From Candidatus Chromulinivoraceae bacterium (GTDB taxonomy: Bacteria; Patescibacteriota; Saccharimonadia; Saccharimonadales; Saccharimonadaceae), in the NCBI GenBank assembly GCA_035478595.1, contig DATIJL010000011.1, forward strand, positions 1 to 64,000: DNA of 64,000 nucleotides. The letters are read 5' to 3'. The position numbers and the translations under genes were made by a program. The notes beneath the pieces are model-generated. The model saw nothing but the letters and a program-made list of their open reading frames with translations. It was not told the DNA's origin and did not search any database. How positions within the stretch are numbered: position 1 is the stretch's first letter; each line of letters opens with the position of its first letter. Positions 1-64,000 of the stretch are shown piece after piece.

Positions 1-943
1 GAGCTGCCGAGGAACTCGGCAGCGTGAGCGCTGCCTGTAAACACTACGGGATTGCCAGGAGTGAGTATTACTACTGGCATAGCCGGTGGGTAGCGAGTAA
101 CAAACAGCTCGTTAGTCTCTACAACCAGCCAACCACACCAAAAAGTCACAAGAATGACATGGATACCGAGACGGTCAGTCTCGTCATCCAGCTTCGCTTA
201 GCGCTTGGCTACGGCGAAGCGAAGCTCGCTGTTGTCCTGCAGCGGGACTACGACGTTGTCGTGTCCCGCCACGGCATTGGCAATGTCCTGCGTCGAGCAG
301 AACTCACGACACCAAAACCGAAGCACCGCCGCATCCAACGGCGGCTCAGTGACCGGGTCTACGTCCCGGGCGAAGTTGGCCAGCTGGACGTCAAACACTG
401 GAAGCGGGCAGCCTACCAGTACGACATTGTCGACTGTGCCACGAGGATTAAGTACAAGCGGTTGTACCCGGGTGTCAACCCGGCGTACACCGTTGACTTT
501 CTAGAGCATGCAGCTCGGTTTTTCGCACCAGCCTTTGCCTTTGCCGAGATCCAGACCGACAACGGCCTCGAGTTCGTCTACGACGCGTTGCCACAAACGA
601 AACCGGACACACTCACTCCCATGCAGCGGTGGCTGCAAGAGAAAGGAATACGGCATGGCCGTATTCCTCCTCGCTCGCCTCAGCTCAACGGTCGCATTGA
701 GCGGAGCCATGGAGTCGACAAAGACAGGTACAAGAAACTCACAACCAACTCTCATGACAAAGCTGAGCTCCAAGCCTTTTGTATTGAAGATTGTCTGGAT
801 TACAATTTCTACCGGCCGCACAGCATGCTCCGCATGCTGACGCCCGTGGAATACCTCCAAGGCATTCCAGGCTACGAGAATGCTACACTGGATATTGGTG
901 TCCTATATGTTTAGGAGCCCGACCATTTTATGACAATTTGACA
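1..943 (+). mobile_element. Right part of an IS481-like insertion sequence
   Basis: The transposase gene ends at 914. About 17 bases later an AT-rich run (931-943) ends in TTGACA; read on the other strand it starts TGTCAAATTGTCATAAAATG, the TGT-first tip expected of this family. The left end lies outside the window, so neither the terminal repeat nor a target duplication can be confirmed and the right boundary at 943 is an inference. Confidence 0.45.
3..914 (+). CDS. IS481-like DDE transposase, 5' end outside the window
   Basis: Transposase that would cut and join the ends of its insertion sequence. The frame is open to the left edge, and the first visible residues (AAEELGSVSAACKHYGI) look like the recognition helices of an N-terminal helix-turn-helix, so the GTG at 24 is probably internal. 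An rve/DDE core follows: first Asp in QLDVKHW, second Asp in QTDNGLEF, Glu in NGRIERSHG. The C-terminal YNFYRPHSML stretch is typical of IS481/IS3-type enzymes. The frame is intact from the edge to the stop, so the element may still be active. Family assignment (IS481 rather than an IS3 orfB) is by motif only. Confidence 0.85.
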   Translation, partial: AAEELGSVSAACKHYGIARSEYYYWHSRWVASNKQLVSLYNQPTTPKSHKNDMDTETVSLVIQLRLALGYGEAKLAVVLQRDYDVVVSRHGIGNVLRRAELTTPKPKHRRIQRRLSDRVYVPGEVGQLDVKHWKRAAYQYDIVDCATRIKYKRLYPGVNPAYTVDFLEHAARFFAPAFAFAEIQTDNGLEFVYDALPQTKPDTLTPMQRWLQEKGIRHGRIPPRSPQLNGRIERSHGVDKDRYKKLTTNSHDKAELQAFCIEDCLDYNFYRPHSMLRMLTPVEYLQGIPGYENATLDIGVLYV

Positions 944-966
944 CGACGCACTAAGTTAAGTATAAA
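938..966 (+). promoter_or_regulatory. Outward promoter across the IS end
   Basis: TTGACA (938-943), exactly 17 bases, then TATAAA (961-966). The -35 box lies in the inferred terminal repeat of the insertion sequence and the -10 box in flanking DNA: a hybrid promoter that insertion could create. Predicted start near 973. Confidence 0.6.
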
Positions 967-972
967 ATAAGA

Positions 973-1123
973 TGTGATACCAAGCAGTTATGAAACACGA
1001 AGCATTCCAGGCGCCATTCTCTTTGGTCTCATTCTCTTTGTGTATTCCTCCAACGGTTGATCTCGCTTCACATACCACATCGAAAAACAAGCCGAGCTCA
1101 ACCAAATAGCTCGGCTTTTTCTT
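973..1123 (+). ncRNA. Candidate small transcript between IS promoter and terminator
   Basis: A strong promoter (938-966) and a strong terminator (1089-1123) enclose about 150 bases with no convincing gene. The only ATG frame (990-1109, 39 codons) has no Shine-Dalgarno sequence and runs into the terminator stem, so a non-coding or leader RNA is more likely. Inference from signals only. Confidence 0.3.
1089..1123 (+). terminator. Intrinsic terminator, probably bidirectional
   Basis: Stem AAGCCGAGCT / AGCTCGGCTT (1089-1098 with 1108-1117), 9-base loop, then a T-rich tract. The complementary strand also has a T run after the stem. Confidence 0.75.
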
Positions 1124-1226
1124 TTACAATTCTCAAATTACTCATCGCTGCCTTTTGAATCGCGGGTTCTACAGACAGGGGTGAATAATCGCTCCGCCAC
1201 CTATCCTGTCGACCTAAGGATACATC

Positions 1227-1439
1227 ATGGCAAGAAAGCTCAATGGCCCCGCCCTGGGTGTCGCTCAAAGTCTCGCGAAGGCACTTGAACAAGACAATGG
1301 CCCGCTCATCACGCTCCGCTTCAAGAAGCTTCGTGGCATGCTGGGTAAAAATCTCGATGGTCACGCGAATGAACTTCGCGAGCTACTCGACGATAATATG
1401 GCCGCCAGGCTCACACGGATCACCTCCTTCGAGTTCTGA
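1227..1439 (+). CDS. Small hypothetical protein, G+C-rich, 70 aa
   Basis: Unrecognised 70-aa basic protein, probably cytoplasmic and helical (RFKKLRGMLGK, then ELRELLDDN); no signal peptide or membrane segment. The start is supported by AAGGA seven bases upstream of ATG. That Shine-Dalgarno sits in one arm of an inverted repeat (TATCCT 1202-1207 with AGGATA 1217-1222), so translation could be masked by structure. Codons favour C and G in third position, unlike neighbours, and a 10-bp hairpin follows at 1460-1484. It looks transferred, like the genes at 15842 and 38057. The opposite frame (1098-1364) starts at GTG without a ribosome site and is less likely. Confidence 0.5.
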   Translation: MARKLNGPALGVAQSLAKALEQDNGPLITLRFKKLRGMLGKNLDGHANELRELLDDNMAARLTRITSFEF

Positions 1440-1453
1440 CAGATAGTGGCTGT

Positions 1454-1488
1454 GGGGTAGAGTGTGGCGTAACCCGCCACACTCCCCC
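1454..1488 (+). terminator. Strong hairpin after the 70-aa gene
   Basis: Perfect 10-bp stem GAGTGTGGCG / CGCCACACTC (1460-1469, 1475-1484), extended by GGGG / CCCC with a two-base bulge. No T tract follows, so it may be a 3' stabiliser or a terminator of different type. Confidence 0.5.
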
Positions 1489-1518
1489 ATTCATTAAAAA
1501 CAACCTCTTGTTTTCACT

Positions 1519-1548
1519 TTGACCAAACCGGCACGCTTATGCTATAAC
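1519..1548 (+). promoter_or_regulatory. Promoter of the 1578 membrane-protein operon
   Basis: TTGACC (1519-1524), 18-base spacer, TATAAC (1543-1548), leaving a leader of about 23 bases before ATG 1578. Confidence 0.55.
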
Positions 1549-1577
1549 TGAGACAGAGGTAGGCCAAAAAATAAACA

Positions 1578-2294
1578 ATGTTAAACTCATTTGCAATTAT
1601 CATTTTCGCCGCACTGATTCACGCTAGTTTTCAATTGAGCGTCAGTATGCTTACTCTTTTAAGCGGTCACGCTATCGGGGCTAAAGCGGCAAAAGCCAAG
1701 TTGCTTCGCCTTACAAACGGGTTTTTCTTTGGCGTGGCCGTCATGACTATGCTACTTGTGTCATTTACTGCGTTTATTTTTCAACACAGTTTCGGCTCAA
1801 CCGTGCCACTTATGGCATGGGCAGTCGGCTGTGGACTTTTACTTGGTCTTGGCGTAGCCGTATGGGCGTTTTATTATCGACGTGAGGAAGGCACAAGTCT
1901 CTGGCTTCCCAGAGCTATGGCGCATTACTTAAGTGATCGCACTAAAGCCACAAAGCAATCAGCCGAGGCATTTAGTCTTGGACTCAGTAGCGTTATTGGC
2001 GAACTTGTCTTTATTTTGGCACCTATTACTATCAGCGCCCTTGTACTCATTCGCCTTCAGCCTGTTTGGCAACTTATCGGCATTGCAGTCTATACGCTCG
2101 TATCACTTCTTTCACTTGCAATTGTTAACGCACTCATAGGAAGTGGCCACAAACTCAGTCGCATTCAGAAATGGCGTGAAGACAATAAGCGTTTCTTGCA
2201 ATTTGCAGCTGGCAGTGGCCTACTGGTGCTCGGTTTCTATGTTTATGTCGATCAAGTTGTGTCCGTTACCGCTTTCGCCTACGGAGGACGCTAG
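1578..2294 (+). CDS. Six-segment integral membrane protein of unknown function
   Basis: Not recognised. The 238-aa protein shows about six hydrophobic segments (roughly residues 3-25, 48-70, 77-98, 132-158, 163-185, 210-232). Arg/Lys/Glu-rich loops (YYRREEG, KLSRIQKWREDNKR) give a plausible topology. The layout recalls small export or redox-coupled membrane proteins, but no family motif is visible. It heads a three-gene unit with the ATP-cone protein (1 base apart) and the flavoprotein, so a role linked to redox or nucleotide sensing is possible; this rests on context only. Confidence 0.75.
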   Translation: MLNSFAIIIFAALIHASFQLSVSMLTLLSGHAIGAKAAKAKLLRLTNGFFFGVAVMTMLLVSFTAFIFQHSFGSTVPLMAWAVGCGLLLGLGVAVWAFYYRREEGTSLWLPRAMAHYLSDRTKATKQSAEAFSLGLSSVIGELVFILAPITISALVLIRLQPVWQLIGIAVYTLVSLLSLAIVNALIGSGHKLSRIQKWREDNKRFLQFAAGSGLLVLGFYVYVDQVVSVTAFAYGGR

Positions 2295-2295
2295 G

Positions 2296-2577
2296 ATGTA
2301 CACTATCGACATTGTGAAGGCTGACGGCAGACGCCCAAGTGAACCGTTCGACCATGATAAACTGTATGCAAGTGTCCAAGCCGCCTGCCTAAGCGTTCGC
2401 AGTCCTGAAGGTGAAGCCGAGATGACCGCCCAAAAAGTGTGTGATCTCGTAGAGAAATGGCTTGATACAAAACCAGAGGTAACAAGTGCTGACCTGCGTC
2501 GAAAAGCCAGTGAAGCTCTTGAAAAACACCACCCTGAAGCAGCATATTTATACAAACATCACCGATTGGTTATGTAA
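2296..2577 (+). CDS. Stand-alone ATP-cone domain protein
   Basis: A 93-aa protein made almost entirely of an ATP-cone, the nucleotide-binding regulatory module of ribonucleotide reductases and NrdR. Visible are the VKADGRRPSEPFDHDKL entry strand and helix, the VEKWLDTKPEVTSADLR centre and the EKHHPEAAYLYKHHR end. No zinc ribbon or reductase domain is attached. ATG 2296 is chosen because GGAGG sits eight bases upstream and the previous stop ends at 2294; longer frames upstream overlap that gene. Lying between a membrane protein and a flavoprotein, it may sense ATP/dATP for them (inference). Confidence 0.8.
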   Translation: MYTIDIVKADGRRPSEPFDHDKLYASVQAACLSVRSPEGEAEMTAQKVCDLVEKWLDTKPEVTSADLRRKASEALEKHHPEAAYLYKHHRLVM

Positions 2578-2592
2578 GGAGAAAAACAAAAA

Positions 2593-3969
2593 ATGGCAAA
2601 AAAAATAGCTTTTGATTACGACCTGATCGTTATCGGCAGTGGCGCCGGAGGAAGCGCTGCGGCTACTATTGCTGTCCGCGACGGTAAACGAGTTGCCATT
2701 ATTGAGGCTGACACATTTGGTGGCGACTCCCCAAACTGGAGTGATATTCCCACAAAAGCCCTCCTCCACGCAGCACAGCTCTACGACGAAGCTCGTCATG
2801 GCTCGCGCTTTGGTCTTCGTTCTAGCACTATGAGCTATAACTACCCATCGCTCCGTGCTTGGAAAGATTTGGCCGTTAAACGTACCGGCGCCGGTGGCAA
2901 CCGTAAATACTACGAGAATGAGGGCATCGACACCTATCATGGTGCCGCTCATTTCTTATCGCCAAACGAAGTGAGCATCAACCGACGTCACCTCTCAGCT
3001 GAAAATTTCTTAGTAGCAACCGGCTCACATTGGGTTGCACCGAATATTCAAGGGCTAGACGACGTCTCCTTCTTAACACCACGCACTATTTTAGAAGCTA
3101 TGCGCCCACCAAAGAGTCTATATATCATTGGAGCTGGTACGATTGGCGTTGAGATTGCTCAGCTCATGGCAATCTTTGGTACGAAAGTCTATCTTGCTGA
3201 GATAGCCAGCCGCATTCTGCCTCAAGAGGACGAAGAAGTCGGTACATTGATGGAGCGTATCCTCAAAGAACAAAAAGGTATCACCTCGCTAACTCAGACT
3301 CGTACGCTGATGGTCGTGAAAGATGGTGTCGGCAAGCGTATAACTTATACACGCGGAGGTGCCGAGAAGTCCATTCATGTAGACGGAGTCCTTATTGCGA
3401 CTGGCCGTGTTCCGAGCGTCGATCTTGGCCTTGAAAATGCAAGTGTCGATTATACGCCAAAAGGTATCGGCGTCGATGAGCATTTGCAAACGTCAGCACG
3501 TCATATTTTTGCCGCCGGTGATGTACTCGGTCATAGCAGCCATACCCACACTGCACTACTAGAGAGTCGCGTTACAGCCCATAACCTTATCAATCCAAAG
3601 TCAAAAATAGTACCAGACTACACTGCCACCCCACGTCTTACGTTTACCTTTCCCGGCATCGCTTCTGTTGGTCTTTCTGAAGACGATTGTCTTAAGCGCG
3701 ACTTGCCTATCAACAAATCGGTAGCGCCCCTTAATATTATCGCCAGAAGCAATACCTCCGATTTTAGAGATGGATTTGTAAAACTCATTACGGATAAAAA
3801 AGGTGTCATTTTGGGCGGGACGGTTGTCGCGCCACACGCCGCTGAGATCATCCACGAAATAACGCTCGCTGTAAAATACCGTCATACCGCCGCTGACCTT
3901 GCCGCAACACCCCATGCCTTCCTCAGCTGGAGTGAAGCCGTACGTGTCGCTGCTGCAAAACTCAGCTGA
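2593..3969 (+). CDS. FAD/NAD(P)-binding oxidoreductase of the Lpd/MerA family, redox disulfide missing
   Basis: A 458-aa class I pyridine nucleotide-disulfide oxidoreductase fold: FAD-binding VIGSGAGGSAAA (about 14-25), NAD-binding IIGAGTIGVEIAQ (about 179-191), second FAD contact IFAAGDV, and a C-terminal dimerisation domain. The family disulfide GGTCxNxGCIPTK is here GGDSPNWSDIPTK, so both cysteines are gone (Ser46, Asp51). The C-terminal HxHPTxxE is HAFLSWSE, so the catalytic His is Phe. It can probably bind FAD and NAD(P) but cannot do disulfide exchange the usual way. Start fits AAGGAG ten bases upstream. Last gene of the 1578 unit. Confidence 0.85.
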   Translation: MAKKIAFDYDLIVIGSGAGGSAAATIAVRDGKRVAIIEADTFGGDSPNWSDIPTKALLHAAQLYDEARHGSRFGLRSSTMSYNYPSLRAWKDLAVKRTGAGGNRKYYENEGIDTYHGAAHFLSPNEVSINRRHLSAENFLVATGSHWVAPNIQGLDDVSFLTPRTILEAMRPPKSLYIIGAGTIGVEIAQLMAIFGTKVYLAEIASRILPQEDEEVGTLMERILKEQKGITSLTQTRTLMVVKDGVGKRITYTRGGAEKSIHVDGVLIATGRVPSVDLGLENASVDYTPKGIGVDEHLQTSARHIFAAGDVLGHSSHTHTALLESRVTAHNLINPKSKIVPDYTATPRLTFTFPGIASVGLSEDDCLKRDLPINKSVAPLNIIARSNTSDFRDGFVKLITDKKGVILGGTVVAPHAAEIIHEITLAVKYRHTAADLAATPHAFLSWSEAVRVAAAKLS

Positions 3970-4037
3970 CGGTGAGCCAAGAGCTATCTTAGTAAGTTGC
4001 AATATTTTGCGACATCTGATACAATGACAAAGAATAT

Positions 4038-4115
4038 CGCGGGGTGGAGCAGTCCGGTCAGCTCGCGTGGCTCATAACCACGAGGTCGCAGGTTCGAATC
4101 CTGCCCCCGCAACCA
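4038..4115 (+). tRNA. Initiator tRNA-fMet (CAT)
   Basis: Begins CGCGGGG and ends in an encoded CCA. The first base C faces A72, the unpaired 1-72 signature of bacterial initiator tRNA. Anticodon arm is CGTGG-CTCATAA-CCACG, with CAT in the loop and T-arm TTCGAAT. Only two of the three usual G-C pairs precede the loop; pair 29-41 is T-A. Confidence 0.93.
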
Positions 4116-4117
4116 AG

Positions 4118-4153
4118 AAAAAAACTCATCGTGTACGATGAGTTTTTTTCTTG
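4118..4153 (+). terminator. Bidirectional terminator after tRNA-fMet
   Basis: AAAACTCATCGT / ACGATGAGTTTT stem with T runs on both strands. It also ends the minus-strand gene at 4155-4595. Confidence 0.8.
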
Positions 4154-4154
4154 G

Positions 4155-4595
4155 CTAGCTTGCGTTCCTATTCGCACCGAACAAAAAGTTCGCCCATTGT
4201 TGAAAATTACTCTCAGGTGCAACGGTTGGGTTTGTTTTCTGAAGATAAATATTATCAGCACTCTTGGCGGCCTGAGAATTAGGAGGCAAGATAAGCGCCT
4301 TCTCACCTGCATCCGCCACGCCCAAGTGCTGCCGCATAGCAAGATCTTGATACTCACTGCTTTTGTAGTAATTTTGCGCAAAAGAGAGTGTCTGAACCTC
4401 AAGATCAACCAGCTGCTGTTCACGCTTTTTGCCATCCACTTCTTTTTGGAGGCCATAATTACGCTGCATCATCCCAATCGATCCCCATGTCCAACTAAAA
4501 CCGATAAGTACTGCAACGGTAATAACAATGTTATTCATCGTCACGTACCGATGTTTAAAGTGGTAATACCATTTGCGAATGTTTATTTTTTTCAT
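4155..4595 (-). CDS. FtsL/DivIC (septum formation initiator)-like protein
   Basis: A 146-aa bitopic protein: basic N-terminus, one membrane helix (about 21-41), a charged coiled coil (NYGLQKEVDGKKREQQLVDLE cut by Gln/Glu heptads) and a short extracytoplasmic tail with NYYKSSEYQDLAMRQHLG, which resembles the tail of DivIC/FtsB proteins. Such proteins bridge the divisome under the membrane. Start ATG 4595 is chosen because a longer frame (ATG 4610) would lie inside a TATAAT box (4609-4614). Assignment is by architecture and the tail pattern, not by a decisive motif. Confidence 0.65.
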   Translation of the reverse strand: MKKINIRKWYYHFKHRYVTMNNIVITVAVLIGFSWTWGSIGMMQRNYGLQKEVDGKKREQQLVDLEVQTLSFAQNYYKSSEYQDLAMRQHLGVADAGEKALILPPNSQAAKSADNIYLQKTNPTVAPESNFQQWANFLFGANRNAS

Positions 4596-4608
4596 CTTGT
4601 TTAGCCTC

Positions 4609-4614
4609 ATTATA
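4609..4614 (-). promoter_or_regulatory. -10 box of the FtsL/DivIC-like gene
   Basis: TATAAT on the minus strand, 13 bases before ATG 4595. No clear -35 box. Confidence 0.45.
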
Positions 4615-4635
4615 GCCTAACAGATAACAATACGC

Positions 4636-4641
4636 TATAAT
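4636..4641 (+). promoter_or_regulatory. -10 box of the second CAT tRNA
   Basis: TATAAT 11 bases before the first tRNA base, giving a start about five bases upstream of the mature end. Confidence 0.5.
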
Positions 4642-4652
4642 GGCTATCGCAC

Positions 4653-4728
4653 GGGGGCGTAGCTCATCGGTTAGAGCAGGCGGCTCATAACCACTTGGTA
4701 GATGGTTCGATTCCATCCGCCCCCACCA
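4653..4728 (+). tRNA. tRNA with CAT anticodon (elongator Met, or Ile2)
   Basis: Acceptor GGGGGCG pairs with CGCCCCC, followed by A and an encoded CCA; T-arm GATGG-TTCGATT-CCATC. Anticodon arm is GGCGG-CTCATAA-CCACT, with a C-A mismatch at pair 29-41 and a G-T at 27-43. Sequence alone does not separate methionine from lysidine-modified isoleucine identity. Confidence 0.88.
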
Positions 4729-4740
4729 AGTTATTATGAC

Positions 4741-4779
4741 AAAAAACAGTCAGCATAAATATATGCTGACTGTTTTTGT
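4741..4779 (+). terminator. Terminator after the second CAT tRNA
   Basis: AAAAACAGTCAGCATA / TATGCTGACTGTTTTT, a near-perfect palindrome with a four-base loop and T run. Confidence 0.8.
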
Positions 4780-4806
4780 ACCAATGATTTAAGCTGCCTA
4801 TATATG

Positions 4807-4812
4807 CTACAA
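4807..4812 (+). promoter_or_regulatory. -10 box of ribA
   Basis: TACAAT overlapping the first possible ATG (4812), which makes the ATG at 4839 the likely start. Confidence 0.4.
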
Positions 4813-4838
4813 TGATGTCATATCTAACCAAGACAAAA

Positions 4839-5423
4839 ATGATCACACAACAAACAATTCTTCCTCTTGAACACGGCAATTTTACCATCACCTACCACAA
4901 GACCGATTTCGGCGATTGCGTAAGTGTTCATATGGGTAATTTAGCCCAGGGAGTGCCCATCGTTCGAATCCATTCTTCATGTCTCTTTGGTGAGGCATTC
5001 CACGGACTTGATTGCGACTGCGGCAGTCAGCTAGATGCAGCCTTACGCCTGATAGGCAAGGACGGTACAGGCGTTGTTGTATATCACTACGCCGAAGGCC
5101 GTGGAGTTGGTCTTGAGCGTAAAATCGAAGCTCTTGAACTACAACGAACCCAGGGCCTCGACACGGTCGAATCACTTGCACACATGGGCTTAGAGCCGGA
5201 TCTCCGAACCTATGGCGCCACTCTCGAGGCTCTCAGCGACCTTGGAGTGGCAAAGACCATCCGAGCAGCGTCTCAGAATCCACACAAGCTCGATGCGCTA
5301 GAACAGGCCGGCTTCGTTATTGCTGAAATCATACAGCTCGATGTACCCATTACCGACCTAAATAAGCCAGAGCTTCTAACAAAGAAATACAAGCTAGGCT
5401 ATCTTATAGACACTATCGAATAG
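4839..5423 (+). CDS. ribA: GTP cyclohydrolase II
   Basis: Zn-dependent enzyme that opens GTP to diaminohydroxyribosylaminopyrimidine phosphate with loss of formate and pyrophosphate. The zinc ligands are clear: Cys in SSCLFGEAFHGLDCDCG plus its closing CxC. EGRGVGL is the GTP/pyrophosphate loop, followed by the RTYG-type segment (DLRTYGATLEAL). At 194 aa it is the lone RibA domain without the RibB part found in many bacteria. No other riboflavin gene is in the window, so the product may feed an incomplete or scavenging pathway. Start 4839 is preferred because upstream ATGs lie within the -10 box. Confidence 0.9.
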   Translation: MITQQTILPLEHGNFTITYHKTDFGDCVSVHMGNLAQGVPIVRIHSSCLFGEAFHGLDCDCGSQLDAALRLIGKDGTGVVVYHYAEGRGVGLERKIEALELQRTQGLDTVESLAHMGLEPDLRTYGATLEALSDLGVAKTIRAASQNPHKLDALEQAGFVIAEIIQLDVPITDLNKPELLTKKYKLGYLIDTIE

Positions 5424-5429
5424 ATCAGG

Positions 5430-5870
5430 TTAGTTATGAACGACTCTTTGAGCCGCATGAACCACTTCAGCTCGGTCGTGTCCGTCTGTCTTGCCAACAC
5501 CAAACCGACGATTAATAGCAACTTGCATGGCAAGTCTTTGCTGCTCTATCTCCTCTTCATCGACACCCCGAGCTCGCAGAGCCCGACCAGCAACAAGCGT
5601 ATCAAGACCCTCATCAAACCCAAGACGAAGTCCATGGCGCTTCGCCTCCATGCCACGCAACACTTCCAGTGACCGATCGCCATATCGCCTACTAAAAGCT
5701 TTTCCGGAACGCTTGGCTCCACTAGTCTTCGCGAACTGGTTTAAATATTCCATTATAGCTGCTAAGGCAGTTGCTCGTTCACCCAGGTCAACTGCTAAAG
5801 GAGGCACCTCGGTAAGTATCTCCAACGTGGGAGGATGTTCAAGTGCGAGGGTTGAAGTAAGTCGATCCAT
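5430..5870 (-). CDS. Hypothetical cytoplasmic protein, 146 aa
   Basis: Not recognised. No signal peptide or membrane segment; helix-rich and charged, with Arg-rich patches (KRSGKAFSRRYGDRS) and a VDEEEIEQQRLAMQVAINRR helix. Start ATG 5870 has no ribosome site, but a TACAGT box lies eight bases upstream, as in the leaderless pattern seen across the window. Converges on ribA with only six bases between stops. Confidence 0.55.
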   Translation of the reverse strand: MDRLTSTLALEHPPTLEILTEVPPLAVDLGERATALAAIMEYLNQFAKTSGAKRSGKAFSRRYGDRSLEVLRGMEAKRHGLRLGFDEGLDTLVAGRALRARGVDEEEIEQQRLAMQVAINRRFGVGKTDGHDRAEVVHAAQRVVHN

Positions 5871-5897
5871 AATAGCTTACTGTATCACATGTTCTTA

Positions 5898-5945
5898 AAA
5901 TCAAAAAAGCCCTCTTCGGGCATCATACAGATGCCACCGGAGGGC
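5898..5945 (-). terminator. Terminator of the 68-aa gene
   Basis: On the minus strand GCCCTC (5940-5945) pairs with GAGGGC (5909-5914), with an inner GGCAT / ATGCC stem, followed by TTTTTT (5903-5908). Confidence 0.75.
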
Positions 5946-6004
5946 AATTTTAGCACCTGTTTGTTTGATACTACTGTATCACCAAACGTGCTTAAGGTTC
6001 AAGC

Positions 6005-6211
6005 TTATTTTTTCTTGCTAACTGTCAAAAAACCGTTGCGTGGGTTTTCCTTAACAACACGATCCTCTGGAAGATCTGTTGGTTCACCCTTGGCGTTCTT
6101 CTCTACCTTTGCGAAGAAGAAAATCGTCTGTGGTTTTCCACCACGGAGCGTAACGTTTGTTTTGTGTAGGTAGTAGGTAACACCCTTCGAGTTTGTATGC
6201 TTGTAAGCCAT
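6005..6211 (-). CDS. Conserved small basic protein, 68 aa
   Basis: Small soluble protein with the pattern TYYLHKTNVTLRGG, TIFFFAK and ENPRNGFLTV ending in lysines. I recall similar short proteins annotated hypothetical in Actinobacteria and Saccharibacteria; the function is unknown to me. The leader carries AAAGGAGGT, one of the best Shine-Dalgarno sequences in the window, ten bases before ATG, and a TTGACA promoter lies upstream, so it is probably well expressed. Size and basic end would fit a ribosome- or nucleic-acid-associated role, which is inference. Confidence 0.8.
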   Translation of the reverse strand: MAYKHTNSKGVTYYLHKTNVTLRGGKPQTIFFFAKVEKNAKGEPTDLPEDRVVKENPRNGFLTVSKKK

Positions 6212-6246
6212 AAGTTCTTATACCTCCTTTAGCGTCTTACTCTGAT

Positions 6247-6275
6247 AGCGTACCGTTTGCAGAATACGATGTCAA
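6247..6275 (-). promoter_or_regulatory. Promoter of the 68-aa gene
   Basis: TTGACA (6270-6275 on the minus strand), 17-base spacer, TACGCT (6247-6252). Perfect -35, weak -10. Confidence 0.5.
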
Positions 6276-6278
6276 CAG

Positions 6279-6908
6279 TTAAATACCCCTGTAATGCCGT
6301 TTTAGGAGCAAACGTAACACCCCGAGACCTATCAAACGAACAATTATCATAAGTAGAATCATTAAGCACACGACAACTGACCAGCCAGCGAAGTCCGGCG
6401 ACCATAGAGGCGAATCGTAGCTATAACGGTACAAGTTCACATCTGGGAACGTGACATTTTGCGTAGGGTCTGGCGACGGAGGATATTTAGCCAGCTGTGC
6501 GGCGAAACATTGTACATAAGCCTCAGACCAGGCGGTAAACTGAGGTTTGCAAACAGCCTCGGCCTTTACATAAATATTACCATTAGGATTTTCGTAATTT
6601 TTGGCTACATCTACTCGTCGCTGTGATTCTCGCCTATACTCACCCTCTAAGTAAAATGTATCCGTACCAGAGTTCATATGTGTTGCCGCGTAGCGCTGCA
6701 GGTCGTATAAACGGCTCTGTATGACCGTTTCATCACCCGTGTTATCAGCGGCTAGTACTGCATCTCTGCGCTGCTTCATGCCAATATTATCGAGTCGTAA
6801 AAAAGTAGCCGCGACAAACGCCATAATCAAAAACAAAACCAGCAATTGCCACGTCTTAACGCGTTGAAGTTGCCGTATATTCTGTTGTACTCGCCGTTTA
6901 TCTGCCAC
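6279..6908 (-). CDS. Two-segment membrane protein with extracytoplasmic domain
   Basis: Unrecognised 209-aa protein: short basic N-terminus, a membrane helix (about 19-38), roughly 125 residues outside the membrane with two cysteines (EAVCKPQF and YVQCFAA) that could form a disulfide, then a second helix (about 174-197) and a basic tail. Translation begins at GTG 6908. A TACAAT box lies about 37 bases upstream, so this gene has a normal leader, unlike many neighbours. No link to the flanking genes is evident. Confidence 0.7.
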   Translation of the reverse strand: MADKRRVQQNIRQLQRVKTWQLLVLFLIMAFVAATFLRLDNIGMKQRRDAVLAADNTGDETVIQSRLYDLQRYAATHMNSGTDTFYLEGEYRRESQRRVDVAKNYENPNGNIYVKAEAVCKPQFTAWSEAYVQCFAAQLAKYPPSPDPTQNVTFPDVNLYRYSYDSPLWSPDFAGWSVVVCLMILLMIIVRLIGLGVLRLLLKRHYRGI

Positions 6909-6955
6909 TTAAAAATTCACCCCACCTGGATACTTCTCTTATTGTAGCATGAGCA

Positions 6956-8173
6956 TTATTTTCGGTAGAGCCGAAACTTTGGCGTTGTGATTAAAAGTGC
7001 CACTCCGGCCGCTAAAAAGTAGAACGAGCGCAGCCCCTGAATCTCACCAAATGCCACGATAAACAGCAAGATAGCCACACCAGCGAGCGCCGAACCAACA
7101 TTCACTACCACTTCGATACAGCCAAGATATGTCGCACGATGACCTGAAATATCTGCCGTATCAAACATTCCACGGATGAATGCCATACCGTAGCCCGTTG
7201 TTGCAGCTTCGTTTGAAGCGTTCACTACAGCCACGAGTTGCGGTGTATTCACGAAAGGACGCGTCAAATGCACTAGGGCATTTGCCACTCCCGCAATTTT
7301 CAAAAGCTGTCGACCTCGTCGTCTGTCAATGAGTGTGCCGTACGCGTACGAAGCCGCCAGCGCAGCCAGAAGTACGATCGAGAGTAGTACTCCAAGCTGA
7401 GCATATACCCTGTTGTTACTACTAATACCTAAGATCGACACCGCCACCAAAAGCGACCACGCCGAACTTGATGCTAGACCATCAAACCCTATTGCTCCTT
7501 CAGCTATCAGGCTACGCCACACAAGTCGCCAGGGGAATCCCCTAAAAACAAGCTTCTGATGAGTTGGTATGGGTTCACCTGTTTTAAAGAGAGGAATTGC
7601 AGCTAATGAGAACAAGAGTGCGGCAGCGAGCATTGTCACCTGCGGACCAGCTGTATACGCCAATAACCCTCCTAAGAGTGGGCTCAGGCCAGTCGCAATC
7701 TTTTCCACAATGTTCATATAGGCAATTTCTTTACCTGCATGATCAATGCTCTTAACTTTAGAAAAGTCGATCAAATGGCAAAGATCATACAACGTCGCCG
7801 ATGTACCTTGCAGTAATCCTGTAGTAACAATTGCAACGATTCCCCATTCTGGTACAAACGCAAACACCAGCATCGAAGGTATGTACAATAGGTTGGAAAG
7901 CAAGATGCCATGCTTTGGCCCAAAGAGCGCCGCATATTTAGCAGCTGGTAATGAAATGCCTATTTTAAAGGTAAAGTAACAAATCCAATAAATGACAATA
8001 AAAGTTATTGAATAGCCATTTTGATATAGGAACACTGACATGAACGCTGCCGACATATTAATAGCCAGCATCCGCATCATTCGCGAGGCATAAAGCTCGG
8101 AAACTTCCGAAAACGTAGCATAACGCCAGAAATGGCGACGTAAGAGCAGACGATGAATGAGCTGTTGTATCAT
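6956..8173 (-). CDS. Major facilitator superfamily-like transporter
   Basis: About 405 aa with 10-12 hydrophobic segments and the general MFS layout: two six-helix halves joined by a basic loop near FKTGEPIPTHQKL, and YGTLIDRRRGRQLL resembling the MFS loop 8-9 motif. Substrate unknown. Start ATG 8173 is chosen; ATG 8203 would add ten residues but overlaps a possible minus-strand -10 box. Divergent from murC across about 75 bases. Confidence 0.75.
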   Translation of the reverse strand: MIQQLIHRLLLRRHFWRYATFSEVSELYASRMMRMLAINMSAAFMSVFLYQNGYSITFIVIYWICYFTFKIGISLPAAKYAALFGPKHGILLSNLLYIPSMLVFAFVPEWGIVAIVTTGLLQGTSATLYDLCHLIDFSKVKSIDHAGKEIAYMNIVEKIATGLSPLLGGLLAYTAGPQVTMLAAALLFSLAAIPLFKTGEPIPTHQKLVFRGFPWRLVWRSLIAEGAIGFDGLASSSAWSLLVAVSILGISSNNRVYAQLGVLLSIVLLAALAASYAYGTLIDRRRGRQLLKIAGVANALVHLTRPFVNTPQLVAVVNASNEAATTGYGMAFIRGMFDTADISGHRATYLGCIEVVVNVGSALAGVAILLFIVAFGEIQGLRSFYFLAAGVALLITTPKFRLYRK

Positions 8174-8234
8174 GATGTTTGTATTGGTTATTCTTTTCTT
8201 CATTACACCACAGCCCACGCCTTACCACAAGTGA

Positions 8235-8240
8235 TATACT
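8235..8240 (+). promoter_or_regulatory. -10 box placing murC on a leaderless transcript
   Basis: TATACT followed by seven bases and ATG 8248. Transcription starting the usual seven bases downstream would begin at or next to the start codon. There is no Shine-Dalgarno sequence. Confidence 0.55.
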
Positions 8241-8247
8241 AGTGTTT

Positions 8248-9498
8248 ATGAACATATTCTTTTCGGGAATCGGTGGGGTTGGAATTGGGCCGCTCGGTGA
8301 AATTGCACTAGACGCTGGCTATACTATCCAGGGTTCTGACCTTGGAGAAAGTCGATTTACCAAAATCCTGCGTGAAAAAGGCGTTCAAATATCTTTTACA
8401 CAAGACGGCGCTTTTTTACAGGCCTGTCACCAACTTCAGCCAATTGACTGGTATGTACACACAGCAGCCCTTCCTGAAGATCACCCCGAACTGCGCACCG
8501 CAAAAGAACTCGGTATAAAAACCGCTAAACGCGACGAGTTATTGGCACACCTTATTGAAGAAAAAAATCTCAAACTCATCGCTATCTCTGGTACGCATGG
8601 AAAAACCACCACAACCGGCATGATTATCTGGGTCATGAAACAACTTGGCATACCTATAAGTTATTCCGTTGGTTCGACCCTCAGCTTCGGCCCCAGTGGC
8701 GCCTACGATCCCAAAAGTGAATACTTTGTGTACGAGTGTGATGAGTTCGATCGCAATTTTCTCCACTTCACTCCTTACCTTTCCCTCTTAACCTCTATCG
8801 ACTACGACCATCCGGATGTCTATCCAACAAAGGGAGACTACATGGCGGCCTTCAGACAATTCGTTTCACAGTCACAAATGACTATCATGTGGCATGCCGA
8901 TAACAAGGAGGTTGGGGCTACTGCGAAAGATGGTTGGGTTCTAGGTGATCATGAAGTAATGGATATCCATCTCGCAGGAGCACACAACCGCCGTAACGCT
9001 ACACTCGTCGTCAAGGCAGCAGAATATCTAAAACTAGGTGACCAGACTCATATACAAACAATCCTCGATACTTTTCCTGGTACCGATCGACGATTTGAAA
9101 AACTCGCCGATAATATCTACAGTGACTACGGTCATCATCCAGCAGAAATCGCCGCTACTCTGCAGCTTGCCCGCGAACTTTCCGACCACATTGTGCTCGT
9201 CTACCAGCCACATCAAAATGTTCGTCAGTATGAAATTAAAGATCAATATACTGATTGTTTTGAAAAAGCTGACGATGTTTACTGGCTTCCAACCTATCTT
9301 TCGCGAGAAGACCCCAACTTGCCCATTCTCACACCAGCCGAACTAAGCAAGGATGTTAGCAATAAAACGGCTGTTCACATTACCGATCTTAACGACGATT
9401 TGTGGCAGGCAATCCAAAGCGCACAAAAAGACGGCAAACTCGTTCTTGCAATGGGAGCTGGCAGTATTGATGCGTGGCTACGAAAACACGTTAGCTAG
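8248..9498 (+). CDS. murC: UDP-N-acetylmuramate--L-alanine ligase
   Basis: ATP-dependent ligase adding L-Ala to UDP-MurNAc, the first step of the peptidoglycan stem peptide, in the cytoplasm. Domains: N-terminal UDP-binding Rossmann fold (GIGGVGIGPLGE), central ATP loop SGTHGKTTTTG (about 118), C-terminal domain with SDYGHHPAEIAATL, the MurC signature. At 416 aa it is slightly shorter than the common 450-490 aa. Mpl (murein tripeptide ligase) is a related alternative, but length and an otherwise scavenger genome favour MurC. The last four bases overlap the convergent mazG-like gene. Confidence 0.85.
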   Translation: MNIFFSGIGGVGIGPLGEIALDAGYTIQGSDLGESRFTKILREKGVQISFTQDGAFLQACHQLQPIDWYVHTAALPEDHPELRTAKELGIKTAKRDELLAHLIEEKNLKLIAISGTHGKTTTTGMIIWVMKQLGIPISYSVGSTLSFGPSGAYDPKSEYFVYECDEFDRNFLHFTPYLSLLTSIDYDHPDVYPTKGDYMAAFRQFVSQSQMTIMWHADNKEVGATAKDGWVLGDHEVMDIHLAGAHNRRNATLVVKAAEYLKLGDQTHIQTILDTFPGTDRRFEKLADNIYSDYGHHPAEIAATLQLARELSDHIVLVYQPHQNVRQYEIKDQYTDCFEKADDVYWLPTYLSREDPNLPILTPAELSKDVSNKTAVHITDLNDDLWQAIQSAQKDGKLVLAMGAGSIDAWLRKHVS

Positions 9499-9824
9499 CG
9501 ATTATCACCACTACCGCTAATGAGACCGCGTTTTTGACGATCGGCTAGTTTTGCGATGTTTTTTGTTGCGACCTCATCAAGTGGGATATCAAAGTGATCT
9601 GCAAGAGTGGCAATGTACCATAGTACGTCACCGAGTTCTTTTACTAAATCGTCTTTATCAAGATGCGAAAAGTCACTACCGTGATCACGCACGATCTTTT
9701 TTACTTTTTCAGCAATCTCGCCCGACTCGCCACAAAGGCCAAGTACTAAGTGAAATACTTCATCTTTTTTGTCTTTTGGCGCGGCCGTTCGGAGCGCCGC
9801 CGTCTGGTAGTCATTCATATTCAT
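9495..9824 (-). CDS. MazG-like nucleotide pyrophosphohydrolase
   Basis: All-alpha NTP pyrophosphatase domain of 109 aa that hydrolyses (d)NTPs to monophosphates, in nucleotide-pool cleaning or ppGpp control. The metal-binding helices are visible: GESGEIAEKVKK and KELGDVLWYIATLAD (the ExxE and ExxD pattern). A single MazG unit, so it should act as a dimer or tetramer. Start ATG 9824 sits six bases after TATAAT, a leaderless arrangement. Tail-to-tail with murC. Confidence 0.85.
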   Translation of the reverse strand: MNMNDYQTAALRTAAPKDKKDEVFHLVLGLCGESGEIAEKVKKIVRDHGSDFSHLDKDDLVKELGDVLWYIATLADHFDIPLDEVATKNIAKLADRQKRGLISGSGDNR

Positions 9825-9831
9825 ATCTCAA

Positions 9832-10506
9832 TTATACCTTTGGCGGTGTGGCTTTGACAAAGCCAATTAAAAGACCTTCATCGACAAAACGAGCTTCGTA
9901 AGTGGTCTTAATCTTATACCAATCAGCTAGGTTTGAATCATGCAGATCAAAACTCAGCTCCTCAACCTTCCAGCCTTCTGCAACTAGTTGCTCTAAACTC
10001 CATTCAAACAGTTTTTTGGCATCAGTCTTAAAATACAGAGCACCGTCCGATTTAAGTAGACCAGCGTAAAATTTCAAAAAATGCGGGTGAGTCAACCGTC
10101 GTCCCGCTGAGTGCTTCCTTGGAAATGGATCTGGAAACGTCACCCATAAGATATCCAGTGAATGCGCTGCTATCTTCTCTGGTAATTGATCCGCCCTCAC
10201 GCGCAAAAAACGAAGGTTATCAAGATGTTTCTCTGTAGCCGCATACGCACCTTTTTGTAGCCTGTCTGCCTTTACATCAACAGCCAAAAATTTACCCTCC
10301 GGGTGAGCAGCAGCCTGTGCAACACTGAACAAACCCGTGCCGGCACCTATCTCGGCTACCTGCGGAATATATGTCTCGTCCCACTCGTCATATTCGAAAC
10401 AGAGTGGAGAGTTATGAAAAAGCGCGAAGCGATATTGCTTACGTTTTCGCGTAATCATGTAGTCAGCTGGGTTGAGAAGCTCTTTGTCACTTGTACCAAT
10501 CGTCAT
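9832..10506 (-). CDS. trmB: tRNA (guanine-N7-)-methyltransferase
   Basis: SAM-dependent Rossmann methyltransferase forming m7G46 in tRNA. Motif I is VAEIGAGTGLF, the acidic loop is AVDVKADR, and VTFPDPFPRKHSAGRR is the TrmB catalytic and tRNA-binding segment; the C-terminus has KTTYEARF. Start ATG 10506 gives 224 aa, a normal length; an earlier start would run into the divergent mscS promoter. Only about 22 bases separate the two divergent starts. Confidence 0.88.
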   Translation of the reverse strand: MTIGTSDKELLNPADYMITRKRKQYRFALFHNSPLCFEYDEWDETYIPQVAEIGAGTGLFSVAQAAAHPEGKFLAVDVKADRLQKGAYAATEKHLDNLRFLRVRADQLPEKIAAHSLDILWVTFPDPFPRKHSAGRRLTHPHFLKFYAGLLKSDGALYFKTDAKKLFEWSLEQLVAEGWKVEELSFDLHDSNLADWYKIKTTYEARFVDEGLLIGFVKATPPKV

Positions 10507-10515
10507 ATCACATGC

Positions 10516-10521
10516 TATACT
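10516..10521 (+). promoter_or_regulatory. Extended -10 box of mscS
   Basis: TGC-TATACT, then seven bases, then ATG 10529. Same box and spacing as murC, again with no room for a leader. Confidence 0.55.
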
Positions 10522-10528
10522 ACCACAT

Positions 10529-11374
10529 ATGGATATCCTTTCAGCTTGGTTCAATAGCAATCACGGTGTAGATATTATCTCTACCATTCTTATAACCGCC
10601 ATTGTGTACTTTGCGGGCACACTCGTAACAGGAAAACTGGTTAATCGCATCGTTCAAGCCCGTGGTCGCCACTGGCATAAGAAAGACATTGAAAAAAGGG
10701 AAAAAACGCTCGCTCACACTTTTGCAATTTTGTGGCGCGTCGTTGTCTTTACGGGTGGTGCGCTCGCCCTCTTTCAGACCATCTTCCCAGGCGTAAGTTT
10801 AGCTCCCCTCTTTGCAAGTGCAGGCATTATTGGTGTGGCCTTTGGCTTTGGTGCTCAGTCGCTTGTACGAGATTTTCTTTCTGGTATTTTCATCATTGCC
10901 GAAAACCAATATCGAGTTGGTGATGTCATAGATATCGAAGGCTTTGGCGGCACTGTCGAACAAGTTGGCGCTCGATCTACTGTCTTACGTGACGCCGACG
11001 GAAACGTACATTATTTCCCAAATGGCATGATCCAACACGTTATAAATAAAACGATGGGCTTTAGTGTTGCTCGATTCTTTTTAGGCGTTCACCCCACAAG
11101 TGACCTCGATGATGTTATCGCTATTATCAACGAAACTGGCAAAAAACTAGCTGAAGAAGAGAAATGGAAAAACAAGATTATTGAAGCACCATCTTTCGTA
11201 TCAGTTACCGAGTTCTCTTCACTTGAAGTAACTTTGCTTGTATCTGGCAAAACACAACCATCCGACCAATGGTCGGTAACGTCTGAGATGCGTCGTCGTC
11301 TTTTCCAGGAGTTCGAAAAGAACAAGATCAAACTCAGTACTACATTCCCTACACTTGGTCAGCCAAAAAAATAG
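10529..11374 (+). CDS. mscS: Small-conductance mechanosensitive channel, MscS family
   Basis: 281-aa channel relieving osmotic pressure across the cytoplasmic membrane. Two N-terminal helices precede the pore helix region (LFASAGIIGVAFGFGAQS, with the Gly/Ala packing of TM3), then the beta domain (YRVGDVIDIEGFGGTVE, and RDADGNVHYFPNG) and a C-terminal alpha-beta domain. Length matches the short MscS type. Converges on a small membrane-protein gene three bases after its stop. Confidence 0.9.
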   Translation: MDILSAWFNSNHGVDIISTILITAIVYFAGTLVTGKLVNRIVQARGRHWHKKDIEKREKTLAHTFAILWRVVVFTGGALALFQTIFPGVSLAPLFASAGIIGVAFGFGAQSLVRDFLSGIFIIAENQYRVGDVIDIEGFGGTVEQVGARSTVLRDADGNVHYFPNGMIQHVINKTMGFSVARFFLGVHPTSDLDDVIAIINETGKKLAEEEKWKNKIIEAPSFVSVTEFSSLEVTLLVSGKTQPSDQWSVTSEMRRRLFQEFEKNKIKLSTTFPTLGQPKK

Positions 11375-11377
11375 TAA

Positions 11378-11746
11378 CTACTGAGCCGGTGCGTCGATAG
11401 AAAGAGATTTATCGCTCATCACATCTCCACCGAAACTATCAACATTTGTAGCCTGCGTAGACTGCTGATTATACAGCGACCTAAATTGGCTTATCGTATC
11501 TTTTGTCACAGGACCAGATGAAGGAAATTCGTCAAAACTGCTTGTCTTTGCTGCCTGGTCGCGAACCGATTTATAGCCAGGACGACTGAGATCAAGCTGT
11601 GCTGCTCCACTGCTGGCATAAAGAGCGAGTGCCACACTTACCAAGAATAGCGAGATAATAATCGTACCACCAATAAGCACAATGAATCTGTGGCGTTGCC
11701 ATGGGCTCAGAGACTTAGCCTCCTCAATTAGTTCTTCCTCGGTCAT
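11378..11746 (-). CDS. Single-pass membrane protein, 122 aa
   Basis: Unrecognised. Acidic N-terminus (MTEEELIEEAKSLSPW), one membrane helix (about 22-44), then a Ser/Asp-rich extracytoplasmic tail. The ATG overlaps the stop of the upstream gene (11746), so the two are translationally coupled and probably act together at the cell surface. Confidence 0.65.
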   Translation of the reverse strand: MTEEELIEEAKSLSPWQRHRFIVLIGGTIIISLFLVSVALALYASSGAAQLDLSRPGYKSVRDQAAKTSSFDEFPSSGPVTKDTISQFRSLYNQQSTQATNVDSFGGDVMSDKSLSIDAPAQ

Positions 11747-12288
11747 TATTTGGCTGTCTCCGGAAAGTTCTTTGCTGCAAATGCTTCAAAGGCCGTTTCA
11801 TAATCGCTAATTGTTTTATGCAGCGCTAAAGCGCTATCGTGCACTTTACTTCGTTTAGCACGCGTATCAGTGACACTATCATAGAATGCGACGGGCTGAT
11901 TGGTACAGTTAATAGCAAGGGTGGCCGACATCGCTTCTTCGTACTGCTGGTAGTTGAGTCGGAATGTTGTAAGCTCGCTGTCATAGTTTGAAGCAATAGA
12001 TACCATATCAGCAGCATTATAGCTATTGATTGTTAGGCGGCTATTGAATGGCTCCATGAGCTTGGTTGAGATAGACTCATATAACTGACCACGGTTTACG
12101 CGTAGCAGTGCATCACTAGCATGTAGCTGAAATAGGGTTGATTGCGCCTCTGAGCAGTTACTTTTAATCCGTTGAATGTGCGCCTCAGTCATTAAACTAT
12201 CATCGGCATGTACAAATAGCGGCCGAACAGCAACGGCAGTTACCGCTACAAGGGTTAGGGCAATACTAATAATAAGAAAACGCTTCAT
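11746..12288 (-). CDS. Secreted or membrane-anchored protein, 180 aa
   Basis: Unrecognised. The N-terminal hydrophobic stretch (FLIISIALTLVAVTAVAV) is a signal or anchor; the rest is helical and extracytoplasmic, with two cysteines (KSNCSEA and AINCTNQ). No enzyme motif. Upstream GATAAT lies eight bases before ATG; a GGAG is also present but too close to the start to be ideal. Paired with the 122-aa membrane protein. Confidence 0.65.
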   Translation of the reverse strand: MKRFLIISIALTLVAVTAVAVRPLFVHADDSLMTEAHIQRIKSNCSEAQSTLFQLHASDALLRVNRGQLYESISTKLMEPFNSRLTINSYNAADMVSIASNYDSELTTFRLNYQQYEEAMSATLAINCTNQPVAFYDSVTDTRAKRSKVHDSALALHKTISDYETAFEAFAAKNFPETAK

Positions 12289-12314
12289 GCTCCTTCATTA
12301 TCTAACGGATATGC

Positions 12315-13115
12315 CTATTTGGTCAAATGCAAGTGATCTTTCGTTTGCATCACTAGCCCGTCACGCACTAACCCAGCAAGCGCTTTCTCAAACCGCTCAT
12401 CATACGTAACATGTTGTTTCAGTTCGGTCAGTGTGTAATTTTTTTCCGCTAGCGTGCGAACTATCTGTCCTCGCACCTCTCGCACGCTACCCTTTAGAGC
12501 CGACTGTTTTACATAATGTTTACTTTGGTGAATTTTGCCAGCGCCCTGGCGCTTAAGCCATGAGCCGTAGTCCATAAGCGCCCAGTAAAACTCACGTGGA
12601 TATTCGTCATCTATGGTTTGTTTCACTATCATCTTAACTTCTACATCCGAAACTTTATCACCATCTCCAAAGAAGTGATGAAAATACACTGTTCGAACAT
12701 TCGTTTCAATAAAAACCACTGGCTGATTATATGCATAGGCCATAATCGCGCCAGCCGTGTTCGGGCCTACACCGGGTAATTTACGAAGTTCCTCGCTTGT
12801 AGTAGGAAATATTCCTCCATATACTTGCACGATCATCTTCGCCGCATCGTGTAAATACTTCGCACGGCGATTATAGCCCAGGCCACTCCACATCATGAGC
12901 ACCTCAGCTAGGCTTGCTTTTGCCAGTGCAGCTTCGTCTGGAAATAGTGCAATAAACGCTTCAAACTTAGGAATCACTCGCTCAACCTGGGTCTGTTGTA
13001 ACATTAACTCACTTACTAAAACGTAGTATGGTCTCGTGTCTTCGCGCCATGGCATCTGACGATATAGCTCACGCCCCTTTTCGATAAGTAGTTCATTAAA
13101 CATTTCGCTATTCAC
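12315..13115 (-). CDS. mutY: A/G-specific adenine glycosylase-like protein without Fe-S cluster
   Basis: HhH-GPD glycosylase that would remove A opposite 8-oxoG. Seen: SELMLQQTQVERV, with the catalytic Glu of MutY, and the hairpin LRKLPGVGPNTAGAI. Two oddities: the Asp normally before the NVxRV segment is Glu (IETNVRTVYFHHFF), and the Cys-x6-Cys-x2-Cys-x5-Cys iron-sulfur loop is absent (no Cys after the HhH region). It also lacks the Nudix-like C-terminal 8-oxoG reader; the end resembles a small winged helix. Start is GTG 13115, six bases after TATAAT. Related Fe-S-free MutY proteins are known in some bacteria. Confidence 0.8.
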   Translation of the reverse strand: MNSEMFNELLIEKGRELYRQMPWREDTRPYYVLVSELMLQQTQVERVIPKFEAFIALFPDEAALAKASLAEVLMMWSGLGYNRRAKYLHDAAKMIVQVYGGIFPTTSEELRKLPGVGPNTAGAIMAYAYNQPVVFIETNVRTVYFHHFFGDGDKVSDVEVKMIVKQTIDDEYPREFYWALMDYGSWLKRQGAGKIHQSKHYVKQSALKGSVREVRGQIVRTLAEKNYTLTELKQHVTYDERFEKALAGLVRDGLVMQTKDHLHLTK

Positions 13116-13146
13116 CTCTTAATTATACCTGTCGTATACTATAAGT

Positions 13147-13677
13147 ATGACAAGTTATGTACTAGGCGGAGGATGTTTTTGGTGTTTAGACGCTCTCTAT
13201 CGTCAAATCACTGGTGTTGAGTCGGTTGAAAGTGGCTATGCCGGTGGCACGGGGCCAGCTACCTACGAACATGTTGCCACGGGTACCACGGGATATGCCG
13301 AGGCTGTTCGCGTAACCTTTGACGAATCGGTTATACCTGAGTCGGTTATTCTTGATTTATTTTTTCTCGTGCATGATCCCACGACACTGAATCGCCAAGG
13401 CGCTGACATTGGCACTCAGTACCGTTCGGTTATGTTTTATGCGGATGAAAACCAAAAACGCGATTTTAACTCGGCACTTTCTCGCGCACAGGTACTTTGG
13501 CATAAACCCATCGTCACCGACATTACTCCGCTAACCACATATAAAAAAGCTGAAGAGGAACACCAGGATTTCTTTTCCAAAAACCCAGAGTATGGCTATT
13601 GCACGATCGTTATCGAACCGAAGATCACCAAAGCTCGAGTCGCCTACCATACGTGGTTTAAAAAGGAGAACACATGA
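13147..13677 (+). CDS. msrA: Peptide methionine sulfoxide reductase A
   Basis: Reduces methionine-S-sulfoxide in proteins. GGGCFWCLDALY holds the catalytic Cys; YAGGTGPATYEHVATG and HDPTTLNRQGADIGTQYRS are core MsrA segments. 176 aa, MsrA domain only (no MsrB). The ATG lies six bases after TATACT. First of a three-gene run (msrA, MBL hydrolase, AlkA) whose members overlap or nearly abut, and which together with divergent mutY looks like an oxidative and alkylation damage cluster. Confidence 0.93.
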   Translation: MTSYVLGGGCFWCLDALYRQITGVESVESGYAGGTGPATYEHVATGTTGYAEAVRVTFDESVIPESVILDLFFLVHDPTTLNRQGADIGTQYRSVMFYADENQKRDFNSALSRAQVLWHKPIVTDITPLTTYKKAEEEHQDFFSKNPEYGYCTIVIEPKITKARVAYHTWFKKENT

Positions 13678-14303
13678 AACTTACAAAATACGAACACGCT
13701 TGCTTTACTGTTCAAAAAGACGTCCAACTACTCGTGGTTGACCCGGGCGGTCTTTCGGCCGATTTCATCGCCCCATCAAATGTTGTAGGTGTAGTAATTA
13801 CCCATGAGCATGGAGACCACTTTGACCTGGAGCAAATTGCCAACATCATGGACAAAAACCCTGATGCTATCATTGTTGGGCCAAGATCAGTCACTAGCCA
13901 CATCGAAACATTTACTAGCAGAACGATTGAGCCAGGCGACAAGCTAACCATTGGTATGTTCCAACTAGAATTTTTTGGTGGCGAACACGCCGAAATTCAC
14001 CGCACTATTCCTATCATCCCCAATGTGGGCGTATTGATCGATGACCTTCTTTATTATGGCGGCGATTCGTATACACTCCCTAAAAGACCAGTTGACACAC
14101 TTGCCGTACCAGCTGGCGCACCATGGCTAAAAATGGGTGAAGCCATGGATTATATGTCCGCCATAAAGCCCCGCTTCGCTTTTCCAACTCATGATGCCGT
14201 TCTATCAGACACTGGTAAGGAGTTTGCTGACGGACTCTTTGCTTGGCTCGCTGAACGCTACGGCATTGAATATAAGCGTCTCGAAGAACCAGTCGAGATA
14301 TAA
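13674..14303 (+). CDS. Metallo-beta-lactamase-fold hydrolase (UPF0173-like)
   Basis: 209-aa MBL-fold enzyme with zinc motif THEHGDHFD, a later His in FPTHDAV and Asp in YYGGDSYT. The short UlaG/UPF0173-like layout suggests a hydrolase on a small phosphorylated or lactone substrate; the true substrate cannot be told. Overlaps msrA by four bases, with AAGGAG five bases before ATG, so the two are coupled. Confidence 0.8.
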   Translation: MKLTKYEHACFTVQKDVQLLVVDPGGLSADFIAPSNVVGVVITHEHGDHFDLEQIANIMDKNPDAIIVGPRSVTSHIETFTSRTIEPGDKLTIGMFQLEFFGGEHAEIHRTIPIIPNVGVLIDDLLYYGGDSYTLPKRPVDTLAVPAGAPWLKMGEAMDYMSAIKPRFAFPTHDAVLSDTGKEFADGLFAWLAERYGIEYKRLEEPVEI

Positions 14304-14313
14304 TAGGCGATAT

Positions 14314-14934
14314 ATGTCTTTCGATTTACAACGTGCCGCCGATCATTTGGCCGCAAATGACCCTATATTAGCTCCAATTGTTGCCACCTCGCCTCTGCCC
14401 GGCCTCGTTCCACATACGGACTACTACCAAGCACTCGTTAATAGTATTATCGGTCAACAACTTAGCGTTAAGGCAGCAGCCACCATAAAAAAACGGTTTG
14501 CCGACCTTTTTGGTACCACATTTCCCGCACCAGAGCAGATCATTGCGAGCGACGACGAGTTACTCAAAAGCGCCGGCCTATCCCGACCAAAGGTAGCTTA
14601 CATTAAAGATCTCGCCATGCATGTCTTAGACGGCTCTATTTTATTTGATCATTTTGGTGAACTCTCTAACGACGAGATTCTTGCTGAGCTTATCTCCGTA
14701 AAAGGTATCGGCGAATGGACAGTCCATATGTTCTTAATGTTTTGTATGGGTCGCCTAGATGTCCTCCCCACTGGTGATCTAGGTGTTCGTAGTGGCATAA
14801 AACAGCTCTATGGTCTAGATAACTTACCTACACCCGAGATAGTCAAAGAGATTGCCACCGCCAACCGCTGGCACCCTTACGAATCAGCAGCTAGCTGGTA
14901 TATTTGGCGCTCACTCGACAATGAGCCCTTATAA
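14314..14934 (+). CDS. alkA: DNA-3-methyladenine glycosylase II
   Basis: Base-excision glycosylase for alkylated purines. HhH-GPD superfamily signs: SIIGQQLSVKAAATI helix, LISVKGIGEWTVHMFLMF hairpin, catalytic Asp in LPTGDLGVRSG. At 206 aa it is the short form without the N-terminal TBP-like domain of E. coli AlkA. Start ATG 14314 gives the usual length; TATAAT ends nine bases upstream, inside the end of the previous gene, so it may have its own promoter as well as readthrough. Confidence 0.88.
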   Translation: MSFDLQRAADHLAANDPILAPIVATSPLPGLVPHTDYYQALVNSIIGQQLSVKAAATIKKRFADLFGTTFPAPEQIIASDDELLKSAGLSRPKVAYIKDLAMHVLDGSILFDHFGELSNDEILAELISVKGIGEWTVHMFLMFCMGRLDVLPTGDLGVRSGIKQLYGLDNLPTPEIVKEIATANRWHPYESAASWYIWRSLDNEPL

Positions 14935-14967
14935 AAATACTACCTCTGCTTGGAGGTAGTATTTTTT
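14934..14967 (+). terminator. Bidirectional terminator between alkA and the YtxH-like gene
   Basis: AAAATACTACCTC / GAGGTAGTATTTT stem with a five-base loop and T runs on both strands. Confidence 0.85.
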
Positions 14968-14985
14968 AAGTGGTACAGATAAATT

Positions 14986-15363
14986 TTACTTGAGGTTCTC
15001 TTTAGCATCCCGTTCAACACGTCGTGCTGTCCGTTTTGCATCGTCAGCAACGCGAGTCGCCCGAAGTCGAGCTTCTGCATTCAGTTTTTCAGCTTCCTGT
15101 GCAACGACCTTCCCGGACCGCCGGACGCTTTCAGCCATACCATCAGCTTCTCGTCGTGCCTTTTCAGCACTGACAGTCGCCGTTTGGTTTGCAACTTTTG
15201 CAGCCGCTTTAACTTTTTTAGCTTTTTCGTTCGCCATTTCTTTGGCAGTAAGGGCTTTGTTCTTCAAATCTTCTCGGGTTTCTTTTCCACTCTTTGGCGC
15301 GAGTAAGACACCCGCAGTAAATCCAACGACTGATGCTAAGACAACTTTACCTAATTTATTCAT
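14986..15363 (-). CDS. YtxH-like protein
   Basis: 125 aa: an N-terminal hydrophobic glycine-rich helix ending in the YtxH signature (GFTAGVLLAPKSGKETREDL), followed by about 90 residues of Ala/Lys/Arg/Glu coiled coil. Membrane-anchored, cytoplasmic or envelope stress-type protein. AAGGAG lies seven bases before ATG. In a unit with the small membrane protein upstream. Confidence 0.8.
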   Translation of the reverse strand: MNKLGKVVLASVVGFTAGVLLAPKSGKETREDLKNKALTAKEMANEKAKKVKAAAKVANQTATVSAEKARREADGMAESVRRSGKVVAQEAEKLNAEARLRATRVADDAKRTARRVERDAKENLK

Positions 15364-15387
15364 GATAACTCTCCTTTTTTATTTTTG

Positions 15388-15603
15388 TTACTTACGGAAC
15401 AGGTGGGTTAAATGACTAACCACTTTAGCTGGCGAAAGCCAGTCCGATGCAGCCGCAACATTAGCAGCAATCGTCTCTATGCTTTGTAGAAGCTGACGAA
15501 GTTTAACGAGAAACACTGTCAGTGCTACTAACCACGCAATAACAATAATCGAAAGTATAATAACGATGATTGATAAAAGCGTAATGAGAACATTTGTATC
15601 CAC
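15388..15603 (-). CDS. Small membrane protein, DUF948-like
   Basis: 71 aa with one long hydrophobic segment (about 5-33, rich in Ile/Leu/Val), then an amphipathic stretch (KLRQLLQSIETIAANVAAASDWLS). DUF948 proteins have this layout and often sit next to YtxH genes, as here. GTG start with an AAAGGGG ribosome site. Likely co-transcribed with the YtxH-like gene. Confidence 0.7.
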   Translation of the reverse strand: MDTNVLITLLSIIVIILSIIVIAWLVALTVFLVKLRQLLQSIETIAANVAAASDWLSPAKVVSHLTHLFRK

Positions 15604-15841
15604 TATGCTTTCCCCTTTCCGTTCGCATCCAGAGCAACCGTCTTAGTATAGACGGGTCATTAGGATGTTTCTGTGATATTTATTATATTTTTGTGTTTGC
15701 TTGAAACAACATTTATACTTTAGCATTATATTGACAAAAAAGCAATAGCTTCTTACAACATAGGCCAATAATCAAGGGATGCAGCCCGCCAGAGGCGAGC
15801 CACATCCACTTGTTGGCGGCGCGTCTCAGGCGAGCTTGTGT
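15604..15841. other. AT-rich intergenic stretch, then G+C-rich spacer
   Basis: 15604-15777 is AT-rich and should hold the promoter of the 15388-15603 gene. 15778-15841 is abruptly G+C-rich, contains the direct repeat AGGCGAGC twice, and is probably the left flank of a transferred segment carrying the 15842-16228 gene. No gene is convincing on either strand. Confidence 0.5.
15731..15759 (+). promoter_or_regulatory. Promoter pointing antisense into the 128-aa gene
   Basis: TTGACA (15731-15736), 17-base spacer, TACAAC (15754-15759). Any transcript from about 15766 would be antisense to the minus-strand gene at 15842-16228. Confidence 0.4.
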
Positions 15842-16228
15842 CTAAAGCCCACGAACGCGACTTGGGTCGAGCTTGCTCCCGCCCTTCGGAAAGAAGGTTA
15901 CGCGCGCAAAGGCGTAGGCGAAGTGGAAGCGTCCATCACCAATCGGCTGGGGCGTACCGATGACGCCGTCCATGATGGTGTACTCGGCACGTTCCACCCC
16001 GGGCCGAGTTACCTTCTCCCAAGAATCACCTGTTGGCAGTCCTTGGGAGTTGATGTCGATCCGTGCGACCCAGGGAGACACAACAACCAACGTGTCGCCC
16101 TCGATGACGAGGTCGCTGATGGGGCCTCGGAAGGCTCCCTCAGGATACTCGATGTGCTCCATCTCGCCGCCGACCAGACTGTCCTTGTTCTGTGCCAGGA
16201 ACTGCGTCCAGGCATCCAGTACAGACAT
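15842..16228 (-). CDS. Hypothetical protein, 128 aa, foreign composition
   Basis: Unrecognised soluble acidic protein with a beta-rich look (ISDLVIEGDTLVVVSPWVARIDI, and FHFAYAFARVTFFPKGG). Codons end mostly in C or G, unlike both neighbours. It has its own textbook promoter (16267-16295) and GGAG seven bases before ATG, so it reads as a self-contained cassette acquired from a high-G+C bacterium. The opposite frame is also open but has a much less protein-like translation. Confidence 0.7.
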   Translation of the reverse strand: MSVLDAWTQFLAQNKDSLVGGEMEHIEYPEGAFRGPISDLVIEGDTLVVVSPWVARIDINSQGLPTGDSWEKVTRPGVERAEYTIMDGVIGTPQPIGDGRFHFAYAFARVTFFPKGGSKLDPSRVRGL

Positions 16229-16266
16229 TGCCCTGCTCCAATCACTGTTGCTTATTAGACCAGAAC

Positions 16267-16295
16267 ACTATAGAGTGAGCCTCGCACTCTGTCAA
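16267..16295 (-). promoter_or_regulatory. Strong promoter with inverted repeat in its spacer
   Basis: On the minus strand TTGACA (16290-16295), 17 bases, TATAGT (16267-16272). The spacer begins GAGTG and ends CACTC, an inverted repeat exactly filling the gap, which could be an operator. The -35 box overlaps the stop codon of the upstream TM2 gene. Confidence 0.7.
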
Positions 16296-16789
16296 GTTTC
16301 AAAATAGCACCATCTATCAACCTCTATAGAACTGAGTTGTTGTAATAAATTCGTCGGAAGTTGTGCACCACTCGGCAGGAGGTTCATTATTCCACCAGGT
16401 TTGTTTTGTATGAAGTCGTTAATCAGTTGCGTTACAGTGTAAATAAGCAGTCCGCCCGATACAAGCATCGTAACACCAAGAACAACAGCAAAAATTAAAA
16501 CCGTTCGAGCAGCAAACTTTTTATAGCGTGCAAATTCTCGCATTGGCCTACCCTGCTTATCGCGCATAGCACCCGACATAATCAGTGCAAGATCAACAAT
16601 CACCCAAATACCGAGACCGCCAAATGAGACGAGCTTCAGTAAACCTGTACCAATTTTTCCTAAATAAAAACGGTCAACGCCAAAAGTTCCCCACATAAAG
16701 CTAAGGAAAAAGACAGCTAAAAAGTGACGGCCGTCATCCGATTGTGTCGCTACCTGCTGATCTGGTTGTTTTTCTACCGTTTGGTCCAC
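16292..16789 (-). CDS. TM2 domain membrane protein
   Basis: 165 aa. After a charged N-terminus comes the TM2 pair: [19 protein letters not shown], with the Asp-Arg-Phe-Tyr turn, then [20 protein letters not shown] third hydrophobic helix follows (about 97-120). The GTG start has AGGAG seven bases upstream. The end (after about residue 150) coincides with the junction to the foreign-looking gene, so the native tail may have been replaced on insertion. Confidence 0.8.
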
Positions 16790-16799
16790 CCTTATTCTC

Positions 16800-17222
16800 C
16801 TAGTTACTTTTGACTGTTACTGTTTTGCCCGTATCACCTTTTTGATATGTAAACTGATATGACGTGCTATCTGATGTGTATGTAAAAGTATTCAACCGCC
16901 CAGAGATCGCAGTTAAGGCACTAACCCCTTCATCGTTGACTCCATATATGGCCGGACTAGCCGTAATATCATCGAGGAGGGTTTGGTAACTGTCTGGATA
17001 ATGTGAATATCTTGCACGATAAACAGCCAGACTGTCTTTTACAATATTTACGTAGGCAGTCTCACTATCGCTGACGGTGACGGTCGGGGTGGTAGAAGTA
17101 TTAGTATGATGCGTCATGACAATAAAACTCGTCACAATTGCTACCACGACAGCCAGTGCGACACCGATCCCGACATAGGTAGATGGCTGCCTAATACTAT
17201 GTCGGGGATCAGCGATTTTCAT
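16800..17222 (-). CDS. Pseudopilin-like single-pass protein
   Basis: 140 aa from ATG 17222: short cytoplasmic N-terminus, one hydrophobic helix (about 15-38), then an extracytoplasmic domain with [28 protein letters not shown], a pattern reminiscent of type II/IV pilin-like proteins (long helix, then YP-x-S/L-L). The prepilin cleavage motif is not clear, so this is tentative. Begins four bases after the aspS stop and is probably read through from it. Confidence 0.5.
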
Positions 17223-17226
17223 GCTT

Positions 17227-18984
17227 CTAAAGGCCAAGCTCTTTGAGTTGTGCTGGATCAACAGTACTCGGAGAGTTCATCATAACATCGAAGCCAGAAC
17301 CGTTTTTTGGAAAAGCAACGACTTCGCGAATGTTGCTCTCGCCCATCAGCTCCATGAACATGCGGTCAACGCCAAATGCACAACCTGCGTGTGGTGGTGC
17401 GCCATATTTGAACGCGCCCAACATGGCACCAAATTTATGTTCGACATACTCACGACTATAACCAAGTGCGCCGAATACCTTATACATCACCTCCGGGTTG
17501 TGGTTACGAACAGCACCGGAACAAATTTCGTAGCCGTTCATGACCATATCGTATTGATCGGCAACAATAGCAAGCTTCTTTTCATCGGTGTCTGCCATCT
17601 CCAGAGCATCTTCACCACCGCGAGGCATACTAAATGGGTTGTGACCAAAATCAACTTTCTTGGCATGCTCATCCCATTCGTAAAATGGAAAGTCGACAAT
17701 CCAGGCAAGAGCAACCTTGTTTGGATCTTTCAGGCCGTAGTGGGTAGCGAATTCGTTTCGAAGACGGCCAAGTACTTTGTTAACGGTAGCACGTTTATCG
17801 CTACCAAAGAAAACTGCGTCACCGTCTGCGGCACCAAGTTTTTGCTTAATCACAGCGAGTTCTTCACCCGTGAGGAACTTTGCGATAGGAGACTTAACTT
17901 CACCCGCTTCATACGTAAGGTAAGCAAGGCCGCCCGCACCTTCGTTTTTTGCAACGAGTGTAAAGTTATCAATTTGGGAGCGGCTAAGACCCGCACCACC
18001 CTTTACGCAAATAGCTTTAACTGCACCATCTGCTTCAATGGTGTTTTTAAACACACCAAATTCGCTTGCACGTAGTTCATCTGTAAGATCAATGAGCTCC
18101 ATACCAAAGCGAAGGTCCGGCTTGTCCGAGCCGTAGCGCTCCATAGCTTCACGATATGGAATACGTGGCACTTCATCGGTAACTAGTTCTTTTCCTACAA
18201 ATTCAGTAGCTAGTTTTTTAATGAGCGGTTCCATCATGCTGCGAATGATTTCGCCATCTTCTACGAATGCCATTTCAAGATCGAGCTGGTAAAATTCGCC
18301 GTAAAGACGATCTGCCCGTGGGTCTTCATCTCGGAAACAAGTGGCCAGCTGATAGTAACGTGGTATGCCACCGACCATAAGCAGTTGCTTAAACTGTTGT
18401 GGCGCCTGCGGCAATGCATAGAACTTACCTTCGTGTATTCGTGACGGAATCAGAAAGTCGCGTGCACCTTCTGGACTTGAGTTGGCAAGAATTGGTGTTG
18501 TCACTTCAATAAACTCATGCTCGTCCATGTAGCTACGAAGAATCTTGTTGTAATCTGAGCGCATTTTTAGCATATGCTGCATCTTTGGACGTCGAAGATC
18601 AAGGTAACGATACCTTAGACGTAGCTCTTCATTCGCCTGAGCCTCTGAAAAAGGCTGAATAGGCAGAACATCAGCCCGGTTGAGCACGCGAAGTTCATCA
18701 ACCACCAACTCAATACTTCCTGTGGCAATTTTGTCATTTTTCAGTTCGCCCTGGCGATCTTTTATCTTACCAGTAACGCTGATAACATATTCGTCGCGAA
18801 TATCTTCAGCCTGTTTAAAAGCCTCCGGTTTCTCTGGCTGAATAACAAGCTGTAGTACACCCGTGTGGTCGCGAAGATCAATGAAAATTAACCCACCATG
18901 GTCGCGCCTAGTGTGGACCCATCCCTCTGCGGTGATTGTTTCACCGACTTTTTGCGTAGCTTCAAGTGCTAGTGTTCGTGTCAT
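17227..18984 (-). CDS. aspS: Aspartyl-tRNA synthetase
   Basis: 585-aa bacterial class II enzyme charging tRNA with Asp. Order: anticodon-binding OB fold (GWVHTRRDHGGLIFIDLRDH), catalytic core with motif 2 region (QLATCFRDEDPRADR), a GAD insertion domain (about 275-410), and motif 3 (GVDRMFMELMG). RRDHGG carries His29 at the site reported to separate non-discriminating from discriminating AspRS, hinting that tRNA-Asn is also charged with Asp and then amidated (inference). AAGGA precedes ATG by seven bases, in a structured leader. Confidence 0.95.
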   Translation of the reverse strand: MTRTLALEATQKVGETITAEGWVHTRRDHGGLIFIDLRDHTGVLQLVIQPEKPEAFKQAEDIRDEYVISVTGKIKDRQGELKNDKIATGSIELVVDELRVLNRADVLPIQPFSEAQANEELRLRYRYLDLRRPKMQHMLKMRSDYNKILRSYMDEHEFIEVTTPILANSSPEGARDFLIPSRIHEGKFYALPQAPQQFKQLLMVGGIPRYYQLATCFRDEDPRADRLYGEFYQLDLEMAFVEDGEIIRSMMEPLIKKLATEFVGKELVTDEVPRIPYREAMERYGSDKPDLRFGMELIDLTDELRASEFGVFKNTIEADGAVKAICVKGGAGLSRSQIDNFTLVAKNEGAGGLAYLTYEAGEVKSPIAKFLTGEELAVIKQKLGAADGDAVFFGSDKRATVNKVLGRLRNEFATHYGLKDPNKVALAWIVDFPFYEWDEHAKKVDFGHNPFSMPRGGEDALEMADTDEKKLAIVADQYDMVMNGYEICSGAVRNHNPEVMYKVFGALGYSREYVEHKFGAMLGAFKYGAPPHAGCAFGVDRMFMELMGESNIREVVAFPKNGSGFDVMMNSPSTVDPAQLKELGL

Positions 18985-19026
18985 AGATAATCCTTATTAT
19001 GTATATTTAGGGGAGAAGGCTGACAA

Positions 19027-19068
19027 GGGTCGTTCACTAGCAAACACGCCGCGCTTGCTAGCCGACCC
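19027..19068 (-). promoter_or_regulatory. Structured leader hairpin upstream of aspS
   Basis: Nested inverted repeats in the leader: GGGTCG / CGACCC outside CTAGCAA / TTGCTAG, with an 11-base G+C-rich loop. Lies about 45-85 bases before the aspS start and after a possible promoter near 19110-19120. It lacks T-box landmarks such as the conserved antiterminator sequence. Confidence 0.5.
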
Positions 19069-19139
19069 GTCGATTGCTATCGTTTGTAGCTCGCCATTGT
19101 CTCATTGGAGTATATTTTACCACTTTACCCCTGATAGTG

Positions 19140-20159
19140 CTAGACGTCTTCATGATTTTTTGGCTCATTGTTATGTGCACTGTTACGTTTTGCTACCGCT
19201 CGCAGATCTTCATGCATGTCAAATTCGTCAATGATCTTACGCCCTAACAGTGCTTCCATGATATCTTCGAGACTTAAAAGCCCCACTGTTTCACGGAATT
19301 CATTCACGACAATAAACAAATGGTGACGTGTCCGTAAAAATGCCGCTAGCGCGTGCTGGAGAGTTTGGTCTTCTCTAATATAAAAGACACGTGGCTCCAT
19401 AGCCTTCTCAGCTGTACTCGAACGCTGACGACCGTCAAGAATGAGAAGATCTTGAATATGCAACATACCAACCACATGATCGATATCATTGTCTGTTACC
19501 GGAAAACGACTATGACCGGTTTTATGTAGATCGTCGAGCACGAGTGGGCCAAGCAGTTCTTTCTTGCTGATACTGTCTATAGCTCCACGTGGCGTCATAA
19601 TCTCGCTAACGAGACGTTCGCCAAACGTAAGTCCATGTGTGATGAGCTTTTTTTCATCCACAGAAAGATCGTCCGATTCTTGAACTAATTGCTCAAGTTC
19701 CTCGCGGGAATCGAGGTGCTTAGCCATATGTCCGTCGAGTGTGCTATTAGTGATAAGTCGAAATGCTCCACGGCGATATCTCTCAGCAAAATCTAGGATT
19801 TTTGTTTCATACTGGTCATAGAGCGGCTGAGTGTACTTTCGAACAAGCTGGAACTGTGACAATGAGTTGTATTCAAGAGCTATGAGAAAGGCCACAATAA
19901 GACCAACGAGCCAGCCAAAGGTTGGGATGAGTAGCGCTATAAGAACGACGAGGAGAAAGGCCACAAGCGCACGCTGAAGCGACGTAATGACAGGCCAGAG
20001 CTCATCTTGCCGTAACTGTAGCCGTGCATCCTTATTGCCACGAGCATAACGACGTTCAAGTTCTGCCGTACTTAGCAAACTACGTACAGGCGCAATACTT
20101 GCTACACCTACCAGTAGAGTAAGTGTAAAAAGGCAAAGAACGGCTAAAAACCACATCAT
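19140..20159 (-). CDS. CNNM/CBS-domain membrane protein (CorC/HlyC-type)
   Basis: About 339 aa: DUF21 membrane part (helix at the start, then a double helix around 75-115) followed by a CBS pair (about 190-320) with MTPRGAIDSIS and the second CBS ending LLSLEDIMEALLG. This family includes Mg/Co homeostasis proteins and misnamed haemolysins. The C-terminal CorC_HlyC domain is missing: the protein ends soon after CBS2. ATG 20159 is chosen over upstream frames because TACAAT lies nine bases before it. Confidence 0.85.
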   Translation of the reverse strand: MMWFLAVLCLFTLTLLVGVASIAPVRSLLSTAELERRYARGNKDARLQLRQDELWPVITSLQRALVAFLLVVLIALLIPTFGWLVGLIVAFLIALEYNSLSQFQLVRKYTQPLYDQYETKILDFAERYRRGAFRLITNSTLDGHMAKHLDSREELEQLVQESDDLSVDEKKLITHGLTFGERLVSEIMTPRGAIDSISKKELLGPLVLDDLHKTGHSRFPVTDNDIDHVVGMLHIQDLLILDGRQRSSTAEKAMEPRVFYIREDQTLQHALAAFLRTRHHLFIVVNEFRETVGLLSLEDIMEALLGRKIIDEFDMHEDLRAVAKRNSAHNNEPKNHEDV

Positions 20160-20245
20160 ATACCCCTCATTGTACCCCATACCAGCTTGCCGACATACAT
20201 CTTTTCCACTACACTTATTATAGTAATCATAAGGAGTTTTATTAG

Positions 20246-20947
20246 GTGAGTAAAAAAGCATGGATTATCTTTGCGAGCGTCTGTATTGTCCTACTCGGCG
20301 TACTGGTATATCTTTCAAGCAAAGACAAAGTTGATGTTAGTAAAGTTGATTCTAACGTAATACAGAACGCTTCAACGCAGAGCGGTAATATTGCCGATCA
20401 TGTATTTGGTAAAAAAGATAGTAAAGTCTTATTCGTTGAATATGGTGACTACCAATGCCCTGGTTGTGGAAGTGCCTACCCAACTATCAAGACAGAGTTG
20501 ACGAAGTACCAGGGGCAAATCGCCTTCGTATTCCGTAATTTCCCACTTACCAGCCTTCACCCAAATGCAAAAGCTGCAGCAGCTGCCGCTGAAGCTGCGG
20601 GGCTTCAGGGAAAATACTGGGAGATGCATGACAAGCTCTACGAAAACCAAAGTAGCTGGGAAAATCTTTCAGCCACTGATCGAACCGACTACTTTGCAAA
20701 TTTTGCAAAAGATCTTGGTCTAAATGTCGACCAATTTAAAACGGATATGGCTAGCACGAGCGTCAACGAAAAGATTAATTTTGATCTCGCACTAGGTAAG
20801 AAAATCGGCGTCAACGGTACTCCTTCGCTTTACATTAACGGCCAAACTATTGGCACTGACATATGGGGTGAAGCTGCTAAGCTAGATGACACTATAGCTG
20901 CAGCACTTAAAGCGAATAATATCGCTCTACCTGTCACGACAAATTAG
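20246..20947 (+). CDS. DsbA-like thiol-disulfide oxidoreductase
   Basis: 233-aa membrane-anchored thioredoxin-fold protein, acting outside the cytoplasm to oxidise or shuffle disulfides. An N-terminal hydrophobic helix (about 6-23), then the thioredoxin domain with active site CPGC (residues 71-74) in EYGDYQCPGCGSAY, the DsbA helical insert, and the cis-Pro loop GVNGTPSLYINGQ. GTG start with AAGGAG nine bases upstream. Monocistronic, closed by its own terminator. Confidence 0.9.
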   Translation: MSKKAWIIFASVCIVLLGVLVYLSSKDKVDVSKVDSNVIQNASTQSGNIADHVFGKKDSKVLFVEYGDYQCPGCGSAYPTIKTELTKYQGQIAFVFRNFPLTSLHPNAKAAAAAAEAAGLQGKYWEMHDKLYENQSSWENLSATDRTDYFANFAKDLGLNVDQFKTDMASTSVNEKINFDLALGKKIGVNGTPSLYINGQTIGTDIWGEAAKLDDTIAAALKANNIALPVTTN

Positions 20948-20959
20948 ATTCTATAGCAA

Positions 20960-20994
20960 ATTAAAAACACCCCGGTGCCTTGGGGTGTTTTTTT
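20960..20994 (+). terminator. Bidirectional terminator after the DsbA-like gene
   Basis: AAAACACCCC / GGGGTGTTTT with a short loop and a seven-T run; on the minus strand it also ends in a T run. Confidence 0.85.
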
Positions 20995-21057
20995 GATTTC
21001 TATGAGGTAAACTCTCGGAGGTATAACTCGTAAGTTTGAGAGTTAGTCTTTGTCACA

Positions 21058-21150
21058 CTATTGTGCGATATACAGTTGCCATTCGGCGGGCACCACATCC
21101 ACTGCAATCTTTTTGCGCCTCGAGGACACAAATTCGACGGCTATTGGCAT
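21058..21150 (-). CDS. Possible 30-aa small protein
   Basis: ATG 21150 is preceded by AAGGAG eleven bases upstream (21162-21167), a little far. The peptide is basic in the middle (VSSRRKKIAVDVV). Supported only by the ribosome site and by the promoter and terminator around it. Confidence 0.25.
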   Translation of the reverse strand: MPIAVEFVSSRRKKIAVDVVPAEWQLYIAQ

Positions 21151-21243
21151 GTGCTTTTGTACTCCTTGTACTATATGCAGCCTCACGCGCTTCGACCTTT
21201 AAAATTTACATTTCTTCGTGTTTTGGCGCGAGACACGTACATA

Positions 21244-21272
21244 ATAGTAACAAACGCATATACACACGTCAA
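21244..21272 (-). promoter_or_regulatory. Minus-strand promoter in the 21 kb gap
   Basis: TTGACG (21267-21272), 17-base spacer, TACTAT (21244-21249). Confidence 0.4.
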
Positions 21273-21315
21273 GCATACAACCGTCTAGCGGCGCTTATGT
21301 TTATATAATAGAGAA

Positions 21316-21413
21316 AATGCGGAACTAGAACAACAGTCTTTTCATTGCAGAATAAACAACGGAGCTTTATAGAAAATAAAAGCACCAGGTTATCTAATAC
21401 CTGGCGCTTTTTT
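21316..21413 (+). ncRNA. Candidate plus-strand small RNA
   Basis: TATAAT at 21304-21309 would start a transcript near 21316 that ends at the terminator 21383-21413, about 98 bases. Internal frames are minimal (ATG followed by two codons and a stop). No -35 box is evident. Confidence 0.3.
21383..21413 (+). terminator. Bidirectional terminator beside the MFS gene
   Basis: CACCAGGT / ACCTGGCG stem (21383-21390, 21399-21406) with TTTTTT on the plus strand and TTTTATTTT on the minus strand, where it ends the AbrB-MFS unit. Confidence 0.8.
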
Positions 21414-21427
21414 GTAAAATGGATGGT

Positions 21428-23125
21428 TTATTGTTCGCCGGGAGTTGCTTCGATAGAAGCCGCACCTAATGGACGTTCTTTAATAGCGAGACTGAGAAGC
21501 AATGCTAGCAACATAATACCAGCTGTCGACACAAAGATCGTATGAAGACTCTCCGAGAAAGCGTTTACAATCTTGGCGCTGTAGTTATCTTGCTGAGTCT
21601 TAAAGTCATCTTTGGCTTTAGCAACAATAGATGCTGGCAGCGGCGCCTTGCTGAGTGACTGATCAAAGCCATCAATAATCTTCGTACGAACGTCTGGTGA
21701 GTTGATCGTTAGAAGCGTATTTGCGTCATCTAAGCTACCGAGCTTCTGAGTAATCGCAGGGGCTTGCTTAAGAGTCTGAACATACGGATCTTTTGACATA
21801 TCACCAAGTGAGTTCGCAATACCGAGTGTAAGCAAGCTTCCGAATACAGCTGTACCGATAGCTGAACCGAGCCCACGGAAGAGCTGAACCGAGCTCGTAG
21901 CCATACCGAGATATCGTTGATCAAATTCATTCTGAACGGCGATATTCATGAGTGGCATTGCCATACCGATACCGGCACCTACAAAGACCATGATTGCAGC
22001 TTCTTGGATAAATGCCGTCGACGGTGTTAGCGTTGTCAGTGCAGCGATAGCAATGGTCGAGAGAACGAATCCAATGATCATAAAGCGTTTATATTTGCCG
22101 AATCGGCTGACAAGCTGACCGGTACCAATACTGGCGACGACGAGTCCACCGATCATCGGAAGCAACATAAGCCCCGATGTTGTTGGCGAAGCACCAAATA
22201 CTTGCTGGTTGAACTGTGTAAGGTACAAGATTGACCCCATCATAGCCGCACCTACAAAGATAGCAACAGCGGTCAGAACAAGGAAGTTATTACTCTTAAA
22301 GAACTCGAGTCGAAGAATAGGTTCCTTAACACGACGTTCAACAAAGATAAACGCGCCAAGAGCAACTACGATGATTGCCGTCATAATCAGACGAAGCGTA
22401 AATAGACCCATATGCGTTGAGTTGAGAAGATCGGCGAAGACCTTATCGGTATTGTCGAGAGCGAGTACGAGTGTTGCAAGAATAACAGCCATCAGTCCAG
22501 CACCTACATAGTCGATACTTGGCTTGTTCTCGTGCTTAAGTGGTGGACAGAAGATCGCGATAATGGTAAATGCCAAAACACCAATAGGAATGTTGATAAA
22601 GAATGTCCAGCGCCAGTCTGTCACCCAGCTCATTACCTGGTGGGATTCGGTAAGGAATCCACCAAGAAGTGGCCCAATAAACGATGCGATACCAAAGACT
22701 GAACCAATCAATCCCTGCCAACGGCCGCGTTCACGAGCTGCAAAAAGGTCACCAACAATCGTAAAGGCATTCGCGGTAATAATACCACCACCAATACCCT
22801 GGAAAGCTCGAGACATAATCAGCTCGTTAATATTACCACTCATGCCACTGAGGAGCGACCCAGCCGTAAAGATCACAACGCCGATGAGAATCATCAAGCG
22901 GCGACCGAACATATCCGAGAACTTACCAGCGATAGGTGTCGTAATAGTGGTTGTTATAAGGTATGCCGTTACCACCCATGAGAGTGATGAGTAGGCATTG
23001 AAATCTTCAACGATCTTACCGAGCGCTGTCGAAATAATGGTTTGGTCGAGCGCCACAAGAAACAAACTTGCCATGACGGACGCCATGATAATAAGCTTGC
23101 TTCGCAGGCTCAGATGATGGTGCAT
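21428..23125 (-). CDS. MFS drug exporter of the DHA2 (EmrB/QacA) type
   Basis: 565-aa proton-driven multidrug exporter with 14 predicted membrane helices. Signatures: ALDQTIISTALGKIVEDF (motif D1), GKFSDMFGRRLMI (loop 2-3 motif A), and RAFQGIGGGI (motif B). About 90 polar residues between the last two helices (from about 440) form an extra loop. AAGGAG lies nine bases before ATG. It follows the AbrB-type regulator by six bases, so the pair is one transcript, probably controlled by that regulator. Confidence 0.92.
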   Translation of the reverse strand: MHHHLSLRSKLIIMASVMASLFLVALDQTIISTALGKIVEDFNAYSSLSWVVTAYLITTTITTPIAGKFSDMFGRRLMILIGVVIFTAGSLLSGMSGNINELIMSRAFQGIGGGIITANAFTIVGDLFAARERGRWQGLIGSVFGIASFIGPLLGGFLTESHQVMSWVTDWRWTFFINIPIGVLAFTIIAIFCPPLKHENKPSIDYVGAGLMAVILATLVLALDNTDKVFADLLNSTHMGLFTLRLIMTAIIVVALGAFIFVERRVKEPILRLEFFKSNNFLVLTAVAIFVGAAMMGSILYLTQFNQQVFGASPTTSGLMLLPMIGGLVVASIGTGQLVSRFGKYKRFMIIGFVLSTIAIAALTTLTPSTAFIQEAAIMVFVGAGIGMAMPLMNIAVQNEFDQRYLGMATSSVQLFRGLGSAIGTAVFGSLLTLGIANSLGDMSKDPYVQTLKQAPAITQKLGSLDDANTLLTINSPDVRTKIIDGFDQSLSKAPLPASIVAKAKDDFKTQQDNYSAKIVNAFSESLHTIFVSTAGIMLLALLLSLAIKERPLGAASIEATPGEQ

Positions 23126-23131
23126 ATGATA

Positions 23132-23386
23132 CTACTCCTTATTTTCTTTTTTTTTGAGCGTACGAAATACTTCTACTTGTGCCATCATTTCTTCAACGAA
23201 TGATTCGAGCATTTCTTCCTTGAGAAGAACAACGCCCGCACCATGCATCGCGCTCATGACATACATGCGGTCACCAGGTTTGATATCAAGCTCCTCGCGG
23301 GCATCCGAAGGAATGACAATCTGACCTTTTGTGCCGACGGTAGACGTGCCATATAACTTTTTATCAGTGGTGAGGGGTTTACCCAT
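23132..23386 (-). CDS. SpoVT/AbrB-type DNA-binding regulator
   Basis: 84 aa. The swapped-hairpin beta-barrel DNA-binding domain is clear at residues 14-45 (STVGTKGQIVIPSDAREELD, then IKPGDRMYV), followed by an acidic helical tail. MazE antitoxins share this fold, but no MazF partner is nearby; the next gene is an exporter. Likely represses its own promoter and the exporter. AAGGAG lies eleven bases before ATG. Confidence 0.88.
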   Translation of the reverse strand: MGKPLTTDKKLYGTSTVGTKGQIVIPSDAREELDIKPGDRMYVMSAMHGAGVVLLKEEMLESFVEEMMAQVEVFRTLKKKENKE

Positions 23387-23414
23387 AGGATTTCGTACTC
23401 CTTTTACTATTCTT

Positions 23415-23442
23415 AGTATAATGAGTATGAAAAGTATGTCAA
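23415..23442 (-). promoter_or_regulatory. Promoter of the AbrB-MFS operon
   Basis: TTGACA (23437-23442), 16-base spacer, TATACT (23415-23420) on the minus strand. Confidence 0.7.
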
Positions 23443-23447
23443 GTATG
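23424..23447. promoter_or_regulatory. Three direct repeats, candidate AbrB operator
   Basis: AGTATG occurs at 23424, 23433 and 23442, a nine-base period (consensus AGTATGNMA), covering the -35 box and most of the spacer. Confidence 0.5.
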
Positions 23448-24032
23448 AATTATTGCGAGAGAATGTTCGACCTGTAATTTTGCCGGATGACGAGCAAGCC
23501 ATTCGTCCACAGCTTGAGCTGCTCCAGGAAGCGCCTCATTGGCGTAATCATCAACCACAATAGTAGCATGTGGAGCAAGCTGATTCCATATAAGCATAAG
23601 TGAATCTCGTACCGAATGGTAATAGTCTCCATCTAAAAAAGCGAACGAGATTTTGGCTGGCATATCGTCTGTCGTTAAATCAGAAAACCAGCCTTTCTTA
23701 ATAGCCGGCATAGGAACGTTCGCCTGCTTGAGATTTTTAATAAGCTGCTTTTTTGTCGCAAGTAATTCACCTGTTTTAAACTGAAGGCCCGCAGGACTTT
23801 CATCTTGATAAGTTTTTGGAGGCAGCCCTTCGAACGAGTCATACAAGTATAGGTTACAGTCAGTTCCTTTAAGCCGTTGGGCTAAAAAGACGCTGGTTGT
23901 ACCGATATAACAACCGAGTTCAACGACGTCGCCAACTACCCCTTTCTGCAAGACTGCTCCTAGCTCACGCAAAACAACCTCAATTTCGCGGGCATCTACT
24001 TGATCAGATAACAAGGTAAGAGGACGTGACAT
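23439..24032 (-). CDS. TylF-like class I methyltransferase
   Basis: SAM-dependent O-methyltransferase fold: motif I VVELGCYIGTTSVFLAQ, acidic loop LYDSFEGLPP typical of TylF/macrocin O-methyltransferase-type proteins, and metal-site-like FLDGDYYHSVRDSL then VVDDY. Substrate unknown; relatives act on sugars or glycans. Start ATG 24032 is preferred; a GTG at 24053 would add seven residues but overlaps a TACAAC box. Its 3' end reaches into the AbrB promoter region, so the gap between the units is nil. Confidence 0.8.
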   Translation of the reverse strand: MSRPLTLLSDQVDAREIEVVLRELGAVLQKGVVGDVVELGCYIGTTSVFLAQRLKGTDCNLYLYDSFEGLPPKTYQDESPAGLQFKTGELLATKKQLIKNLKQANVPMPAIKKGWFSDLTTDDMPAKISFAFLDGDYYHSVRDSLMLIWNQLAPHATIVVDDYANEALPGAAQAVDEWLARHPAKLQVEHSLAIIHT

Positions 24033-24067
24033 AACTCTTAACAGTTGTACCACATCTATCTCAGTTT

Positions 24068-24502
24068 TTAACGATACTTATTCATGTTGTCGTCCGGATC
24101 ATCATCCTGATCTTCGACATATTCGCGCATGTCATCGCCATCGTAATCATCATCTTCACCCTCAAGTTTACGTAGCTCATCACGCAGTTCACGAGACGGA
24201 ACGCCAAGTTCTCGAACCGGATCATCTGTCTCCTCTGGTGTGATCGTATCTTCCGCTTCTTGACTGCGGAACCCTATCCCCGAAGCTTCTATTTCTTCTT
24301 CGAACTGTGTTTCAAGATTTTGCACATACTCACGAGCAACGGTTTCGTTCCATTCTCCATCACTTGCCTTGTGAATGGCATCTATATGGTGATCCACGGA
24401 ACGACTATGAGATTTTATAGCCGCCTCAGATGTAGAGCCTCGACTATTCTGCAACCGGTTATAGGCGGCGCGTATCTTTTGTCTGGTACTTGCTTCGTCC
24501 AT
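24068..24502 (-). CDS. Acidic hypothetical protein, 144 aa
   Basis: Unrecognised cytoplasmic protein: helical N-terminal half (RQKIRAAYNRLQNSRGS), then an increasingly acidic, probably disordered C-terminus (EGEDDDYDGDDM and DQDDDPDDN). AAGGAGG lies just before ATG, and TACAAT further upstream gives a conventional leader. The composition recalls the two unknown proteins in the island (44784, 45526), but no clear homology is seen. Confidence 0.65.
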   Translation of the reverse strand: MDEASTRQKIRAAYNRLQNSRGSTSEAAIKSHSRSVDHHIDAIHKASDGEWNETVAREYVQNLETQFEEEIEASGIGFRSQEAEDTITPEETDDPVRELGVPSRELRDELRKLEGEDDDYDGDDMREYVEDQDDDPDDNMNKYR

Positions 24503-24581
24503 ATCCCCTCCTTTTGCTACACAATGTTATTGTATGTTTGATACGAGGACAGTTGCAGTATAATGCGTAAAATGACCGCCT

Positions 24582-24971
24582 CTACCGTAACTGACGATCA
24601 ACTCGGACATATAATACACCGTACATCCAGCCAGTAATCAAAAATCCGCATGCCATAACAAATGACCACACATTTTGCTTTAGCGCCTCAGTAAGCATGC
24701 CACTAACAAGCGTGGAGCCAGCTACAGTAGCTGCCCATATTGCAAGAGCGCTCTTCTCTTTGACTGCAATCGAGATTGCGCCTCCTACAATTCCAAAAGC
24801 GATAAGAATGTGGAGCGCTAACGCGGTAAAGTAGATCATCTTCATGACACCTGTCGAATCTTCACCAATTAAATTAAGAGCCATGCCTAGCACCAGCTCC
24901 ACACCAAGCATCCGTAGTTGGCCTAAGATTTGTCGCTGCAGTTTCTCTGGTGTGAATGGCTTATGCTTCAT
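24582..24971 (-). CDS. Four-segment small membrane protein
   Basis: Unrecognised 129-aa protein: basic N-terminus (KHKPFTPEKLQRQ), four hydrophobic segments (about 24-37, 45-67, 73-93, 99-120) and a basic end. No function can be assigned. The ATG follows TACAAT by seven bases, and this gap is part of a 16-bp palindrome, so the gene looks leaderless and specifically regulated. Confidence 0.7.
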   Translation of the reverse strand: MKHKPFTPEKLQRQILGQLRMLGVELVLGMALNLIGEDSTGVMKMIYFTALALHILIAFGIVGGAISIAVKEKSALAIWAATVAGSTLVSGMLTEALKQNVWSFVMACGFLITGWMYGVLYVRVDRQLR

Positions 24972-24985
24972 ACAATATATTGTAT
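24970..24985. promoter_or_regulatory. 16-bp palindrome over promoter and start
   Basis: ATACAATATATTGTAT is a perfect palindrome covering the -10 box (TACAAT on the minus strand), the gap and the first two bases of the start codon of the 24971 gene. Confidence 0.45.
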
Positions 24986-25004
24986 AGCAATTGTCAGTAG
25001 ATGC

Positions 25005-26381
25005 CTACAAGCTCTTTAGGTATGAGAATAATAATACCAAAACCGCTGCCGCCATTACGACAAACGCCAAACGCACAAAAAAGTTAGAGACCCGACCATT
25101 TTTGTATTCACCCATAATTGTTTGGTTATTACCTACCTTTGCGATCATGAATAAAAGTGGGACCGCGGCGATTCCATTAAACACCGCCGTAAAGATGAGG
25201 GCTTTAATAGGGTCGATTCCAAGAAAATTAATAAGCAAGCCAACAACGGTCGCAAGAATAATCACGACATAGAAACCTGCAGCACGTTTAAATTTATGAT
25301 ATAAGCCCTCTGTCCAACCTACGGATTCGCTAATAGCGTACGACGATGAACCAGCCAAGACTGGGACCGCCAAAAGTCCAATACCAATAATACCTACCGA
25401 GAAGATAAGTTTGGCTATAAGTCCCGCGTTTGGAAAATTATTCACAAGAGGCTCGAGCGCATGAGCTGCATCTGACGCCGTATTGATTTCGGTAATACCA
25501 TTTTTAAATAATACCGACGCGCATACAATAACAATAAACCATGCTGTTACCGTCGCGAGCGCCATTCCCGTGAAGTTATCGAGACGGACACTGCGTAAAA
25601 AATGTTTATTTATTTTAGGACTAATACTTTTTGAGTTGAGACGATGTTTTGAAATCTCCTCTTCCACAATCTCAGACGTATCCCAGAAAAATAGATACGG
25701 TGAGATAGTCGTGCCTAAAAGACCCACTAATATATACATCGTATCGAGATTGAAACTTGGAATAGTCGTAAACGTATGTTGAAAAATCTCTCCCCAATTT
25801 TGACCTACCAAAAACGCCGTTACAGGGTAGGATAAAAGAGCGAGTGCCAACCACTTAAGAATCTTGGCATAGGTCTTGTAGTTTACAAACACCACTAGCA
25901 GAACGATGATTGCAGAATATATTGTCGCTAGAAGGGCGTACGGCAAATTGACAAATAATTGTGTTGTAGCGGCCATAGCACCAAGGTCAGACCCAATATT
26001 CACAATATTCGCAACAACGACCAAAGTCACCGACATAAATAGCAACTTTTTACTATAGTGTTGTTTAATAATCGCAGCCAGACCCTTACCAGTTACTGCA
26101 CCAATACGAGAGCAGCTCTCTTGCACTGCAAGAAGCAGAGGAAACATAAAAGGAAATACCCACAGCAGTCCGAAGCCATACTGCGCACCGGTCTGTGAGT
26201 AAGTGGCAATACCAGACGGATCATCGTCTGCCGCTCCTGTGACAATCCCCGGCCCCAAAATCCGCACAAAGCGACTAAACCGACGTCGCTCAAACACACG
26301 CTTACTAATATTGTAGGCTTCGTGCTCTTTTTTACGGAGTGAGCTCCGGTGGTGGACCTCTTTTTTTGCTGTTTCTTTCAT
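25005..26381 (-). CDS. NRAMP-related divalent metal transporter (copy 1)
   Basis: 458-aa SLC11-type carrier with about 11 helices. TM1 carries DDDPSGIATYSQ where manganese/iron NRAMPs have DPGN, and TM6 carries TTISPYLFFW where they have an MPH motif; the metal-coordinating Asn, Met and His are thus replaced. These changes recall NRAMP-related magnesium transporters (NRMT), so Mg2+ is a likelier cargo than Mn2+; inference. Divergent from a second copy at 26492; both share the altered motifs. AGGA lies in the short leader before ATG. Confidence 0.85.
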   Translation of the reverse strand: MKETAKKEVHHRSSLRKKEHEAYNISKRVFERRRFSRFVRILGPGIVTGAADDDPSGIATYSQTGAQYGFGLLWVFPFMFPLLLAVQESCSRIGAVTGKGLAAIIKQHYSKKLLFMSVTLVVVANIVNIGSDLGAMAATTQLFVNLPYALLATIYSAIIVLLVVFVNYKTYAKILKWLALALLSYPVTAFLVGQNWGEIFQHTFTTIPSFNLDTMYILVGLLGTTISPYLFFWDTSEIVEEEISKHRLNSKSISPKINKHFLRSVRLDNFTGMALATVTAWFIVIVCASVLFKNGITEINTASDAAHALEPLVNNFPNAGLIAKLIFSVGIIGIGLLAVPVLAGSSSYAISESVGWTEGLYHKFKRAAGFYVVIILATVVGLLINFLGIDPIKALIFTAVFNGIAAVPLLFMIAKVGNNQTIMGEYKNGRVSNFFVRLAFVVMAAAVLVLLFSYLKSL

Positions 26382-26491
26382 GAGACTTCCTACTGCTTAT
26401 GGTAACTTTGACTAGCATACTATATTTTACGCTATAATTATCACCGGTAACCTGTATACTTGAATTATTACCCAGTAAGACATAAAAATTG
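26382..26491. promoter_or_regulatory. Divergent promoter region between the NRAMP-like genes
   Basis: About 110 AT-rich bases serving both genes. Plus-strand candidates are TATAAT (26433-26438) preceded by TTGACT (26408-26413, long 19-base spacer) and TATACT near 26455. GGTAAC occurs twice (26401 and 26446). No recognised metal riboswitch is seen. Confidence 0.35.
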
Positions 26492-27862
26492 ATGAAAAAA
26501 GGCTTATTTAGAAAAACCGTAGAAACTCCAGCAGAGTTGCTAGAGAAAACGATAGAGACGACCGAAGATATCGGGCGTCGTTTACAAAACGGCAAAACAT
26601 TAAAAAAGTCTCGTGACTATTGGCATGCACTCGGACCAGGCCTTACAACTGGCGCATCTGATGATGACCCATCTGGTATTGCCACTTACTCACAGACCGG
26701 CGCGCAGTACGGCTTTAGCCTTCTATGGCTCTCTGCATTTACACTTCCATTAATGGCCGTTGTTCAGGAAATGTGTGCTCGCATTGGCCTCGTAACAGGG
26801 CGCGGTCTTGCCGCAAATATACGTTCGCACTTTTCACGTAAGGTTTTGTATGTTTCTACTCTTTTATTATTCGCAGCAAACGCCTTTAATATAGGAGCTG
26901 ATCTTGGTGCCATGGCAAAGGCCGCTCAACTACTAAATCCTAGCTGGAACTTTACTGTTCTTGTAATCGGTTTTACAGTCTTGACACTTGGACTTCAGAT
27001 TTTCACCCCCTATCAGCGCTATGCTAGGTATCTAAAATGGCTTGCAATGGTATTGTTTGCCTATATTGCATCCGCCATTCTCGCACACCTTAACTGGGGT
27101 GAGGTTATGTCACACGCCTTTATTCCTACGATTACGTTTAACAAAGATGAGCTTCTACTTATTTGTGCCATTCTCGGTACAACAATTTCACCATACCTGT
27201 TTTTTTGGCAGACGTCCCAAGAGGTTGAAGATGAAATTGCCCAAGGCCAAACAACCGTCTTACTACGTCGCGGTACTTCTAACGAGCAGATTAAGAGCAT
27301 GCGACTTGACGTATGGTCAGGCATGTTCCTCTCTAATATCGTTATGTTCTTCATTATTGCAGCCTGCGGAGCAATTCTCTTTCCTCACGGAATTATCGAC
27401 ATTCAATCCGCTGCACAAGCAGCTGAAGCTCTTCGTCCGTTTGCCGGCGACGCGACCTACTTCTTATTTGCGATTGGTATCATCGGAACAGGTATGCTTG
27501 CCATTCCAGTGCTCGCTGGATCTAACTCGTACGCTATGTCGGAAAGCTTTCGTTGGAGTGAGGGTCTAAGTAAAAATCTCAAGCAAGCCTACGCTTTTTA
27601 TGGAGTCATCATTATCTCTATGCTGGTTGGACTTGGAATTAACTTTATTGGCCTCAACCCAATAAAAGCGCTTATCTACTCAGCTGTTGCGAATGGCATC
27701 GTGGCGCCTATGGTTCTCGTCCCGATCGTACTTATAAGTAGCAACCGAAAAGTCATGGGTAAATGGGTCAACAAGAAACTCACCACGACCATTGGCTGGA
27801 TCGTCGTCGGCATTATGACTGCCGCAGGAATCGCTGCTATCGTTTCTCTATTCTTAAGTTAA
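26492..27862 (+). CDS. NRAMP-related divalent metal transporter (copy 2)
   Basis: 456 aa from ATG 26492 (a TTG just before is the alternative). Same altered signatures as copy 1: DDDPSGIATYSQTGAQYGF in TM1 and TTISPYLFFWQTS in TM6. The N-terminal cytoplasmic region differs (ETPAELLEKTIETTEDIGRR), and the paralogues diverge in the loops, so this is an old duplication rather than a recent repeat. No Shine-Dalgarno is visible. Overlaps the convergent small gene by four bases. Confidence 0.85.
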   Translation: MKKGLFRKTVETPAELLEKTIETTEDIGRRLQNGKTLKKSRDYWHALGPGLTTGASDDDPSGIATYSQTGAQYGFSLLWLSAFTLPLMAVVQEMCARIGLVTGRGLAANIRSHFSRKVLYVSTLLLFAANAFNIGADLGAMAKAAQLLNPSWNFTVLVIGFTVLTLGLQIFTPYQRYARYLKWLAMVLFAYIASAILAHLNWGEVMSHAFIPTITFNKDELLLICAILGTTISPYLFFWQTSQEVEDEIAQGQTTVLLRRGTSNEQIKSMRLDVWSGMFLSNIVMFFIIAACGAILFPHGIIDIQSAAQAAEALRPFAGDATYFLFAIGIIGTGMLAIPVLAGSNSYAMSESFRWSEGLSKNLKQAYAFYGVIIISMLVGLGINFIGLNPIKALIYSAVANGIVAPMVLVPIVLISSNRKVMGKWVNKKLTTTIGWIVVGIMTAAGIAAIVSLFLS

Positions 27863-28098
27863 GAACTGATCCGAGTCTTCATCTTTAAATTAGAAAGATA
27901 CTGACGGGGATTAATATTCGAGTATTTGCTCATATAATTCATGTGCTTATCAACAAATAATAATCTGTCCGAAGAATCAGTTGTGTAAGTTGATGATGTA
28001 TTAAAACAAGGATCATCAACCATCTTTAATAGTTCTTCGCGCAGCAACATCGCTTCCTCAGAATCGAGAAATCTTTGAGATGCGCCAGGTTTGCTCAT
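27859..28098 (-). CDS. Small hypothetical protein, 79 aa
   Basis: Unrecognised, soluble, mixed charge, with Tyr/Asn-rich C-terminus (KHMNYMSKYSNINPRQYL). Its ATG directly follows the TAG of the 20-aa ORF, so translation is probably coupled. Tail overlaps the NRAMP copy 2 stop. Confidence 0.5.
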   Translation of the reverse strand: MSKPGASQRFLDSEEAMLLREELLKMVDDPCFNTSSTYTTDSSDRLLFVDKHMNYMSKYSNINPRQYLSNLKMKTRISS

Positions 28099-28161
28099 CT
28101 AAACAGCAACTTTCTGTTTTTTAGGCTTCTTTACTTCTTTTCTTCCTTTGTCCTTAGACAT
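28099..28161 (-). CDS. 20-aa lysine-rich peptide
   Basis: ATG 28161 to TAG 28101-28099 encodes MSKDKGRKEVKKPKKQKVAV. AAAGG lies six bases upstream. The MSKxKGxKxVKK beginning resembles short lysine-rich hypothetical proteins I recall from other bacteria. Followed without a gap by the 79-aa gene. Confidence 0.6.
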   Translation of the reverse strand: MSKDKGRKEVKKPKKQKVAV

Positions 28162-28244
28162 AAAAGACCTTTCATCATTATGGCAAATTACTATGCCTAC
28201 TAGTATCAGTATGCGCCTTTATGGCGTTTCTACCTAATTACTGC

Positions 28245-28787
28245 TTACGAATTCTTTAAATAACCCTTTAGTTCATCGTAAACAGCCTCAACCGTTTTGC
28301 CGTCCATCACTATCCTGACAGCGTCTTTTCTGTGTTCAAGTTGCGACTCCATAGTGTCGTAAAGCGCTTCAATAACGGGTTTATCCTTCTCAGTGAGTGG
28401 ATCCTGCCCGGCTTCGCCCCACGTTCCACGCTTCATTAACCTTTCGATTGCGGTATCTTTACCATTGAATACTAGAAATTCATAAAAATCAGCACCATAA
28501 CTTGTTGCGATCTGCTCAAAAGATATCACATGACTGGCGTCTACTACTAAATACGGCAAAACCACGTCCCTACCCACAGCAAGATGTGTTTTTGTCATAG
28601 CCTTAGTAAGTTCGAATACATGGCTGCGAGCTTCAAGTTCATTTGACAGCCACTGACCGATGTTAACAATCAGCTCATCTCCCTCAATAAGCAGAGTAAG
28701 AGGGTGCTCGTTAATATATTCTTTTCCAATCGTGGTTTTGCCAGATCCGGCAAAACCGTTAAGTAAAATAAGGCGTGGTTTTCTCAT
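28245..28787 (-). CDS. P-loop kinase-like ATPase
   Basis: 180-aa AAA_33/zeta-toxin-like small kinase fold: Walker A NGFAGSGKTT at the start, acidic strand IEGDELI, and LVVDASH as the probable Walker B region; a lid region RLMKRGTWGE follows. It may phosphorylate a nucleotide, sugar or other small molecule. Starts nine bases after the previous stop, same strand, in a long minus-strand run with a second kinase at 29654. Confidence 0.75.
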   Translation of the reverse strand: MRKPRLILLNGFAGSGKTTIGKEYINEHPLTLLIEGDELIVNIGQWLSNELEARSHVFELTKAMTKTHLAVGRDVVLPYLVVDASHVISFEQIATSYGADFYEFLVFNGKDTAIERLMKRGTWGEAGQDPLTEKDKPVIEALYDTMESQLEHRKDAVRIVMDGKTVEAVYDELKGYLKNS

Positions 28788-28796
28788 ATTCCTATC

Positions 28797-29150
28797 TTAT
28801 GTCGTTTTGATCAGTTTTGTCTCATCTGGACTATCAATGATAACGATTTTAAAATCATCTGGATCTCGGTAGCCCATATAGTTTGTACGAATAACGGTTA
28901 CCTGATGTTCATGGGCTTCTTTTAAAACACACGGGTGCCAATCTTGATCGTCTTTATCAAAGTATTGCCAAAGTCCAGTCAAAAAGCCGAGACCTTTCGC
29001 GCGTACTGTGTCTTCAGCTGTCGTTTTGTTTGTTGTCCGCAAAATACTGTAACCGAAAATTGTCTGTGCATCCCAACCGGCTGCATCTTGCGCAATAAAA
29101 CCGAGAAACTCTCCGTCATCTTCTCTATGGATGGGTATCTTTTGGCGCAC
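28797..29150 (-). CDS. Hypothetical protein, 117 aa
   Basis: Unrecognised cytoplasmic protein. Compact alpha-beta look with Trp/Gly patterns (FLGFIAQDAAGWDAQTIFGY), and RAKGLGFLTGLWQYFDKDDQDWHPC. GTG start with GAGGAG five bases upstream. Sits between a VOC protein and a kinase in one transcription unit. Confidence 0.65.
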   Translation of the reverse strand: MRQKIPIHREDDGEFLGFIAQDAAGWDAQTIFGYSILRTTNKTTAEDTVRAKGLGFLTGLWQYFDKDDQDWHPCVLKEAHEHQVTVIRTNYMGYRDPDDFKIVIIDSPDETKLIKTT

Positions 29151-29163
29151 TCATACTCCTCTG

Positions 29164-29625
29164 CTAAAAATCGTTAACAACCAGTTTCTTCATTTGCATC
29201 ATGTGTGCGTAGGCGTTCGGTCGCTGCATGAGCTCGCCCATGTTGACAGGCACAACCTGCCAGCTTAAACCAAACTGATCTTTGCACCAGCCACATTGCT
29301 CAGCCTCAGGGACATGCGATAGCCTTCCCCAGTAGTAATCAATTTCTTCTTGATCCTTACAAGAAATCGCAAATGAAATCGCCTCACTAAACGTAAACTC
29401 TGGACCCGCATTAATAGCAGTGAAGTGCTGGTCGTTCAGTTTATATTCGATGACCAGTTCTTTACCCGCCATCTCCTTCTGGAAATCAGCAAGACCCTCT
29501 TCAGCACTACTTGGATAGTACTGTGTTGCGACAATCTCGCTATTCGGAAATACCGATATGTAAAAATCGACAGCCTCTTTTGCATTGCCATTAAACCATA
29601 GATTAGGCGTAATTTTCTGTTCCAT
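29164..29625 (-). CDS. VOC-fold protein (PhnB-like)
   Basis: 153-aa vicinal-oxygen-chelate/glyoxalase-fold protein of the PhnB-like type: PNLWFNGNAKEAVDFYISVFP at the start, EYKLNDQHFTAINAGPEF in the centre, and DQFGLSWQVVPVNM at the end. PhnB-like proteins are often annotated as 3-demethylubiquinone methyltransferases without proof; true substrate unknown. GGGAGGG lies a few bases before ATG. Confidence 0.85.
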   Translation of the reverse strand: MEQKITPNLWFNGNAKEAVDFYISVFPNSEIVATQYYPSSAEEGLADFQKEMAGKELVIEYKLNDQHFTAINAGPEFTFSEAISFAISCKDQEEIDYYWGRLSHVPEAEQCGWCKDQFGLSWQVVPVNMGELMQRPNAYAHMMQMKKLVVNDF

Positions 29626-29653
29626 AAACCCTCCCGCACATTATTCTATGTAC

Positions 29654-30163
29654 TTATCGTACCATGTCATGCCGCCTGACATCGTCTAAGAACATTTCAA
29701 CAATCTCATCTTCTTTCATGTGAACTGGAATATATTTTTCATTTACAACACCCAGATAGTCTTTTTCCACCCACAAACTACGCAACTCTTTTTCACCAAA
29801 TTCATGAGCATTGGGCTTGGTAATATGCCGCTTTAATGTTGTTTCAATAGGTATATCGAAATAGTAGACAAAAGCTTGTCCGTTAAAATCCTCTATCAAC
29901 CTACGGAGCGTGTCACCGTACCTCTCATCTACAAAGATACCCTCAACGATAACGTTATAACCAATCTTACTGCCGTACATCGCAAGATCGTACACAAGCT
30001 GAATGCTTGGATTGTCTGTCTCATCCTTTACTCGCAGTATCTCCCGGCGAACCACGTCCTGTGGAATAAGCATCGTCCCGTAGCCCATTTTATGCTGCAG
30101 TTTTTTAGCGACCGTAGATTTTCCACTACCGGAGTTCCCCCTAATGATGATGAGTCGCTGCAT
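29654..30163 (-). CDS. P-loop kinase, AAA_33 type
   Basis: 169 aa. Walker A RGNSGSGKSTVAKKL, LIPQDVVRREIL as the substrate segment, VIVEGIFVDERYG as Walker B-like strand, and FDIPIETTLKRH as lid. Related to polynucleotide, nucleoside and antibiotic kinases and to zeta toxins; no epsilon-type antitoxin is adjacent, so a housekeeping kinase is favoured. Second kinase in the same unit as 28245. Confidence 0.75.
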   Translation of the reverse strand: MQRLIIIRGNSGSGKSTVAKKLQHKMGYGTMLIPQDVVRREILRVKDETDNPSIQLVYDLAMYGSKIGYNVIVEGIFVDERYGDTLRRLIEDFNGQAFVYYFDIPIETTLKRHITKPNAHEFGEKELRSLWVEKDYLGVVNEKYIPVHMKEDEIVEMFLDDVRRHDMVR

Positions 30164-30182
30164 TATATAAATCCGTTTTAAT

Positions 30183-30494
30183 CTAGGCTATAGAATCTCT
30201 TCTTACAATCTTTTTAATCACCGATCCAGCAAATAGCCTATAGGCTAGTCTGTTTTCCTTTTTGTAGGTAATAAGCATTCCCAGAACACGGCCGCACGAT
30301 TCGCAAACAAGTTCTGCAGCCTCTGGTTTCGTCTCTATAAACCTGTCAATATACATGCGTTTTAGCATCCCAGGACCATCTTTTTGGTAATACGTTACAT
30401 GATTACCGCAGCCTTCACACGAAACAGCCAAAATGCGCGATGAGCCACCCCTTGCTTTTCGATATCTATCATTCTGAACTTTGTACATAATCAT
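30183..30494 (-). CDS. Small zinc-ribbon protein
   Basis: About 103 aa with two CxxC pairs (VSCEGCGNH and LVCESCGRV) separated by about 37 residues, enough to bind one zinc. Basic C-terminus (VIKKIVRRD). No enzyme motif; could be a nucleic-acid or ribosome-associated factor. Start overlaps the Nudix gene end by 26 bases. ATG 30488 is an alternative. Confidence 0.7.
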   Translation of the reverse strand: MIMYKVQNDRYRKARGGSSRILAVSCEGCGNHVTYYQKDGPGMLKRMYIDRFIETKPEAAELVCESCGRVLGMLITYKKENRLAYRLFAGSVIKKIVRRDSIA

Positions 30495-30918
30495 CAACTT
30501 TCATTGCGTTCATAACATCATATACCATATGCATGTAGGTATCGTTGGCACTTTTCGCTTTTTCTAGAAATGCATCTCGGGTGAGCCATTCATAACTAGA
30601 ATGCTCCCAACTCATCAGTACCTGAGGTGTAGCTTGTAGTGCAGTCATATACAATGAGTCCTGCGTTCCACGCGTAGAATAGTCCGTACCTACATAAACT
30701 TCTTGCACCGTGGCTCCATCAATCACGATACCAGCCTCTTCGTAAACTTCACGAACCATTGTCTCGAGTGGCTGCTCGCCTTCTTCTAATGTACCACCCG
30801 GGAGATCAGGATCATCTCCAAAAACAGGATGGTTACTCCTATACATTAGTAGGTGTCGACCGCGAGGGTCAACGATAACGAGTTTGGCTACTTTTTTCAT
30901 AACGTATGCTGTTAGCAT
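30469..30918 (-). CDS. Nudix hydrolase
   Basis: 149 aa from ATG 30918. Nudix box GGTLEEGEQPLETMVREVYEEAG split across residues about 51-73 is complete (G-x5-E-x7-REVYEEAG). Hydrolyses a nucleoside diphosphate linked to another group, substrate unknown. Two starts are possible (30918 and 30900); GGGGTG five bases before 30918 supports the longer one. An inverted repeat overlies the start region. Confidence 0.85.
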   Translation of the reverse strand: MLTAYVMKKVAKLVIVDPRGRHLLMYRSNHPVFGDDPDLPGGTLEEGEQPLETMVREVYEEAGIVIDGATVQEVYVGTDYSTRGTQDSLYMTALQATPQVLMSWEHSSYEWLTRDAFLEKAKSANDTYMHMVYDVMNAMKVDDYVQSSE

Positions 30919-30920
30919 AC
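30904..30920. promoter_or_regulatory. Inverted repeat at the Nudix start
   Basis: GTATGCT-GTT-AGCATAC, a perfect 7-bp inverted repeat with a three-base centre, covering the first start codon of the Nudix gene. Could be an operator or a start-site hairpin. Confidence 0.4.
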
Positions 30921-30957
30921 CATCACCCCGTAGACGGTCCAAATTACGACGAGTAAG

Positions 30958-31611
30958 CTACGCCTGAAGGGATTCAATCCCAAGTTTTACGAGTTCGGGG
31001 TCAGTCATAGCCTCAAGATCACAATCTTTCATGGCAACTACTCTATTTTCCAGTTCTGGATGATTTTTATGTACAACATCCATAAGCTGCAGTCCTGCAT
31101 TACTTGTTCCCGTGCCGTGACTTAACACGACAATTCGTTCGCTTTTTGCCATCTCTTTAACAACCGATTCGAAGTAGTCCTTCTCTGGTAATGGGCTCTG
31201 CTCATGAAAAGGTGCAGTTGTAGGGTGTGAATGAAGAATTCGTTCTTCCGTTAGGTTGGCGTGGAGCTTTACAGGCTCCATCTTAGTACCTGGGTTATGA
31301 TAGATGACTGCTTGATGGTGATCGATAGCAACAATGCTCGTGTTTATAAGATCAGGCTCGATAGTGTCCGGCGTCTCGCTTGATTCTAGAAAATGACGCA
31401 GTTTAAGAATTTCCTCCACGTCAACATCTTTACCACGCGCCTCAAGAACAAGCGTATGACCACCACGAGTAAGGCGATAGCTGCCATTTTTTTCAACCTG
31501 CAGGTCCCCAACAGTCGATAGCGCCGCGATGAGCTCCGCCCACTTAATGTTACGCGCTACCGGGTGCGTAAATAACTGGTGTAAAATATGCTCGTGTTTT
31601 TGTTCTGACAT
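30958..31611 (-). CDS. HicA-like domain fused to eRF1-domain-3-like domain
   Basis: 217 aa in two parts. Residues about 8-75 match the HicA-type dsRNA-binding fold as found in HicA-like housekeeping proteins (HPVARNIKWAELIAALSTVG, then the GSYRLTRGGHTLVLEARGK strand pair, then VDVEEILKLRHFLE). Residues about 90-217 match the eRF1-domain-3-like translational machinery proteins (VAIDHHQAVIYHN, then SERIVVLSHGTGTSNAGLQL, then DCDLEAMTDPELVKLG). Such domains handle RNA or ribosomes, so a ribosome rescue or hibernation role is plausible. First gene of the long minus-strand unit, with an AAGAGA / TCTCTT hairpin in its leader. Confidence 0.65.
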   Translation of the reverse strand: MSEQKHEHILHQLFTHPVARNIKWAELIAALSTVGDLQVEKNGSYRLTRGGHTLVLEARGKDVDVEEILKLRHFLESSETPDTIEPDLINTSIVAIDHHQAVIYHNPGTKMEPVKLHANLTEERILHSHPTTAPFHEQSPLPEKDYFESVVKEMAKSERIVVLSHGTGTSNAGLQLMDVVHKNHPELENRVVAMKDCDLEAMTDPELVKLGIESLQA

Positions 31612-31783
31612 AATGATCGTCCCACTCTAAGAGAAATATATCTCTTATTTTTACGATTTACTATAAAAATAACATCGGATCTAACCTATTTTCTAGTATA
31701 CTCCCTACGTCCTAGTGCCATAGAATAAGCCGATCTCATTACAGAAATTTATATCAGACTCAGGTTAAATTAAACTTGTCGAG

Positions 31784-31789
31784 TACAAT
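31784..31789 (+). promoter_or_regulatory. -10 box of the GT2 operon
   Basis: TACAAT, then seven bases, then ATG 31797: leaderless arrangement heading the membrane glycosyltransferase unit. Confidence 0.5.
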
Positions 31790-31796
31790 AGGTATT

Positions 31797-32771
31797 ATGA
31801 AGGTTTTTATTCAGGTGCCCTGTCTAAATGAAGAGGACACTTTACCGCTTGTACTAAAGAGTATGCCGAAGTCTATCCCAGGTGTCGATAAGATAGAGGT
31901 CTTGATTATCGATGATGGATCAACAGATAAGACTATAGCTGTCGCCAAAAAACTAGGTGTCAAACATTTTGTGAAGCACGCCCACAACCAGGGTCTTGCT
32001 CGGTCATTCCATGACGGAATTAACTATGCTCTTGCTCATGGTGCTGATATTGTCGTCAACACTGACGGAGATAACCAATATCCTCAAGAACGTATCGGTG
32101 ATCTTGTACAGCCAATTCTTCGTAATGAAGCTGACATGGTAATTGGCGACCGTCAGACTCATCAGATTGCTCATTTTTCCCGCTTCAAAAAGACTATGCA
32201 ACGCTTTGGCACCTATGTCGTCAACCAAGCAGCAGGCAGTAATCTACCAGACGCTGCAAGCGGCTTTCGTGCGTATTCACGCGAGTCACTTTATCGACTA
32301 AATGTCATCACACAGTTTAGCTACACCATGGAAACAATCGTTCAGGCTGGGAATAAGCATTTACGTATAACGAGTCTCGCAATTGACACAAACCCGAAAA
32401 TGCGTGAATCACGCTTATTTAAAAATAGCTGGCACCACATGGCAAAATCAGCTCAAGCTATTACGCGCAGTTATTTTATGTTTAAGCCATTTGCTTTCTT
32501 TGGTTGGTTGGGACTGTTCTTGTTTATTGCCGGTTCGATACCGTTTATCAGCTACGCTATCAATAAACTCGTGAGCCAACACAGTGGTGCTCACCTACAA
32601 TCTCTCATATTGGGAGTAACCCTCGTAACAGCATCTCTACTATCATTGGCGCTTGGTGTTATTGCCGATCTTCAACGAATTAACCGCGTTTTACATGAGG
32701 ACACACTCGAGCGACTAAAACGAATAGAATTCGGTAGAGACAAGACACAGAATTTACAATCAGATGAGTAA
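31797..32771 (+). CDS. GT2 polyprenyl-phosphate glycosyltransferase
   Basis: 324 aa. GT-A domain with IQVPCLNEEDTLP, IIDDGSTDKT and VNTDGDNQYP (the DxD region), typical of DPM1/GtrB-like enzymes that load a sugar on polyprenyl phosphate, followed by two C-terminal membrane helices (about 233-255 and 270-292). Probably supplies the lipid-linked sugar used by the GT-C protein encoded next, with which it overlaps by eight bases. Confidence 0.88.
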   Translation: MKVFIQVPCLNEEDTLPLVLKSMPKSIPGVDKIEVLIIDDGSTDKTIAVAKKLGVKHFVKHAHNQGLARSFHDGINYALAHGADIVVNTDGDNQYPQERIGDLVQPILRNEADMVIGDRQTHQIAHFSRFKKTMQRFGTYVVNQAAGSNLPDAASGFRAYSRESLYRLNVITQFSYTMETIVQAGNKHLRITSLAIDTNPKMRESRLFKNSWHHMAKSAQAITRSYFMFKPFAFFGWLGLFLFIAGSIPFISYAINKLVSQHSGAHLQSLILGVTLVTASLLSLALGVIADLQRINRVLHEDTLERLKRIEFGRDKTQNLQSDE

Positions 32772-34272
32772 ACCTAGTTCCATAGCTCAAAAAATAATTA
32801 CCATTCTTGGATCAAAAAAATTCTTCTACGTGGTGGTTGGCGTACTTGTGGCCGGAGCAGGATGGTTTGCTCTAACCGCCGCATATCCGATGGCTTTCGA
32901 TGAAAGTTTTCACTTTGGTATTATTCAAATCTACGCCCATCAATGGAGTCCAATTCTCACCTCTACCCCTCCTGATTCTGGTCAATTTGGTGAATTAACT
33001 CATGATCCATCGTATCTTTATCATTATTTGATGAGTTTCCCGTATCGTCTCATTGGCCTTTTTGTGCATAATTTTGTAGGTCAGGTAATTATTATGCGCT
33101 TTCTTAATATAGGACTATTCACCGGTGGATTGTTTGCTTTTCGCAAGCTACTTCTTAGGATCGGTGTATCATCAGCATTAGTCAATTTTTCACTTCTTAT
33201 GCTAGTGCTTTTGCCTGTTACACCATTTCTAGCAGCTCATATCAACTACGATAATATGCTCTTCTTGCTTGTGCCAATTAACTTGCTGCTTGTGCTGTCG
33301 TGCGCCCAAACCACAGCAGAAGACCATCAAATGAGCATTCGCGGGCTTAGCCTTGTAATTACTTTGGGTATGCTAACTAGCCTAGTTAAATACGTCTATT
33401 TGCCAATATTTGTGGCCAGCCTCGCCTATCTTGTGATTATCGTGTTGCGTAGTCATCCTAAAGAAATACTCTCCAACTTTGTTAAATCAACCCATAGTCT
33501 GCAACTTCGTATAAAAATAGGTCTCATCGTGATGTTAGCAGTGAGCAGCGGCTTATTCCTGCAGCGATACGCAATAAACGTAGTTAAATACCATAATATA
33601 CAACCAGATTGTAATAGAGTAGAAACGTTAGATCACTGCATGCAGTATGGACCTTGGGCGCGTAACTATCTTCTTGAGACAACGGCCAAGTCATCGTCGT
33701 CCCGACCATCACATGATATTTTGCCTGTTTTTTTGATATCCTGGATAGAATCTCTACTCTATCGGCTTTATTTTGCGATCAACTACGACTTCACAGAATA
33801 TGCGCCGTTTCCTATACCAGTTACAATGGCATGCGCTATTTGCATAATTGGAATAACTCTAGCGGTGATCTTTTGGCATTCGATCCTCCGGATGACAATA
33901 CACATTTGGTTATTGGTAGCAGTTATAATCACTTATTGTCTGAGTCTACTCTATGTCAACTACACCGAGTATCTGCGTTTTGATCAAACGGTTGCTATTA
34001 ATGGACGTTACCTCATACCGCTATTACCTCTTATATTCGCTATTGTTGGCTTAGCCTTTAAAAGCCTACTCGCAAGATTTTGGCGTTCAAGTAATTCTAT
34101 GAAAAGTTCGCTAGCCGTCATCGCAATACTACTCGCCCTGCAGGGCGGTGGCGCCCTAACCTATCTCGTATATAGCAACCCTACTTGGTACTGGGGTAAC
34201 AACCCGCTCACCGGTCTTAATGTGACCGCTCAAAAAATTATCACACCACTCATAGTTGGTGCTAAAAAGTAG
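32764..34272 (+). CDS. GT-C-type membrane glycosyltransferase
   Basis: 502-aa polytopic protein with about 11-12 helices. AYPMAFDESFHFG shows the Asp-Glu pair in the first extracytoplasmic loop that is typical of GT-C enzymes using polyprenyl-linked sugars. Large loops near residues 270-310 with two cysteines (QPDCNRVETLDHCMQYGP). Substrate unknown. Coupled to the upstream GT2, so the two likely transfer one sugar to a glycan or protein outside the membrane. Confidence 0.75.
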   Translation: MSKPSSIAQKIITILGSKKFFYVVVGVLVAGAGWFALTAAYPMAFDESFHFGIIQIYAHQWSPILTSTPPDSGQFGELTHDPSYLYHYLMSFPYRLIGLFVHNFVGQVIIMRFLNIGLFTGGLFAFRKLLLRIGVSSALVNFSLLMLVLLPVTPFLAAHINYDNMLFLLVPINLLLVLSCAQTTAEDHQMSIRGLSLVITLGMLTSLVKYVYLPIFVASLAYLVIIVLRSHPKEILSNFVKSTHSLQLRIKIGLIVMLAVSSGLFLQRYAINVVKYHNIQPDCNRVETLDHCMQYGPWARNYLLETTAKSSSSRPSHDILPVFLISWIESLLYRLYFAINYDFTEYAPFPIPVTMACAICIIGITLAVIFWHSILRMTIHIWLLVAVIITYCLSLLYVNYTEYLRFDQTVAINGRYLIPLLPLIFAIVGLAFKSLLARFWRSSNSMKSSLAVIAILLALQGGGALTYLVYSNPTWYWGNNPLTGLNVTAQKIITPLIVGAKK

Positions 34273-34292
34273 TCTGGGCTAGAATAATAACA

Positions 34293-35180
34293 ATGCAAAG
34301 ATTACCTCAATTACCCTTCTTTAGCTGGGTAAAGCAACACCGTAAACCACTAGCAATCATTGTTATTGTTGCATCACTGGCCTTTCTTATCACCTATATC
34401 ATCCTTAAACCGGGCGTTGTTACAAGTATTCTCCAAACCAATCCTCGAGTCATCTTTGCCCTTCTCATATTGTATCTAGGTGTCCTTGGTACGCAATTTG
34501 TCATAATGTACGCCACGATTCGACTTTGTAAGAAGAATCTATCGCTCAAGAATGGAGTCTTTTTATCCATTTACTCGGCTGTTGCTAATTTTTTTGGCCC
34601 ATTACAAAGTGGGCCGGGTGTTCGAGCCATCTATTTAAAACAAAAAATTGGGCTGCGAATTCGAGACTACACCGCAGCGACGCTTTTTTACTACTTTGCT
34701 TTTGCGGCAATTAACGGATCACTGCTTTTTATTAACTCGATACCAATCTTGACAACCACAGGCATGCTGTTGGCTATTACGATGACTATTCTTGGCACTA
34801 AAAGATTTCATTTTGATAGTCTATCTAGATTCATTATCGTCATATTTTTTACAACCATAGTACAAATCCTGCTCATGACAACCATTTACTTTGTTGAGCT
34901 TAATGCTGTTCATGGCGGATCTGGTTATTCCTTTTTGCAGTCTCTCGTATATAGCGCCAGTGCTAATTTGTCTCTCTTTGTCTCGATTACGCCCGGAGCA
35001 ATCGGTATTCGCGAAACATTTATTGTGTTTGCGCAGTCACTTCACCACATATCGCTCAGCACCATAATAGCTGCGGGCGTATTAGACCGAGCCTTTTATA
35101 TAGTATTCCTCATTGGCCTTTTTGCGGTGTCGTCGAGTATGCACCTAAAAAATATGTTTAGTAGTAAAAAGCCTTCTTAG
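34293..35180 (+). CDS. Flippase-like membrane protein (LPG synthase TM/UPF0104 type)
   Basis: 295 aa, about eight helices. The pattern SAVANFFGPLQSGPGVRAIYLKQ cut at its centre matches the lysylphosphatidylglycerol-synthase transmembrane family, as does the later SITPGAIGIRETF. Members act as lipid or lipid-sugar flippases. TAGAAT lies seven bases before ATG. Its end overlaps the convergent GT4 gene by 36 bases. Confidence 0.8.
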   Translation: MQRLPQLPFFSWVKQHRKPLAIIVIVASLAFLITYIILKPGVVTSILQTNPRVIFALLILYLGVLGTQFVIMYATIRLCKKNLSLKNGVFLSIYSAVANFFGPLQSGPGVRAIYLKQKIGLRIRDYTAATLFYYFAFAAINGSLLFINSIPILTTTGMLLAITMTILGTKRFHFDSLSRFIIVIFFTTIVQILLMTTIYFVELNAVHGGSGYSFLQSLVYSASANLSLFVSITPGAIGIRETFIVFAQSLHHISLSTIIAAGVLDRAFYIVFLIGLFAVSSSMHLKNMFSSKKPS

Positions 35181-36242
35181 ATCGCTGGCAATTTGTTTTG
35201 ATGAGAACGAACGTTCATACAACTTGCGGCCATTTCCAGCAATAACCTGCAACTCATTCGGGTGCGCGTAGGCCCATTCAATGACGCGAGCAATCGCATC
35301 AGAGTCTGCTTGAGGGACCACTAACGCATCTTTTTTATCTGTAAATAACCGAGTCTCTTGGTTTTTACCAACGATCGTCGCACGGGTCGAAGCTAAAAAC
35401 TGGTAGGTCTTACCTGTCACGACATACTGAGCCTGAACAGTATTACCAAATGGCCCACCAAGACATACATTACTCTGCTCAAAAATCTCAGGTAGTTTAG
35501 AGTATTCAACCCAACTATCGTAAAGAATCCGGGCGCCTTTTAACTGAGCGCTCTTTACTGCCTCGGCCGCCTCATGCTTACCGCCAACGATATGAAATTC
35601 TATGTTGCTATTGGTTGCTAGCTTAACCGCAGCGTCTAGCACATACTCAATGCCGTGTAGCGGCAGCATGTTACCGTAGTAAAGAACACGAAATTGTTTT
35701 TTAGTGGGCGATGGCAGTGGCTTAAATATTGACTCATCTGCTCCTACAGGAATAACGAAATATTTACTCGTCGGCAGCGACATGAGTTTTGCGGAGTAGC
35801 CTGCGTGCGAGTCTGTATCGGCAATAACCACCTGCGTATATTTCATCATTTTGCTATAAAAAATTCGCAGTAGGTAGCCGAAAAATGACAACGGACCCAC
35901 TAGATGTTTATGTTCATACACAAACCACTCTACTGGATTAATAAACTCGTCGTAGAGGATCTTTTTGCCCGCTCCAATCATCAGAATGAGTGGTAAGATC
36001 TCATACCCCCGAAAGGTAATTAAATACGCATCAGGGTTCTTAGTAAAACGTACCTTCAATAGCTCAAGTAGAACATCAGCGTAGCGCAAGACGTTGGTAT
36101 GACGATTTTTAACGATGATTACCTCGCCAAACACCTTACTGTCCTTTAAACCTTGGCGTAGGGTTGCTGCACGTAAATAGTCGGGCTGTCGGTAGCAGGT
36201 CACAATACAAATTGTCGGTTTTCTGGAAACGTTACGAGACAT
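35145..36242 (-). CDS. Glycosyltransferase, GT-B fold (GT4-like)
   Basis: 365 aa with two Rossmann halves. The C-terminal half carries VLYYGNMLPLHGIEYVLDAA and the FHIVGG strand of GT4 enzymes; the usual E-x7-E site is only partly clear (FEQSNVCLGGPFG). Cytoplasmic, donor unknown. ATG follows TATAAT by six bases. Overlaps tail-to-tail with the flippase-like gene. Confidence 0.8.
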   Translation of the reverse strand: MSRNVSRKPTICIVTCYRQPDYLRAATLRQGLKDSKVFGEVIIVKNRHTNVLRYADVLLELLKVRFTKNPDAYLITFRGYEILPLILMIGAGKKILYDEFINPVEWFVYEHKHLVGPLSFFGYLLRIFYSKMMKYTQVVIADTDSHAGYSAKLMSLPTSKYFVIPVGADESIFKPLPSPTKKQFRVLYYGNMLPLHGIEYVLDAAVKLATNSNIEFHIVGGKHEAAEAVKSAQLKGARILYDSWVEYSKLPEIFEQSNVCLGGPFGNTVQAQYVVTGKTYQFLASTRATIVGKNQETRLFTDKKDALVVPQADSDAIARVIEWAYAHPNELQVIAGNGRKLYERSFSSKQIASDLRRLFTTKHIF

Positions 36243-36330
36243 GCAAATATTATACCTTTATTACGCACAACTATCCCATATCTTGGCCTAGAAGCTTTCC
36301 AGATCCATACTTCTAATCAGGGGTATTTCG

Positions 36331-36492
36331 ATGAGTAAAAATCTGATATTAGTAATATTTGTTCTGTTCATGATAGTAACCGTAGTGGCCATAGACCTGC
36401 TATTCTTTAGGGACCGATTTTGGGCGAGATTACTCTCCAACATAGGGATTGTGTTAGTTTTTATAGGCTTCTATCTAAGATTTTTTCGTTGA
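36331..36492 (+). CDS. Small membrane protein, 53 aa
   Basis: Two hydrophobic helices (about 4-24 and 36-51) joined by a charged turn FFRDRFWARLLSN. AGGGG lies about seven bases before ATG. The layout is common for small conserved membrane proteins of CPR bacteria. It fills most of the 320-base gap between the GT4 and Nudix genes. Confidence 0.6.
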   Translation: MSKNLILVIFVLFMIVTVVAIDLLFFRDRFWARLLSNIGIVLVFIGFYLRFFR

Positions 36493-36564
36493 TCTACGTC
36501 AAAAGAACCTACGAACGAGACTCTTCTTGTATCGATTGTTTTCAACCAATGCTGTTAGGATAAC

Positions 36565-37101
36565 CTAAAGTAGATTTTGGACTCGTGCTTCAAGCAGTAT
36601 AGCTCGACATTGCAAGCACCTAAGATCTCTTAACAACTCCTCGTAAGTGTAGCTCTTGGCATCGCTTGGCAAGGTAACATCCGACTTTAGGTTGACAATA
36701 TACCCATGCAGCTTTTGATTTGAAAAGGCACTATCTACGTACAGTGGTGATTTTGTTACCAGCATTATATCTATCGATACGGATTCATCTAAGGAAAGCT
36801 CACGCCTTAGCGTGATCTCAGCAGCCACGGTTGGTTCGAGCGAATCAACCCTACCACCAACAAAGTCGAGTGTTTTTTCATCGGCGCCTGGACGAAACTG
36901 TTCGCCACCCAAAATAAATTGGCCCTCTTTTACGACAATAATGATAACCGAGTCTGAGCGATCTACTGTCACATATTCCAGCGTGCGACCATCGTTGCTT
37001 TTTACCGCATCTTTATAAATAGTAATCCACTTAGACTGAACTAGTGACTCTCTTCCAATTCTTTCTTTTGGTTGTGAACCGATAGAACTGCTTGTACTCA
37101 T
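36565..37101 (-). CDS. Nudix-fold protein with degenerate Nudix box
   Basis: 178 aa. The fold start (LVQSKWITIYKDAV, IIVVKEGQFILGGEQFRPG) matches ADP-ribose pyrophosphatase-type Nudix proteins, but the box reads FVGGRVDSLEPTVAAEITLRRELSLDES: three residues are inserted between E and RREL, and the EExG end is LDES (shown here as separate pieces GGRVDSLE and RRELSLDES). Metal binding and catalysis may be lost. TATTAT is seven bases before ATG. Confidence 0.7.
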   Translation of the reverse strand: MSTSSSIGSQPKERIGRESLVQSKWITIYKDAVKSNDGRTLEYVTVDRSDSVIIIVVKEGQFILGGEQFRPGADEKTLDFVGGRVDSLEPTVAAEITLRRELSLDESVSIDIMLVTKSPLYVDSAFSNQKLHGYIVNLKSDVTLPSDAKSYTYEELLRDLRCLQCRAILLEARVQNLL

Positions 37102-37227
37102 ACCTTTAATAATAGCAGATGTGTACTAGGATTTACCTTTACCCTATAGTCTGCAAGCACTAAACTCACAACACCCCATAGGTTGACGACTCGTTTTTGT
37201 GAGTGTCGACGTTCTTAAGGATTTCTA

Positions 37228-37247
37228 GTAGATTATCCGTAATCTAC
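37228..37247 (-). terminator. Inverted repeat at the end of the lipoprotein-like gene
   Basis: GTAGATTA / TAATCTAC with a four-base loop, overlapping the stop codon. No T run, so termination is uncertain. Confidence 0.35.
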
Positions 37248-37846
37248 CAACTACTTCCGCTTCCATTCGTTGGATTAGAGCTATCACCACTCGAAGACGA
37301 CGAAGTTGTTGACGTAGACGGTGTCGGATTGGCGACTGGTTTTGCAACGGTAAAGTTAGAAGTCCCATTACCCGTTATTTGGTTATTGCTATCACTAGTG
37401 AATGTATAGAGAGGCATGCCATTATAGGTAAATTGCGTTTGTCCGTCATCGGCGCGCTTTATAGTCCCTATTCCAGCGGGAAGACCTGTCGTCGCACCGC
37501 TATCTTGGTAAGCCGGCCACAAAGAAATACATGAACCAGTACAATTACTCACTCCATTACTATCACCTCCATAAATATAAAGAGGATGCCCGTTAGAATC
37601 AGTCAGATATTGTCCAAGTTTTGAGTCTGTCTTGGTGGTTAAAATAGCATTATTGACCGGTGGTACGCTACCACTACTAGCAGTGGACTGAGACTGGCTT
37701 GAATTTCCATAGGGATTCGCATGATTCCTCATATAGAAATAATAGATGGCAAAATAGATAAGTCCACCTACAATAACGTAGAGCAGGATCCATTGCCATA
37801 ATGGTCGTTTACTATATCCTTTAGACTTCTGCGTATCACTTACCAT
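37244..37846 (-). CDS. Membrane-anchored COG4315-like repeat protein
   Basis: 200 aa: one N-terminal membrane helix (about 17-40), a Ser/Gln linker, then the two-repeat domain known from COG4315 lipoproteins (LGQYLTDSNGHPLYIYGGD with CTGSCISLWPAY, and FTYNGMPLYTFTSD), ending in a low-complexity Ser/Thr tail. Located outside the membrane; function unknown. The two cysteines flanking TGS can pair. AAAGG lies nine bases before ATG. Confidence 0.8.
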   Translation of the reverse strand: MVSDTQKSKGYSKRPLWQWILLYVIVGGLIYFAIYYFYMRNHANPYGNSSQSQSTASSGSVPPVNNAILTTKTDSKLGQYLTDSNGHPLYIYGGDSNGVSNCTGSCISLWPAYQDSGATTGLPAGIGTIKRADDGQTQFTYNGMPLYTFTSDSNNQITGNGTSNFTVAKPVANPTPSTSTTSSSSSGDSSNPTNGSGSSW

Positions 37847-38007
37847 TGCTTCACACCTTTCTCTTAACTATTACATGGAGCTTATGTTTACAGTATGCAA
37901 TCCTCAGTCCAACAATGCAATTTATTGTGGGATGGGCACCAGCCGTACATATCAACTGGTTTATCGAAAATATGAATTTTACATTAGTCCCATGGCATCA
38001 ATGATAT

Positions 38008-38043
38008 TATAGTGACGTGGCTGGCACACTCCGTGCCCTTTTT
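38008..38043 (+). promoter_or_regulatory. -10 box and leader terminator-like hairpin of the radical SAM gene
   Basis: TATAGT (38008-38013) would start transcription near 38020. Straight after comes GGCAC-ACTCC-GTGCC (38023-38037), then C and TTTTT, ahead of the GAGAGGA ribosome site. This is an attenuator-like arrangement, or simply a terminator for upstream transcripts. Confidence 0.5.
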
Positions 38044-38056
38044 GAGAGGATTCTCC

Positions 38057-39169
38057 ATGTTGGAGATGCCCGAAGCAAACCCGTTTCACCCCGACAAGCT
38101 TCTGCTCCACCGAGCAAAGGTCGCAGCGCTCGCCAACAGTACGATGATCGCCCCTCAGACAATTGAGGTCGATCTCACCGACGGCGCATGCAACCAAGGT
38201 TGTGTGTACTGCTGCTTCAGTTCGGGTGAAGGTAAGAAGATGGTGCGGATCGACCGCACTGCACTCTTGCAAGCGCTCCGAGAAGCCTACGCACTCGGTA
38301 CGCGAGCAGTGGAACTGGTGGGTGGTGGTGAACCTACCGCCCATCCGGAGATCGCCGGTATCATCAGCGACATCTTCGAGATCGGCGCTGGCGATATGGA
38401 GGTTGGTCTTATCACCAACGGTCTGCTCGCCGAGCGAATCCTTTCCGTCGCCCCGCGCATGCGTTTCGTGCGCATCAGTCTCGACACGGCACTTTCAGCA
38501 ACGTACCAGGTACTTCACAAGGTGCCCGCAAGACAGTTCGACAAGGTTCTCACGAACATCGGCAGACTCCGTGCGGAGATGCCCCAGATCACCAACGCGA
38601 GGCAGCTCGGGATTGGCTATCTGGTCGTGCCCCCGTACAACCACCAAGCCGAAGAGGTGATGGCGGGAGCCGAACTGGCTCATGAGCTCAACGTCGATTA
38701 CATCACGTATCGGCCGGTTGAGCTCACCGACGAGCAGCCTCAGAGCTACTGGCGAGAAGCACAACAAGCCATCAGGGCAGCTCGAAAGCACCTGCACGAG
38801 AGCGGCAGTTCCACGGTCGCATTCGGAGGTGTTGGAAACCGCTGGGACACACTTCGTCCCGGGGGTCACCCGACTGGCATCTGCGACGCGAAGCCGTTAG
38901 TCGCAGTGATCCAAGCGAACGGTGACATCGCACACTGCATCCTGTACAGGAATCAGCGTGCGATGCGGATCGGCAACATCCACGAGGGTCCGTTCACAGA
39001 CCAGTGGTTCAGCGAAGAACATCAGAGCGCCTGGCAATCCCGTCAGGTCGATGGCTGCCCAAACCCGTGTAAGCTCTACCGCTACAACGATGTGGTGCGC
39101 GAAGCAAGGACGAACGGCACCGGAGACGCTCCTCCGTACGGAGACGTGGCGCACCACCTGTTCGTCTAG
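38057..39169 (+). CDS. Radical SAM protein with SPASM-like C-terminus
   Basis: 370 aa. [4Fe-4S] motif CNQGCVYC (Cys45, Cys49, Cys52), SAM-binding VELVGGGEPTAHPE, then VGLITNG and VRISLDTA strands of the partial TIM barrel. The C-terminus has extra cysteines (GICDAKP, IAHCILY, DGCPNPCKLY), suggesting auxiliary cluster ligands as in RiPP-maturing enzymes. Start ATG 38057 is chosen for GAGAGGA six bases upstream rather than the longer frame from 38012. Codons end mostly in G or C, unlike neighbours: likely transferred. No precursor peptide is obvious; substrate unknown. Confidence 0.85.
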   Translation: MLEMPEANPFHPDKLLLHRAKVAALANSTMIAPQTIEVDLTDGACNQGCVYCCFSSGEGKKMVRIDRTALLQALREAYALGTRAVELVGGGEPTAHPEIAGIISDIFEIGAGDMEVGLITNGLLAERILSVAPRMRFVRISLDTALSATYQVLHKVPARQFDKVLTNIGRLRAEMPQITNARQLGIGYLVVPPYNHQAEEVMAGAELAHELNVDYITYRPVELTDEQPQSYWREAQQAIRAARKHLHESGSSTVAFGGVGNRWDTLRPGGHPTGICDAKPLVAVIQANGDIAHCILYRNQRAMRIGNIHEGPFTDQWFSEEHQSAWQSRQVDGCPNPCKLYRYNDVVREARTNGTGDAPPYGDVAHHLFV

Positions 39170-39217
39170 ATGAACGAAAGAACAGCCACACCCCAATACG
39201 TCTTTTGACGATTGGAT

Positions 39218-39247
39218 GCCGTCTGCTACTTAAGACTAGCAGACGGC
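39218..39247 (+). terminator. Hairpin after the radical SAM gene
   Basis: Perfect 10-bp stem GCCGTCTGCT / AGCAGACGGC with a 10-base loop and no T tract, similar in style to the hairpin at 1460-1484. Confidence 0.5.
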
Positions 39248-39311
39248 AACTTCAATGATTTTATAAGCACCTAATATTTAAGACGCCAGAACACGACGCA
39301 GCAAAGTTGAT

Positions 39312-40157
39312 CTAGTCGAGATTCTTTTTATTCTGTCGCGGTAAGTAATTTTTCCGACTGATCACCTTCTTACCCGTCTCGTATTCAAGTTGCTTGCGAG
39401 CATTACCAGCTACCGATCCTCCTCGTTGCGCAGCTTGTTTATTCTCAACCAGTCCTTGTGTGCCATCCGTCCTAGCTATTTCAGTTGTAGCTGCTTCACC
39501 TAACTGAGTAAGTAGAAGCTCCAGGTCATTCATGTGGTCGCGTAAGTTTTGCCGTTTAAGACCTTTTATCTTTTTGTATTCGCTCGGCGTAATACCAAAT
39601 GTCGCCTTCGATATTTCTGCAGTAAGTATGGCGTAGTCTTGTTGCAAATCCACACCACGCCTATCCCACTTATCGGTCAATTCCTGACGGATTGCTATAC
39701 ACGTACGCGTCTTTCAATCCATGCATCATCATAACCTTTAGCTCGATACAATGCTTTCATACGTTTCTGAGCTAACTCTGGGTCTTCGATTTCTTGAACA
39801 CGTTCATATCCCGTTCGGGCTAGCCAGCGTTTAAAAGGTTCTGCTTTCTTACTCGAAATGGATTGGACTAAACGAAAACCCCCTCTGTACTCCAAGATAA
39901 TAGCTTCTGCCTTCCACCAGGGGATCAAACGGCAACGCAAGGGGGGGTTCAATTTGAACTACCCCTTTTTCCACAGGTTCAAACAACTTTGATGATTCTT
40001 CGTCTCGATTGCGCATATTGCGAAGATACTGAGCGGGATCTGCTGAATCCGTAAGTACCGCCACAACATCGTTAATTACAAACCACCATTGGCCATCGTG
40101 CAGTTGTTTACGGATTTCTTTCTTTTGAAAAATTGCTAGCTTTAATTCTTCGCTCAT
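39312..40157 (-). pseudogene. BRO/DinD-like gene broken by single-base deletions
   Basis: Three frames in succession encode one BRO-family protein (phage antirepressor-like; BRO-N plus the DinD-like C-terminal region). Frame 1 from ATG 40157 covers IFQKKEIRKQLHDGQWWFVI to IEPPLALPFD; a middle frame covers FRLVQSISSKKAEPFKRWLA to KGYDDAWIERRVR; the last covers LTDKWDRRG to the stop at 39312 (TPSEYKKIKGLKRQNLRDHM). Adding one C near 39918, one C near 39862 and one G near 39704 restores a full reading. TATGAT lies six bases before the start. Decay or assembly error; neighbours are intact, which favours decay. Confidence 0.8.
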
Positions 40158-40251
40158 ATCCTAATCATACCAAGAATGCCACTAGTAACAACATAGAGAG
40201 GAATTAGTTACATTTCGACCGATCATTCCTTATCCTTTTCGGGATTATACA

Positions 40252-40375
40252 AAACAAAAAGAACTTCTTGATGAAGTTCTTTAAGTATAATGATTTTGGC
40301 TCCCTAAAACTGGATTCGAACCAAACACTTCTACCGCCTAAATATTAGGCTCGCTTCACTTTAGCGTACCCCTGT
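40252..40375 (-). other. Degenerate tRNA-like sequence with terminator (left repeat)
   Basis: On the minus strand: a T-arm-like TTTGG-TTCGAAT-CCAGT, then GGGAGCCA as tRNA 3' end, then the AAAGAACTT / AAGTTCTTT hairpin. Upstream the anticodon position is a simple GCCTAA-TAT-TTAGGC hairpin and no D-arm can be formed. Not a functional tRNA by eye. Confidence 0.5.
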
Positions 40376-40417
40376 AATTTGTCAAATTTTTGCATATATT
40401 TTATGTATGAAATGTGA

Positions 40418-40423
40418 TACAAT
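40418..40423 (+). promoter_or_regulatory. -10 box of the toxin-antitoxin operon
   Basis: TACAAT, seven bases, ATG 40431. Confidence 0.5.
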
Positions 40424-40430
40424 AAAAAGT

Positions 40431-40598
40431 ATGAGTAATAGCAAAGTTATTAGTGTAAATGAAAACAGCCCAGAGTTCCTGCTTGAATTGGAACGACGCA
40501 TTAAACTTGCTAAAAATCCTAAAAATCGTATACCACTAAGCATAGCCAAGAAAGATATTCTAAAAAAATATCAGGAGCTTGCTGGTGCAAAAGTATAG
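40431..40598 (+). CDS. Antitoxin partner of the ParE/RelE-like toxin
   Basis: 55-aa charged protein with Lys/Glu-rich helices (FLLELERRIKLAKNPKNR) directly upstream of, and overlapping by 14 bases, a ParE/RelE-like gene. No classical RHH or Phd motif is recognisable, so the antitoxin assignment rests on position and size. First gene inside the island, with its own leaderless-type promoter. Confidence 0.65.
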   Translation: MSNSKVISVNENSPEFLLELERRIKLAKNPKNRIPLSIAKKDILKKYQELAGAKV

Positions 40599-40932
40599 CG
40601 TCAATCTTACAGAAGATGCTGAGAACGATATTGCCGAGCTGATGGCATTTTATGAAGAGCTGGTGGATGCTAAATCGGCGGTGAAGTTTTTTGAAGAAGC
40701 GATGGAAACCGTAACGAACTTGGAAAACTTGCCACGAGCCAATGCCTTATTCAAAGACGATCCGGATGTGCGCAAAGTTCAGATGGAAAACCACAAAGTA
40801 GCGATTGTGTATCTTGTGGATGACGATCGCTTTGAGGTTATTGCTGTTCGTGCATATCACCAGATGCAAAACCCTACCAAGTACCAAGAATCGGTACGTG
40901 AACGTATACGCAAATTGCATGAGCAGTCGTAA
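40585..40932 (+). CDS. ParE/RelE-superfamily toxin
   Basis: 115 aa with the ParE/RelE fold order: YSVNLTEDAENDIAELMAFY, then FFEEAMETVTNLENLP, then VRKVQMENHKVAIVYLVDDD and FEVIAVRAYHQ. These toxins cut ribosome-bound mRNA or poison gyrase; which one cannot be told. GTG 40585 is preceded by AGGAG at seven bases. Tail HQMQNPTKYQESVRERIRK is basic. Confidence 0.8.
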   Translation: MQKYSVNLTEDAENDIAELMAFYEELVDAKSAVKFFEEAMETVTNLENLPRANALFKDDPDVRKVQMENHKVAIVYLVDDDRFEVIAVRAYHQMQNPTKYQESVRERIRKLHEQS

Positions 40933-40960
40933 CTAGTGATCTACAGGATATACTTTAGGC

Positions 40961-41602
40961 ATGGGGAAAATACTGGCAATTGGCGACATCCACACGAAGA
41001 TCTGGATTATTGAGAAAGTCGCTAAAGTCATTAACGATTACGATAAGGTTATTTTCTGCGGTGATTACGCAGATGACTTTAGCGCTAGTCCGCAAGATAC
41101 CCTAAACACCTGGAGAACTTTAAAAGATCTGCAGACTAAAAACCAAGACAAGGTCGAGCTAGTTACAGGCAATCACGACTACATATATGTCAAAGATACG
41201 CCTTCATTGCAATCAGGCTACAATCCTATCACACAAGTTTTAATCAATGCCCCAGAAAATAAAAATCTGAAAGTGTGGCTTGCTGCCCTGCCTGTTATTA
41301 TCGAAATTGATGGCGTTACCTATTCTCACGCCGGCATAGCCAATGAGTGGTCTGGCCTAAAAGATGCGACTGGCCTATGGAATGACATGAGCCCTATTTG
41401 GGCAAGACCCGGGGGCAGTATTACGTACAAGGATACGCCTCAAGTTTTTGGGCATACTCCTACCGATACTTGTTATGAGGTTAAAAGTGGAGTGTGGTGT
41501 ATAGATACGTTCTCTACAATGCCAGACGGTACCCCGTTTGGTGATGGATCAGTGCTGCAAATTATTGATGGCAAAAAATTCTCTAAGATATACCTGAAAT
41601 AA
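40961..41602 (+). CDS. Calcineurin-like metallophosphoesterase
   Basis: 213 aa with all di-metal motifs: GDIHTK, FCGDYADD, GNHDY, SHAG and FGHTPT. Small Ser/Thr phosphatase or nucleotide phosphodiesterase type. Its ATG lies six bases after TATACT, so it can be made separately from the toxin pair 29 bases upstream. Same strand and close spacing to the primase-helicase group suggests a shared function. Confidence 0.88.
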   Translation: MGKILAIGDIHTKIWIIEKVAKVINDYDKVIFCGDYADDFSASPQDTLNTWRTLKDLQTKNQDKVELVTGNHDYIYVKDTPSLQSGYNPITQVLINAPENKNLKVWLAALPVIIEIDGVTYSHAGIANEWSGLKDATGLWNDMSPIWARPGGSITYKDTPQVFGHTPTDTCYEVKSGVWCIDTFSTMPDGTPFGDGSVLQIIDGKKFSKIYLK

Positions 41603-41618
41603 CATGGAGGATTCGTTG

Positions 41619-41732
41619 ATGAATACCAAAGCAATCAACGTCGCAATTCCAGGTATCCAGCTTGAAAGCATATTGACGGCTGAGGATTTGGAAGAAGTAC
41701 ACGTTACAGAAAGTTGCAACCATGCAGCCTAG
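41619..41732 (+). CDS. 37-aa small protein coupled to the primase-helicase
   Basis: ATG 41619 with GGAGG eight bases upstream; stop at 41732, eleven bases inside the next gene. Acidic peptide (QLESILTAEDLEEVHV). The strong ribosome site and overlap suggest it is translated and couples or regulates expression of the primase-helicase, whose own start has no ribosome site. Confidence 0.6.
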   Translation: MNTKAINVAIPGIQLESILTAEDLEEVHVTESCNHAA

Positions 41733-43839
41733 CGATAAGATCAGACTTTATCGATCACTGTTCAGGGGACGTGACGACGTATTTGCGAAACGTAGCCCAA
41801 CAACTGGTGCGTATTTTCCTGAGCATACGCTTAACTGGGATGAGTTCAATGCTCACAAAGCCAATGGTGGCAGAATGGCAACATTCAAAAACAAGAAACC
41901 CACGCCATTAACCGATGAAATTATCCTGAAACATCTCACCGGCCAGATTACAGTCGGTATCTATCCCATTCTTCAAGACAACACTTCATATTTTCTGGCA
42001 GCTGATTTTGATAAAGAGAATTGGCTCAAAGACTGCCAGAATTATCGGGTGGAGATAGCCAAGCTTGGTTTGTCGGCATACATAGAACGGTCAAGGTCGG
42101 GTAATGGCGGTCACGTCTGGGTTTTCTTTGAAGATGCCTATCCCTGCCACAAAGCCAGAGCTATCGGACTCGAGGTAGTGCGTAAAATCTTAAAGCTGTC
42201 GGCCTTCGATAAAGAAGCCAGCTTTGATCGACTATTCCCCAATCAGGACGCCATTGTTAAGGATGGATTTGGTAATCTGATCGCGTTACCCTTTCAGGGT
42301 GAATCAGCCCGCGGCGGCAACACGGTGTTCATTAATCCCAGCACGGGCATTCCTTACGAAGACCAGTTTGAAATCCTAAAAACTGCCCAACGCTACTCAA
42401 TCAAGGAGCTTGATGCAGCCTATGATAAAGCGATTGGCGCAACGATTGATGATGTGACTGCACCTATCAAAAACAAAAGATTAAAGATTTCCGTTGGTCA
42501 AAATATCACGTTTAATAAAGCGCAGCTCAGCGGAGCACTGGTCGGTTACCTCAAAGAAGAACTTAATTTCCTAAACAGTGAATACCTCACCAAAAAGCGG
42601 TTTGGTGTATCACTGTATCAGGTGCAAAAATACTTCCGTTTGATCGATGAGTCTGATAAAACGGTGTCATTGCCTCGCGGTTTTCTCTCAAGGTTGCTCA
42701 AGTTTTTGTATGAAAATAATATTGAGTACAGCATTAGTTTTATCACGCCAAAGTTTGATAATCTCAAATTCAAAAGTCAAATCAAGCTGAACGAACAACA
42801 AGAACAGATAGTATCAGCTGCGATGATCGAAAAACAAGGCGTTATCGTCGCGCCTCCAGGCAGCGGCAAGACGATGATGGGTATGGAATTAATTGCTCGA
42901 CACAAAAAACCATCACTCGTACTTGTCCATCGTAAACAGATCCTTGATCAGTGGGTGGACCGGATCCAGCAATATCTAAATATTCCAAAGGCCCAAATCG
43001 GTCGTTACTCGAGTGCGAAAAAGTCTGCTGGCAAGGAAATTACTGTTGGACTGCTGCAAAGCTTTGCTCGCAGTAAAGATCTGAGCGAGCTACGTGACAA
43101 ATTCGGCACGATTATTGTCGATGAGTGTCATCATATTCCTGCCAAAACGTTCAGGGATGTTATCGCCAGCCTTAACCCCGAATTTCTGTATGGCTTAACA
43201 GCTACACCTAAAAGAAAGCACAATGACGAGCAGCTTATCTATGTTTATATTGGCGATATTATCGCGAATATGGCTGACTTTAAGGATATCAATCAACCCG
43301 CAACTAGCAAGAAGTTTGACGTTGTCATTCGAGAAACAGGCCTAGCTATCCCCTTTAACTGGAAAACTGATGCTTTTGATCTGGTGGCCAAGGTTATTAG
43401 CTACGACACGAAGCGAAATGAGCTCGTAATCAAAGACGCGCTTAAACAAGTTGCCCTAAAGCGTAAGGTGTTGGTGCTCAGCGAGCGCAAAGAACACCTG
43501 AAGATTTTAGAGCTATACCTCAAAGGTCAATGCGAAACGATGATCTTTACTGGTGACGACTCGGCAGCCAGTCGTACATCTAAGTTGGCGCAAATTGAGG
43601 CTGGACATTATCAAGTGTTATTGGCTACGGGCCAGATAATTGGTGAAGGTATGCATGTACCTAATATCCAGGCATTGATCTTCGCTTTCCCGTTCGCCCT
43701 TGAGGCCAAAACCACCCAATACGTCGGTCGGCTCATGCACAGTGATAGCCCAAAAGTATTAATCGACTACCACGACAAGCAGATTCCCTTTTTAGATCGG
43801 CAATTCAAACAGCGTAAACGGGTATATAACAAGCTTTAG
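41722..43839 (+). CDS. TOTE-type primase-polymerase fused to SF2 helicase
   Basis: 705 aa. Residues about 5-230 match the archaeo-eukaryotic primase domain of TOTE conflict systems: LFRGRDDVFA, LAADFDKENW (catalytic DxD), RSRSGNGGHVWVFF (His motif), LFPNQD and GFGNLIALPFQ. The zinc knuckle usually found between the first two segments is missing. Residues about 355-700 are a DEAD/DEAH helicase: Walker A APPGSGKT (about 376), DECHH (about 467), LTATPKRK, and a C-terminal RecA domain with GRLMHS. TOTE systems are thought to act against invading DNA. No nuclease domain is visible. Confidence 0.85.
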   Translation: MQPSDKIRLYRSLFRGRDDVFAKRSPTTGAYFPEHTLNWDEFNAHKANGGRMATFKNKKPTPLTDEIILKHLTGQITVGIYPILQDNTSYFLAADFDKENWLKDCQNYRVEIAKLGLSAYIERSRSGNGGHVWVFFEDAYPCHKARAIGLEVVRKILKLSAFDKEASFDRLFPNQDAIVKDGFGNLIALPFQGESARGGNTVFINPSTGIPYEDQFEILKTAQRYSIKELDAAYDKAIGATIDDVTAPIKNKRLKISVGQNITFNKAQLSGALVGYLKEELNFLNSEYLTKKRFGVSLYQVQKYFRLIDESDKTVSLPRGFLSRLLKFLYENNIEYSISFITPKFDNLKFKSQIKLNEQQEQIVSAAMIEKQGVIVAPPGSGKTMMGMELIARHKKPSLVLVHRKQILDQWVDRIQQYLNIPKAQIGRYSSAKKSAGKEITVGLLQSFARSKDLSELRDKFGTIIVDECHHIPAKTFRDVIASLNPEFLYGLTATPKRKHNDEQLIYVYIGDIIANMADFKDINQPATSKKFDVVIRETGLAIPFNWKTDAFDLVAKVISYDTKRNELVIKDALKQVALKRKVLVLSERKEHLKILELYLKGQCETMIFTGDDSAASRTSKLAQIEAGHYQVLLATGQIIGEGMHVPNIQALIFAFPFALEAKTTQYVGRLMHSDSPKVLIDYHDKQIPFLDRQFKQRKRVYNKL

Positions 43840-43857
43840 ATTCAAAGGAGTTAATAT

Positions 43858-44580
43858 ATGACCACACAAACTAACGGTTACCCCATAGAATTACTGCAAC
43901 TTAAGATTTCTCTACGCGATTCACGCCCACCTATCTGGCGGCGAATACACGTTCGAGCCGACTGCTCGTTTTGGGACTTGCATAGCATCATTCAGGATCT
44001 ATTCGGGTGGGAAGATTGTCACCTGCATGGTTTTGCCACAGCCTCAAAAATTAACGAGGATAGGTACATACTGGAAGTATTAGATATTGACCCCAGCTCG
44101 GAGATTGAGCATGCTGGCGCACCGTTGCCTCAAAAATTCCCATATCCACACAATTACTACTGTGATGAGCGTGCTGAGAAGTTAGGAGTATGGATAACGC
44201 CGGAACGCAAAAAAATGTACTATACCTATGACTTTGGTGATAGCTGGGTGCATGAAATAGTGCTGGAAAAGACGATAACCGTCGAAAGTATGGGGCTAGC
44301 CTTCTGCAAATATCTCGGCGGTAAACGTCAAGGTGTCGAAGAGGATAGCCGAGGTGAGTCTATCCTCGATTGTACTGCAATTATCAAGGCTGCTACTAGT
44401 CCAAGGGGCGAACATTGGAAGGCGATCGTTGGCTACTTTGGTAGCGAACCAAAGGCTAGGCAATATCTGGCCAAAGCAGAAAGACTCTCAAAATTGTCCG
44501 CTCCTGATGAAATTATCTTTTCTGATTCACTGAAGCGCTACAAGGACGATGATGCAACTGGTATGTTCGATCATTCATAG
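43858..44580 (+). CDS. Plasmid pRiA4b ORF-3-like protein
   Basis: 240 aa with the family core: LKISLRDSRPPIWRRIHV, FWDLHSIIQDLFGWEDCHLH and YTYDFGDSWVHEI. Function of the family is unknown; members are common on plasmids and mobile DNA. AAGGAG lies ten bases before ATG, and the gene follows the primase-helicase by 18 bases, so it is the last gene of the island operon. Confidence 0.9.
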   Translation: MTTQTNGYPIELLQLKISLRDSRPPIWRRIHVRADCSFWDLHSIIQDLFGWEDCHLHGFATASKINEDRYILEVLDIDPSSEIEHAGAPLPQKFPYPHNYYCDERAEKLGVWITPERKKMYYTYDFGDSWVHEIVLEKTITVESMGLAFCKYLGGKRQGVEEDSRGESILDCTAIIKAATSPRGEHWKAIVGYFGSEPKARQYLAKAERLSKLSAPDEIIFSDSLKRYKDDDATGMFDHS

Positions 44581-44783
44581 GTCCTCTACTCTTCGTTATG
44601 TAAAACCGGCCCATATTCTTTCTGTAAAAGCCCACCGTACGGTACCAGTTCGGGACTGTTTCTTTGCATTAACATCTTAGCATGAGTGTTTTTTATTGCC
44701 TCAAATGAGGGACTGGTCATGGAACCTGGTCACCTAATCTAGCTGCTTGGTCTGACTCTCACTAGTGGACATACTTCGCAACT
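44581..44783. other. Convergent intergenic stretch
   Basis: About 200 bases between the pRiA4b-like gene and the convergent unknown gene. Contains the 10-bp palindrome ACCGTACGGT near 44637-44646; no gene and no clear terminator seen. Confidence 0.4.
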
Positions 44784-45524
44784 CTAACGACGCTTCTTCG
44801 ACTCCTGAATTGAATCCTTATATGCCTGATCCTGCAAAGCGACTAGTTTTTTAGCGCTCATAAATAATCCCTTCTTAACACGTTGTGCAGCAAGATTAGC
44901 TTCACCTTCAGTACGGTATGCCTCATCTTCTGCGTGAATAAACTCAGCCTTTTCTTGTCGGGCTATACTCTTGCTAATATCACCAAGGCCGACCGCAACA
45001 CCAGGTATGGAGTTTGGCTCCACGTCATACGGCGACGAAACATCCATTGCTACTACTCGCGTAAGCTTTGGTCCAAATTTATCAACCAGCAGCTTCATAT
45101 CTTCAGGGAGGTTATCCACATCTACGTCAGTGACGTCATAGATAGCGTCCTCTGGTGCGTCGTCGGACCTGAACTTAAGCGTGCGGCGCTGCCATTCAGG
45201 AGGTATTGTTATATCTACGATCTTATCGTCAAATAAAATTCGACACGTTTTGTCTACCTTAGGTTCTTCCCACCAGCTTGGCGTATCACCTTTCTTGCGT
45301 GCGATCATAATAAGTTCACCACCAGCTTCTATGTACGATCGGGCCTTTGAAAAACCTTGCTCCTCGCCATCGGCATTAACAACGTCGGCTAGCTCTTGTA
45401 GCTCATCAAGAGAGTGTGGCGTTTCGCCACTCCTAAAGCGATCGCTCAGGGAATTGAGCAGTTCAGTTGAGGTAGGAGATTTTTCTTGCGTATTGTGTTG
45501 GGGGGATGTATGTTCGTGTTGCAT
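44784..45524 (-). CDS. Hypothetical protein, 246 aa
   Basis: Unrecognised soluble acidic protein: disordered N-terminus rich in His/Gln/Ser/Thr, a central region with WWEEPKVDKTCRILFDD and PPEWQRRTLKF, and a basic helical end (AAQRVKKGLFMSAKKL). ATG 45524 starts one base after the preceding stop and has AAAGG in that gene's end, so it is coupled to the 242-aa gene. A longer frame from 45620 is rejected. Confidence 0.6.
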   Translation of the reverse strand: MQHEHTSPQHNTQEKSPTSTELLNSLSDRFRSGETPHSLDELQELADVVNADGEEQGFSKARSYIEAGGELIMIARKKGDTPSWWEEPKVDKTCRILFDDKIVDITIPPEWQRRTLKFRSDDAPEDAIYDVTDVDVDNLPEDMKLLVDKFGPKLTRVVAMDVSSPYDVEPNSIPGVAVGLGDISKSIARQEKAEFIHAEDEAYRTEGEANLAAQRVKKGLFMSAKKLVALQDQAYKDSIQESKKRR

Positions 45525-45525
45525 A

Positions 45526-46254
45526 CTATGCCTTTCTTCGCCTAATGCCGATCTTTCCAAGAGCACGCTTAACGAACGTGTCTTCGGGATCTCCCTTGAA
45601 CTCTTTACGGGTAATGTCACCCTCTAATCTAGCATCTTCAAGTGTTATTGGATCTCCGGAAAGCTTTTCGGGGGTAACTAGCAGATTTGTTAAAGATTCT
45701 GGAATGTTAGGATTAAATTCCCCACTTTCCGTATGAATAATTGCAGGAACACCAGTCTCGTGCTGAACGTAGCTAAGAGTCCTCTCGCTTTTTCTCAGAT
45801 TACCATCAGCCTTATCCGTCAGGCTAGATACAACCAAGATACCCTTTGCACCCTGGGTTCGTAGAAATTCCTCATGGCTATCTGACGGAAGGCCAAGTCT
45901 ATCCCTAGTGCCAATAATCCTAACACGATCCTCATCGCTAAAGGTGCGTTCCCAGGCTCGGACTGTGTAACGTGCAGTTCCTTGGGGCAGTTCCGTCTCA
46001 ACACCGTAGAAGTGCGTCACGTCATACAACATGTCATCGTCAAAAGGAGATTCAATAATCTGCGTCCCAGGCTCGACAGTTGCGCCACGTTCGAGTAATA
46101 ATTGCATGATATTAACCACTTCTGGATTGCTCTCTACGCCGTCCTCTGTTTCGAGAGAATGCAGTTTCGCTCGCTCAAGCTCATGCGAGGGAACTCGATC
46201 TGAGCCAGGATTATGATTTGGCTGTTCGGTTGTAGGCAGGAAGTCTCGTTTCAT
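45526..46254 (-). CDS. Hypothetical protein, 242 aa
   Basis: Unrecognised soluble protein with an alpha-beta central part (GAKGILVVSSLTD, TGVPAIIHTESGEF), which hints at a Rossmann-like fold, and a basic C-terminus (GKIGIRRRKA). Forms a two-gene minus-strand unit with 44784 inside the island, just before its right repeat. Confidence 0.6.
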   Translation of the reverse strand: MKRDFLPTTEQPNHNPGSDRVPSHELERAKLHSLETEDGVESNPEVVNIMQLLLERGATVEPGTQIIESPFDDDMLYDVTHFYGVETELPQGTARYTVRAWERTFSDEDRVRIIGTRDRLGLPSDSHEEFLRTQGAKGILVVSSLTDKADGNLRKSERTLSYVQHETGVPAIIHTESGEFNPNIPESLTNLLVTPEKLSGDPITLEDARLEGDITRKEFKGDPEDTFVKRALGKIGIRRRKA

Positions 46255-46365
46255 TGGTGTTTGTTCTTTATTTTTTTAACTTTCTACGTAAAACATTAGC
46301 ATAATATTGTAGATAAGTCAATTAAATTATACCGGCTCATCCATTCCATCCTCAATATAATTCGG

Positions 46366-46400
46366 AAACAAAAAGAACTTCTTGATGAAGCTCTTTAAGC
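46366..46400 (-). terminator. Terminator of tRNA-Asn (right repeat)
   Basis: AAAGAGCTTC / GAAGTTCTTT hairpin with a T run on the minus strand, directly after tRNA-Asn. Near-identical to 40252-40285. Confidence 0.65.
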
Positions 46401-46410
46401 ATAAGTTCTA

Positions 46411-46485
46411 TGGCTCCGGCAGCTGGGCTCGAACCAGCGACCTAATCGTTAACAGCGATCCGCTCTACCACTGAGCTATGCCGGA
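46411..46485 (-). tRNA. tRNA-Asn (GTT)
   Basis: Minus strand: acceptor TCCGGCA / TGCCGGA, discriminator G and encoded CCA; anticodon arm GATCG-CTGTTAA-CGATT with GTT; T-arm with TTCGAGC. Full cloverleaf. Confidence 0.93.
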
Positions 46486-46496
46486 ATACAACGGTT

Positions 46497-46526
46497 ATTA
46501 TACCTTCTACGTAACTGATTGGTCAA
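46497..46526 (-). promoter_or_regulatory. Promoter of tRNA-Asn
   Basis: TTGACC (46521-46526), 18-base spacer, TATAAT (46497-46502) on the minus strand. Confidence 0.65.
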
Positions 46527-46602
46527 GGGGTTTTGAATAATGCCTCATTGTAAAACATTTTGGGGATACTTTAAGGATTTGTTCAGTACAATAAGGATAC
46601 AT

Positions 46603-46929
46603 ATGGAAAAAATAGTTACTTTTTTAGAAGCACGCCAGACAGGTTACCTGCGACTCCCCCGTTTTGCACAGATTAGTATTACTATCCTCTCCCTTGTTAT
46701 GGGGGTGGTCGGGCTTGTCGTCACTTTTTCACCGGTTTCCGACCTTGGCATATTACTTCTTCTTGCTTCACTCAGCGTGTTGTCATTGGAATTTATGTGG
46801 GCTAAGCGAACACTACATTACATGCTCAAAAGAATAAGTGACAAAAAGTTCCTTAAGAAGTTTTCGCTCATTGTCGTTCCTATAAGCTTGATTATTTTAG
46901 CTGTGGTGTGGTTTTTGACTCATCGCTAG
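46603..46929 (+). CDS. Membrane protein resembling the PGPGW family
   Basis: 108 aa from ATG 46603: hydrophobic segments at about 23-42, 46-62 and 86-105, with SLEFMWAKRTLHYML matching the end of the PGPGW transmembrane family, although the PGPG part itself reads FSPVSDLG. TACAAT and AAGGA lie in the ten bases before ATG. Overlaps the convergent LexA-like gene by 38 bases. Confidence 0.65.
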   Translation: MEKIVTFLEARQTGYLRLPRFAQISITILSLVMGVVGLVVTFSPVSDLGILLLLASLSVLSLEFMWAKRTLHYMLKRISDKKFLKKFSLIVVPISLIILAVVWFLTHR

Positions 46930-47281
46930 GATGTAATATTTTTAGTGCATTTTGTAGCACTATCGCTTCGCGCTTTGCCCGTTCAGTGCCTTTTTCCAGA
47001 CGCTTCTTCAGCTCACGTTCTAGCCACATAATGTGTTCGATGTCAGTCGACTTCTCTATACCTTCCGAGACAACTTCAAGTGAACGGGCAGAGTTATCTT
47101 CTTTGCGAAGCTTACCACAGGCAATGAGACCATCTACGTGCACAGCAACCGTAGAGACAGATTTATAGTCGAGCGCTCGCATGATCTCGCGGTAACTAGG
47201 GCCGTAGCCGTTGCCCTTTATGAAGCCGCTAATATACTCGAATAGCTCTTGCTGCTTTTTACTTGGACGACTTTCGAGCAT
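46892..47281 (-). CDS. LexA-like DNA-binding protein without protease domain
   Basis: 129 aa. Residues 6-70 match the LexA winged helix: PSKKQQELFEYISGFIKGNG, SYREIMRAL (recognition helix), VSTVAVHVDGLI and KLRKEDNSARSLEV. The S24 self-cleavage domain is absent; instead there is a coiled-coil-like tail (WLERELKKRLEKGTERAKRE). It therefore cannot self-cleave in an SOS manner and may respond by another route. Start overlaps the polymerase/ligase gene end by 23 bases. Confidence 0.8.
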   Translation of the reverse strand: MLESRPSKKQQELFEYISGFIKGNGYGPSYREIMRALDYKSVSTVAVHVDGLIACGKLRKEDNSARSLEVVSEGIEKSTDIEHIMWLERELKKRLEKGTERAKREAIVLQNALKILHPSDESKTTPQLK

Positions 47282-48560
47282 ATTCTCCTCCTATTGCAAC
47301 TGCCGCTAATCCCCACCAAATAATAGATACCGTGTCATCTACCCATACAGGTAGGAGTAGCCCGATAAACAGCATACCGATACCGCTTGCAAACACTCCA
47401 AGCGCCAGCCAATCCGCACGACGTCGCCAAGACTTTATAAGTACTAAAGCCGAGATACTACTAAATAGTACGAGTCCGAACCAACCAGCTTCGTGTGCAA
47501 CAAATAAATATTGGTTTTCAATAATTTCAGGACTGCCACTAAAGAGAGACGCCGAACCAGTACTGCCCACACCTTGACCAAGTGGCTGATGAACCAACTG
47601 CGTGACACCGTTTGCAAGTGAGCTGGCGTGTCCTGCATTAGAGCTGATTGAACTACCACCATTCGGGTTTTCGTGGAGAATAACATTAGAGACAAAAGAT
47701 GTTCCCTTAGCAGCGAATACGCCACCGGCTATAGCAAAAACAATTGCAAAAGTAAGCACCCAAGCCTTTGGTGGTACTTTGCGCATAACCGAAACAAACA
47801 AAACTATTGCGACCATAATAATAGCCGCAATGAGTGCACTGCGCGAGTAACTCACCCACACAGAAATAGCGGCACATATTGCCAAAACAACCACACCAAT
47901 CCGAATTTTAGTAGATGTAAACCTTTCTCGTTTTCGCACCCATGCGGCCGTCACAAATGCCAACACCATAGCACCATACGCCCCTAACGGGTTTGGCCCG
48001 CGTAGTGTGCTGTTTTCACGAATATAATTTGGATTTTTATCTACTGTAAGGTATGGTTCGATAGTGTTTTTGCCATAGCCGATATGAGAGAGGATATCTG
48101 CCGGCAGAAATAGTTGTAAAGCGGCAAAACCTACTACTATGGATGCGCCGGCAATACCAATTTGTACAAACAGCTTTCGGTACTGTGGATATGCCCGAAT
48201 GGCAACATAGACCAAGCAAAAGAAGAGCAAATAGCGCAGATCGATGGCAAGACCTGCCGCTGTCGCAGCTGCACCTTGGTAGAAAATGGCAATCAGAATG
48301 AAGTGGAGCGCGGCAAACGCAGCAATGAGTCGAGATAACCAATCACTCCATAGCTCTTTCCATAAACGTCGACGATGGATAACAACTACTGCAAGAGGAA
48401 CCGCTATAACCATGAGGATCTCTTTCCATGACTTTATAAACAGTTCAAAATGAGAGAATATCACCCCAAGACTAACGCTTAAAGGTGCGTGCAGCACAAT
48501 GCCACCAAAGATTACCATCAGTAGTCCAAGATACGTTTTTTCAAGACGTGTGGGTTTCAT
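47259..48560 (-). CDS. O-antigen ligase/polymerase-like membrane protein
   Basis: 433 aa, about 11-12 helices, with a large extracytoplasmic loop late in the protein (about 285-345, HENPNGGSSISSNAGHASS and the PLGQGVGSTG motif) as in Wzy/WaaL proteins that polymerise or ligate surface glycans. TACACT lies seven bases before ATG. Divergent from the priming glycosyltransferase, with which it likely cooperates. Confidence 0.8.
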   Translation of the reverse strand: MKPTRLEKTYLGLLMVIFGGIVLHAPLSVSLGVIFSHFELFIKSWKEILMVIAVPLAVVVIHRRRLWKELWSDWLSRLIAAFAALHFILIAIFYQGAAATAAGLAIDLRYLLFFCLVYVAIRAYPQYRKLFVQIGIAGASIVVGFAALQLFLPADILSHIGYGKNTIEPYLTVDKNPNYIRENSTLRGPNPLGAYGAMVLAFVTAAWVRKRERFTSTKIRIGVVVLAICAAISVWVSYSRSALIAAIIMVAIVLFVSVMRKVPPKAWVLTFAIVFAIAGGVFAAKGTSFVSNVILHENPNGGSSISSNAGHASSLANGVTQLVHQPLGQGVGSTGSASLFSGSPEIIENQYLFVAHEAGWFGLVLFSSISALVLIKSWRRRADWLALGVFASGIGMLFIGLLLPVWVDDTVSIIWWGLAAVAIGGEYARKSSK

Positions 48561-48602
48561 TAACTCTAGTGTAGCGGAAAAATGGTATAATAACAGCCAT
48601 AG

Positions 48603-50039
48603 ATGCCGTCTAAAAACACTAAATTCTATAGCCTTATACTTATGATCGCCGATTTTCTGGTGCTTATTATAGCGTTTGGCCTTGCCTATATTGTACGTGT
48701 GCAGTACGATCCCCGCCCCCTCGTAGCCCCTATCTACGCTATAGAGTACTTTACTAGTTTTCTATTTATTGCACCGTTCTGGATATTAGTTTTCACTTCG
48801 CTTGGCCTTTACCAAGCAAACGTATATAACCGTCGCCTGGTTGAATGGGGCAAGATTGCTATTGGCGCGTTTATTGGCATTCTTCTTATCATTGGCTGGG
48901 AATACGTAACCGGCAAGCATATCTTTCCTGCACGTCTCGTTGCCGCGTATGGATTTGGCATCTCTTTTGTAATGGTTCTTTTAGAGCGTGAATTCTTGCG
49001 GGTGGTTCGAAGTTGGCTGTTTTATCGCAACCGAGGCACCAGTCGTGTACTAATTATCGGTAATTCTCCAGCTACTCGTGATATTGCCGACAACCTTTCA
49101 GACACCTATCATAGCGGTTATAAAATCGTCGCCATTGCAGGCCCAAAAAAAGCGATACCGCCGGGACTTGAAGTACGCCACTTCACTTCCGCTGAGCAGG
49201 CTCTCGATCATATTAAAGAGCTGAGAATCAGTACTATTATCCAGACGGACTTGTCGGATTCTAGCGAGCGTAATCAAAAGATCTTAAGTGCGGCCCTTAT
49301 TAATCATATTAGTTACAGTTTTATTCCTGGCGAGCCAGAATTTTACGCTGGCAAAAATACTGTTGATGTTTTTCTAGGATACCCAATGATCTCTGTTAGT
49401 CAGACGCCGCTTATCGGCTGGGGTGCTATTGCCAAGCAGGTGTTTGACGCTATCGTGTCATTTCTTCTTGTCTTTATCCTCTCACCCGTTTTTCTTATTC
49501 TTATCATTCTACAGAGTATTTTTAACCCAGGACCAATTTTCTACGTAAGTAAACGCCTCAGTAAGTTCTCTGAGCCTGTCGATCTTATTAAATTCCGAAG
49601 TATGAGTGCAAAATACGGTGGTCGCGATGCTGCAGTTGAATTCCGCGAAATGGGACGAGAAGACTTAGCAAAGGAATATGAAAAAAATCGTAAGGTTGAA
49701 AATGATCCCCGCATTACTAAATTTGGTCGGTTCCTTCGCGCCTCATCGCTCGATGAACTGCCACAGTTATTTAACGTACTGCGTGGCGATTTAAGCCTTG
49801 TCGGCCCACGCCCTATTTTGCCGCAAGAAACTAACTTCTCGCCTACCCGCACCGCCCTGCTGCATAGTGTAAAATCCGGCGTAACAGGCCTATGGCAAGT
49901 ATCAGGCCGCAGCAACTTAAGCTTTGATGAGCGTATTGAACTTGAGTTATTTTATGCACAAAACTGGAGCTTTTGGCTCGATATTAAAATCCTCTTTAAA
50001 ACCGTCGCTGTGGTTTTTCGTAAACGCGGAGCAAAATAA
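48603..50039 (+). CDS. Polyprenyl-phosphate sugar-1-phosphate transferase (WbaP-like)
   Basis: 478 aa: four N-terminal helices, a CoA-binding-like Rossmann region (VLIIGNSPATRDIA), a fifth helix, and the catalytic domain with KFRSMSAKYGG, DPRITKFGRFLRASSLDELP and LVGPRPILP. Transfers hexose-1-phosphate to undecaprenyl phosphate, the first step of surface polysaccharide assembly. TATAAT lies eleven bases before ATG. The following GT4 starts one base after its stop. Confidence 0.92.
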   Translation: MPSKNTKFYSLILMIADFLVLIIAFGLAYIVRVQYDPRPLVAPIYAIEYFTSFLFIAPFWILVFTSLGLYQANVYNRRLVEWGKIAIGAFIGILLIIGWEYVTGKHIFPARLVAAYGFGISFVMVLLEREFLRVVRSWLFYRNRGTSRVLIIGNSPATRDIADNLSDTYHSGYKIVAIAGPKKAIPPGLEVRHFTSAEQALDHIKELRISTIIQTDLSDSSERNQKILSAALINHISYSFIPGEPEFYAGKNTVDVFLGYPMISVSQTPLIGWGAIAKQVFDAIVSFLLVFILSPVFLILIILQSIFNPGPIFYVSKRLSKFSEPVDLIKFRSMSAKYGGRDAAVEFREMGREDLAKEYEKNRKVENDPRITKFGRFLRASSLDELPQLFNVLRGDLSLVGPRPILPQETNFSPTRTALLHSVKSGVTGLWQVSGRSNLSFDERIELELFYAQNWSFWLDIKILFKTVAVVFRKRGAK

Positions 50040-51170
50040 ATGAAACAGCCAAAAATCGCCATTGTTTGTGAATTTTTGACTGTCATGGGTGGCGCCGAGC
50101 GTGTTGTGTACGAGCTTCACCAGGCATTTCCAGATGCACCAATTTACACGGCTATTTATGATGAAGATCAGGTACTGCCAGAATTTAAAAAGCTTGATGT
50201 GCGAACAACTTGGCTGCAAAAGTTCCCTAAAAAAATCCGCAAAATGTACAAGCTCTTCCCGACTCTTCAAGTAAAGGCGTTTCGCGATCTCGACTTAAGC
50301 GAGTTCGACATTATCATCACGAGCTCCTACCTTAACGCCAACCAGGTTCGCAAGACCCGCCCAGGCCAGGTACTTATATCGTACTGCCACACGCCAGCGC
50401 GCTACTATTGGAGTCACTACGATGAATATCGTAAACACCCAGGCTACGGCAAACTGGACCCACTCGTTCGTCTGCTTATCCCCTTATTTGTGCCTCATCA
50501 ACGCAAGCTCGATTACGAAGCCGCGCAAAATGTCGATGTGTTTATAGCAAACTCTACCGAAACCCAAAAACGCATTAAAAAATATTACGGTAAACCATCG
50601 ACTGTTATTCACCCGCCTGTTGATGTAGATCGTTTTGAACCTGCACGCACACGTGGCAACTATTACATGACCATGGGACGCCAATTGCCCTATAAACGAT
50701 ACGACTTAGTGGTTGCTGCTTGCACCAAGCTTGGCGCGCCACTAAAGGTGTTCGGTAATGGACCAGCCCACGATGATCTTACAAAGATTGCCGGACCAAC
50801 CGTATCTTTTTATACCGATCGCTTTGGCGATGCCTCTGACGCTGAGCTTGGGAAGGCACTTAACCACGCCAAAGGTTGGATTTACGCAGCAGAGGAAGAT
50901 TTTGGCATTGTGCAGGTAGAGGCACTTGCCGCCGGCGCACCCGTTATAACCTATGGTAAGGCTGGCGCATTAGATATTGTGCAAGACGGCGAAAGCGGAG
51001 TATTGTTTTACGAACAATCGGTTAATGCTATTGTAGACGCCATCAAAAAAGCCGAGCAGATTGACTTTCTACCCGGCACGTTGCGCCGTAAGGCCAAGCG
51101 GTTTGATAAGGGAATGTTCCTTACCAAAATCCGCAAGGTTGTTTACGACGCTATTCCACCTACCAAATAA
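50040..51170 (+). CDS. GT4 glycosyltransferase
   Basis: 376 aa, GT-B fold. N-terminal EFLTVMGGAERVVYEL is the GT4 acceptor-side glycine-rich motif; the C-terminal half has YYMTMGRQLPYKRYDLVV and EEDFGIVQVEALAAGAP with the E-x7-E site. Adds the next sugar after the priming enzyme, judged from tight linkage (ATG overlaps the region of the previous TAA). Stop abuts the convergent stop at 51171. Confidence 0.9.
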   Translation: MKQPKIAIVCEFLTVMGGAERVVYELHQAFPDAPIYTAIYDEDQVLPEFKKLDVRTTWLQKFPKKIRKMYKLFPTLQVKAFRDLDLSEFDIIITSSYLNANQVRKTRPGQVLISYCHTPARYYWSHYDEYRKHPGYGKLDPLVRLLIPLFVPHQRKLDYEAAQNVDVFIANSTETQKRIKKYYGKPSTVIHPPVDVDRFEPARTRGNYYMTMGRQLPYKRYDLVVAACTKLGAPLKVFGNGPAHDDLTKIAGPTVSFYTDRFGDASDAELGKALNHAKGWIYAAEEDFGIVQVEALAAGAPVITYGKAGALDIVQDGESGVLFYEQSVNAIVDAIKKAEQIDFLPGTLRRKAKRFDKGMFLTKIRKVVYDAIPPTK

Positions 51171-52997
51171 CTACATCGCTCCGTAGCTAGAGCCGTATCC
51201 ACCTGGATAGTTATAGCCCGGCTTGTAGTAGTTCGTGACTTTTAGCAGCTGGTTTGTAGCCGACAATGGACTGTGTGCTGATGCAATATAAAGTTCGCTT
51301 CCACCTTTAGATAGCAAGATGTAGTCATTGCTGAACCATCCGTACGCAGTATAGTCAGATAGCGAGGCAATGGTTTGTGGGTTACTTGCATTTTTATCAC
51401 CTACAAGCAGAGTATTCTTGCCATCTCTGTAGTCCGACCAGAATGTATGAGTGCCATCAGGGGATAAGAGATATGTATTTGATTGGCTATAAAATTGCGC
51501 CTGAGATATATTCAAATCTGCAACCGTTCCATTATACGAATAATACTTAGCATCTCCACCATCGATAGAAACTTTATAGTAAAGAGTTTGCGGCAACTGT
51601 AAGCGTGGTTGTATATCTCCATAACGCTGCATATCAAAATCTTTTATACGCTGTTTGCTACTACCGTCAGGATTTACGCTCATAATCGCAATTTTATTTT
51701 CTGAAGCTTGGTTACTGTAGTAATAGGAGCCGTTAGCAGACCATGAAATTGTGTAGATAACCTTGTCATTTACAATGTAGGGTGTGTTTATCGAAGCAAC
51801 GAGGTTATTGTATTGATCACCTATCGAAGCGTTCTGATCTATTGTTGTTAGTGTTCCAGTTTCTGCATCGTAGCTCTTCAAAGCTTGTCGATTAGCTTGC
51901 CAATATTGAACATTGTTACGGTACACATTGTAAATAAAGTGGTGCCCGGACCATCCTACAAGACCCATGCTTACATCACCTTGATCAATAACCTTAACAG
52001 CGCCCGTTTGCGTATCTACAAGATAGAGCTGACCCGCCTGGTCGTTTGTACGGTGTGAAAGAAAGGCAAGATATTTCCAGTCGCGCGATGCAAGAAGGGA
52101 GGTATTGTTCGAATCTTCATTGCCAGTTGCTTTTACAACTACTGCACTATTTGTGCCATCCAGATTTGACTTCATAACATTCAGTACGCCTGTTTGATTA
52201 CTTAGATAGTACACACTGCCAGCTGGCGTTAAAGTGAAGTTGTTTTTATCTGGCTGGTCCGTCACTGTAACGGCAACTGAACTTTGGTTGTAGCCATCTA
52301 GGTTTACTGTTCCACTTAGTATTGACTTGTCTGTCGGCAGTACGATGCTTACCATACCCTGATCATCTGTTAAGGCAGACGTATTGCCAACTGTAATATT
52401 TGCCTTGGCAAGCGCTGCCTTTGTAATAACATTGGTAACTTTTATAGATACTTGGCGCCCCGTTGCCGTAGAGCTAATAGCAAGCGATTTTGGCGCACTT
52501 AAAATAGGAACCGTATACGACTGCTCGGTATCTTTATAGTAATTTTTAGCTACCTTCAGCGTGTATTGTCCCACCGGAACATTCGCAACATCGGCTTCAC
52601 CTGTTGCAGATGTTTTTGCGGTTTTTCCGGCAATCGAGATATCTGCCTGGCTAACAGGTTTCTTCGTTTCGGCATCGGTAACCACCACATGTACGCTCTT
52701 TTTTACAAAATTACCTAAAATACCGTAGCGGGTAGTCGGGACAGCACAAAGCACTCCGGCAATGACAAGCAGCGCTAGAAAAATAACGAATGCCTTACCC
52801 TTTTTTGTAGACCACAGTCTTTTAAACCAGTTCTGCTTGCCTACATGCAAATGTTCGCTTGCATGTGAAGTTTCTTCTTCATTAGACTTAGATGATTCTG
52901 AATCAAGTTCTGTCGAAGGCTCCTGTTCATGCTCAACTTCTATTGGCGTTTCTTTTTCTGCCTCTTCTGCTATTTCTTCGTCTTTATTTTTTGCCAT
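51171..52997 (-). CDS. Membrane-anchored PEGA/beta-propeller protein
   Basis: 608 aa: about 70 acidic cytoplasmic residues, one membrane helix (about 70-92), two carboxypeptidase-regulatory/PEGA-like beta modules (about 98-160 and 165-245, each with a DAETKKPVSQADI or TKAALAKANI pattern), then a WD/TolB-like propeller (about 260-590) with repeated LVDTQTG- and LLSPDGTH-type strands, ending in Tyr/Gly-rich residues. A large surface protein, perhaps for adhesion or glycan binding. AAGGGG lies before ATG. Confidence 0.8.
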   Translation of the reverse strand: MAKNKDEEIAEEAEKETPIEVEHEQEPSTELDSESSKSNEEETSHASEHLHVGKQNWFKRLWSTKKGKAFVIFLALLVIAGVLCAVPTTRYGILGNFVKKSVHVVVTDAETKKPVSQADISIAGKTAKTSATGEADVANVPVGQYTLKVAKNYYKDTEQSYTVPILSAPKSLAISSTATGRQVSIKVTNVITKAALAKANITVGNTSALTDDQGMVSIVLPTDKSILSGTVNLDGYNQSSVAVTVTDQPDKNNFTLTPAGSVYYLSNQTGVLNVMKSNLDGTNSAVVVKATGNEDSNNTSLLASRDWKYLAFLSHRTNDQAGQLYLVDTQTGAVKVIDQGDVSMGLVGWSGHHFIYNVYRNNVQYWQANRQALKSYDAETGTLTTIDQNASIGDQYNNLVASINTPYIVNDKVIYTISWSANGSYYYSNQASENKIAIMSVNPDGSSKQRIKDFDMQRYGDIQPRLQLPQTLYYKVSIDGGDAKYYSYNGTVADLNISQAQFYSQSNTYLLSPDGTHTFWSDYRDGKNTLLVGDKNASNPQTIASLSDYTAYGWFSNDYILLSKGGSELYIASAHSPLSATNQLLKVTNYYKPGYNYPGGYGSSYGAM

Positions 52998-53051
52998 GGA
53001 ATCCCCTTGCTTTATGCTGTGATTGTAGGGGTTTTTGCTGGCAAAAACAAG

Positions 53052-54872
53052 CTATTCTACAGTCACACTTTTGGCAAGATTTCGCGGCTGGTCAACATCG
53101 TTTCCACGAGACACCGCAATATAATAGGCAAAGAGCTGCTGAACGACATTCATGGCAATGGGAGCTAGGACATCGAGCTGGGTTTTGACTTGTATAGTTA
53201 CGTCAGCATCTAGCGGCTTTTTGCTATTAGTGATAGCCACAACATGACCGCCGCGGGCGTTAATTTCAGCAAGTCCGCTGACTGACTTGTCAAACAACCA
53301 ACCCTCGGCAAGTAACACAACTTCAAAAAACCTATCGTCAATCAGCGCGATTGGACCGTGTTTTAATTCGCCCGCCGCGTAACCCTCAGCTTGTATGTAC
53401 GATATCTCTTTTAGTTTTAACGCGCCTTCAAGCGCCACCGGAAAGAGCGTATCACGACCAAGATAAAGGGCATGTTCGTATTTTGCATACTTCTTAGCGA
53501 TCTTAGCAATCTCATCTTTATGAGTTTTTAACACCGATTCGATTTCATTTGGCAACATAGCCAGTTCTTCAATGTATTTGCTGGTTGTCTGCAGGCCGAC
53601 ACCTTGCGCCTGCGCCACTTGCAAGGCAAACATAGTCATGGCAGCTACCTGCGACGTAAAGGCCTTAGTACTGGCCACTGAGATCTCCGGACCGGCATGT
53701 ACATATACACCACCGTCAACTTCGCGGGCAATTGTAGAGCCTACGGCGTTAACAATGCCAAGCGTTTTCACGCCGCGACGTTTAATTTCACGGAGGCAGG
53801 CAAGTGTATCAGCCGTCTCACCCGACTGCGACACAACAAGCGCGACACTATTTTTAGGTAGATGAAACGATCTATAGCGAAGCTCCGATGCCACGGCAAC
53901 CTCTACCATAACGTCGTCTAACAGTTGTTCAATATAATACGACGCCAAAAGGCCAGCATAATACGCCGTGCCGCAACCTATAATCACCACATGCTCGACC
54001 ATTCGCAACTCTTCAGTCGTCATATTAAGACCACCGAGCTGAACCCGCTTTTCGTCCGGAATTACCCGCCCGTTTAAAGTTGAGCGCAGAGTAGTGGGCT
54101 GCTCCATAATTTCTTTAAGCAAAAAATGATCATACCCCTGCTTTTGAATCGCCTGTATGTCCACCTCAATCGTCTCAACTTTTGGCGAAATGTGAACGGC
54201 ATCTAAATCTTGCAGCTCTACACCGTCTTTAGTGCAGACTGCCATTTCGCCATCGTTAAGATAAATCGCCTGTGACGTGTGGCCAACTAGCGCAGAGGCA
54301 TCACTTGCGATAAATATCTCTTCCTTGCCTATACCAATAATTAAGGGGCTTCCCGCCCTCGCAACGACGATTTTTTCCGGCTCGCGAACAGACAAAACGG
54401 CAATGCCATACGTCCCTGCTACAAGTTTTAACGCCTGCGCCACGGCGTCTTCTAGTTTTGTATCTTTACCATAAAGAGAATCAATTAAAGCCGTCAGCAC
54501 CTCGCTATCCGTTTGGCTTGCAAATGTGTGCTTATTTAACTCAGCCCGCAAATCTTTATAGTTTTCAATAATACCGTTATGGACCAGGTAAATATCGCCA
54601 GCCTTATGCGGATGCGCATTTATCTCGGACGGTTCGCCATGTGTTGCCCAACGAGTGTGACCAATACCAATAGCGTCCTTTGCTTCGTGAGCCGCTACTA
54701 ACTTGCCAAGCTCACTTACTTTACCCTTAGCACGTAAAAGTGTGGCATGCTTTTTAGTATCGAGCGTTACAATGCCGGCAGAGTCATATCCCCGATATTC
54801 CAGCCGCCTCAATCCACTCGTTAGCATGTCCTGCGCTTCACGTTTTCCGATATAACCGACTATTCCGCACAT
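53052..54872 (-). CDS. glmS: Glutamine--fructose-6-phosphate aminotransferase
   Basis: 606 aa. Makes glucosamine-6-phosphate, entry to UDP-GlcNAc. N-terminal glutaminase with nucleophile Cys2 (MCGIVGYIG), then HTRWATHGEPS and HNGIIENY; two SIS domains with VSQSGETADTLACLRE and SVASTKAFTSQ; C-terminal AKSVTVE. Full length. Feeds both peptidoglycan (with murC at 8248) and surface glycan. A GTTTTTGC / GCAAAAAC inverted repeat (53031-53048) follows it. Confidence 0.96.
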   Translation of the reverse strand: MCGIVGYIGKREAQDMLTSGLRRLEYRGYDSAGIVTLDTKKHATLLRAKGKVSELGKLVAAHEAKDAIGIGHTRWATHGEPSEINAHPHKAGDIYLVHNGIIENYKDLRAELNKHTFASQTDSEVLTALIDSLYGKDTKLEDAVAQALKLVAGTYGIAVLSVREPEKIVVARAGSPLIIGIGKEEIFIASDASALVGHTSQAIYLNDGEMAVCTKDGVELQDLDAVHISPKVETIEVDIQAIQKQGYDHFLLKEIMEQPTTLRSTLNGRVIPDEKRVQLGGLNMTTEELRMVEHVVIIGCGTAYYAGLLASYYIEQLLDDVMVEVAVASELRYRSFHLPKNSVALVVSQSGETADTLACLREIKRRGVKTLGIVNAVGSTIAREVDGGVYVHAGPEISVASTKAFTSQVAAMTMFALQVAQAQGVGLQTTSKYIEELAMLPNEIESVLKTHKDEIAKIAKKYAKYEHALYLGRDTLFPVALEGALKLKEISYIQAEGYAAGELKHGPIALIDDRFFEVVLLAEGWLFDKSVSGLAEINARGGHVVAITNSKKPLDADVTIQVKTQLDVLAPIAMNVVQQLFAYYIAVSRGNDVDQPRNLAKSVTVE

Positions 54873-54926
54873 ATGTCCCCCTTATAAAAAGTCTAATGCA
54901 CCGGCATGTACGTAGCTGTTCGAACT

Positions 54927-55781
54927 CTAAATATGACCACCTTCTTCTAGCGTCTTAATAAACAACTTGTAGCTTTTAAGGTCATTGACCGCAATCCATA
55001 GACCCTCCGTAAGCCCTGCAGACCAAAGTGTATTTTCATTCGCGAGGAGAGGAAAGAGCACACTTTCAAAGTCCGTTTTTTCCTCTAGGCTAAATAGCTC
55101 TCTAAATCGTGGAAAGACCTCAGGCGAAAATACTGTCATACCGGCGTGGGCGGGTATAGGAATAAATGGATACATCTGCGTATCTATGACAGCATTATCT
55201 TTCACCATCATCCCCGTTGCCGGAGATGCCTGACCCGTACCAAGTACTGCCGTTGCCAGCTTCCCTTGCTTTAAGCCCTCTATATGCGCTTCACACATAT
55301 AGCGCGGGAACGAACCAGGGAAGTTAAGGACAACATCGTCCGGGTTAACGACAATAAGGTTATGATCCTCGGGAATTGATCCATTTTCTAGAGCGTGTCG
55401 AACAGCACCGCCCTTTCCTACTGGATGCTCAGGATCATGGCTATAGGTGATCTCTACGCCAAATGACGAACCATCTCCTATTCGTGCTTCAATACTCCGA
55501 GCGTTATGTGAAACGGCCGCGACAAACTTCTTAATACCGGCGTCTCGATACATACGAAGCGTCATTTCTATCATGGTGTCGCCGTTCGGAAGTTCAAACG
55601 CTGTTTTATGAGCCTCGGTACCATCCAGTACAGCACTAAAACGGCTACTTTCACCACCGGCCATTAGTACTACAACAGTTTTATCCGCAAACGCTTGCCA
55701 CTCCTCGTTGGTAATAGGTTGTGGTTTATGAAAACTGGCGATTCTTTTCCCTAATTCATCAAGTTCAGACTGTAGCGACAT
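54927..55781 (-). CDS. Sugar-1-phosphate nucleotidyltransferase-like protein
   Basis: 284 aa from ATG 55781, which has GAGAGGGA close upstream. NTP-transferase fold: VVLMAGGESSRFSAV is the nucleotide loop, GKGGAVRHALE and VVNPDDVVLNF the metal-binding Asp. The N-terminal extension (LGKRIASFHKPQPITNEEW) is reminiscent of GalU-like or UDP-sugar pyrophosphorylases. Sugar specificity cannot be read. Downstream of glmS region on the same strand. Confidence 0.8.
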   Translation of the reverse strand: MSLQSELDELGKRIASFHKPQPITNEEWQAFADKTVVVLMAGGESSRFSAVLDGTEAHKTAFELPNGDTMIEMTLRMYRDAGIKKFVAAVSHNARSIEARIGDGSSFGVEITYSHDPEHPVGKGGAVRHALENGSIPEDHNLIVVNPDDVVLNFPGSFPRYMCEAHIEGLKQGKLATAVLGTGQASPATGMMVKDNAVIDTQMYPFIPIPAHAGMTVFSPEVFPRFRELFSLEEKTDFESVLFPLLANENTLWSAGLTEGLWIAVNDLKSYKLFIKTLEEGGHI

Positions 55782-55894
55782 ATATCCCTCTCTTTTACGA
55801 GTTACGTCTTTTAGATTATACCAGTCCATTCTTACGCTACGCCAGCCTACCTCTGTTCTTTATTTTTACAACACCATATTCTAGTGGAGAAGGC

Positions 55895-55900
55895 TACAAT
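55895..55900 (+). promoter_or_regulatory. -10 box of the zinc-ribbon Nudix gene
   Basis: TACAAT, seven bases, ATG 55908: leaderless arrangement that also fixes the start choice over the upstream ATG-less frame. Confidence 0.5.
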
Positions 55901-55907
55901 AGACACT

Positions 55908-56447
55908 ATGGAAATGAACTTTTGTCGTCGCTGCGGCACACCCCTCACTCACGTAAAAGACCACGTATATACATGCAAAAACGGCCACACACTTTTTGCT
56001 AACGCCTCGCCTGCTGCTGGCATTTGGCTACTTAATGATAAGAACGAGGTTCTAGTAGCTACGCGCGCGCAAGAACCTGGTAAAGGCGCGCTCGATTCAC
56101 CCGGCGGATTTTGCGACGGCGCCGAGACAGCTACAGATTGTGCCGTTCGTGAAATGGAAGAAGAGCTTGGCCTAAAACCAACCGACTACACGACGCCCGA
56201 ATTTCTTTTAAATGGTCTTGATCGTTACGAGTATCAAGGCGAAATGCTCGATGTCCACACTACCATTTTTGTCGCTCGCACAAAGGGCAATCCTGTTATA
56301 GCACCAGAAGATGACGTCGCAAAAGCAGAGTTTGCATCGGTTGATTTGATCGACCCGAATGATATTTTTCTACCCACACCGCGTGCTGCGTTCCTTAAAC
56401 TGCGAGATATGATTCACGAAAATAGCGTTGTTGTAAAAAATAACTAA
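55908..56447 (+). CDS. Nudix hydrolase with N-terminal zinc ribbon
   Basis: 179 aa. Zinc ribbon FCRRCGTPL ... YTCKNGHTLF, as in NudC-type enzymes, then the Nudix box GGFCDGAETATDCAVREMEEELG cut across residues about 67-89. NADH or nucleotide-sugar pyrophosphatase activity is possible. Start 55908 is chosen because of the -10 box just upstream. Divergent from the nucleotidyltransferase gene. Confidence 0.88.
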   Translation: MEMNFCRRCGTPLTHVKDHVYTCKNGHTLFANASPAAGIWLLNDKNEVLVATRAQEPGKGALDSPGGFCDGAETATDCAVREMEEELGLKPTDYTTPEFLLNGLDRYEYQGEMLDVHTTIFVARTKGNPVIAPEDDVAKAEFASVDLIDPNDIFLPTPRAAFLKLRDMIHENSVVVKNN

Positions 56448-56461
56448 CTATTTGCCTCTGA

Positions 56462-57511
<1,050 letters not shown>

Positions 57512-57515
57512 CCCT

Positions 57516-58055
57516 ATGGGATCCTGGCAAACAAAAAGTTCCAAAATTGTTTACGAGAATCCCTGGTTAAAAGTCCGCGAAGATCAAATCATCCGTCCTA
57601 ATGGGCAAGACGGTCTATACGGCGTCGTCGAATCTAAAAGCGATGCCGTTTTTGTGGTGCCCGTTGATGATGAAGGCAACGTGTATATCGTTCAGCAAGA
57701 ACATTACACAACCCGCGAACTAGCCTGGCAGTGCGTTGCAGGTAGAACGGATGGCGAACCACCTGAGGTGGCTGCAAAACGAGAATTACTTGAAGAAGCT
57801 GGATTAGACGCTGGTGAAATTATAACTCTTTCCCGTGCTCGTACTGCGGCTGGTATGACGACGTTCAAAACATCAATCTGTCTTGCACGGCAGCTTACAG
57901 CAAACACCAATCATATCGATGAAGAAGAGGACATCGCAGCCATACGCAAATTCCCTATCACCACCATTAAAAAAATGATCTTTAGTGAAGAGATCGCTAA
58001 CACCGAAAGTATTGCCGCACTTCTTTTAGCATTTACATATTTAGATAGGCAATAG
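57516..58055 (+). CDS. Nudix hydrolase, ADP-ribose pyrophosphatase type
   Basis: 179 aa. KIVYENPWLKVREDQI and YIVQQEHYTTRELAWQ mark the ADPRase subfamily; Nudix box GRTDGEPPEVAAKRELLEEAG is complete. Inserted between rmlB (four bases away) and rmlCD, so it may remove dTDP-sugar or nucleotide by-products, or simply be co-expressed. Confidence 0.88.
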   Translation: MGSWQTKSSKIVYENPWLKVREDQIIRPNGQDGLYGVVESKSDAVFVVPVDDEGNVYIVQQEHYTTRELAWQCVAGRTDGEPPEVAAKRELLEEAGLDAGEIITLSRARTAAGMTTFKTSICLARQLTANTNHIDEEEDIAAIRKFPITTIKKMIFSEEIANTESIAALLLAFTYLDRQ

Positions 58056-58072
58056 ATTGGTATAATAGAAAT

Positions 58073-59485
58073 ATGTCTGAAAAAGCTCCCCTTGAATTTA
58101 GTAAAGAACTTAAAAAAATCGATACCCCCATTCCCGGGCTTATAATCTTTGATTTAGCTATTTTTGGTGATAATCGTGGTTGGTTTAAGGAAAACTGGCA
58201 ACGTCAAAAGATGACCACTCTCGGTCTGCCCGATTTTGGTCCTGTTCAAAATAACTTTTCGTTCAACAACAAAAAGGGTGTTTTGCGTGGTATCCATGCC
58301 GAGCCATGGGATAAGTTTATTTCAGTTGGTAATGGTAGTTTTTTTGGTGCGTGGGTTGATATTCGCGAAGATAGCCCCACTTATGGCACAACCTTCACTA
58401 CAGAGATTGATGCAAGTAAAGCGATCTTTGTACCCGCAGGTGTTGCAAACTCCTACCTCACACTAGAGGACAACACTGTTTATTCCTACCTTGTAAACGA
58501 CCACTGGTACCCAGATGCAAGCTATACCTACATCAACGCTGCGGATCCTGAGCTTGGCATTACATGGCCAATTCCGCTTGATCAATGCGAACTATCCGAA
58601 AAAGATAAAAACCACCCGATGTTTAAGGATATTACGCCTATACCTGCTAAGAAAATTCTTATCACTGGTAGTAATGGTCAGCTTGGTAAAGCACTCCAAA
58701 AGGTCTTTCCACATGCCGAGTTTGCTGATCGTGATGAGCTAGATATCACCTCAGACCTACAAGGCGCCCGTCACTGGCGCAATTACAGCACCATCATCAA
58801 TGCCGCTGCGTACACGGCTGTCGATACTGCAGAAACGCCCGAAGGCAAAAAAGCAGCCTGGCAAGTTAACGGCGTTGGCGTGGAACAACTCGCGAAAGTC
58901 GCTACCGAGTACGGTATTACATTTGTGAACGTTTCATCTGACTACGTTTTTGACGGCACAGTCGCCATACACGACGAAGATGAACAGCTTAGCCCGCTCG
59001 GCGTCTATGCGCAAAGCAAGGCGGCCGGCGAACTTATTACAAAAACCGTACCAAAGCACTACCTTGTTCGTACTAGTTGGGTCGTTGGCGAAGGTAATAA
59101 CTTTGTACTTACCATGAAATCCCTCGCGGAGCGCGATATTAAGCCTAGCGTCGTAGACGATCAGATAGGCCGCCTTACGTTTGCCGACGATCTTGCTCGG
59201 GCTATCGTGCATCTTATTACTTCGAAATCTCCATACGGTACCTACAACGTATCTAACGAAGGTGAGTCTGTAAGCTGGGCAGAAATTGCCAAACATGTTT
59301 TTGAAATCGTTGGTAAAAACACAACAGATATCACTTCTGTTACAACAGCAAAATACTACGAAGGCAAGGAAGGTATCGCACCTCGTCCCTTACAAAGTAC
59401 TCTTAATCTTGCTAAAATAAAGACTACAGGTTTCACTCCAAGGGATTGGACAGAGGCACTGCATCACTACTTAGATCAACAATAA
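58073..59485 (+). CDS. RmlC-RmlD fusion (epimerase plus reductase)
   Basis: 470 aa joining the last two steps of dTDP-L-rhamnose synthesis. Residues about 15-185: cupin RmlC with [19 protein letters not shown] (catalytic His) and [13 protein letters not shown]. Residues about 195-470: SDR RmlD with [45 protein letters not shown] (YxxxK) and [14 protein letters not shown]. Such fusions are known in some Actinobacteria. TATAAT lies six bases before ATG, so it also has its own promoter. Confidence 0.93.
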
Positions 59486-59504
59486 TCTTTTGCGAGGAGA
59501 TTTT

Positions 59505-60365
59505 ATGAAGGGTATTATTTTAGCCGGTGGGTCAGGCTCACGTTTGTGGCCCATTACAAAAGGTATTTCTAAACAGCTCATGCCGATTTACGACAAGCCG
59601 ATGGTATATTATCCGCTTACCACACTCATGCTTGCCGGTATTCGTGATATTCTTATCATCACTACACCCGAAGACCAGTCGCAATTTCAACGGCTTCTTG
59701 GCAATGGATCACAATGGGGTCTCCAGCTTCAATATGCCGTACAACCAACCCCCGATGGCCTCGCTCAAGCCTTTATTATCGGTGAGGAATTTATTGGCAA
59801 CGACAAGGTTGCGCTTGTTCTTGGCGATAATATTTTCCATGGCTCAGACCTCGGCCAGTCGCTTAAGGGCTGCGTGAATCCAGACGGCGGCACCGTATTT
59901 GCCTATCGTGTATCAGACCCAGAGCGCTATGGTGTCGTAGAATTCAATGACGATAATGTGGCAATTTCTATCGAGGAGAAACCAAAAGAGCCAAAGTCAG
60001 ATTTTGCCGTTGTTGGCCTCTACTTTTACGATAACGACGTCATTGAAATTGCTAAAGACGTAAAACCAAGTGATCGCGGTGAACTTGAAATTACTTCTGT
60101 TAACGAAGAGTACCTGAAACGTGGTAAATTAACCGTTAAAACATTGGATCGTGGCGATGCGTGGCTTGATACAGGCACTATCGACTCTATGACCGATGCA
60201 GCAGACTACATTCGCGCCATTCAACGCCGTACAGGCATGATTATCGGCAGCCCAGAAGAGGTTGCATTCCGAGAGGGATATATCTCTAACGAACAACTCC
60301 TAGAACACGCTGATGCTCTCAAAAAATCTGGCTATGGCGAATATCTTGCCAGTCTCCTTAAGTAG
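59505..60365 (+). CDS. rmlA: Glucose-1-phosphate thymidylyltransferase
   Basis: 286 aa, makes dTDP-glucose from Glc-1-P and dTTP, first step of rhamnose synthesis. [20 protein letters not shown] (G-x-GxRLxP-T, K), LGDNIFHG with the metal Asp, and [11 protein letters not shown] are all present. ATG 59505 is supported by GAGGAG five bases upstream; a frame from 59490 would start inside the ribosome site. Follows rmlCD by 19 bases. Confidence 0.95.
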
Positions 60366-60403
60366 ATCCTCATATATCTGCTTTTTTGATATAATAAAAC
60401 ACA

Positions 60404-61129
60404 ATGAAGAAAAAATCGCCAGTACGAGTGTGCATAATCCTACCCGCATGGAACGAAGGTGAAGTAATTGGGCAGCTTGTCACAGAGGCAATGAAAACTC
60501 TCGGTTCCTCACTCTATACCGGCGAAGTTGTTGTTGTTAACGATGGATCAAAAGACAATACAAGTAGTATTGCAAAAAAACATGGCGCTAAAGTGATTGA
60601 CCATGTTCTTAATACCGGCCAAGGTGGCGCGGTCGCAACCGGCCTAAGTTATGCCGAACAGAACGGTTTTGATATTGCCGTTACTATGGATGCGGACGGC
60701 CAGCATGACGTTAAGGATGCATTCCGCGGCATTGACGAGCTCATTAAGCAAGATGCCGACCTGCTCATTGGCAGTCGTCTTATAGATAAAAAAGGTATGT
60801 CACGCGTAAAAGTTCTGGGTAATAAAGGCCTCAGCTTCATTACCTATCTACTTTTCGGCGTCAATTCTACCGATTCGCAGTCCGGTCTTCGCATTTTTTC
60901 TAGGCGAGCGCTTGAAAAACTTCGCTGGAAAACCAGCGGCTACGAGTTCTGTTCCGAGATGCTCTGGCGCGCCAAACAAATTGGCCTCAATATGGGCGAG
61001 TATCCTATTAAAGCTATTTATACAGACTACTCAACCTCTGTACACCGCGTAAGTGGCCAGAATAACTGGAACGGCATAAATATTCTAAAGGCACTTATTA
61101 GACGCCGAATAACCGAGATTTTTGAATGA
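60404..61129 (+). CDS. GT2 glycosyltransferase (DPM1-like)
   Basis: 241-aa soluble GT-A enzyme: IILPAWNEGEVIGQL, VVNDGSKDNT and TMDADGQHD, then SRLIDKKGMSRVKVLGNKG with the second metal region. Similar to polyprenyl-phosphate mannose/glucose synthases without membrane tail. TATAAT lies eight bases before ATG. Coupled (ATGA) to the DUF2304 gene, a pairing common in polysaccharide loci. Confidence 0.9.
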   Translation: MKKKSPVRVCIILPAWNEGEVIGQLVTEAMKTLGSSLYTGEVVVVNDGSKDNTSSIAKKHGAKVIDHVLNTGQGGAVATGLSYAEQNGFDIAVTMDADGQHDVKDAFRGIDELIKQDADLLIGSRLIDKKGMSRVKVLGNKGLSFITYLLFGVNSTDSQSGLRIFSRRALEKLRWKTSGYEFCSEMLWRAKQIGLNMGEYPIKAIYTDYSTSVHRVSGQNNWNGINILKALIRRRITEIFE

Positions 61130-61482
61130 GATATATCATTTTAGTCCTACTTAACCTTCCTATTATCATTCTTGCCCTCGTTAATATCATTACCCAATAT
61201 AAGATGAAAAGGGTCGAACCCAAGCGATTTCGTTTTCAAATTATTTGGTGGATAGCTATCCTAATCGTTCTTATCGGATCTTTTCCCGCCTACAACTTAT
61301 GGTCAGGGCACACTCTTCTTGATTCGCGCGAACTAAGTTTGTTCGACATCGTCCAGACAACAGCAATCCTCTATCTTATTTACATCATCAACGATCATCG
61401 GCGCAAAATCGAACGCAGTGAGCGCCTTATCCGTGATCTTCACCAAGAGATTTCCATAAGGTTATCAAATGGCAAAAGCTGA
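61126..61482 (+). CDS. DUF2304 membrane protein
   Basis: 118 aa with three hydrophobic segments (about 2-20, 35-54, 67-88) and a basic helical tail (HRRKIERSERLIRDLHQEIS). Matches the layout of DUF2304 proteins, which usually follow a DPM1-like GT2, as here, and may anchor it. Start overlaps the GT2 stop by four bases; end overlaps the next GT2 by 14. Confidence 0.85.
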   Translation: MRYIILVLLNLPIIILALVNIITQYKMKRVEPKRFRFQIIWWIAILIVLIGSFPAYNLWSGHTLLDSRELSLFDIVQTTAILYLIYIINDHRRKIERSERLIRDLHQEISIRLSNGKS

Positions 61483-62275
61483 TATTCTTCTTACCTTTTG
61501 GGGTGATGTTGAACTACTTAAAAAAGCGGTGGAATCCGTGGTAGCTCAGACAGAAAAAGATTGGCATCTGTTTGTTCTTGACGATTGCTACCCATCAGAT
61601 GAACCCGCCAAGTATTTTGCCAACCTAAAGGACAAGCGCATTACCTACTACCGCCATCCTAAAAACATTGGCATTACCAAAAATTTCAACTACGCTGTTA
61701 AAAAGGCTAAAGCACCCTACTGCATCCTGTTGGGATGTGACGATATTATGCTGCCAAACTATCTAGAGACAGCGCTTAAAAATATTGGTGAAGCCGATTT
61801 TTATCAACCTTCTGTCGATGTGATGGATGGCGACGGTACTGTCTATCTGCCTCTTGGCGATAGAATTAAGCGCTTTCTTCAACCTAAAAAATCGGGCATA
61901 TATCAAGGAGAAAAACTCGCGGCCTCGTTAAGTCATGGTAACTGGCTTTATTTCCCTTCTATACTTTGGAAAACAGCCACCATTAAAAAATATGGTTTTA
62001 ATGATCGCTATAAAATCGCCGAGGATGTCGTGTTAGAAATGGACATTATTAAAGACGGCGGCAGACTCTATTTTGATACAGCAACCACTTTTCAGTATCG
62101 TCGTTTTGCCAAGTCGCTATCTAGCGTTGAAAAGTCTAAAGGTGGCGTACGATTTGACGAAGAAGACGAGGTCTACGATCATCTTGCCAGCGAGTTCAAA
62201 AAACTCGGTTGGAACAAAGCCGCTCGCGCAGCTGCTTGGCGCGTCACTTCACGGCTCCATCGAGCACTAAACTAG
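61469..62275 (+). CDS. GT2 glycosyltransferase (rhamnosyltransferase-like)
   Basis: 268 aa, GT-A fold: ILLTFWGDVELLKKAVESVV, FVLDDCYPSD, and LLGCDDIMLPNYL with the DxD-type site as CDD. The C-terminal part (GNWLYFPSILWKT, AEDVVLEMDI) resembles sugar transferases of polysaccharide loci. A rhamnosyltransferase role is suggested only by the adjacent rml genes. Converges with the GT8 gene, two bases between stops. Confidence 0.85.
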   Translation: MAKADILLTFWGDVELLKKAVESVVAQTEKDWHLFVLDDCYPSDEPAKYFANLKDKRITYYRHPKNIGITKNFNYAVKKAKAPYCILLGCDDIMLPNYLETALKNIGEADFYQPSVDVMDGDGTVYLPLGDRIKRFLQPKKSGIYQGEKLAASLSHGNWLYFPSILWKTATIKKYGFNDRYKIAEDVVLEMDIIKDGGRLYFDTATTFQYRRFAKSLSSVEKSKGGVRFDEEDEVYDHLASEFKKLGWNKAARAAAWRVTSRLHRALN

Positions 62276-62277
62276 TA

Positions 62278-63258
62278 TTATTTAGCAAACTTCTTTGCGA
62301 CTGCTATCTTATAAAGCTGCATAAACAGCACATTCGGTAACAAATTGTAGAGGCGCCAGTTAGTCGTAACGACTGCCTCAGGACGCTTGGCATTTTTCCA
62401 TGGAGTTAGCTTAAGATATTTATTCCATAAATATCGCTGCGGATGGTCATTGCCTTCCTCCCATGGCTTGCCTTTAATACCAAACAGGGAATGAACCATT
62501 TTAGGACTATAGTACTCTTCCATAATCTGCTCGTAGCTATAAAAATAAGAAGGTTCAAGGTTATTGATTTTTAGTAGCCTTTTTAAATCATAGGCATAGT
62601 ACGCACTTGAAAAATTATAAGTAACGCCAAGCAGTTTAATTTTGCCTTTAAACATGGTGTTGCAAAGATCTTGATCGGCAATAACATAGTCGCTCTTCTC
62701 TTGTAGGTGCTGTTTAATCTTGGCATCAATCGAGTCCTTAAGCCATTTCTTCTGGTTAATTAGCATGATACCGCAGTTATAGTAACCGTCATTCTCTTGC
62801 AGACCAATGGTTTTTTTATGGTCATTCAGTAGACAATCGTAACTAAGAGCCATAATATTATCTTCAAAATCAAGCTCAATAAGCTCATCCAGTGCGCCAT
62901 TTATGATAGTGTGTCCGTTAATAAACAATATGCGGTCGGTTTTTAGCCTAACATCACCAAACGCCAAAAGCTTTAACCACGTAATATAAAATCCATGCCA
63001 TGGTTTAACATTAAGCTCTTTAAATGTATCGTGGTATGGCTTGGAATCAATAAACTCTAGGGTTGCATTTTTATACGCGCTCACGAGTTTTGCTAGTTTA
63101 TTACGGTTTACTTTGCTTATCTCGTAGTCACAGTAAAAAACATTAACCTCATCTAGATGTTTATTGTTTTCTAAAAGCGAAACAATAGAGATTCCGCTCA
63201 CCATCGCATAAGCATCGTTACTCTGATAGAGGACGTTTAGGATTTTCTTACGCGTCAT
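62278..63258 (-). CDS. GT8-family glycosyltransferase with altered DxD site
   Basis: 326 aa from ATG 63258, one base after the RmlD stop (a longer frame from 63381 overlaps RmlD and is rejected). Fold signs: NVLYQSNDAYAMVSGISIVS, the ADQDLCNTMFKGK motif and C-terminal VHSLFGIKGKPWEEG. The metal-binding DxD of GT8 enzymes, expected in RILFINGHTIINGALDEL, is NGH, so metal or donor binding must differ. Other core residues are kept. Confidence 0.82.
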   Translation of the reverse strand: MTRKKILNVLYQSNDAYAMVSGISIVSLLENNKHLDEVNVFYCDYEISKVNRNKLAKLVSAYKNATLEFIDSKPYHDTFKELNVKPWHGFYITWLKLLAFGDVRLKTDRILFINGHTIINGALDELIELDFEDNIMALSYDCLLNDHKKTIGLQENDGYYNCGIMLINQKKWLKDSIDAKIKQHLQEKSDYVIADQDLCNTMFKGKIKLLGVTYNFSSAYYAYDLKRLLKINNLEPSYFYSYEQIMEEYYSPKMVHSLFGIKGKPWEEGNDHPQRYLWNKYLKLTPWKNAKRPEAVVTTNWRLYNLLPNVLFMQLYKIAVAKKFAK

Positions 63259-63259
63259 A

Positions 63260-64000
63260 CTACTCAGCGATACCCAAGTTTTGTATGTATGTTTCAAGCA
63301 GCGGCGCATAGTCTTGGCTTTCAAAACCAGTCGCTTGTATCTTAGAAAGATCCATATCACTAAATTGAGGTCGGGGAGCAAATGGGTCTTTATCAGCTTT
63401 ATATTCGTCCGTAGATATGTGTTTTACGCGTTTTGGATCGTGACCGGCATGCTTAAACGTATCGGCCGCTATTTCTGCCCAAGATTTTATATCACCGCTA
63501 TTTGATAGGTTGTACGTGCCGCTTGGAACATCATTAGATAGAACATGGTCCGTCGCCCTTACAAGCTCCGAAACAAATGTTAAGCGACCATACTGGTCAT
63601 TCACAACCCGCGGATCAACGCGCATATCCGCGAGACGCTTCATAGTGCGTACAAAATTATGGCCGTCGCCTACAACCCACGAGGTGCGAAAAATATGATG
63701 GTTTGGAACTAAACTTACAGCCAAATCCCCAGCCGCTTTTGCTTGTCCGTAGACAGAAAGCGGTGTAAATGGTTCGTCTTCTTTATGATCTTGTTTAGCT
63801 CCATCAAAAACATATTCAGATGAGAAGTGTATAAGATGGAGTCCGTGTTTTAAAGCGGCCTTTGCTAGATGGCGCGGACCAATAGCGTTTGCCTTCCACG
63901 TAAGCTCACGCCCTTCTTCTGTTTCAGCGTTGTCGGCATTAACATACGCCGCAGCGTTAATGATCGTGTCGTACTGCGACCAGTCGACTCCTAACACTTG
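63260..64000 (-). CDS. rmlD: dTDP-4-dehydrorhamnose reductase, second copy, partial
   Basis: The last 246 residues of an RmlD; the N-terminal NAD loop is beyond the window edge, and the frame is open there. Seen: NAAAYVNADNAETEEGR, FSSEYVFDGA, YGQAKAAGD (YxxxK), FRTSWVVGDGHNFVRTM and GTYNLSNSGDIKSW. Stand-alone relative of the RmlD half of 58073-59485 but clearly diverged, so it may reduce a different 4-keto sugar. Coupled to the GT8 gene. Confidence 0.92.
   Translation of the reverse strand, partial: QVLGVDWSQYDTIINAAAYVNADNAETEEGRELTWKANAIGPRHLAKAALKHGLHLIHFSSEYVFDGAKQDHKEDEPFTPLSVYGQAKAAGDLAVSLVPNHHIFRTSWVVGDGHNFVRTMKRLADMRVDPRVVNDQYGRLTFVSELVRATDHVLSNDVPSGTYNLSNSGDIKSWAEIAADTFKHAGHDPKRVKHISTDEYKADKDPFAPRPQFSDMDLSKIQATGFESQDYAPLLETYIQNLGIAE

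What the first reader, a model, noticed from the sequence alone, without database searches (positions are those of the whole stretch)
40252..46417. 6-kb conflict island between a tRNA remnant and tRNA-Asn
A 34-base sequence recurs with one mismatch at 40252-40285 and 46366-46399, each followed by a tRNA 3' end (TGGCTCC). The segment between holds a ParE-like toxin pair, metallophosphatase, 37-aa ORF, TOTE-type primase-helicase, pRiA4b-like protein and two unknowns. The first genes are tightly spaced on one strand. tRNA-end duplication suggests site-specific integration, and the content suggests a defence or element-conflict role, unusual in such a small genome.
Basis: partly seen in the sequence, partly recalled or inferred. 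Interest (0 to 1): 0.75.

Follow-up and report, generated by a model that had tools for sequence, protein, structure and literature searches.

The report
Toxin-helicase cassette at a tRNA gene
A six-kilobase block of toxin-antitoxin and primase-helicase genes sits between a bacterium's tRNA-Asn gene and a displaced copy of that gene's end, and related bacteria carry blocks of the same kind, singly or in rows, as small recombinase-less gene cassettes inserted behind tRNA genes.

Summary
The 34-base repeat is a transcription terminator, but each copy follows a tRNA-Asn 3' end, and a whole-genome search finds just these two places. Upstream of the displaced tRNA end lies a conserved ~60-base 'arm' (sigma70-like promoter plus covarying hairpin). 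A model of arm plus tRNA 3' end matches 49 of 392 genomes of the order at E<=1e-5, 15 of them more than once; 11 of the 49 had supplied model sequences. In loci I fetched, arms often close small cassettes behind tRNA-Asn, -Met or -Gln, many with toxin-antitoxin genes. The window's arm+antitoxin+ParE (83-84% DNA identity) and arm+antitoxin+ParE+phosphatase (76%) recur there; its primase-helicase recurs at 70-73% protein identity, once directly behind the same ParE. No recombinase was found in the island; several related loci carry serine recombinases beyond the arm. Best reading: a composite, recombinase-less cassette island at tRNA-Asn, probably mobilised by a serine recombinase from elsewhere. 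A 'TOTE defence system' is not supported: TPR, OB and TBP partners are missing from the island. Related known kinds: Dehalococcoides ssrA islands, CIMEs, SCC.

The parts
46411..46485 (-). tRNA-Asn(GTT), intact; target gene, tRNA-side attachment site
46366..46399 (-). terminator behind tRNA-Asn (repeat copy 2)
45526..46254 (-). orphan gene B, 242 aa, no family; found only in this genome among 148 genomes of the order (E<=1e-4)
44784..45524 (-). orphan gene A, 246 aa, no family; found only in this genome among 148 genomes of the order (E<=1e-4)
43858..44580 (+). PRiA4_ORF3-like protein (PF07929), 240 aa
41722..43839 (+). AEP primase + SF2 (XPB/UvsW-like) helicase fusion, 705 aa; keeps nearly all columns conserved in 12 homologues
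41619..41732 (+). 37-codon ORF overlapping the start of the primase-helicase; nature unknown
40961..41602 (+). calcineurin-like phosphoesterase, 213 aa; 76% aa identity to the one in a G428 tRNA-Asn cassette
40579..40932 (+). ParE toxin (PF05016)
40431..40598 (+). antitoxin partner (by position; start from the alignment with relatives)
40297..40386 (-). arm + displaced tRNA-Asn 3' end (distal attachment site); models R1/R2
40358..40385 (-). sigma70-like promoter in the arm (TTGACA-16-TAAAGT, 10/12), reading outward
40252..40285 (-). terminator behind the displaced tRNA end (repeat copy 1)

Best explanation
40286-46410 is a composite, recombinase-less mobile cassette island integrated at the 3' end of tRNA-Asn in what is most likely a Saccharibacteria genome. 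It ends on the tRNA side in the intact tRNA and on the far side in a ~60-base arm fused to a displaced tRNA 3' end. Shown: the two ends, no recognisable recombinase inside, the same arm in many related genomes and, in loci that were fetched, as the end of small cassettes lined up behind tRNA-Asn/Met/Gln, and the window's own modules recurring as such cassettes. Inferred: a large serine recombinase of the kind found in related loci recombines the tRNA T-arm region of the gene with the matching region of a circular cassette, so that both the tRNA and its terminator are restored; new cassettes enter next to the tRNA and push older ones outward; this island grew by fusion of an antitoxin-ParE-phosphatase cassette with a primase-helicase cassette plus later cargo. 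The ParE module probably acts as an addiction module that keeps the island. The primase-helicase is probably the partner of such a toxin in element maintenance (copying the excised circle) or in defence; the data do not decide between these.
For: Ends. Arm family: R1 in 13 of 198 family genomes at E<=0.01, six of which built the model; R2 in 49 of 392 order genomes at E<=1e-5, 11 of which supplied model sequences. Arrays: L274, L275, L276, L277, L279, L280, L167/L278. Module homology: 40283-40963 is 83% identical to G685, where arm-antitoxin-ParE is followed directly by a primase-helicase of 67% DNA identity; 40309-41602 is 76% identical to a G428 cassette behind tRNA-Asn; 40296-40918 is 84% identical to a ParDE-only 0.8-kb cassette behind tRNA-Asn in G720. 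L168: intron-bearing tRNA-Asn - primase-helicase (73%) - Fic - arm+tRNA-Asn 3' end, 3.5 kb. G004 keeps a decayed relative: tRNA-Asn 3' copy, arm, Fic (79% to that of L168), tail of the primase-helicase. Serine recombinases: beyond the arms in G032, G147, G201, L167 and of another subfamily in G428; G070 has tRNA-Asn, recombinase and, 38 kb on, arm+tRNA end. Recombinases >=45% identical to the G032 one in 7 of 13 arm genomes and 17 of 185 others (p=0.00017; hand count from a cut listing, kinship not corrected for). Patescibacterial primase-helicases: 17 tRNAs (at 10 of 23 loci) in 81 kb within 2 kb, 4 in 135 kb beyond (p=0.0001 if tRNAs are taken as independent).
Against: No recombinase in or beside this island. 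The genome's only hit, at C15, is just 30% identical to the G032 recombinase and has no tRNA in the 12 kb fetched. The displaced tRNA end is decayed and was missed by the ungapped test, so it may no longer recombine. No excised circle and no empty site in a congener was seen. Six of the 13 arm genomes lack the close recombinase in the listing. Not all arm loci are tidy: in L275 and L282 7-10 kb of other genes lie between two arms, and no tRNA lies in the stretches L274 and L282. Most of the 49 genomes were not inspected. Outside Patescibacteria the primase-helicase is not closer to tRNAs than background (7 in 229 kb against 11 in 444 kb). Genomes are mostly draft assemblies.
Confidence: 0.8

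Rival explanations
1. Decayed remnant (CIME) of one larger serine-recombinase element that lost its recombinase, not a free cassette.
For: G070 shows a ~40-kb stretch with recombinase between tRNA-Asn and the arm. The tRNA copy in the window is degraded. Two orphan genes and PRiA4 have no counterpart in the 20 arm and cassette loci searched, and the orphans none in 147 other genomes.
Against: The window's modules recur as complete 0.8-3.5-kb cassettes between tRNA or arm borders in other genera, which a single decaying element does not predict.
Confidence: 0.3
2. Anti-phage defence island: toxin plus primase-helicase is one defence system, and the tRNA site is only its landing place.
For: A Fic gene lies within 330 bp of the primase-helicase in 21 of 90 loci from several phyla, an AbiEii gene in 3 of 90. 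The primase domain belongs to AEP-TOTE and resembles a CRISPR-associated primase-polymerase family.
Against: PADLOC finds only generic PrimPol/helicase matches to it. TPR, OB and TBP partners are absent from the island. The toxin next to the gene changes from locus to locus. Other cassettes carry P-type ATPase (named by eye) or dihydroorotase/dihydroorotate-dehydrogenase-like genes.
Confidence: 0.35
3. The primase-helicase is the replication enzyme of the excised cassette, as Cch/primase genes are thought to be in SCC elements (recalled), and the toxin is an addiction module.
For: Recurrent position beside tRNA 3' ends: in 12 of 14 non-patescibacterial loci with a tRNA the 3' end faces the gene. 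Islands of 3.5-5.8 kb bracketed by tRNA 3' ends, without a recombinase that I could recognise by eye, in L226, L206, L108, L168.
Against: Most cassettes in the loci fetched lack it. No origin or circle was shown.
Confidence: 0.35
4. Chance: a terminator shared by tRNA genes, and unrelated genes in between.
For: The repeat is a terminator, and similar ones occur elsewhere in relatives such as G023 and G004.
Against: Only two copies in the genome, both behind tRNA-Asn ends; arm homology across genera; recurring modules.
Confidence: 0.02

Closest known systems
Dehalococcoides ssrA-specific genomic islands (PMC3146451; passages read)
   Same: Serine recombinase (DsiB), insertion in the T-loop of a tRNA-like gene, tandem islands each bounded by a copy of the gene's 3' end, 15 islands without integration module.
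   Different: Target is tmRNA, not tRNA-Asn/Met/Gln. The passages report a 15-bp conserved motif upstream of the repeat, not a ~60-base promoter-hairpin arm. Islands carry reductive dehalogenases, not small TA cassettes.
CIME, cis-mobilizable element (PMC5704250; passages read)
   Same: Keeps both attachment sites, has no integration or transfer genes, stands in tandem with other elements.
   Different: Defined as decay products of ICEs/IMEs; here minimal cassettes recur as units in several genera.
SCC / pseudo-SCC of staphylococci (recalled; mentioned in PMC3146451)
   Same: Serine recombinases, gene 3' end as target, tandem and recombinase-less cassettes.
   Different: rlmH target; no tRNA end, no arm (recalled).
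Mobile/sedentary integrons (recalled)
   Same: Rows of small cassettes, many of them TA modules, each closed by a structured site; site next to the anchor takes new cassettes (inferred here).
   Different: Tyrosine integrase and attI/attC in integrons; serine recombinases and tRNA ends here.
TOTE conflict systems (name explained in PMC12458937; passages read)
   Same: AEP-TOTE primase domain.
   Different: TPR, OB and TBP components missing from the island.

Membership tests
CIME | no recombinase or transfer gene inside | tested here: met
   8 island ORFs against four libraries, and tblastn with four serine recombinases
CIME | both attachment sites kept | tested here: met
   by sequence: tRNA-Asn and arm + displaced, decayed tRNA 3' end; function not tested
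CIME | derived from an ICE/IME by loss | tested here: inconclusive
   a large element with the same ends exists in G070, but minimal cassettes recur too
TOTE conflict system | AEP-TOTE domain | tested here: met
   E=3.6e-72
TOTE conflict system | TPR, OB and TBP partner genes | tested here: not met
   no match among the 8 island ORFs in Pfam or NCBIfam; the rest of the genome was not searched for them
Integron | IntI tyrosine integrase next to attI | tested here: not met
   no integrase in the island; recombinases in L167 and L283 are serine-type
Integron | attC recombined as folded single strand | not testable with these tools
   the arm hairpin covaries, but that does not show how it is used
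Dehalococcoides-type t(m)RNA serine-recombinase islands | displaced copies of the 3' end of the target RNA gene at the borders | tested here: met
   (in the window only a decayed copy)
Dehalococcoides-type t(m)RNA serine-recombinase islands | serine recombinase as integrase | tested here: inconclusive
   present in several related loci, enriched in arm genomes, absent from this island
Dehalococcoides-type t(m)RNA serine-recombinase islands | ssrA as target | tested here: not met
   targets seen are tRNA-Asn, -Met, -Gln
ParDE toxin-antitoxin | ParE-type toxin with small antitoxin gene upstream | tested here: met
   PF05016 above cut-off; antitoxin by position and conservation only
SCC | insertion at rlmH by ccr genes | tested here: not met
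   tRNA-Asn target, no recombinase

The most novel reading that the evidence does not exclude
Saccharibacteria carry an integron-like cassette system built on tRNA genes. Every cassette ends in a small RNA gene of its own (sigma70-like promoter, covarying hairpin, then the T-arm, CCA end and terminator borrowed from the target tRNA). A serine recombinase swaps the 3' halves of the tRNA gene and of this RNA gene, so both stay whole at each insertion, and the structured RNA or its folded DNA takes part in cassette recognition or control.
Probability: 0.3. Interest if true: 0.88.

Novelty: new variant of a known kind. Interest (0 to 1): 0.68.

Why it matters
Saccharibacteria have about 1-Mb genomes and live on other bacteria (recalled); how they take up and keep foreign genes is poorly known. 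A tRNA-anchored array of small addiction and primase-helicase cassettes would give them an integron-like store of genes, would explain part of the variable content behind tRNA genes in this group, and gives a searchable mark (model R2) that points to cassette borders.

Tried and rejected
Chance or plain terminator repeat: rejected. Group I intron remnant as source of the 40.3-kb tRNA piece: introns do sit in tRNA-Asn of relatives, but the arm aligns with other arms; the R1 hit on the G027 intron-exon junction was weak (E=0.11). Complete but unusual tRNA at 40286-40386: rejected, ARAGORN finds no tRNA in any of 13 arm loci. RNAalifold's first structure for six arms had no covariation; the short hairpin named afterwards does. 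That hairpin was chosen by eye on the same sequences and A4 was fitted to it, so these counts lean its way; and one of the five measures, pairs with a change on both sides, was not above the shuffles (141 and 287 of 500 shuffles reached it). Island as a composition outlier: not so. Homologues of the two orphan genes: none in 147 other genomes of the order at E<=1e-4. Viral relatives of the primase-helicase: one weak match in viral contigs; in phages 3263 records but none over 80% of the query in one place; in plasmids 418 records, all under 60% identity, three neighbourhoods viewed. Papers; none of the titles or abstract starts listed described such arrays in Saccharibacteria, but one search listed only 12 of 248 papers, only 15 of 50, and most subscription papers are not held. 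Passages were also read in two listed papers that turned out not to bear on it. R2 hits at E>1e-4 with spans over 110 bases (mostly genus g2) look like ordinary tRNAs and are outside the count of 49. No structure was predicted.
Full report
What is in the window. Between 40252 and 46417 lie a displaced tRNA-Asn 3' end with its terminator, five plus-strand genes (antitoxin by position, ParE, phosphoesterase, AEP primase-helicase, PRiA4_ORF3), a 37-codon ORF, two minus-strand orphan genes, and the 3' end of the intact tRNA-Asn (46411-46485) with a terminator that differs from the first in one of 34 bases. The repeat folds as a terminator, and the genome search finds only these two places.

Which organism. 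Contig names are hidden. The order sample contains G743, whose arm locus is identical to the record DAHXLD010000005.1, titled Candidatus Saccharibacteria bacterium; G000 is in the same order, so the window is most likely from Saccharibacteria.

The far end is an attachment site. The displaced tRNA end aligns with tRNA-Asn from the T-arm to CCA and on through the terminator, though it is decayed: an ungapped 26-base test misses it (16/26 against 18/26 on the opposite strand). Upstream of it is a ~60-base stretch homologous to the stretch in front of a tRNA-Asn 3' copy in another genus, G004, where a Fic gene and the last 30 codons of the same primase-helicase follow. A covariance model of six such sites (R1) finds 13 of 198 family genomes at E<=0.01, one copy each; six of them supplied the model. 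In G032, G068, G166 and G203 the copy lies 1.9-3.2 kb behind tRNA-Asn with other cargo: ArsR/P-type ATPase, a ClpB-like ATPase, membrane proteins (names of these by eye). The tRNA part differs: Asn-like in most, Met in G428 and L167, another one, perhaps Gln, in G211 and G106.

Arrays. With 17 sites the model (R2) was run over 392 genomes of the order: 75 match at E<=0.001; 49 at E<=1e-5, 15 of these with more than one copy, up to five; 11 of the 49 had supplied sequences to the model (hand-copied list). Ten loci were fetched. G685: arm - DUF6155 protein, primase-helicase, ParE - arm - unknown ORF, PemK pair - arm, with no tRNA in the 14 kb. G720: tRNA-Asn - ParE - arm, 0.8 kb, with 7 kb of other genes before the next arm; and on another contig tRNA-Met - CopG-type antitoxin module - arm - SWIM protein - MazE/PIN - arm. 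G742: tRNA-Met - primase-helicase fragment - PIN/RHH - arm - antitoxin-like ORF - arm - Fic - arm. L167 (13 kb of it identical to L278 of G718): tRNA-Met - primase-helicase and HicA - arm - PIN - arm - two ORFs - serine recombinase. G747: tRNA-Gln - HAD-like ORF - arm - dihydroorotase-like and dihydroorotate dehydrogenase genes - arm. G644 (L282) has two arms 10 kb apart and no tRNA in the stretch (ORFs without a call named by eye).

The window's modules are cassettes elsewhere. DNA of 40283-40963 (tRNA end, arm, antitoxin, ParE) is 83% identical to G685, where a primase-helicase (67% DNA identity to the window's) follows ParE directly. 40309-41602 (with the phosphoesterase) is 76% identical to a G428 cassette between tRNA-Asn and an arm. 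40296-40918 is 84% identical to the ParDE-only cassette of G720. The unequal identities, and the phosphoesterase standing between ParE and the primase-helicase only in the window, speak for module exchange (inference).

The recombinase. None was found in the island. In G032, G147, G201 and L167 a ~425-aa serine recombinase lies beyond the distal arm; G166 has it in the same region with further cargo between, G203 and G026 have pieces (those of G203 of another subfamily), and G428 has one of another subfamily at the arm. G070 has tRNA-Asn, this recombinase, and 38 kb on an arm with tRNA-Asn end. Across the family sample, recombinases of at least 45% identity occur in 7 of 13 arm genomes and 17 of 185 others (hand count from the cut listing; Fisher p=0.00017; kinship not corrected for). 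Of the 30 best recombinase loci fetched (L137-L166, about 1.5 kb of flank), 11 have a tRNA within about 1.3 kb whose 3' end faces the recombinase (counted by eye); 4 of 23 of them match R1 at E<=1, one of these only at E=0.18.

The arm. 48 of 50 distinct arms have a TANNNT box within a 14-base range, and in 40 a hexamer 15-18 bases upstream matches TTGACA in at least four positions; with the first 45 bases of each arm shuffled 500 times the means are 14.9 and 2.2, the highest 26 and 8 (the shuffles do not keep relatedness). The window's own is TTGACA-16-TAAAGT; the promoter scan of the whole region found 13 sites where shuffles give 13.3, so a single match means little by itself. Behind it a hairpin covaries: in A3 84.7% of cells paired and covariation 0.513 against at most 0.166 when slid; in A4 88.4% and 0.379 against at most 0.121; the number of pairs with a change on both sides is not above the shuffles. 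So the arm looks like a promoter and the 5' end of a structured RNA that runs into the tRNA 3' half and stops at the tRNA terminator. No transcript was seen.

The primase-helicase. It has the invariant columns of the 12 homologues aligned, itself included, and departs from the common residue in 3 of those conserved in 11 of 12. The nearest solved structures by sequence are XPB/RAD25 and UvsW helicases, and for the primase part entries named TPR_REGION domain-containing protein. The AEP-TOTE domain is in 1 of 198 family genomes and in 14 of 379 phylum genomes over the cut-off, this one included. Around 90 homologous loci (one known duplicate, L193, removed), Fic lies within 330 bp in 21 and AbiEii in 3. 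In 23 patescibacterial loci (L208 and L167 placed there by likeness) tRNAs are dense within 2 kb (17 at 10 loci, in 81 kb) and sparse beyond (4 in 135 kb); in 67 other loci they are not (7 in 229 kb against 11 in 444 kb), but in 12 of the 14 that have a tRNA its 3' end faces the gene. Direct copies of the tRNA 3' end beyond the gene occur in L226 (26/26, 5.3 kb), L206 (20/26, 5.8 kb), L108 (21/26, 3.7 kb), L167 and L104 (24/26), against 15-17/26 on the opposite strand; L171 and L227 (19/26) are weak; in L106, L114 and L202 the best copy is the end of another tRNA or tRNA-like sequence; the other tested tRNAs, the window's included, have none by this test. By eye, no integrase was recognised among the ORFs listed for L226, L206, L108 and L227.

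How it works, as far as can be said. Shown: borders, arms, recurrence of modules, no recognisable recombinase. Inferred: recombination in the T-arm region by a serine recombinase acting in trans or from a neighbouring element; entry next to the tRNA; ParE as addiction module; the primase-helicase in replication of the circle or in defence.

Novelty. Tandem islands at the T-loop of tmRNA with a serine recombinase and integrase-less members are known from Dehalococcoides, and CIMEs are a named class. New here, as far as I saw, are the tRNA targets in Saccharibacteria, the very small cassettes with many TA modules, and the promoter-hairpin arm. I saw no paper on this in the listings, which cover open-licence papers only and were partly cut.

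Noticed in passing
L168 4496-4730(-), L051 2891-3213(+), L057 8999-9275(-), L058 9416-9648(-): Group I introns (Rfam RF00028) in the anticodon loop region of tRNA-Asn in four related genomes: the tRNA gene that takes cassettes is also an intron target.
   Followed up: partly
window 39312-40157(-): DinD/Bro-N-like gene (PADLOC PDC-S13) in two open pieces just beyond the displaced tRNA end; relatives lie near tRNA-Asn in G008 and beside the primase-helicase in G456.
   Followed up: partly
window 37000-39999: A radical SAM/SPASM gene (38012-39169) goes with a rise of GC to 0.50-0.53 against about 0.43 around it, so the variable region may go on beyond the displaced tRNA end.
   Followed up: no
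L137-L166: Serine recombinases of this family often lie near the 3' ends of tRNA genes (Asn, Gln, Gly, Glu, Arg, Val; 11 of 30 loci), which I recall as an unusual target for serine recombinases.
   Followed up: partly
L104 4837-6301: The stretch between two arms in G428 holds tRNA-Trp, tRNA-Cys, a tRNA-His-like sequence seen by eye, and a PemK module.
   Followed up: no
L280 8114-10773: A cassette between two arms behind tRNA-Gln carries dihydroorotase-like and dihydroorotate dehydrogenase genes, so cargo is not only toxins.
   Followed up: no
L226 5928-11219: Deltaproteobacterial 5.3-kb island with the primase-helicase between tRNA-Gly and a perfect 26-base copy of its 3' end, no integrase recognised by eye.
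   Followed up: partly
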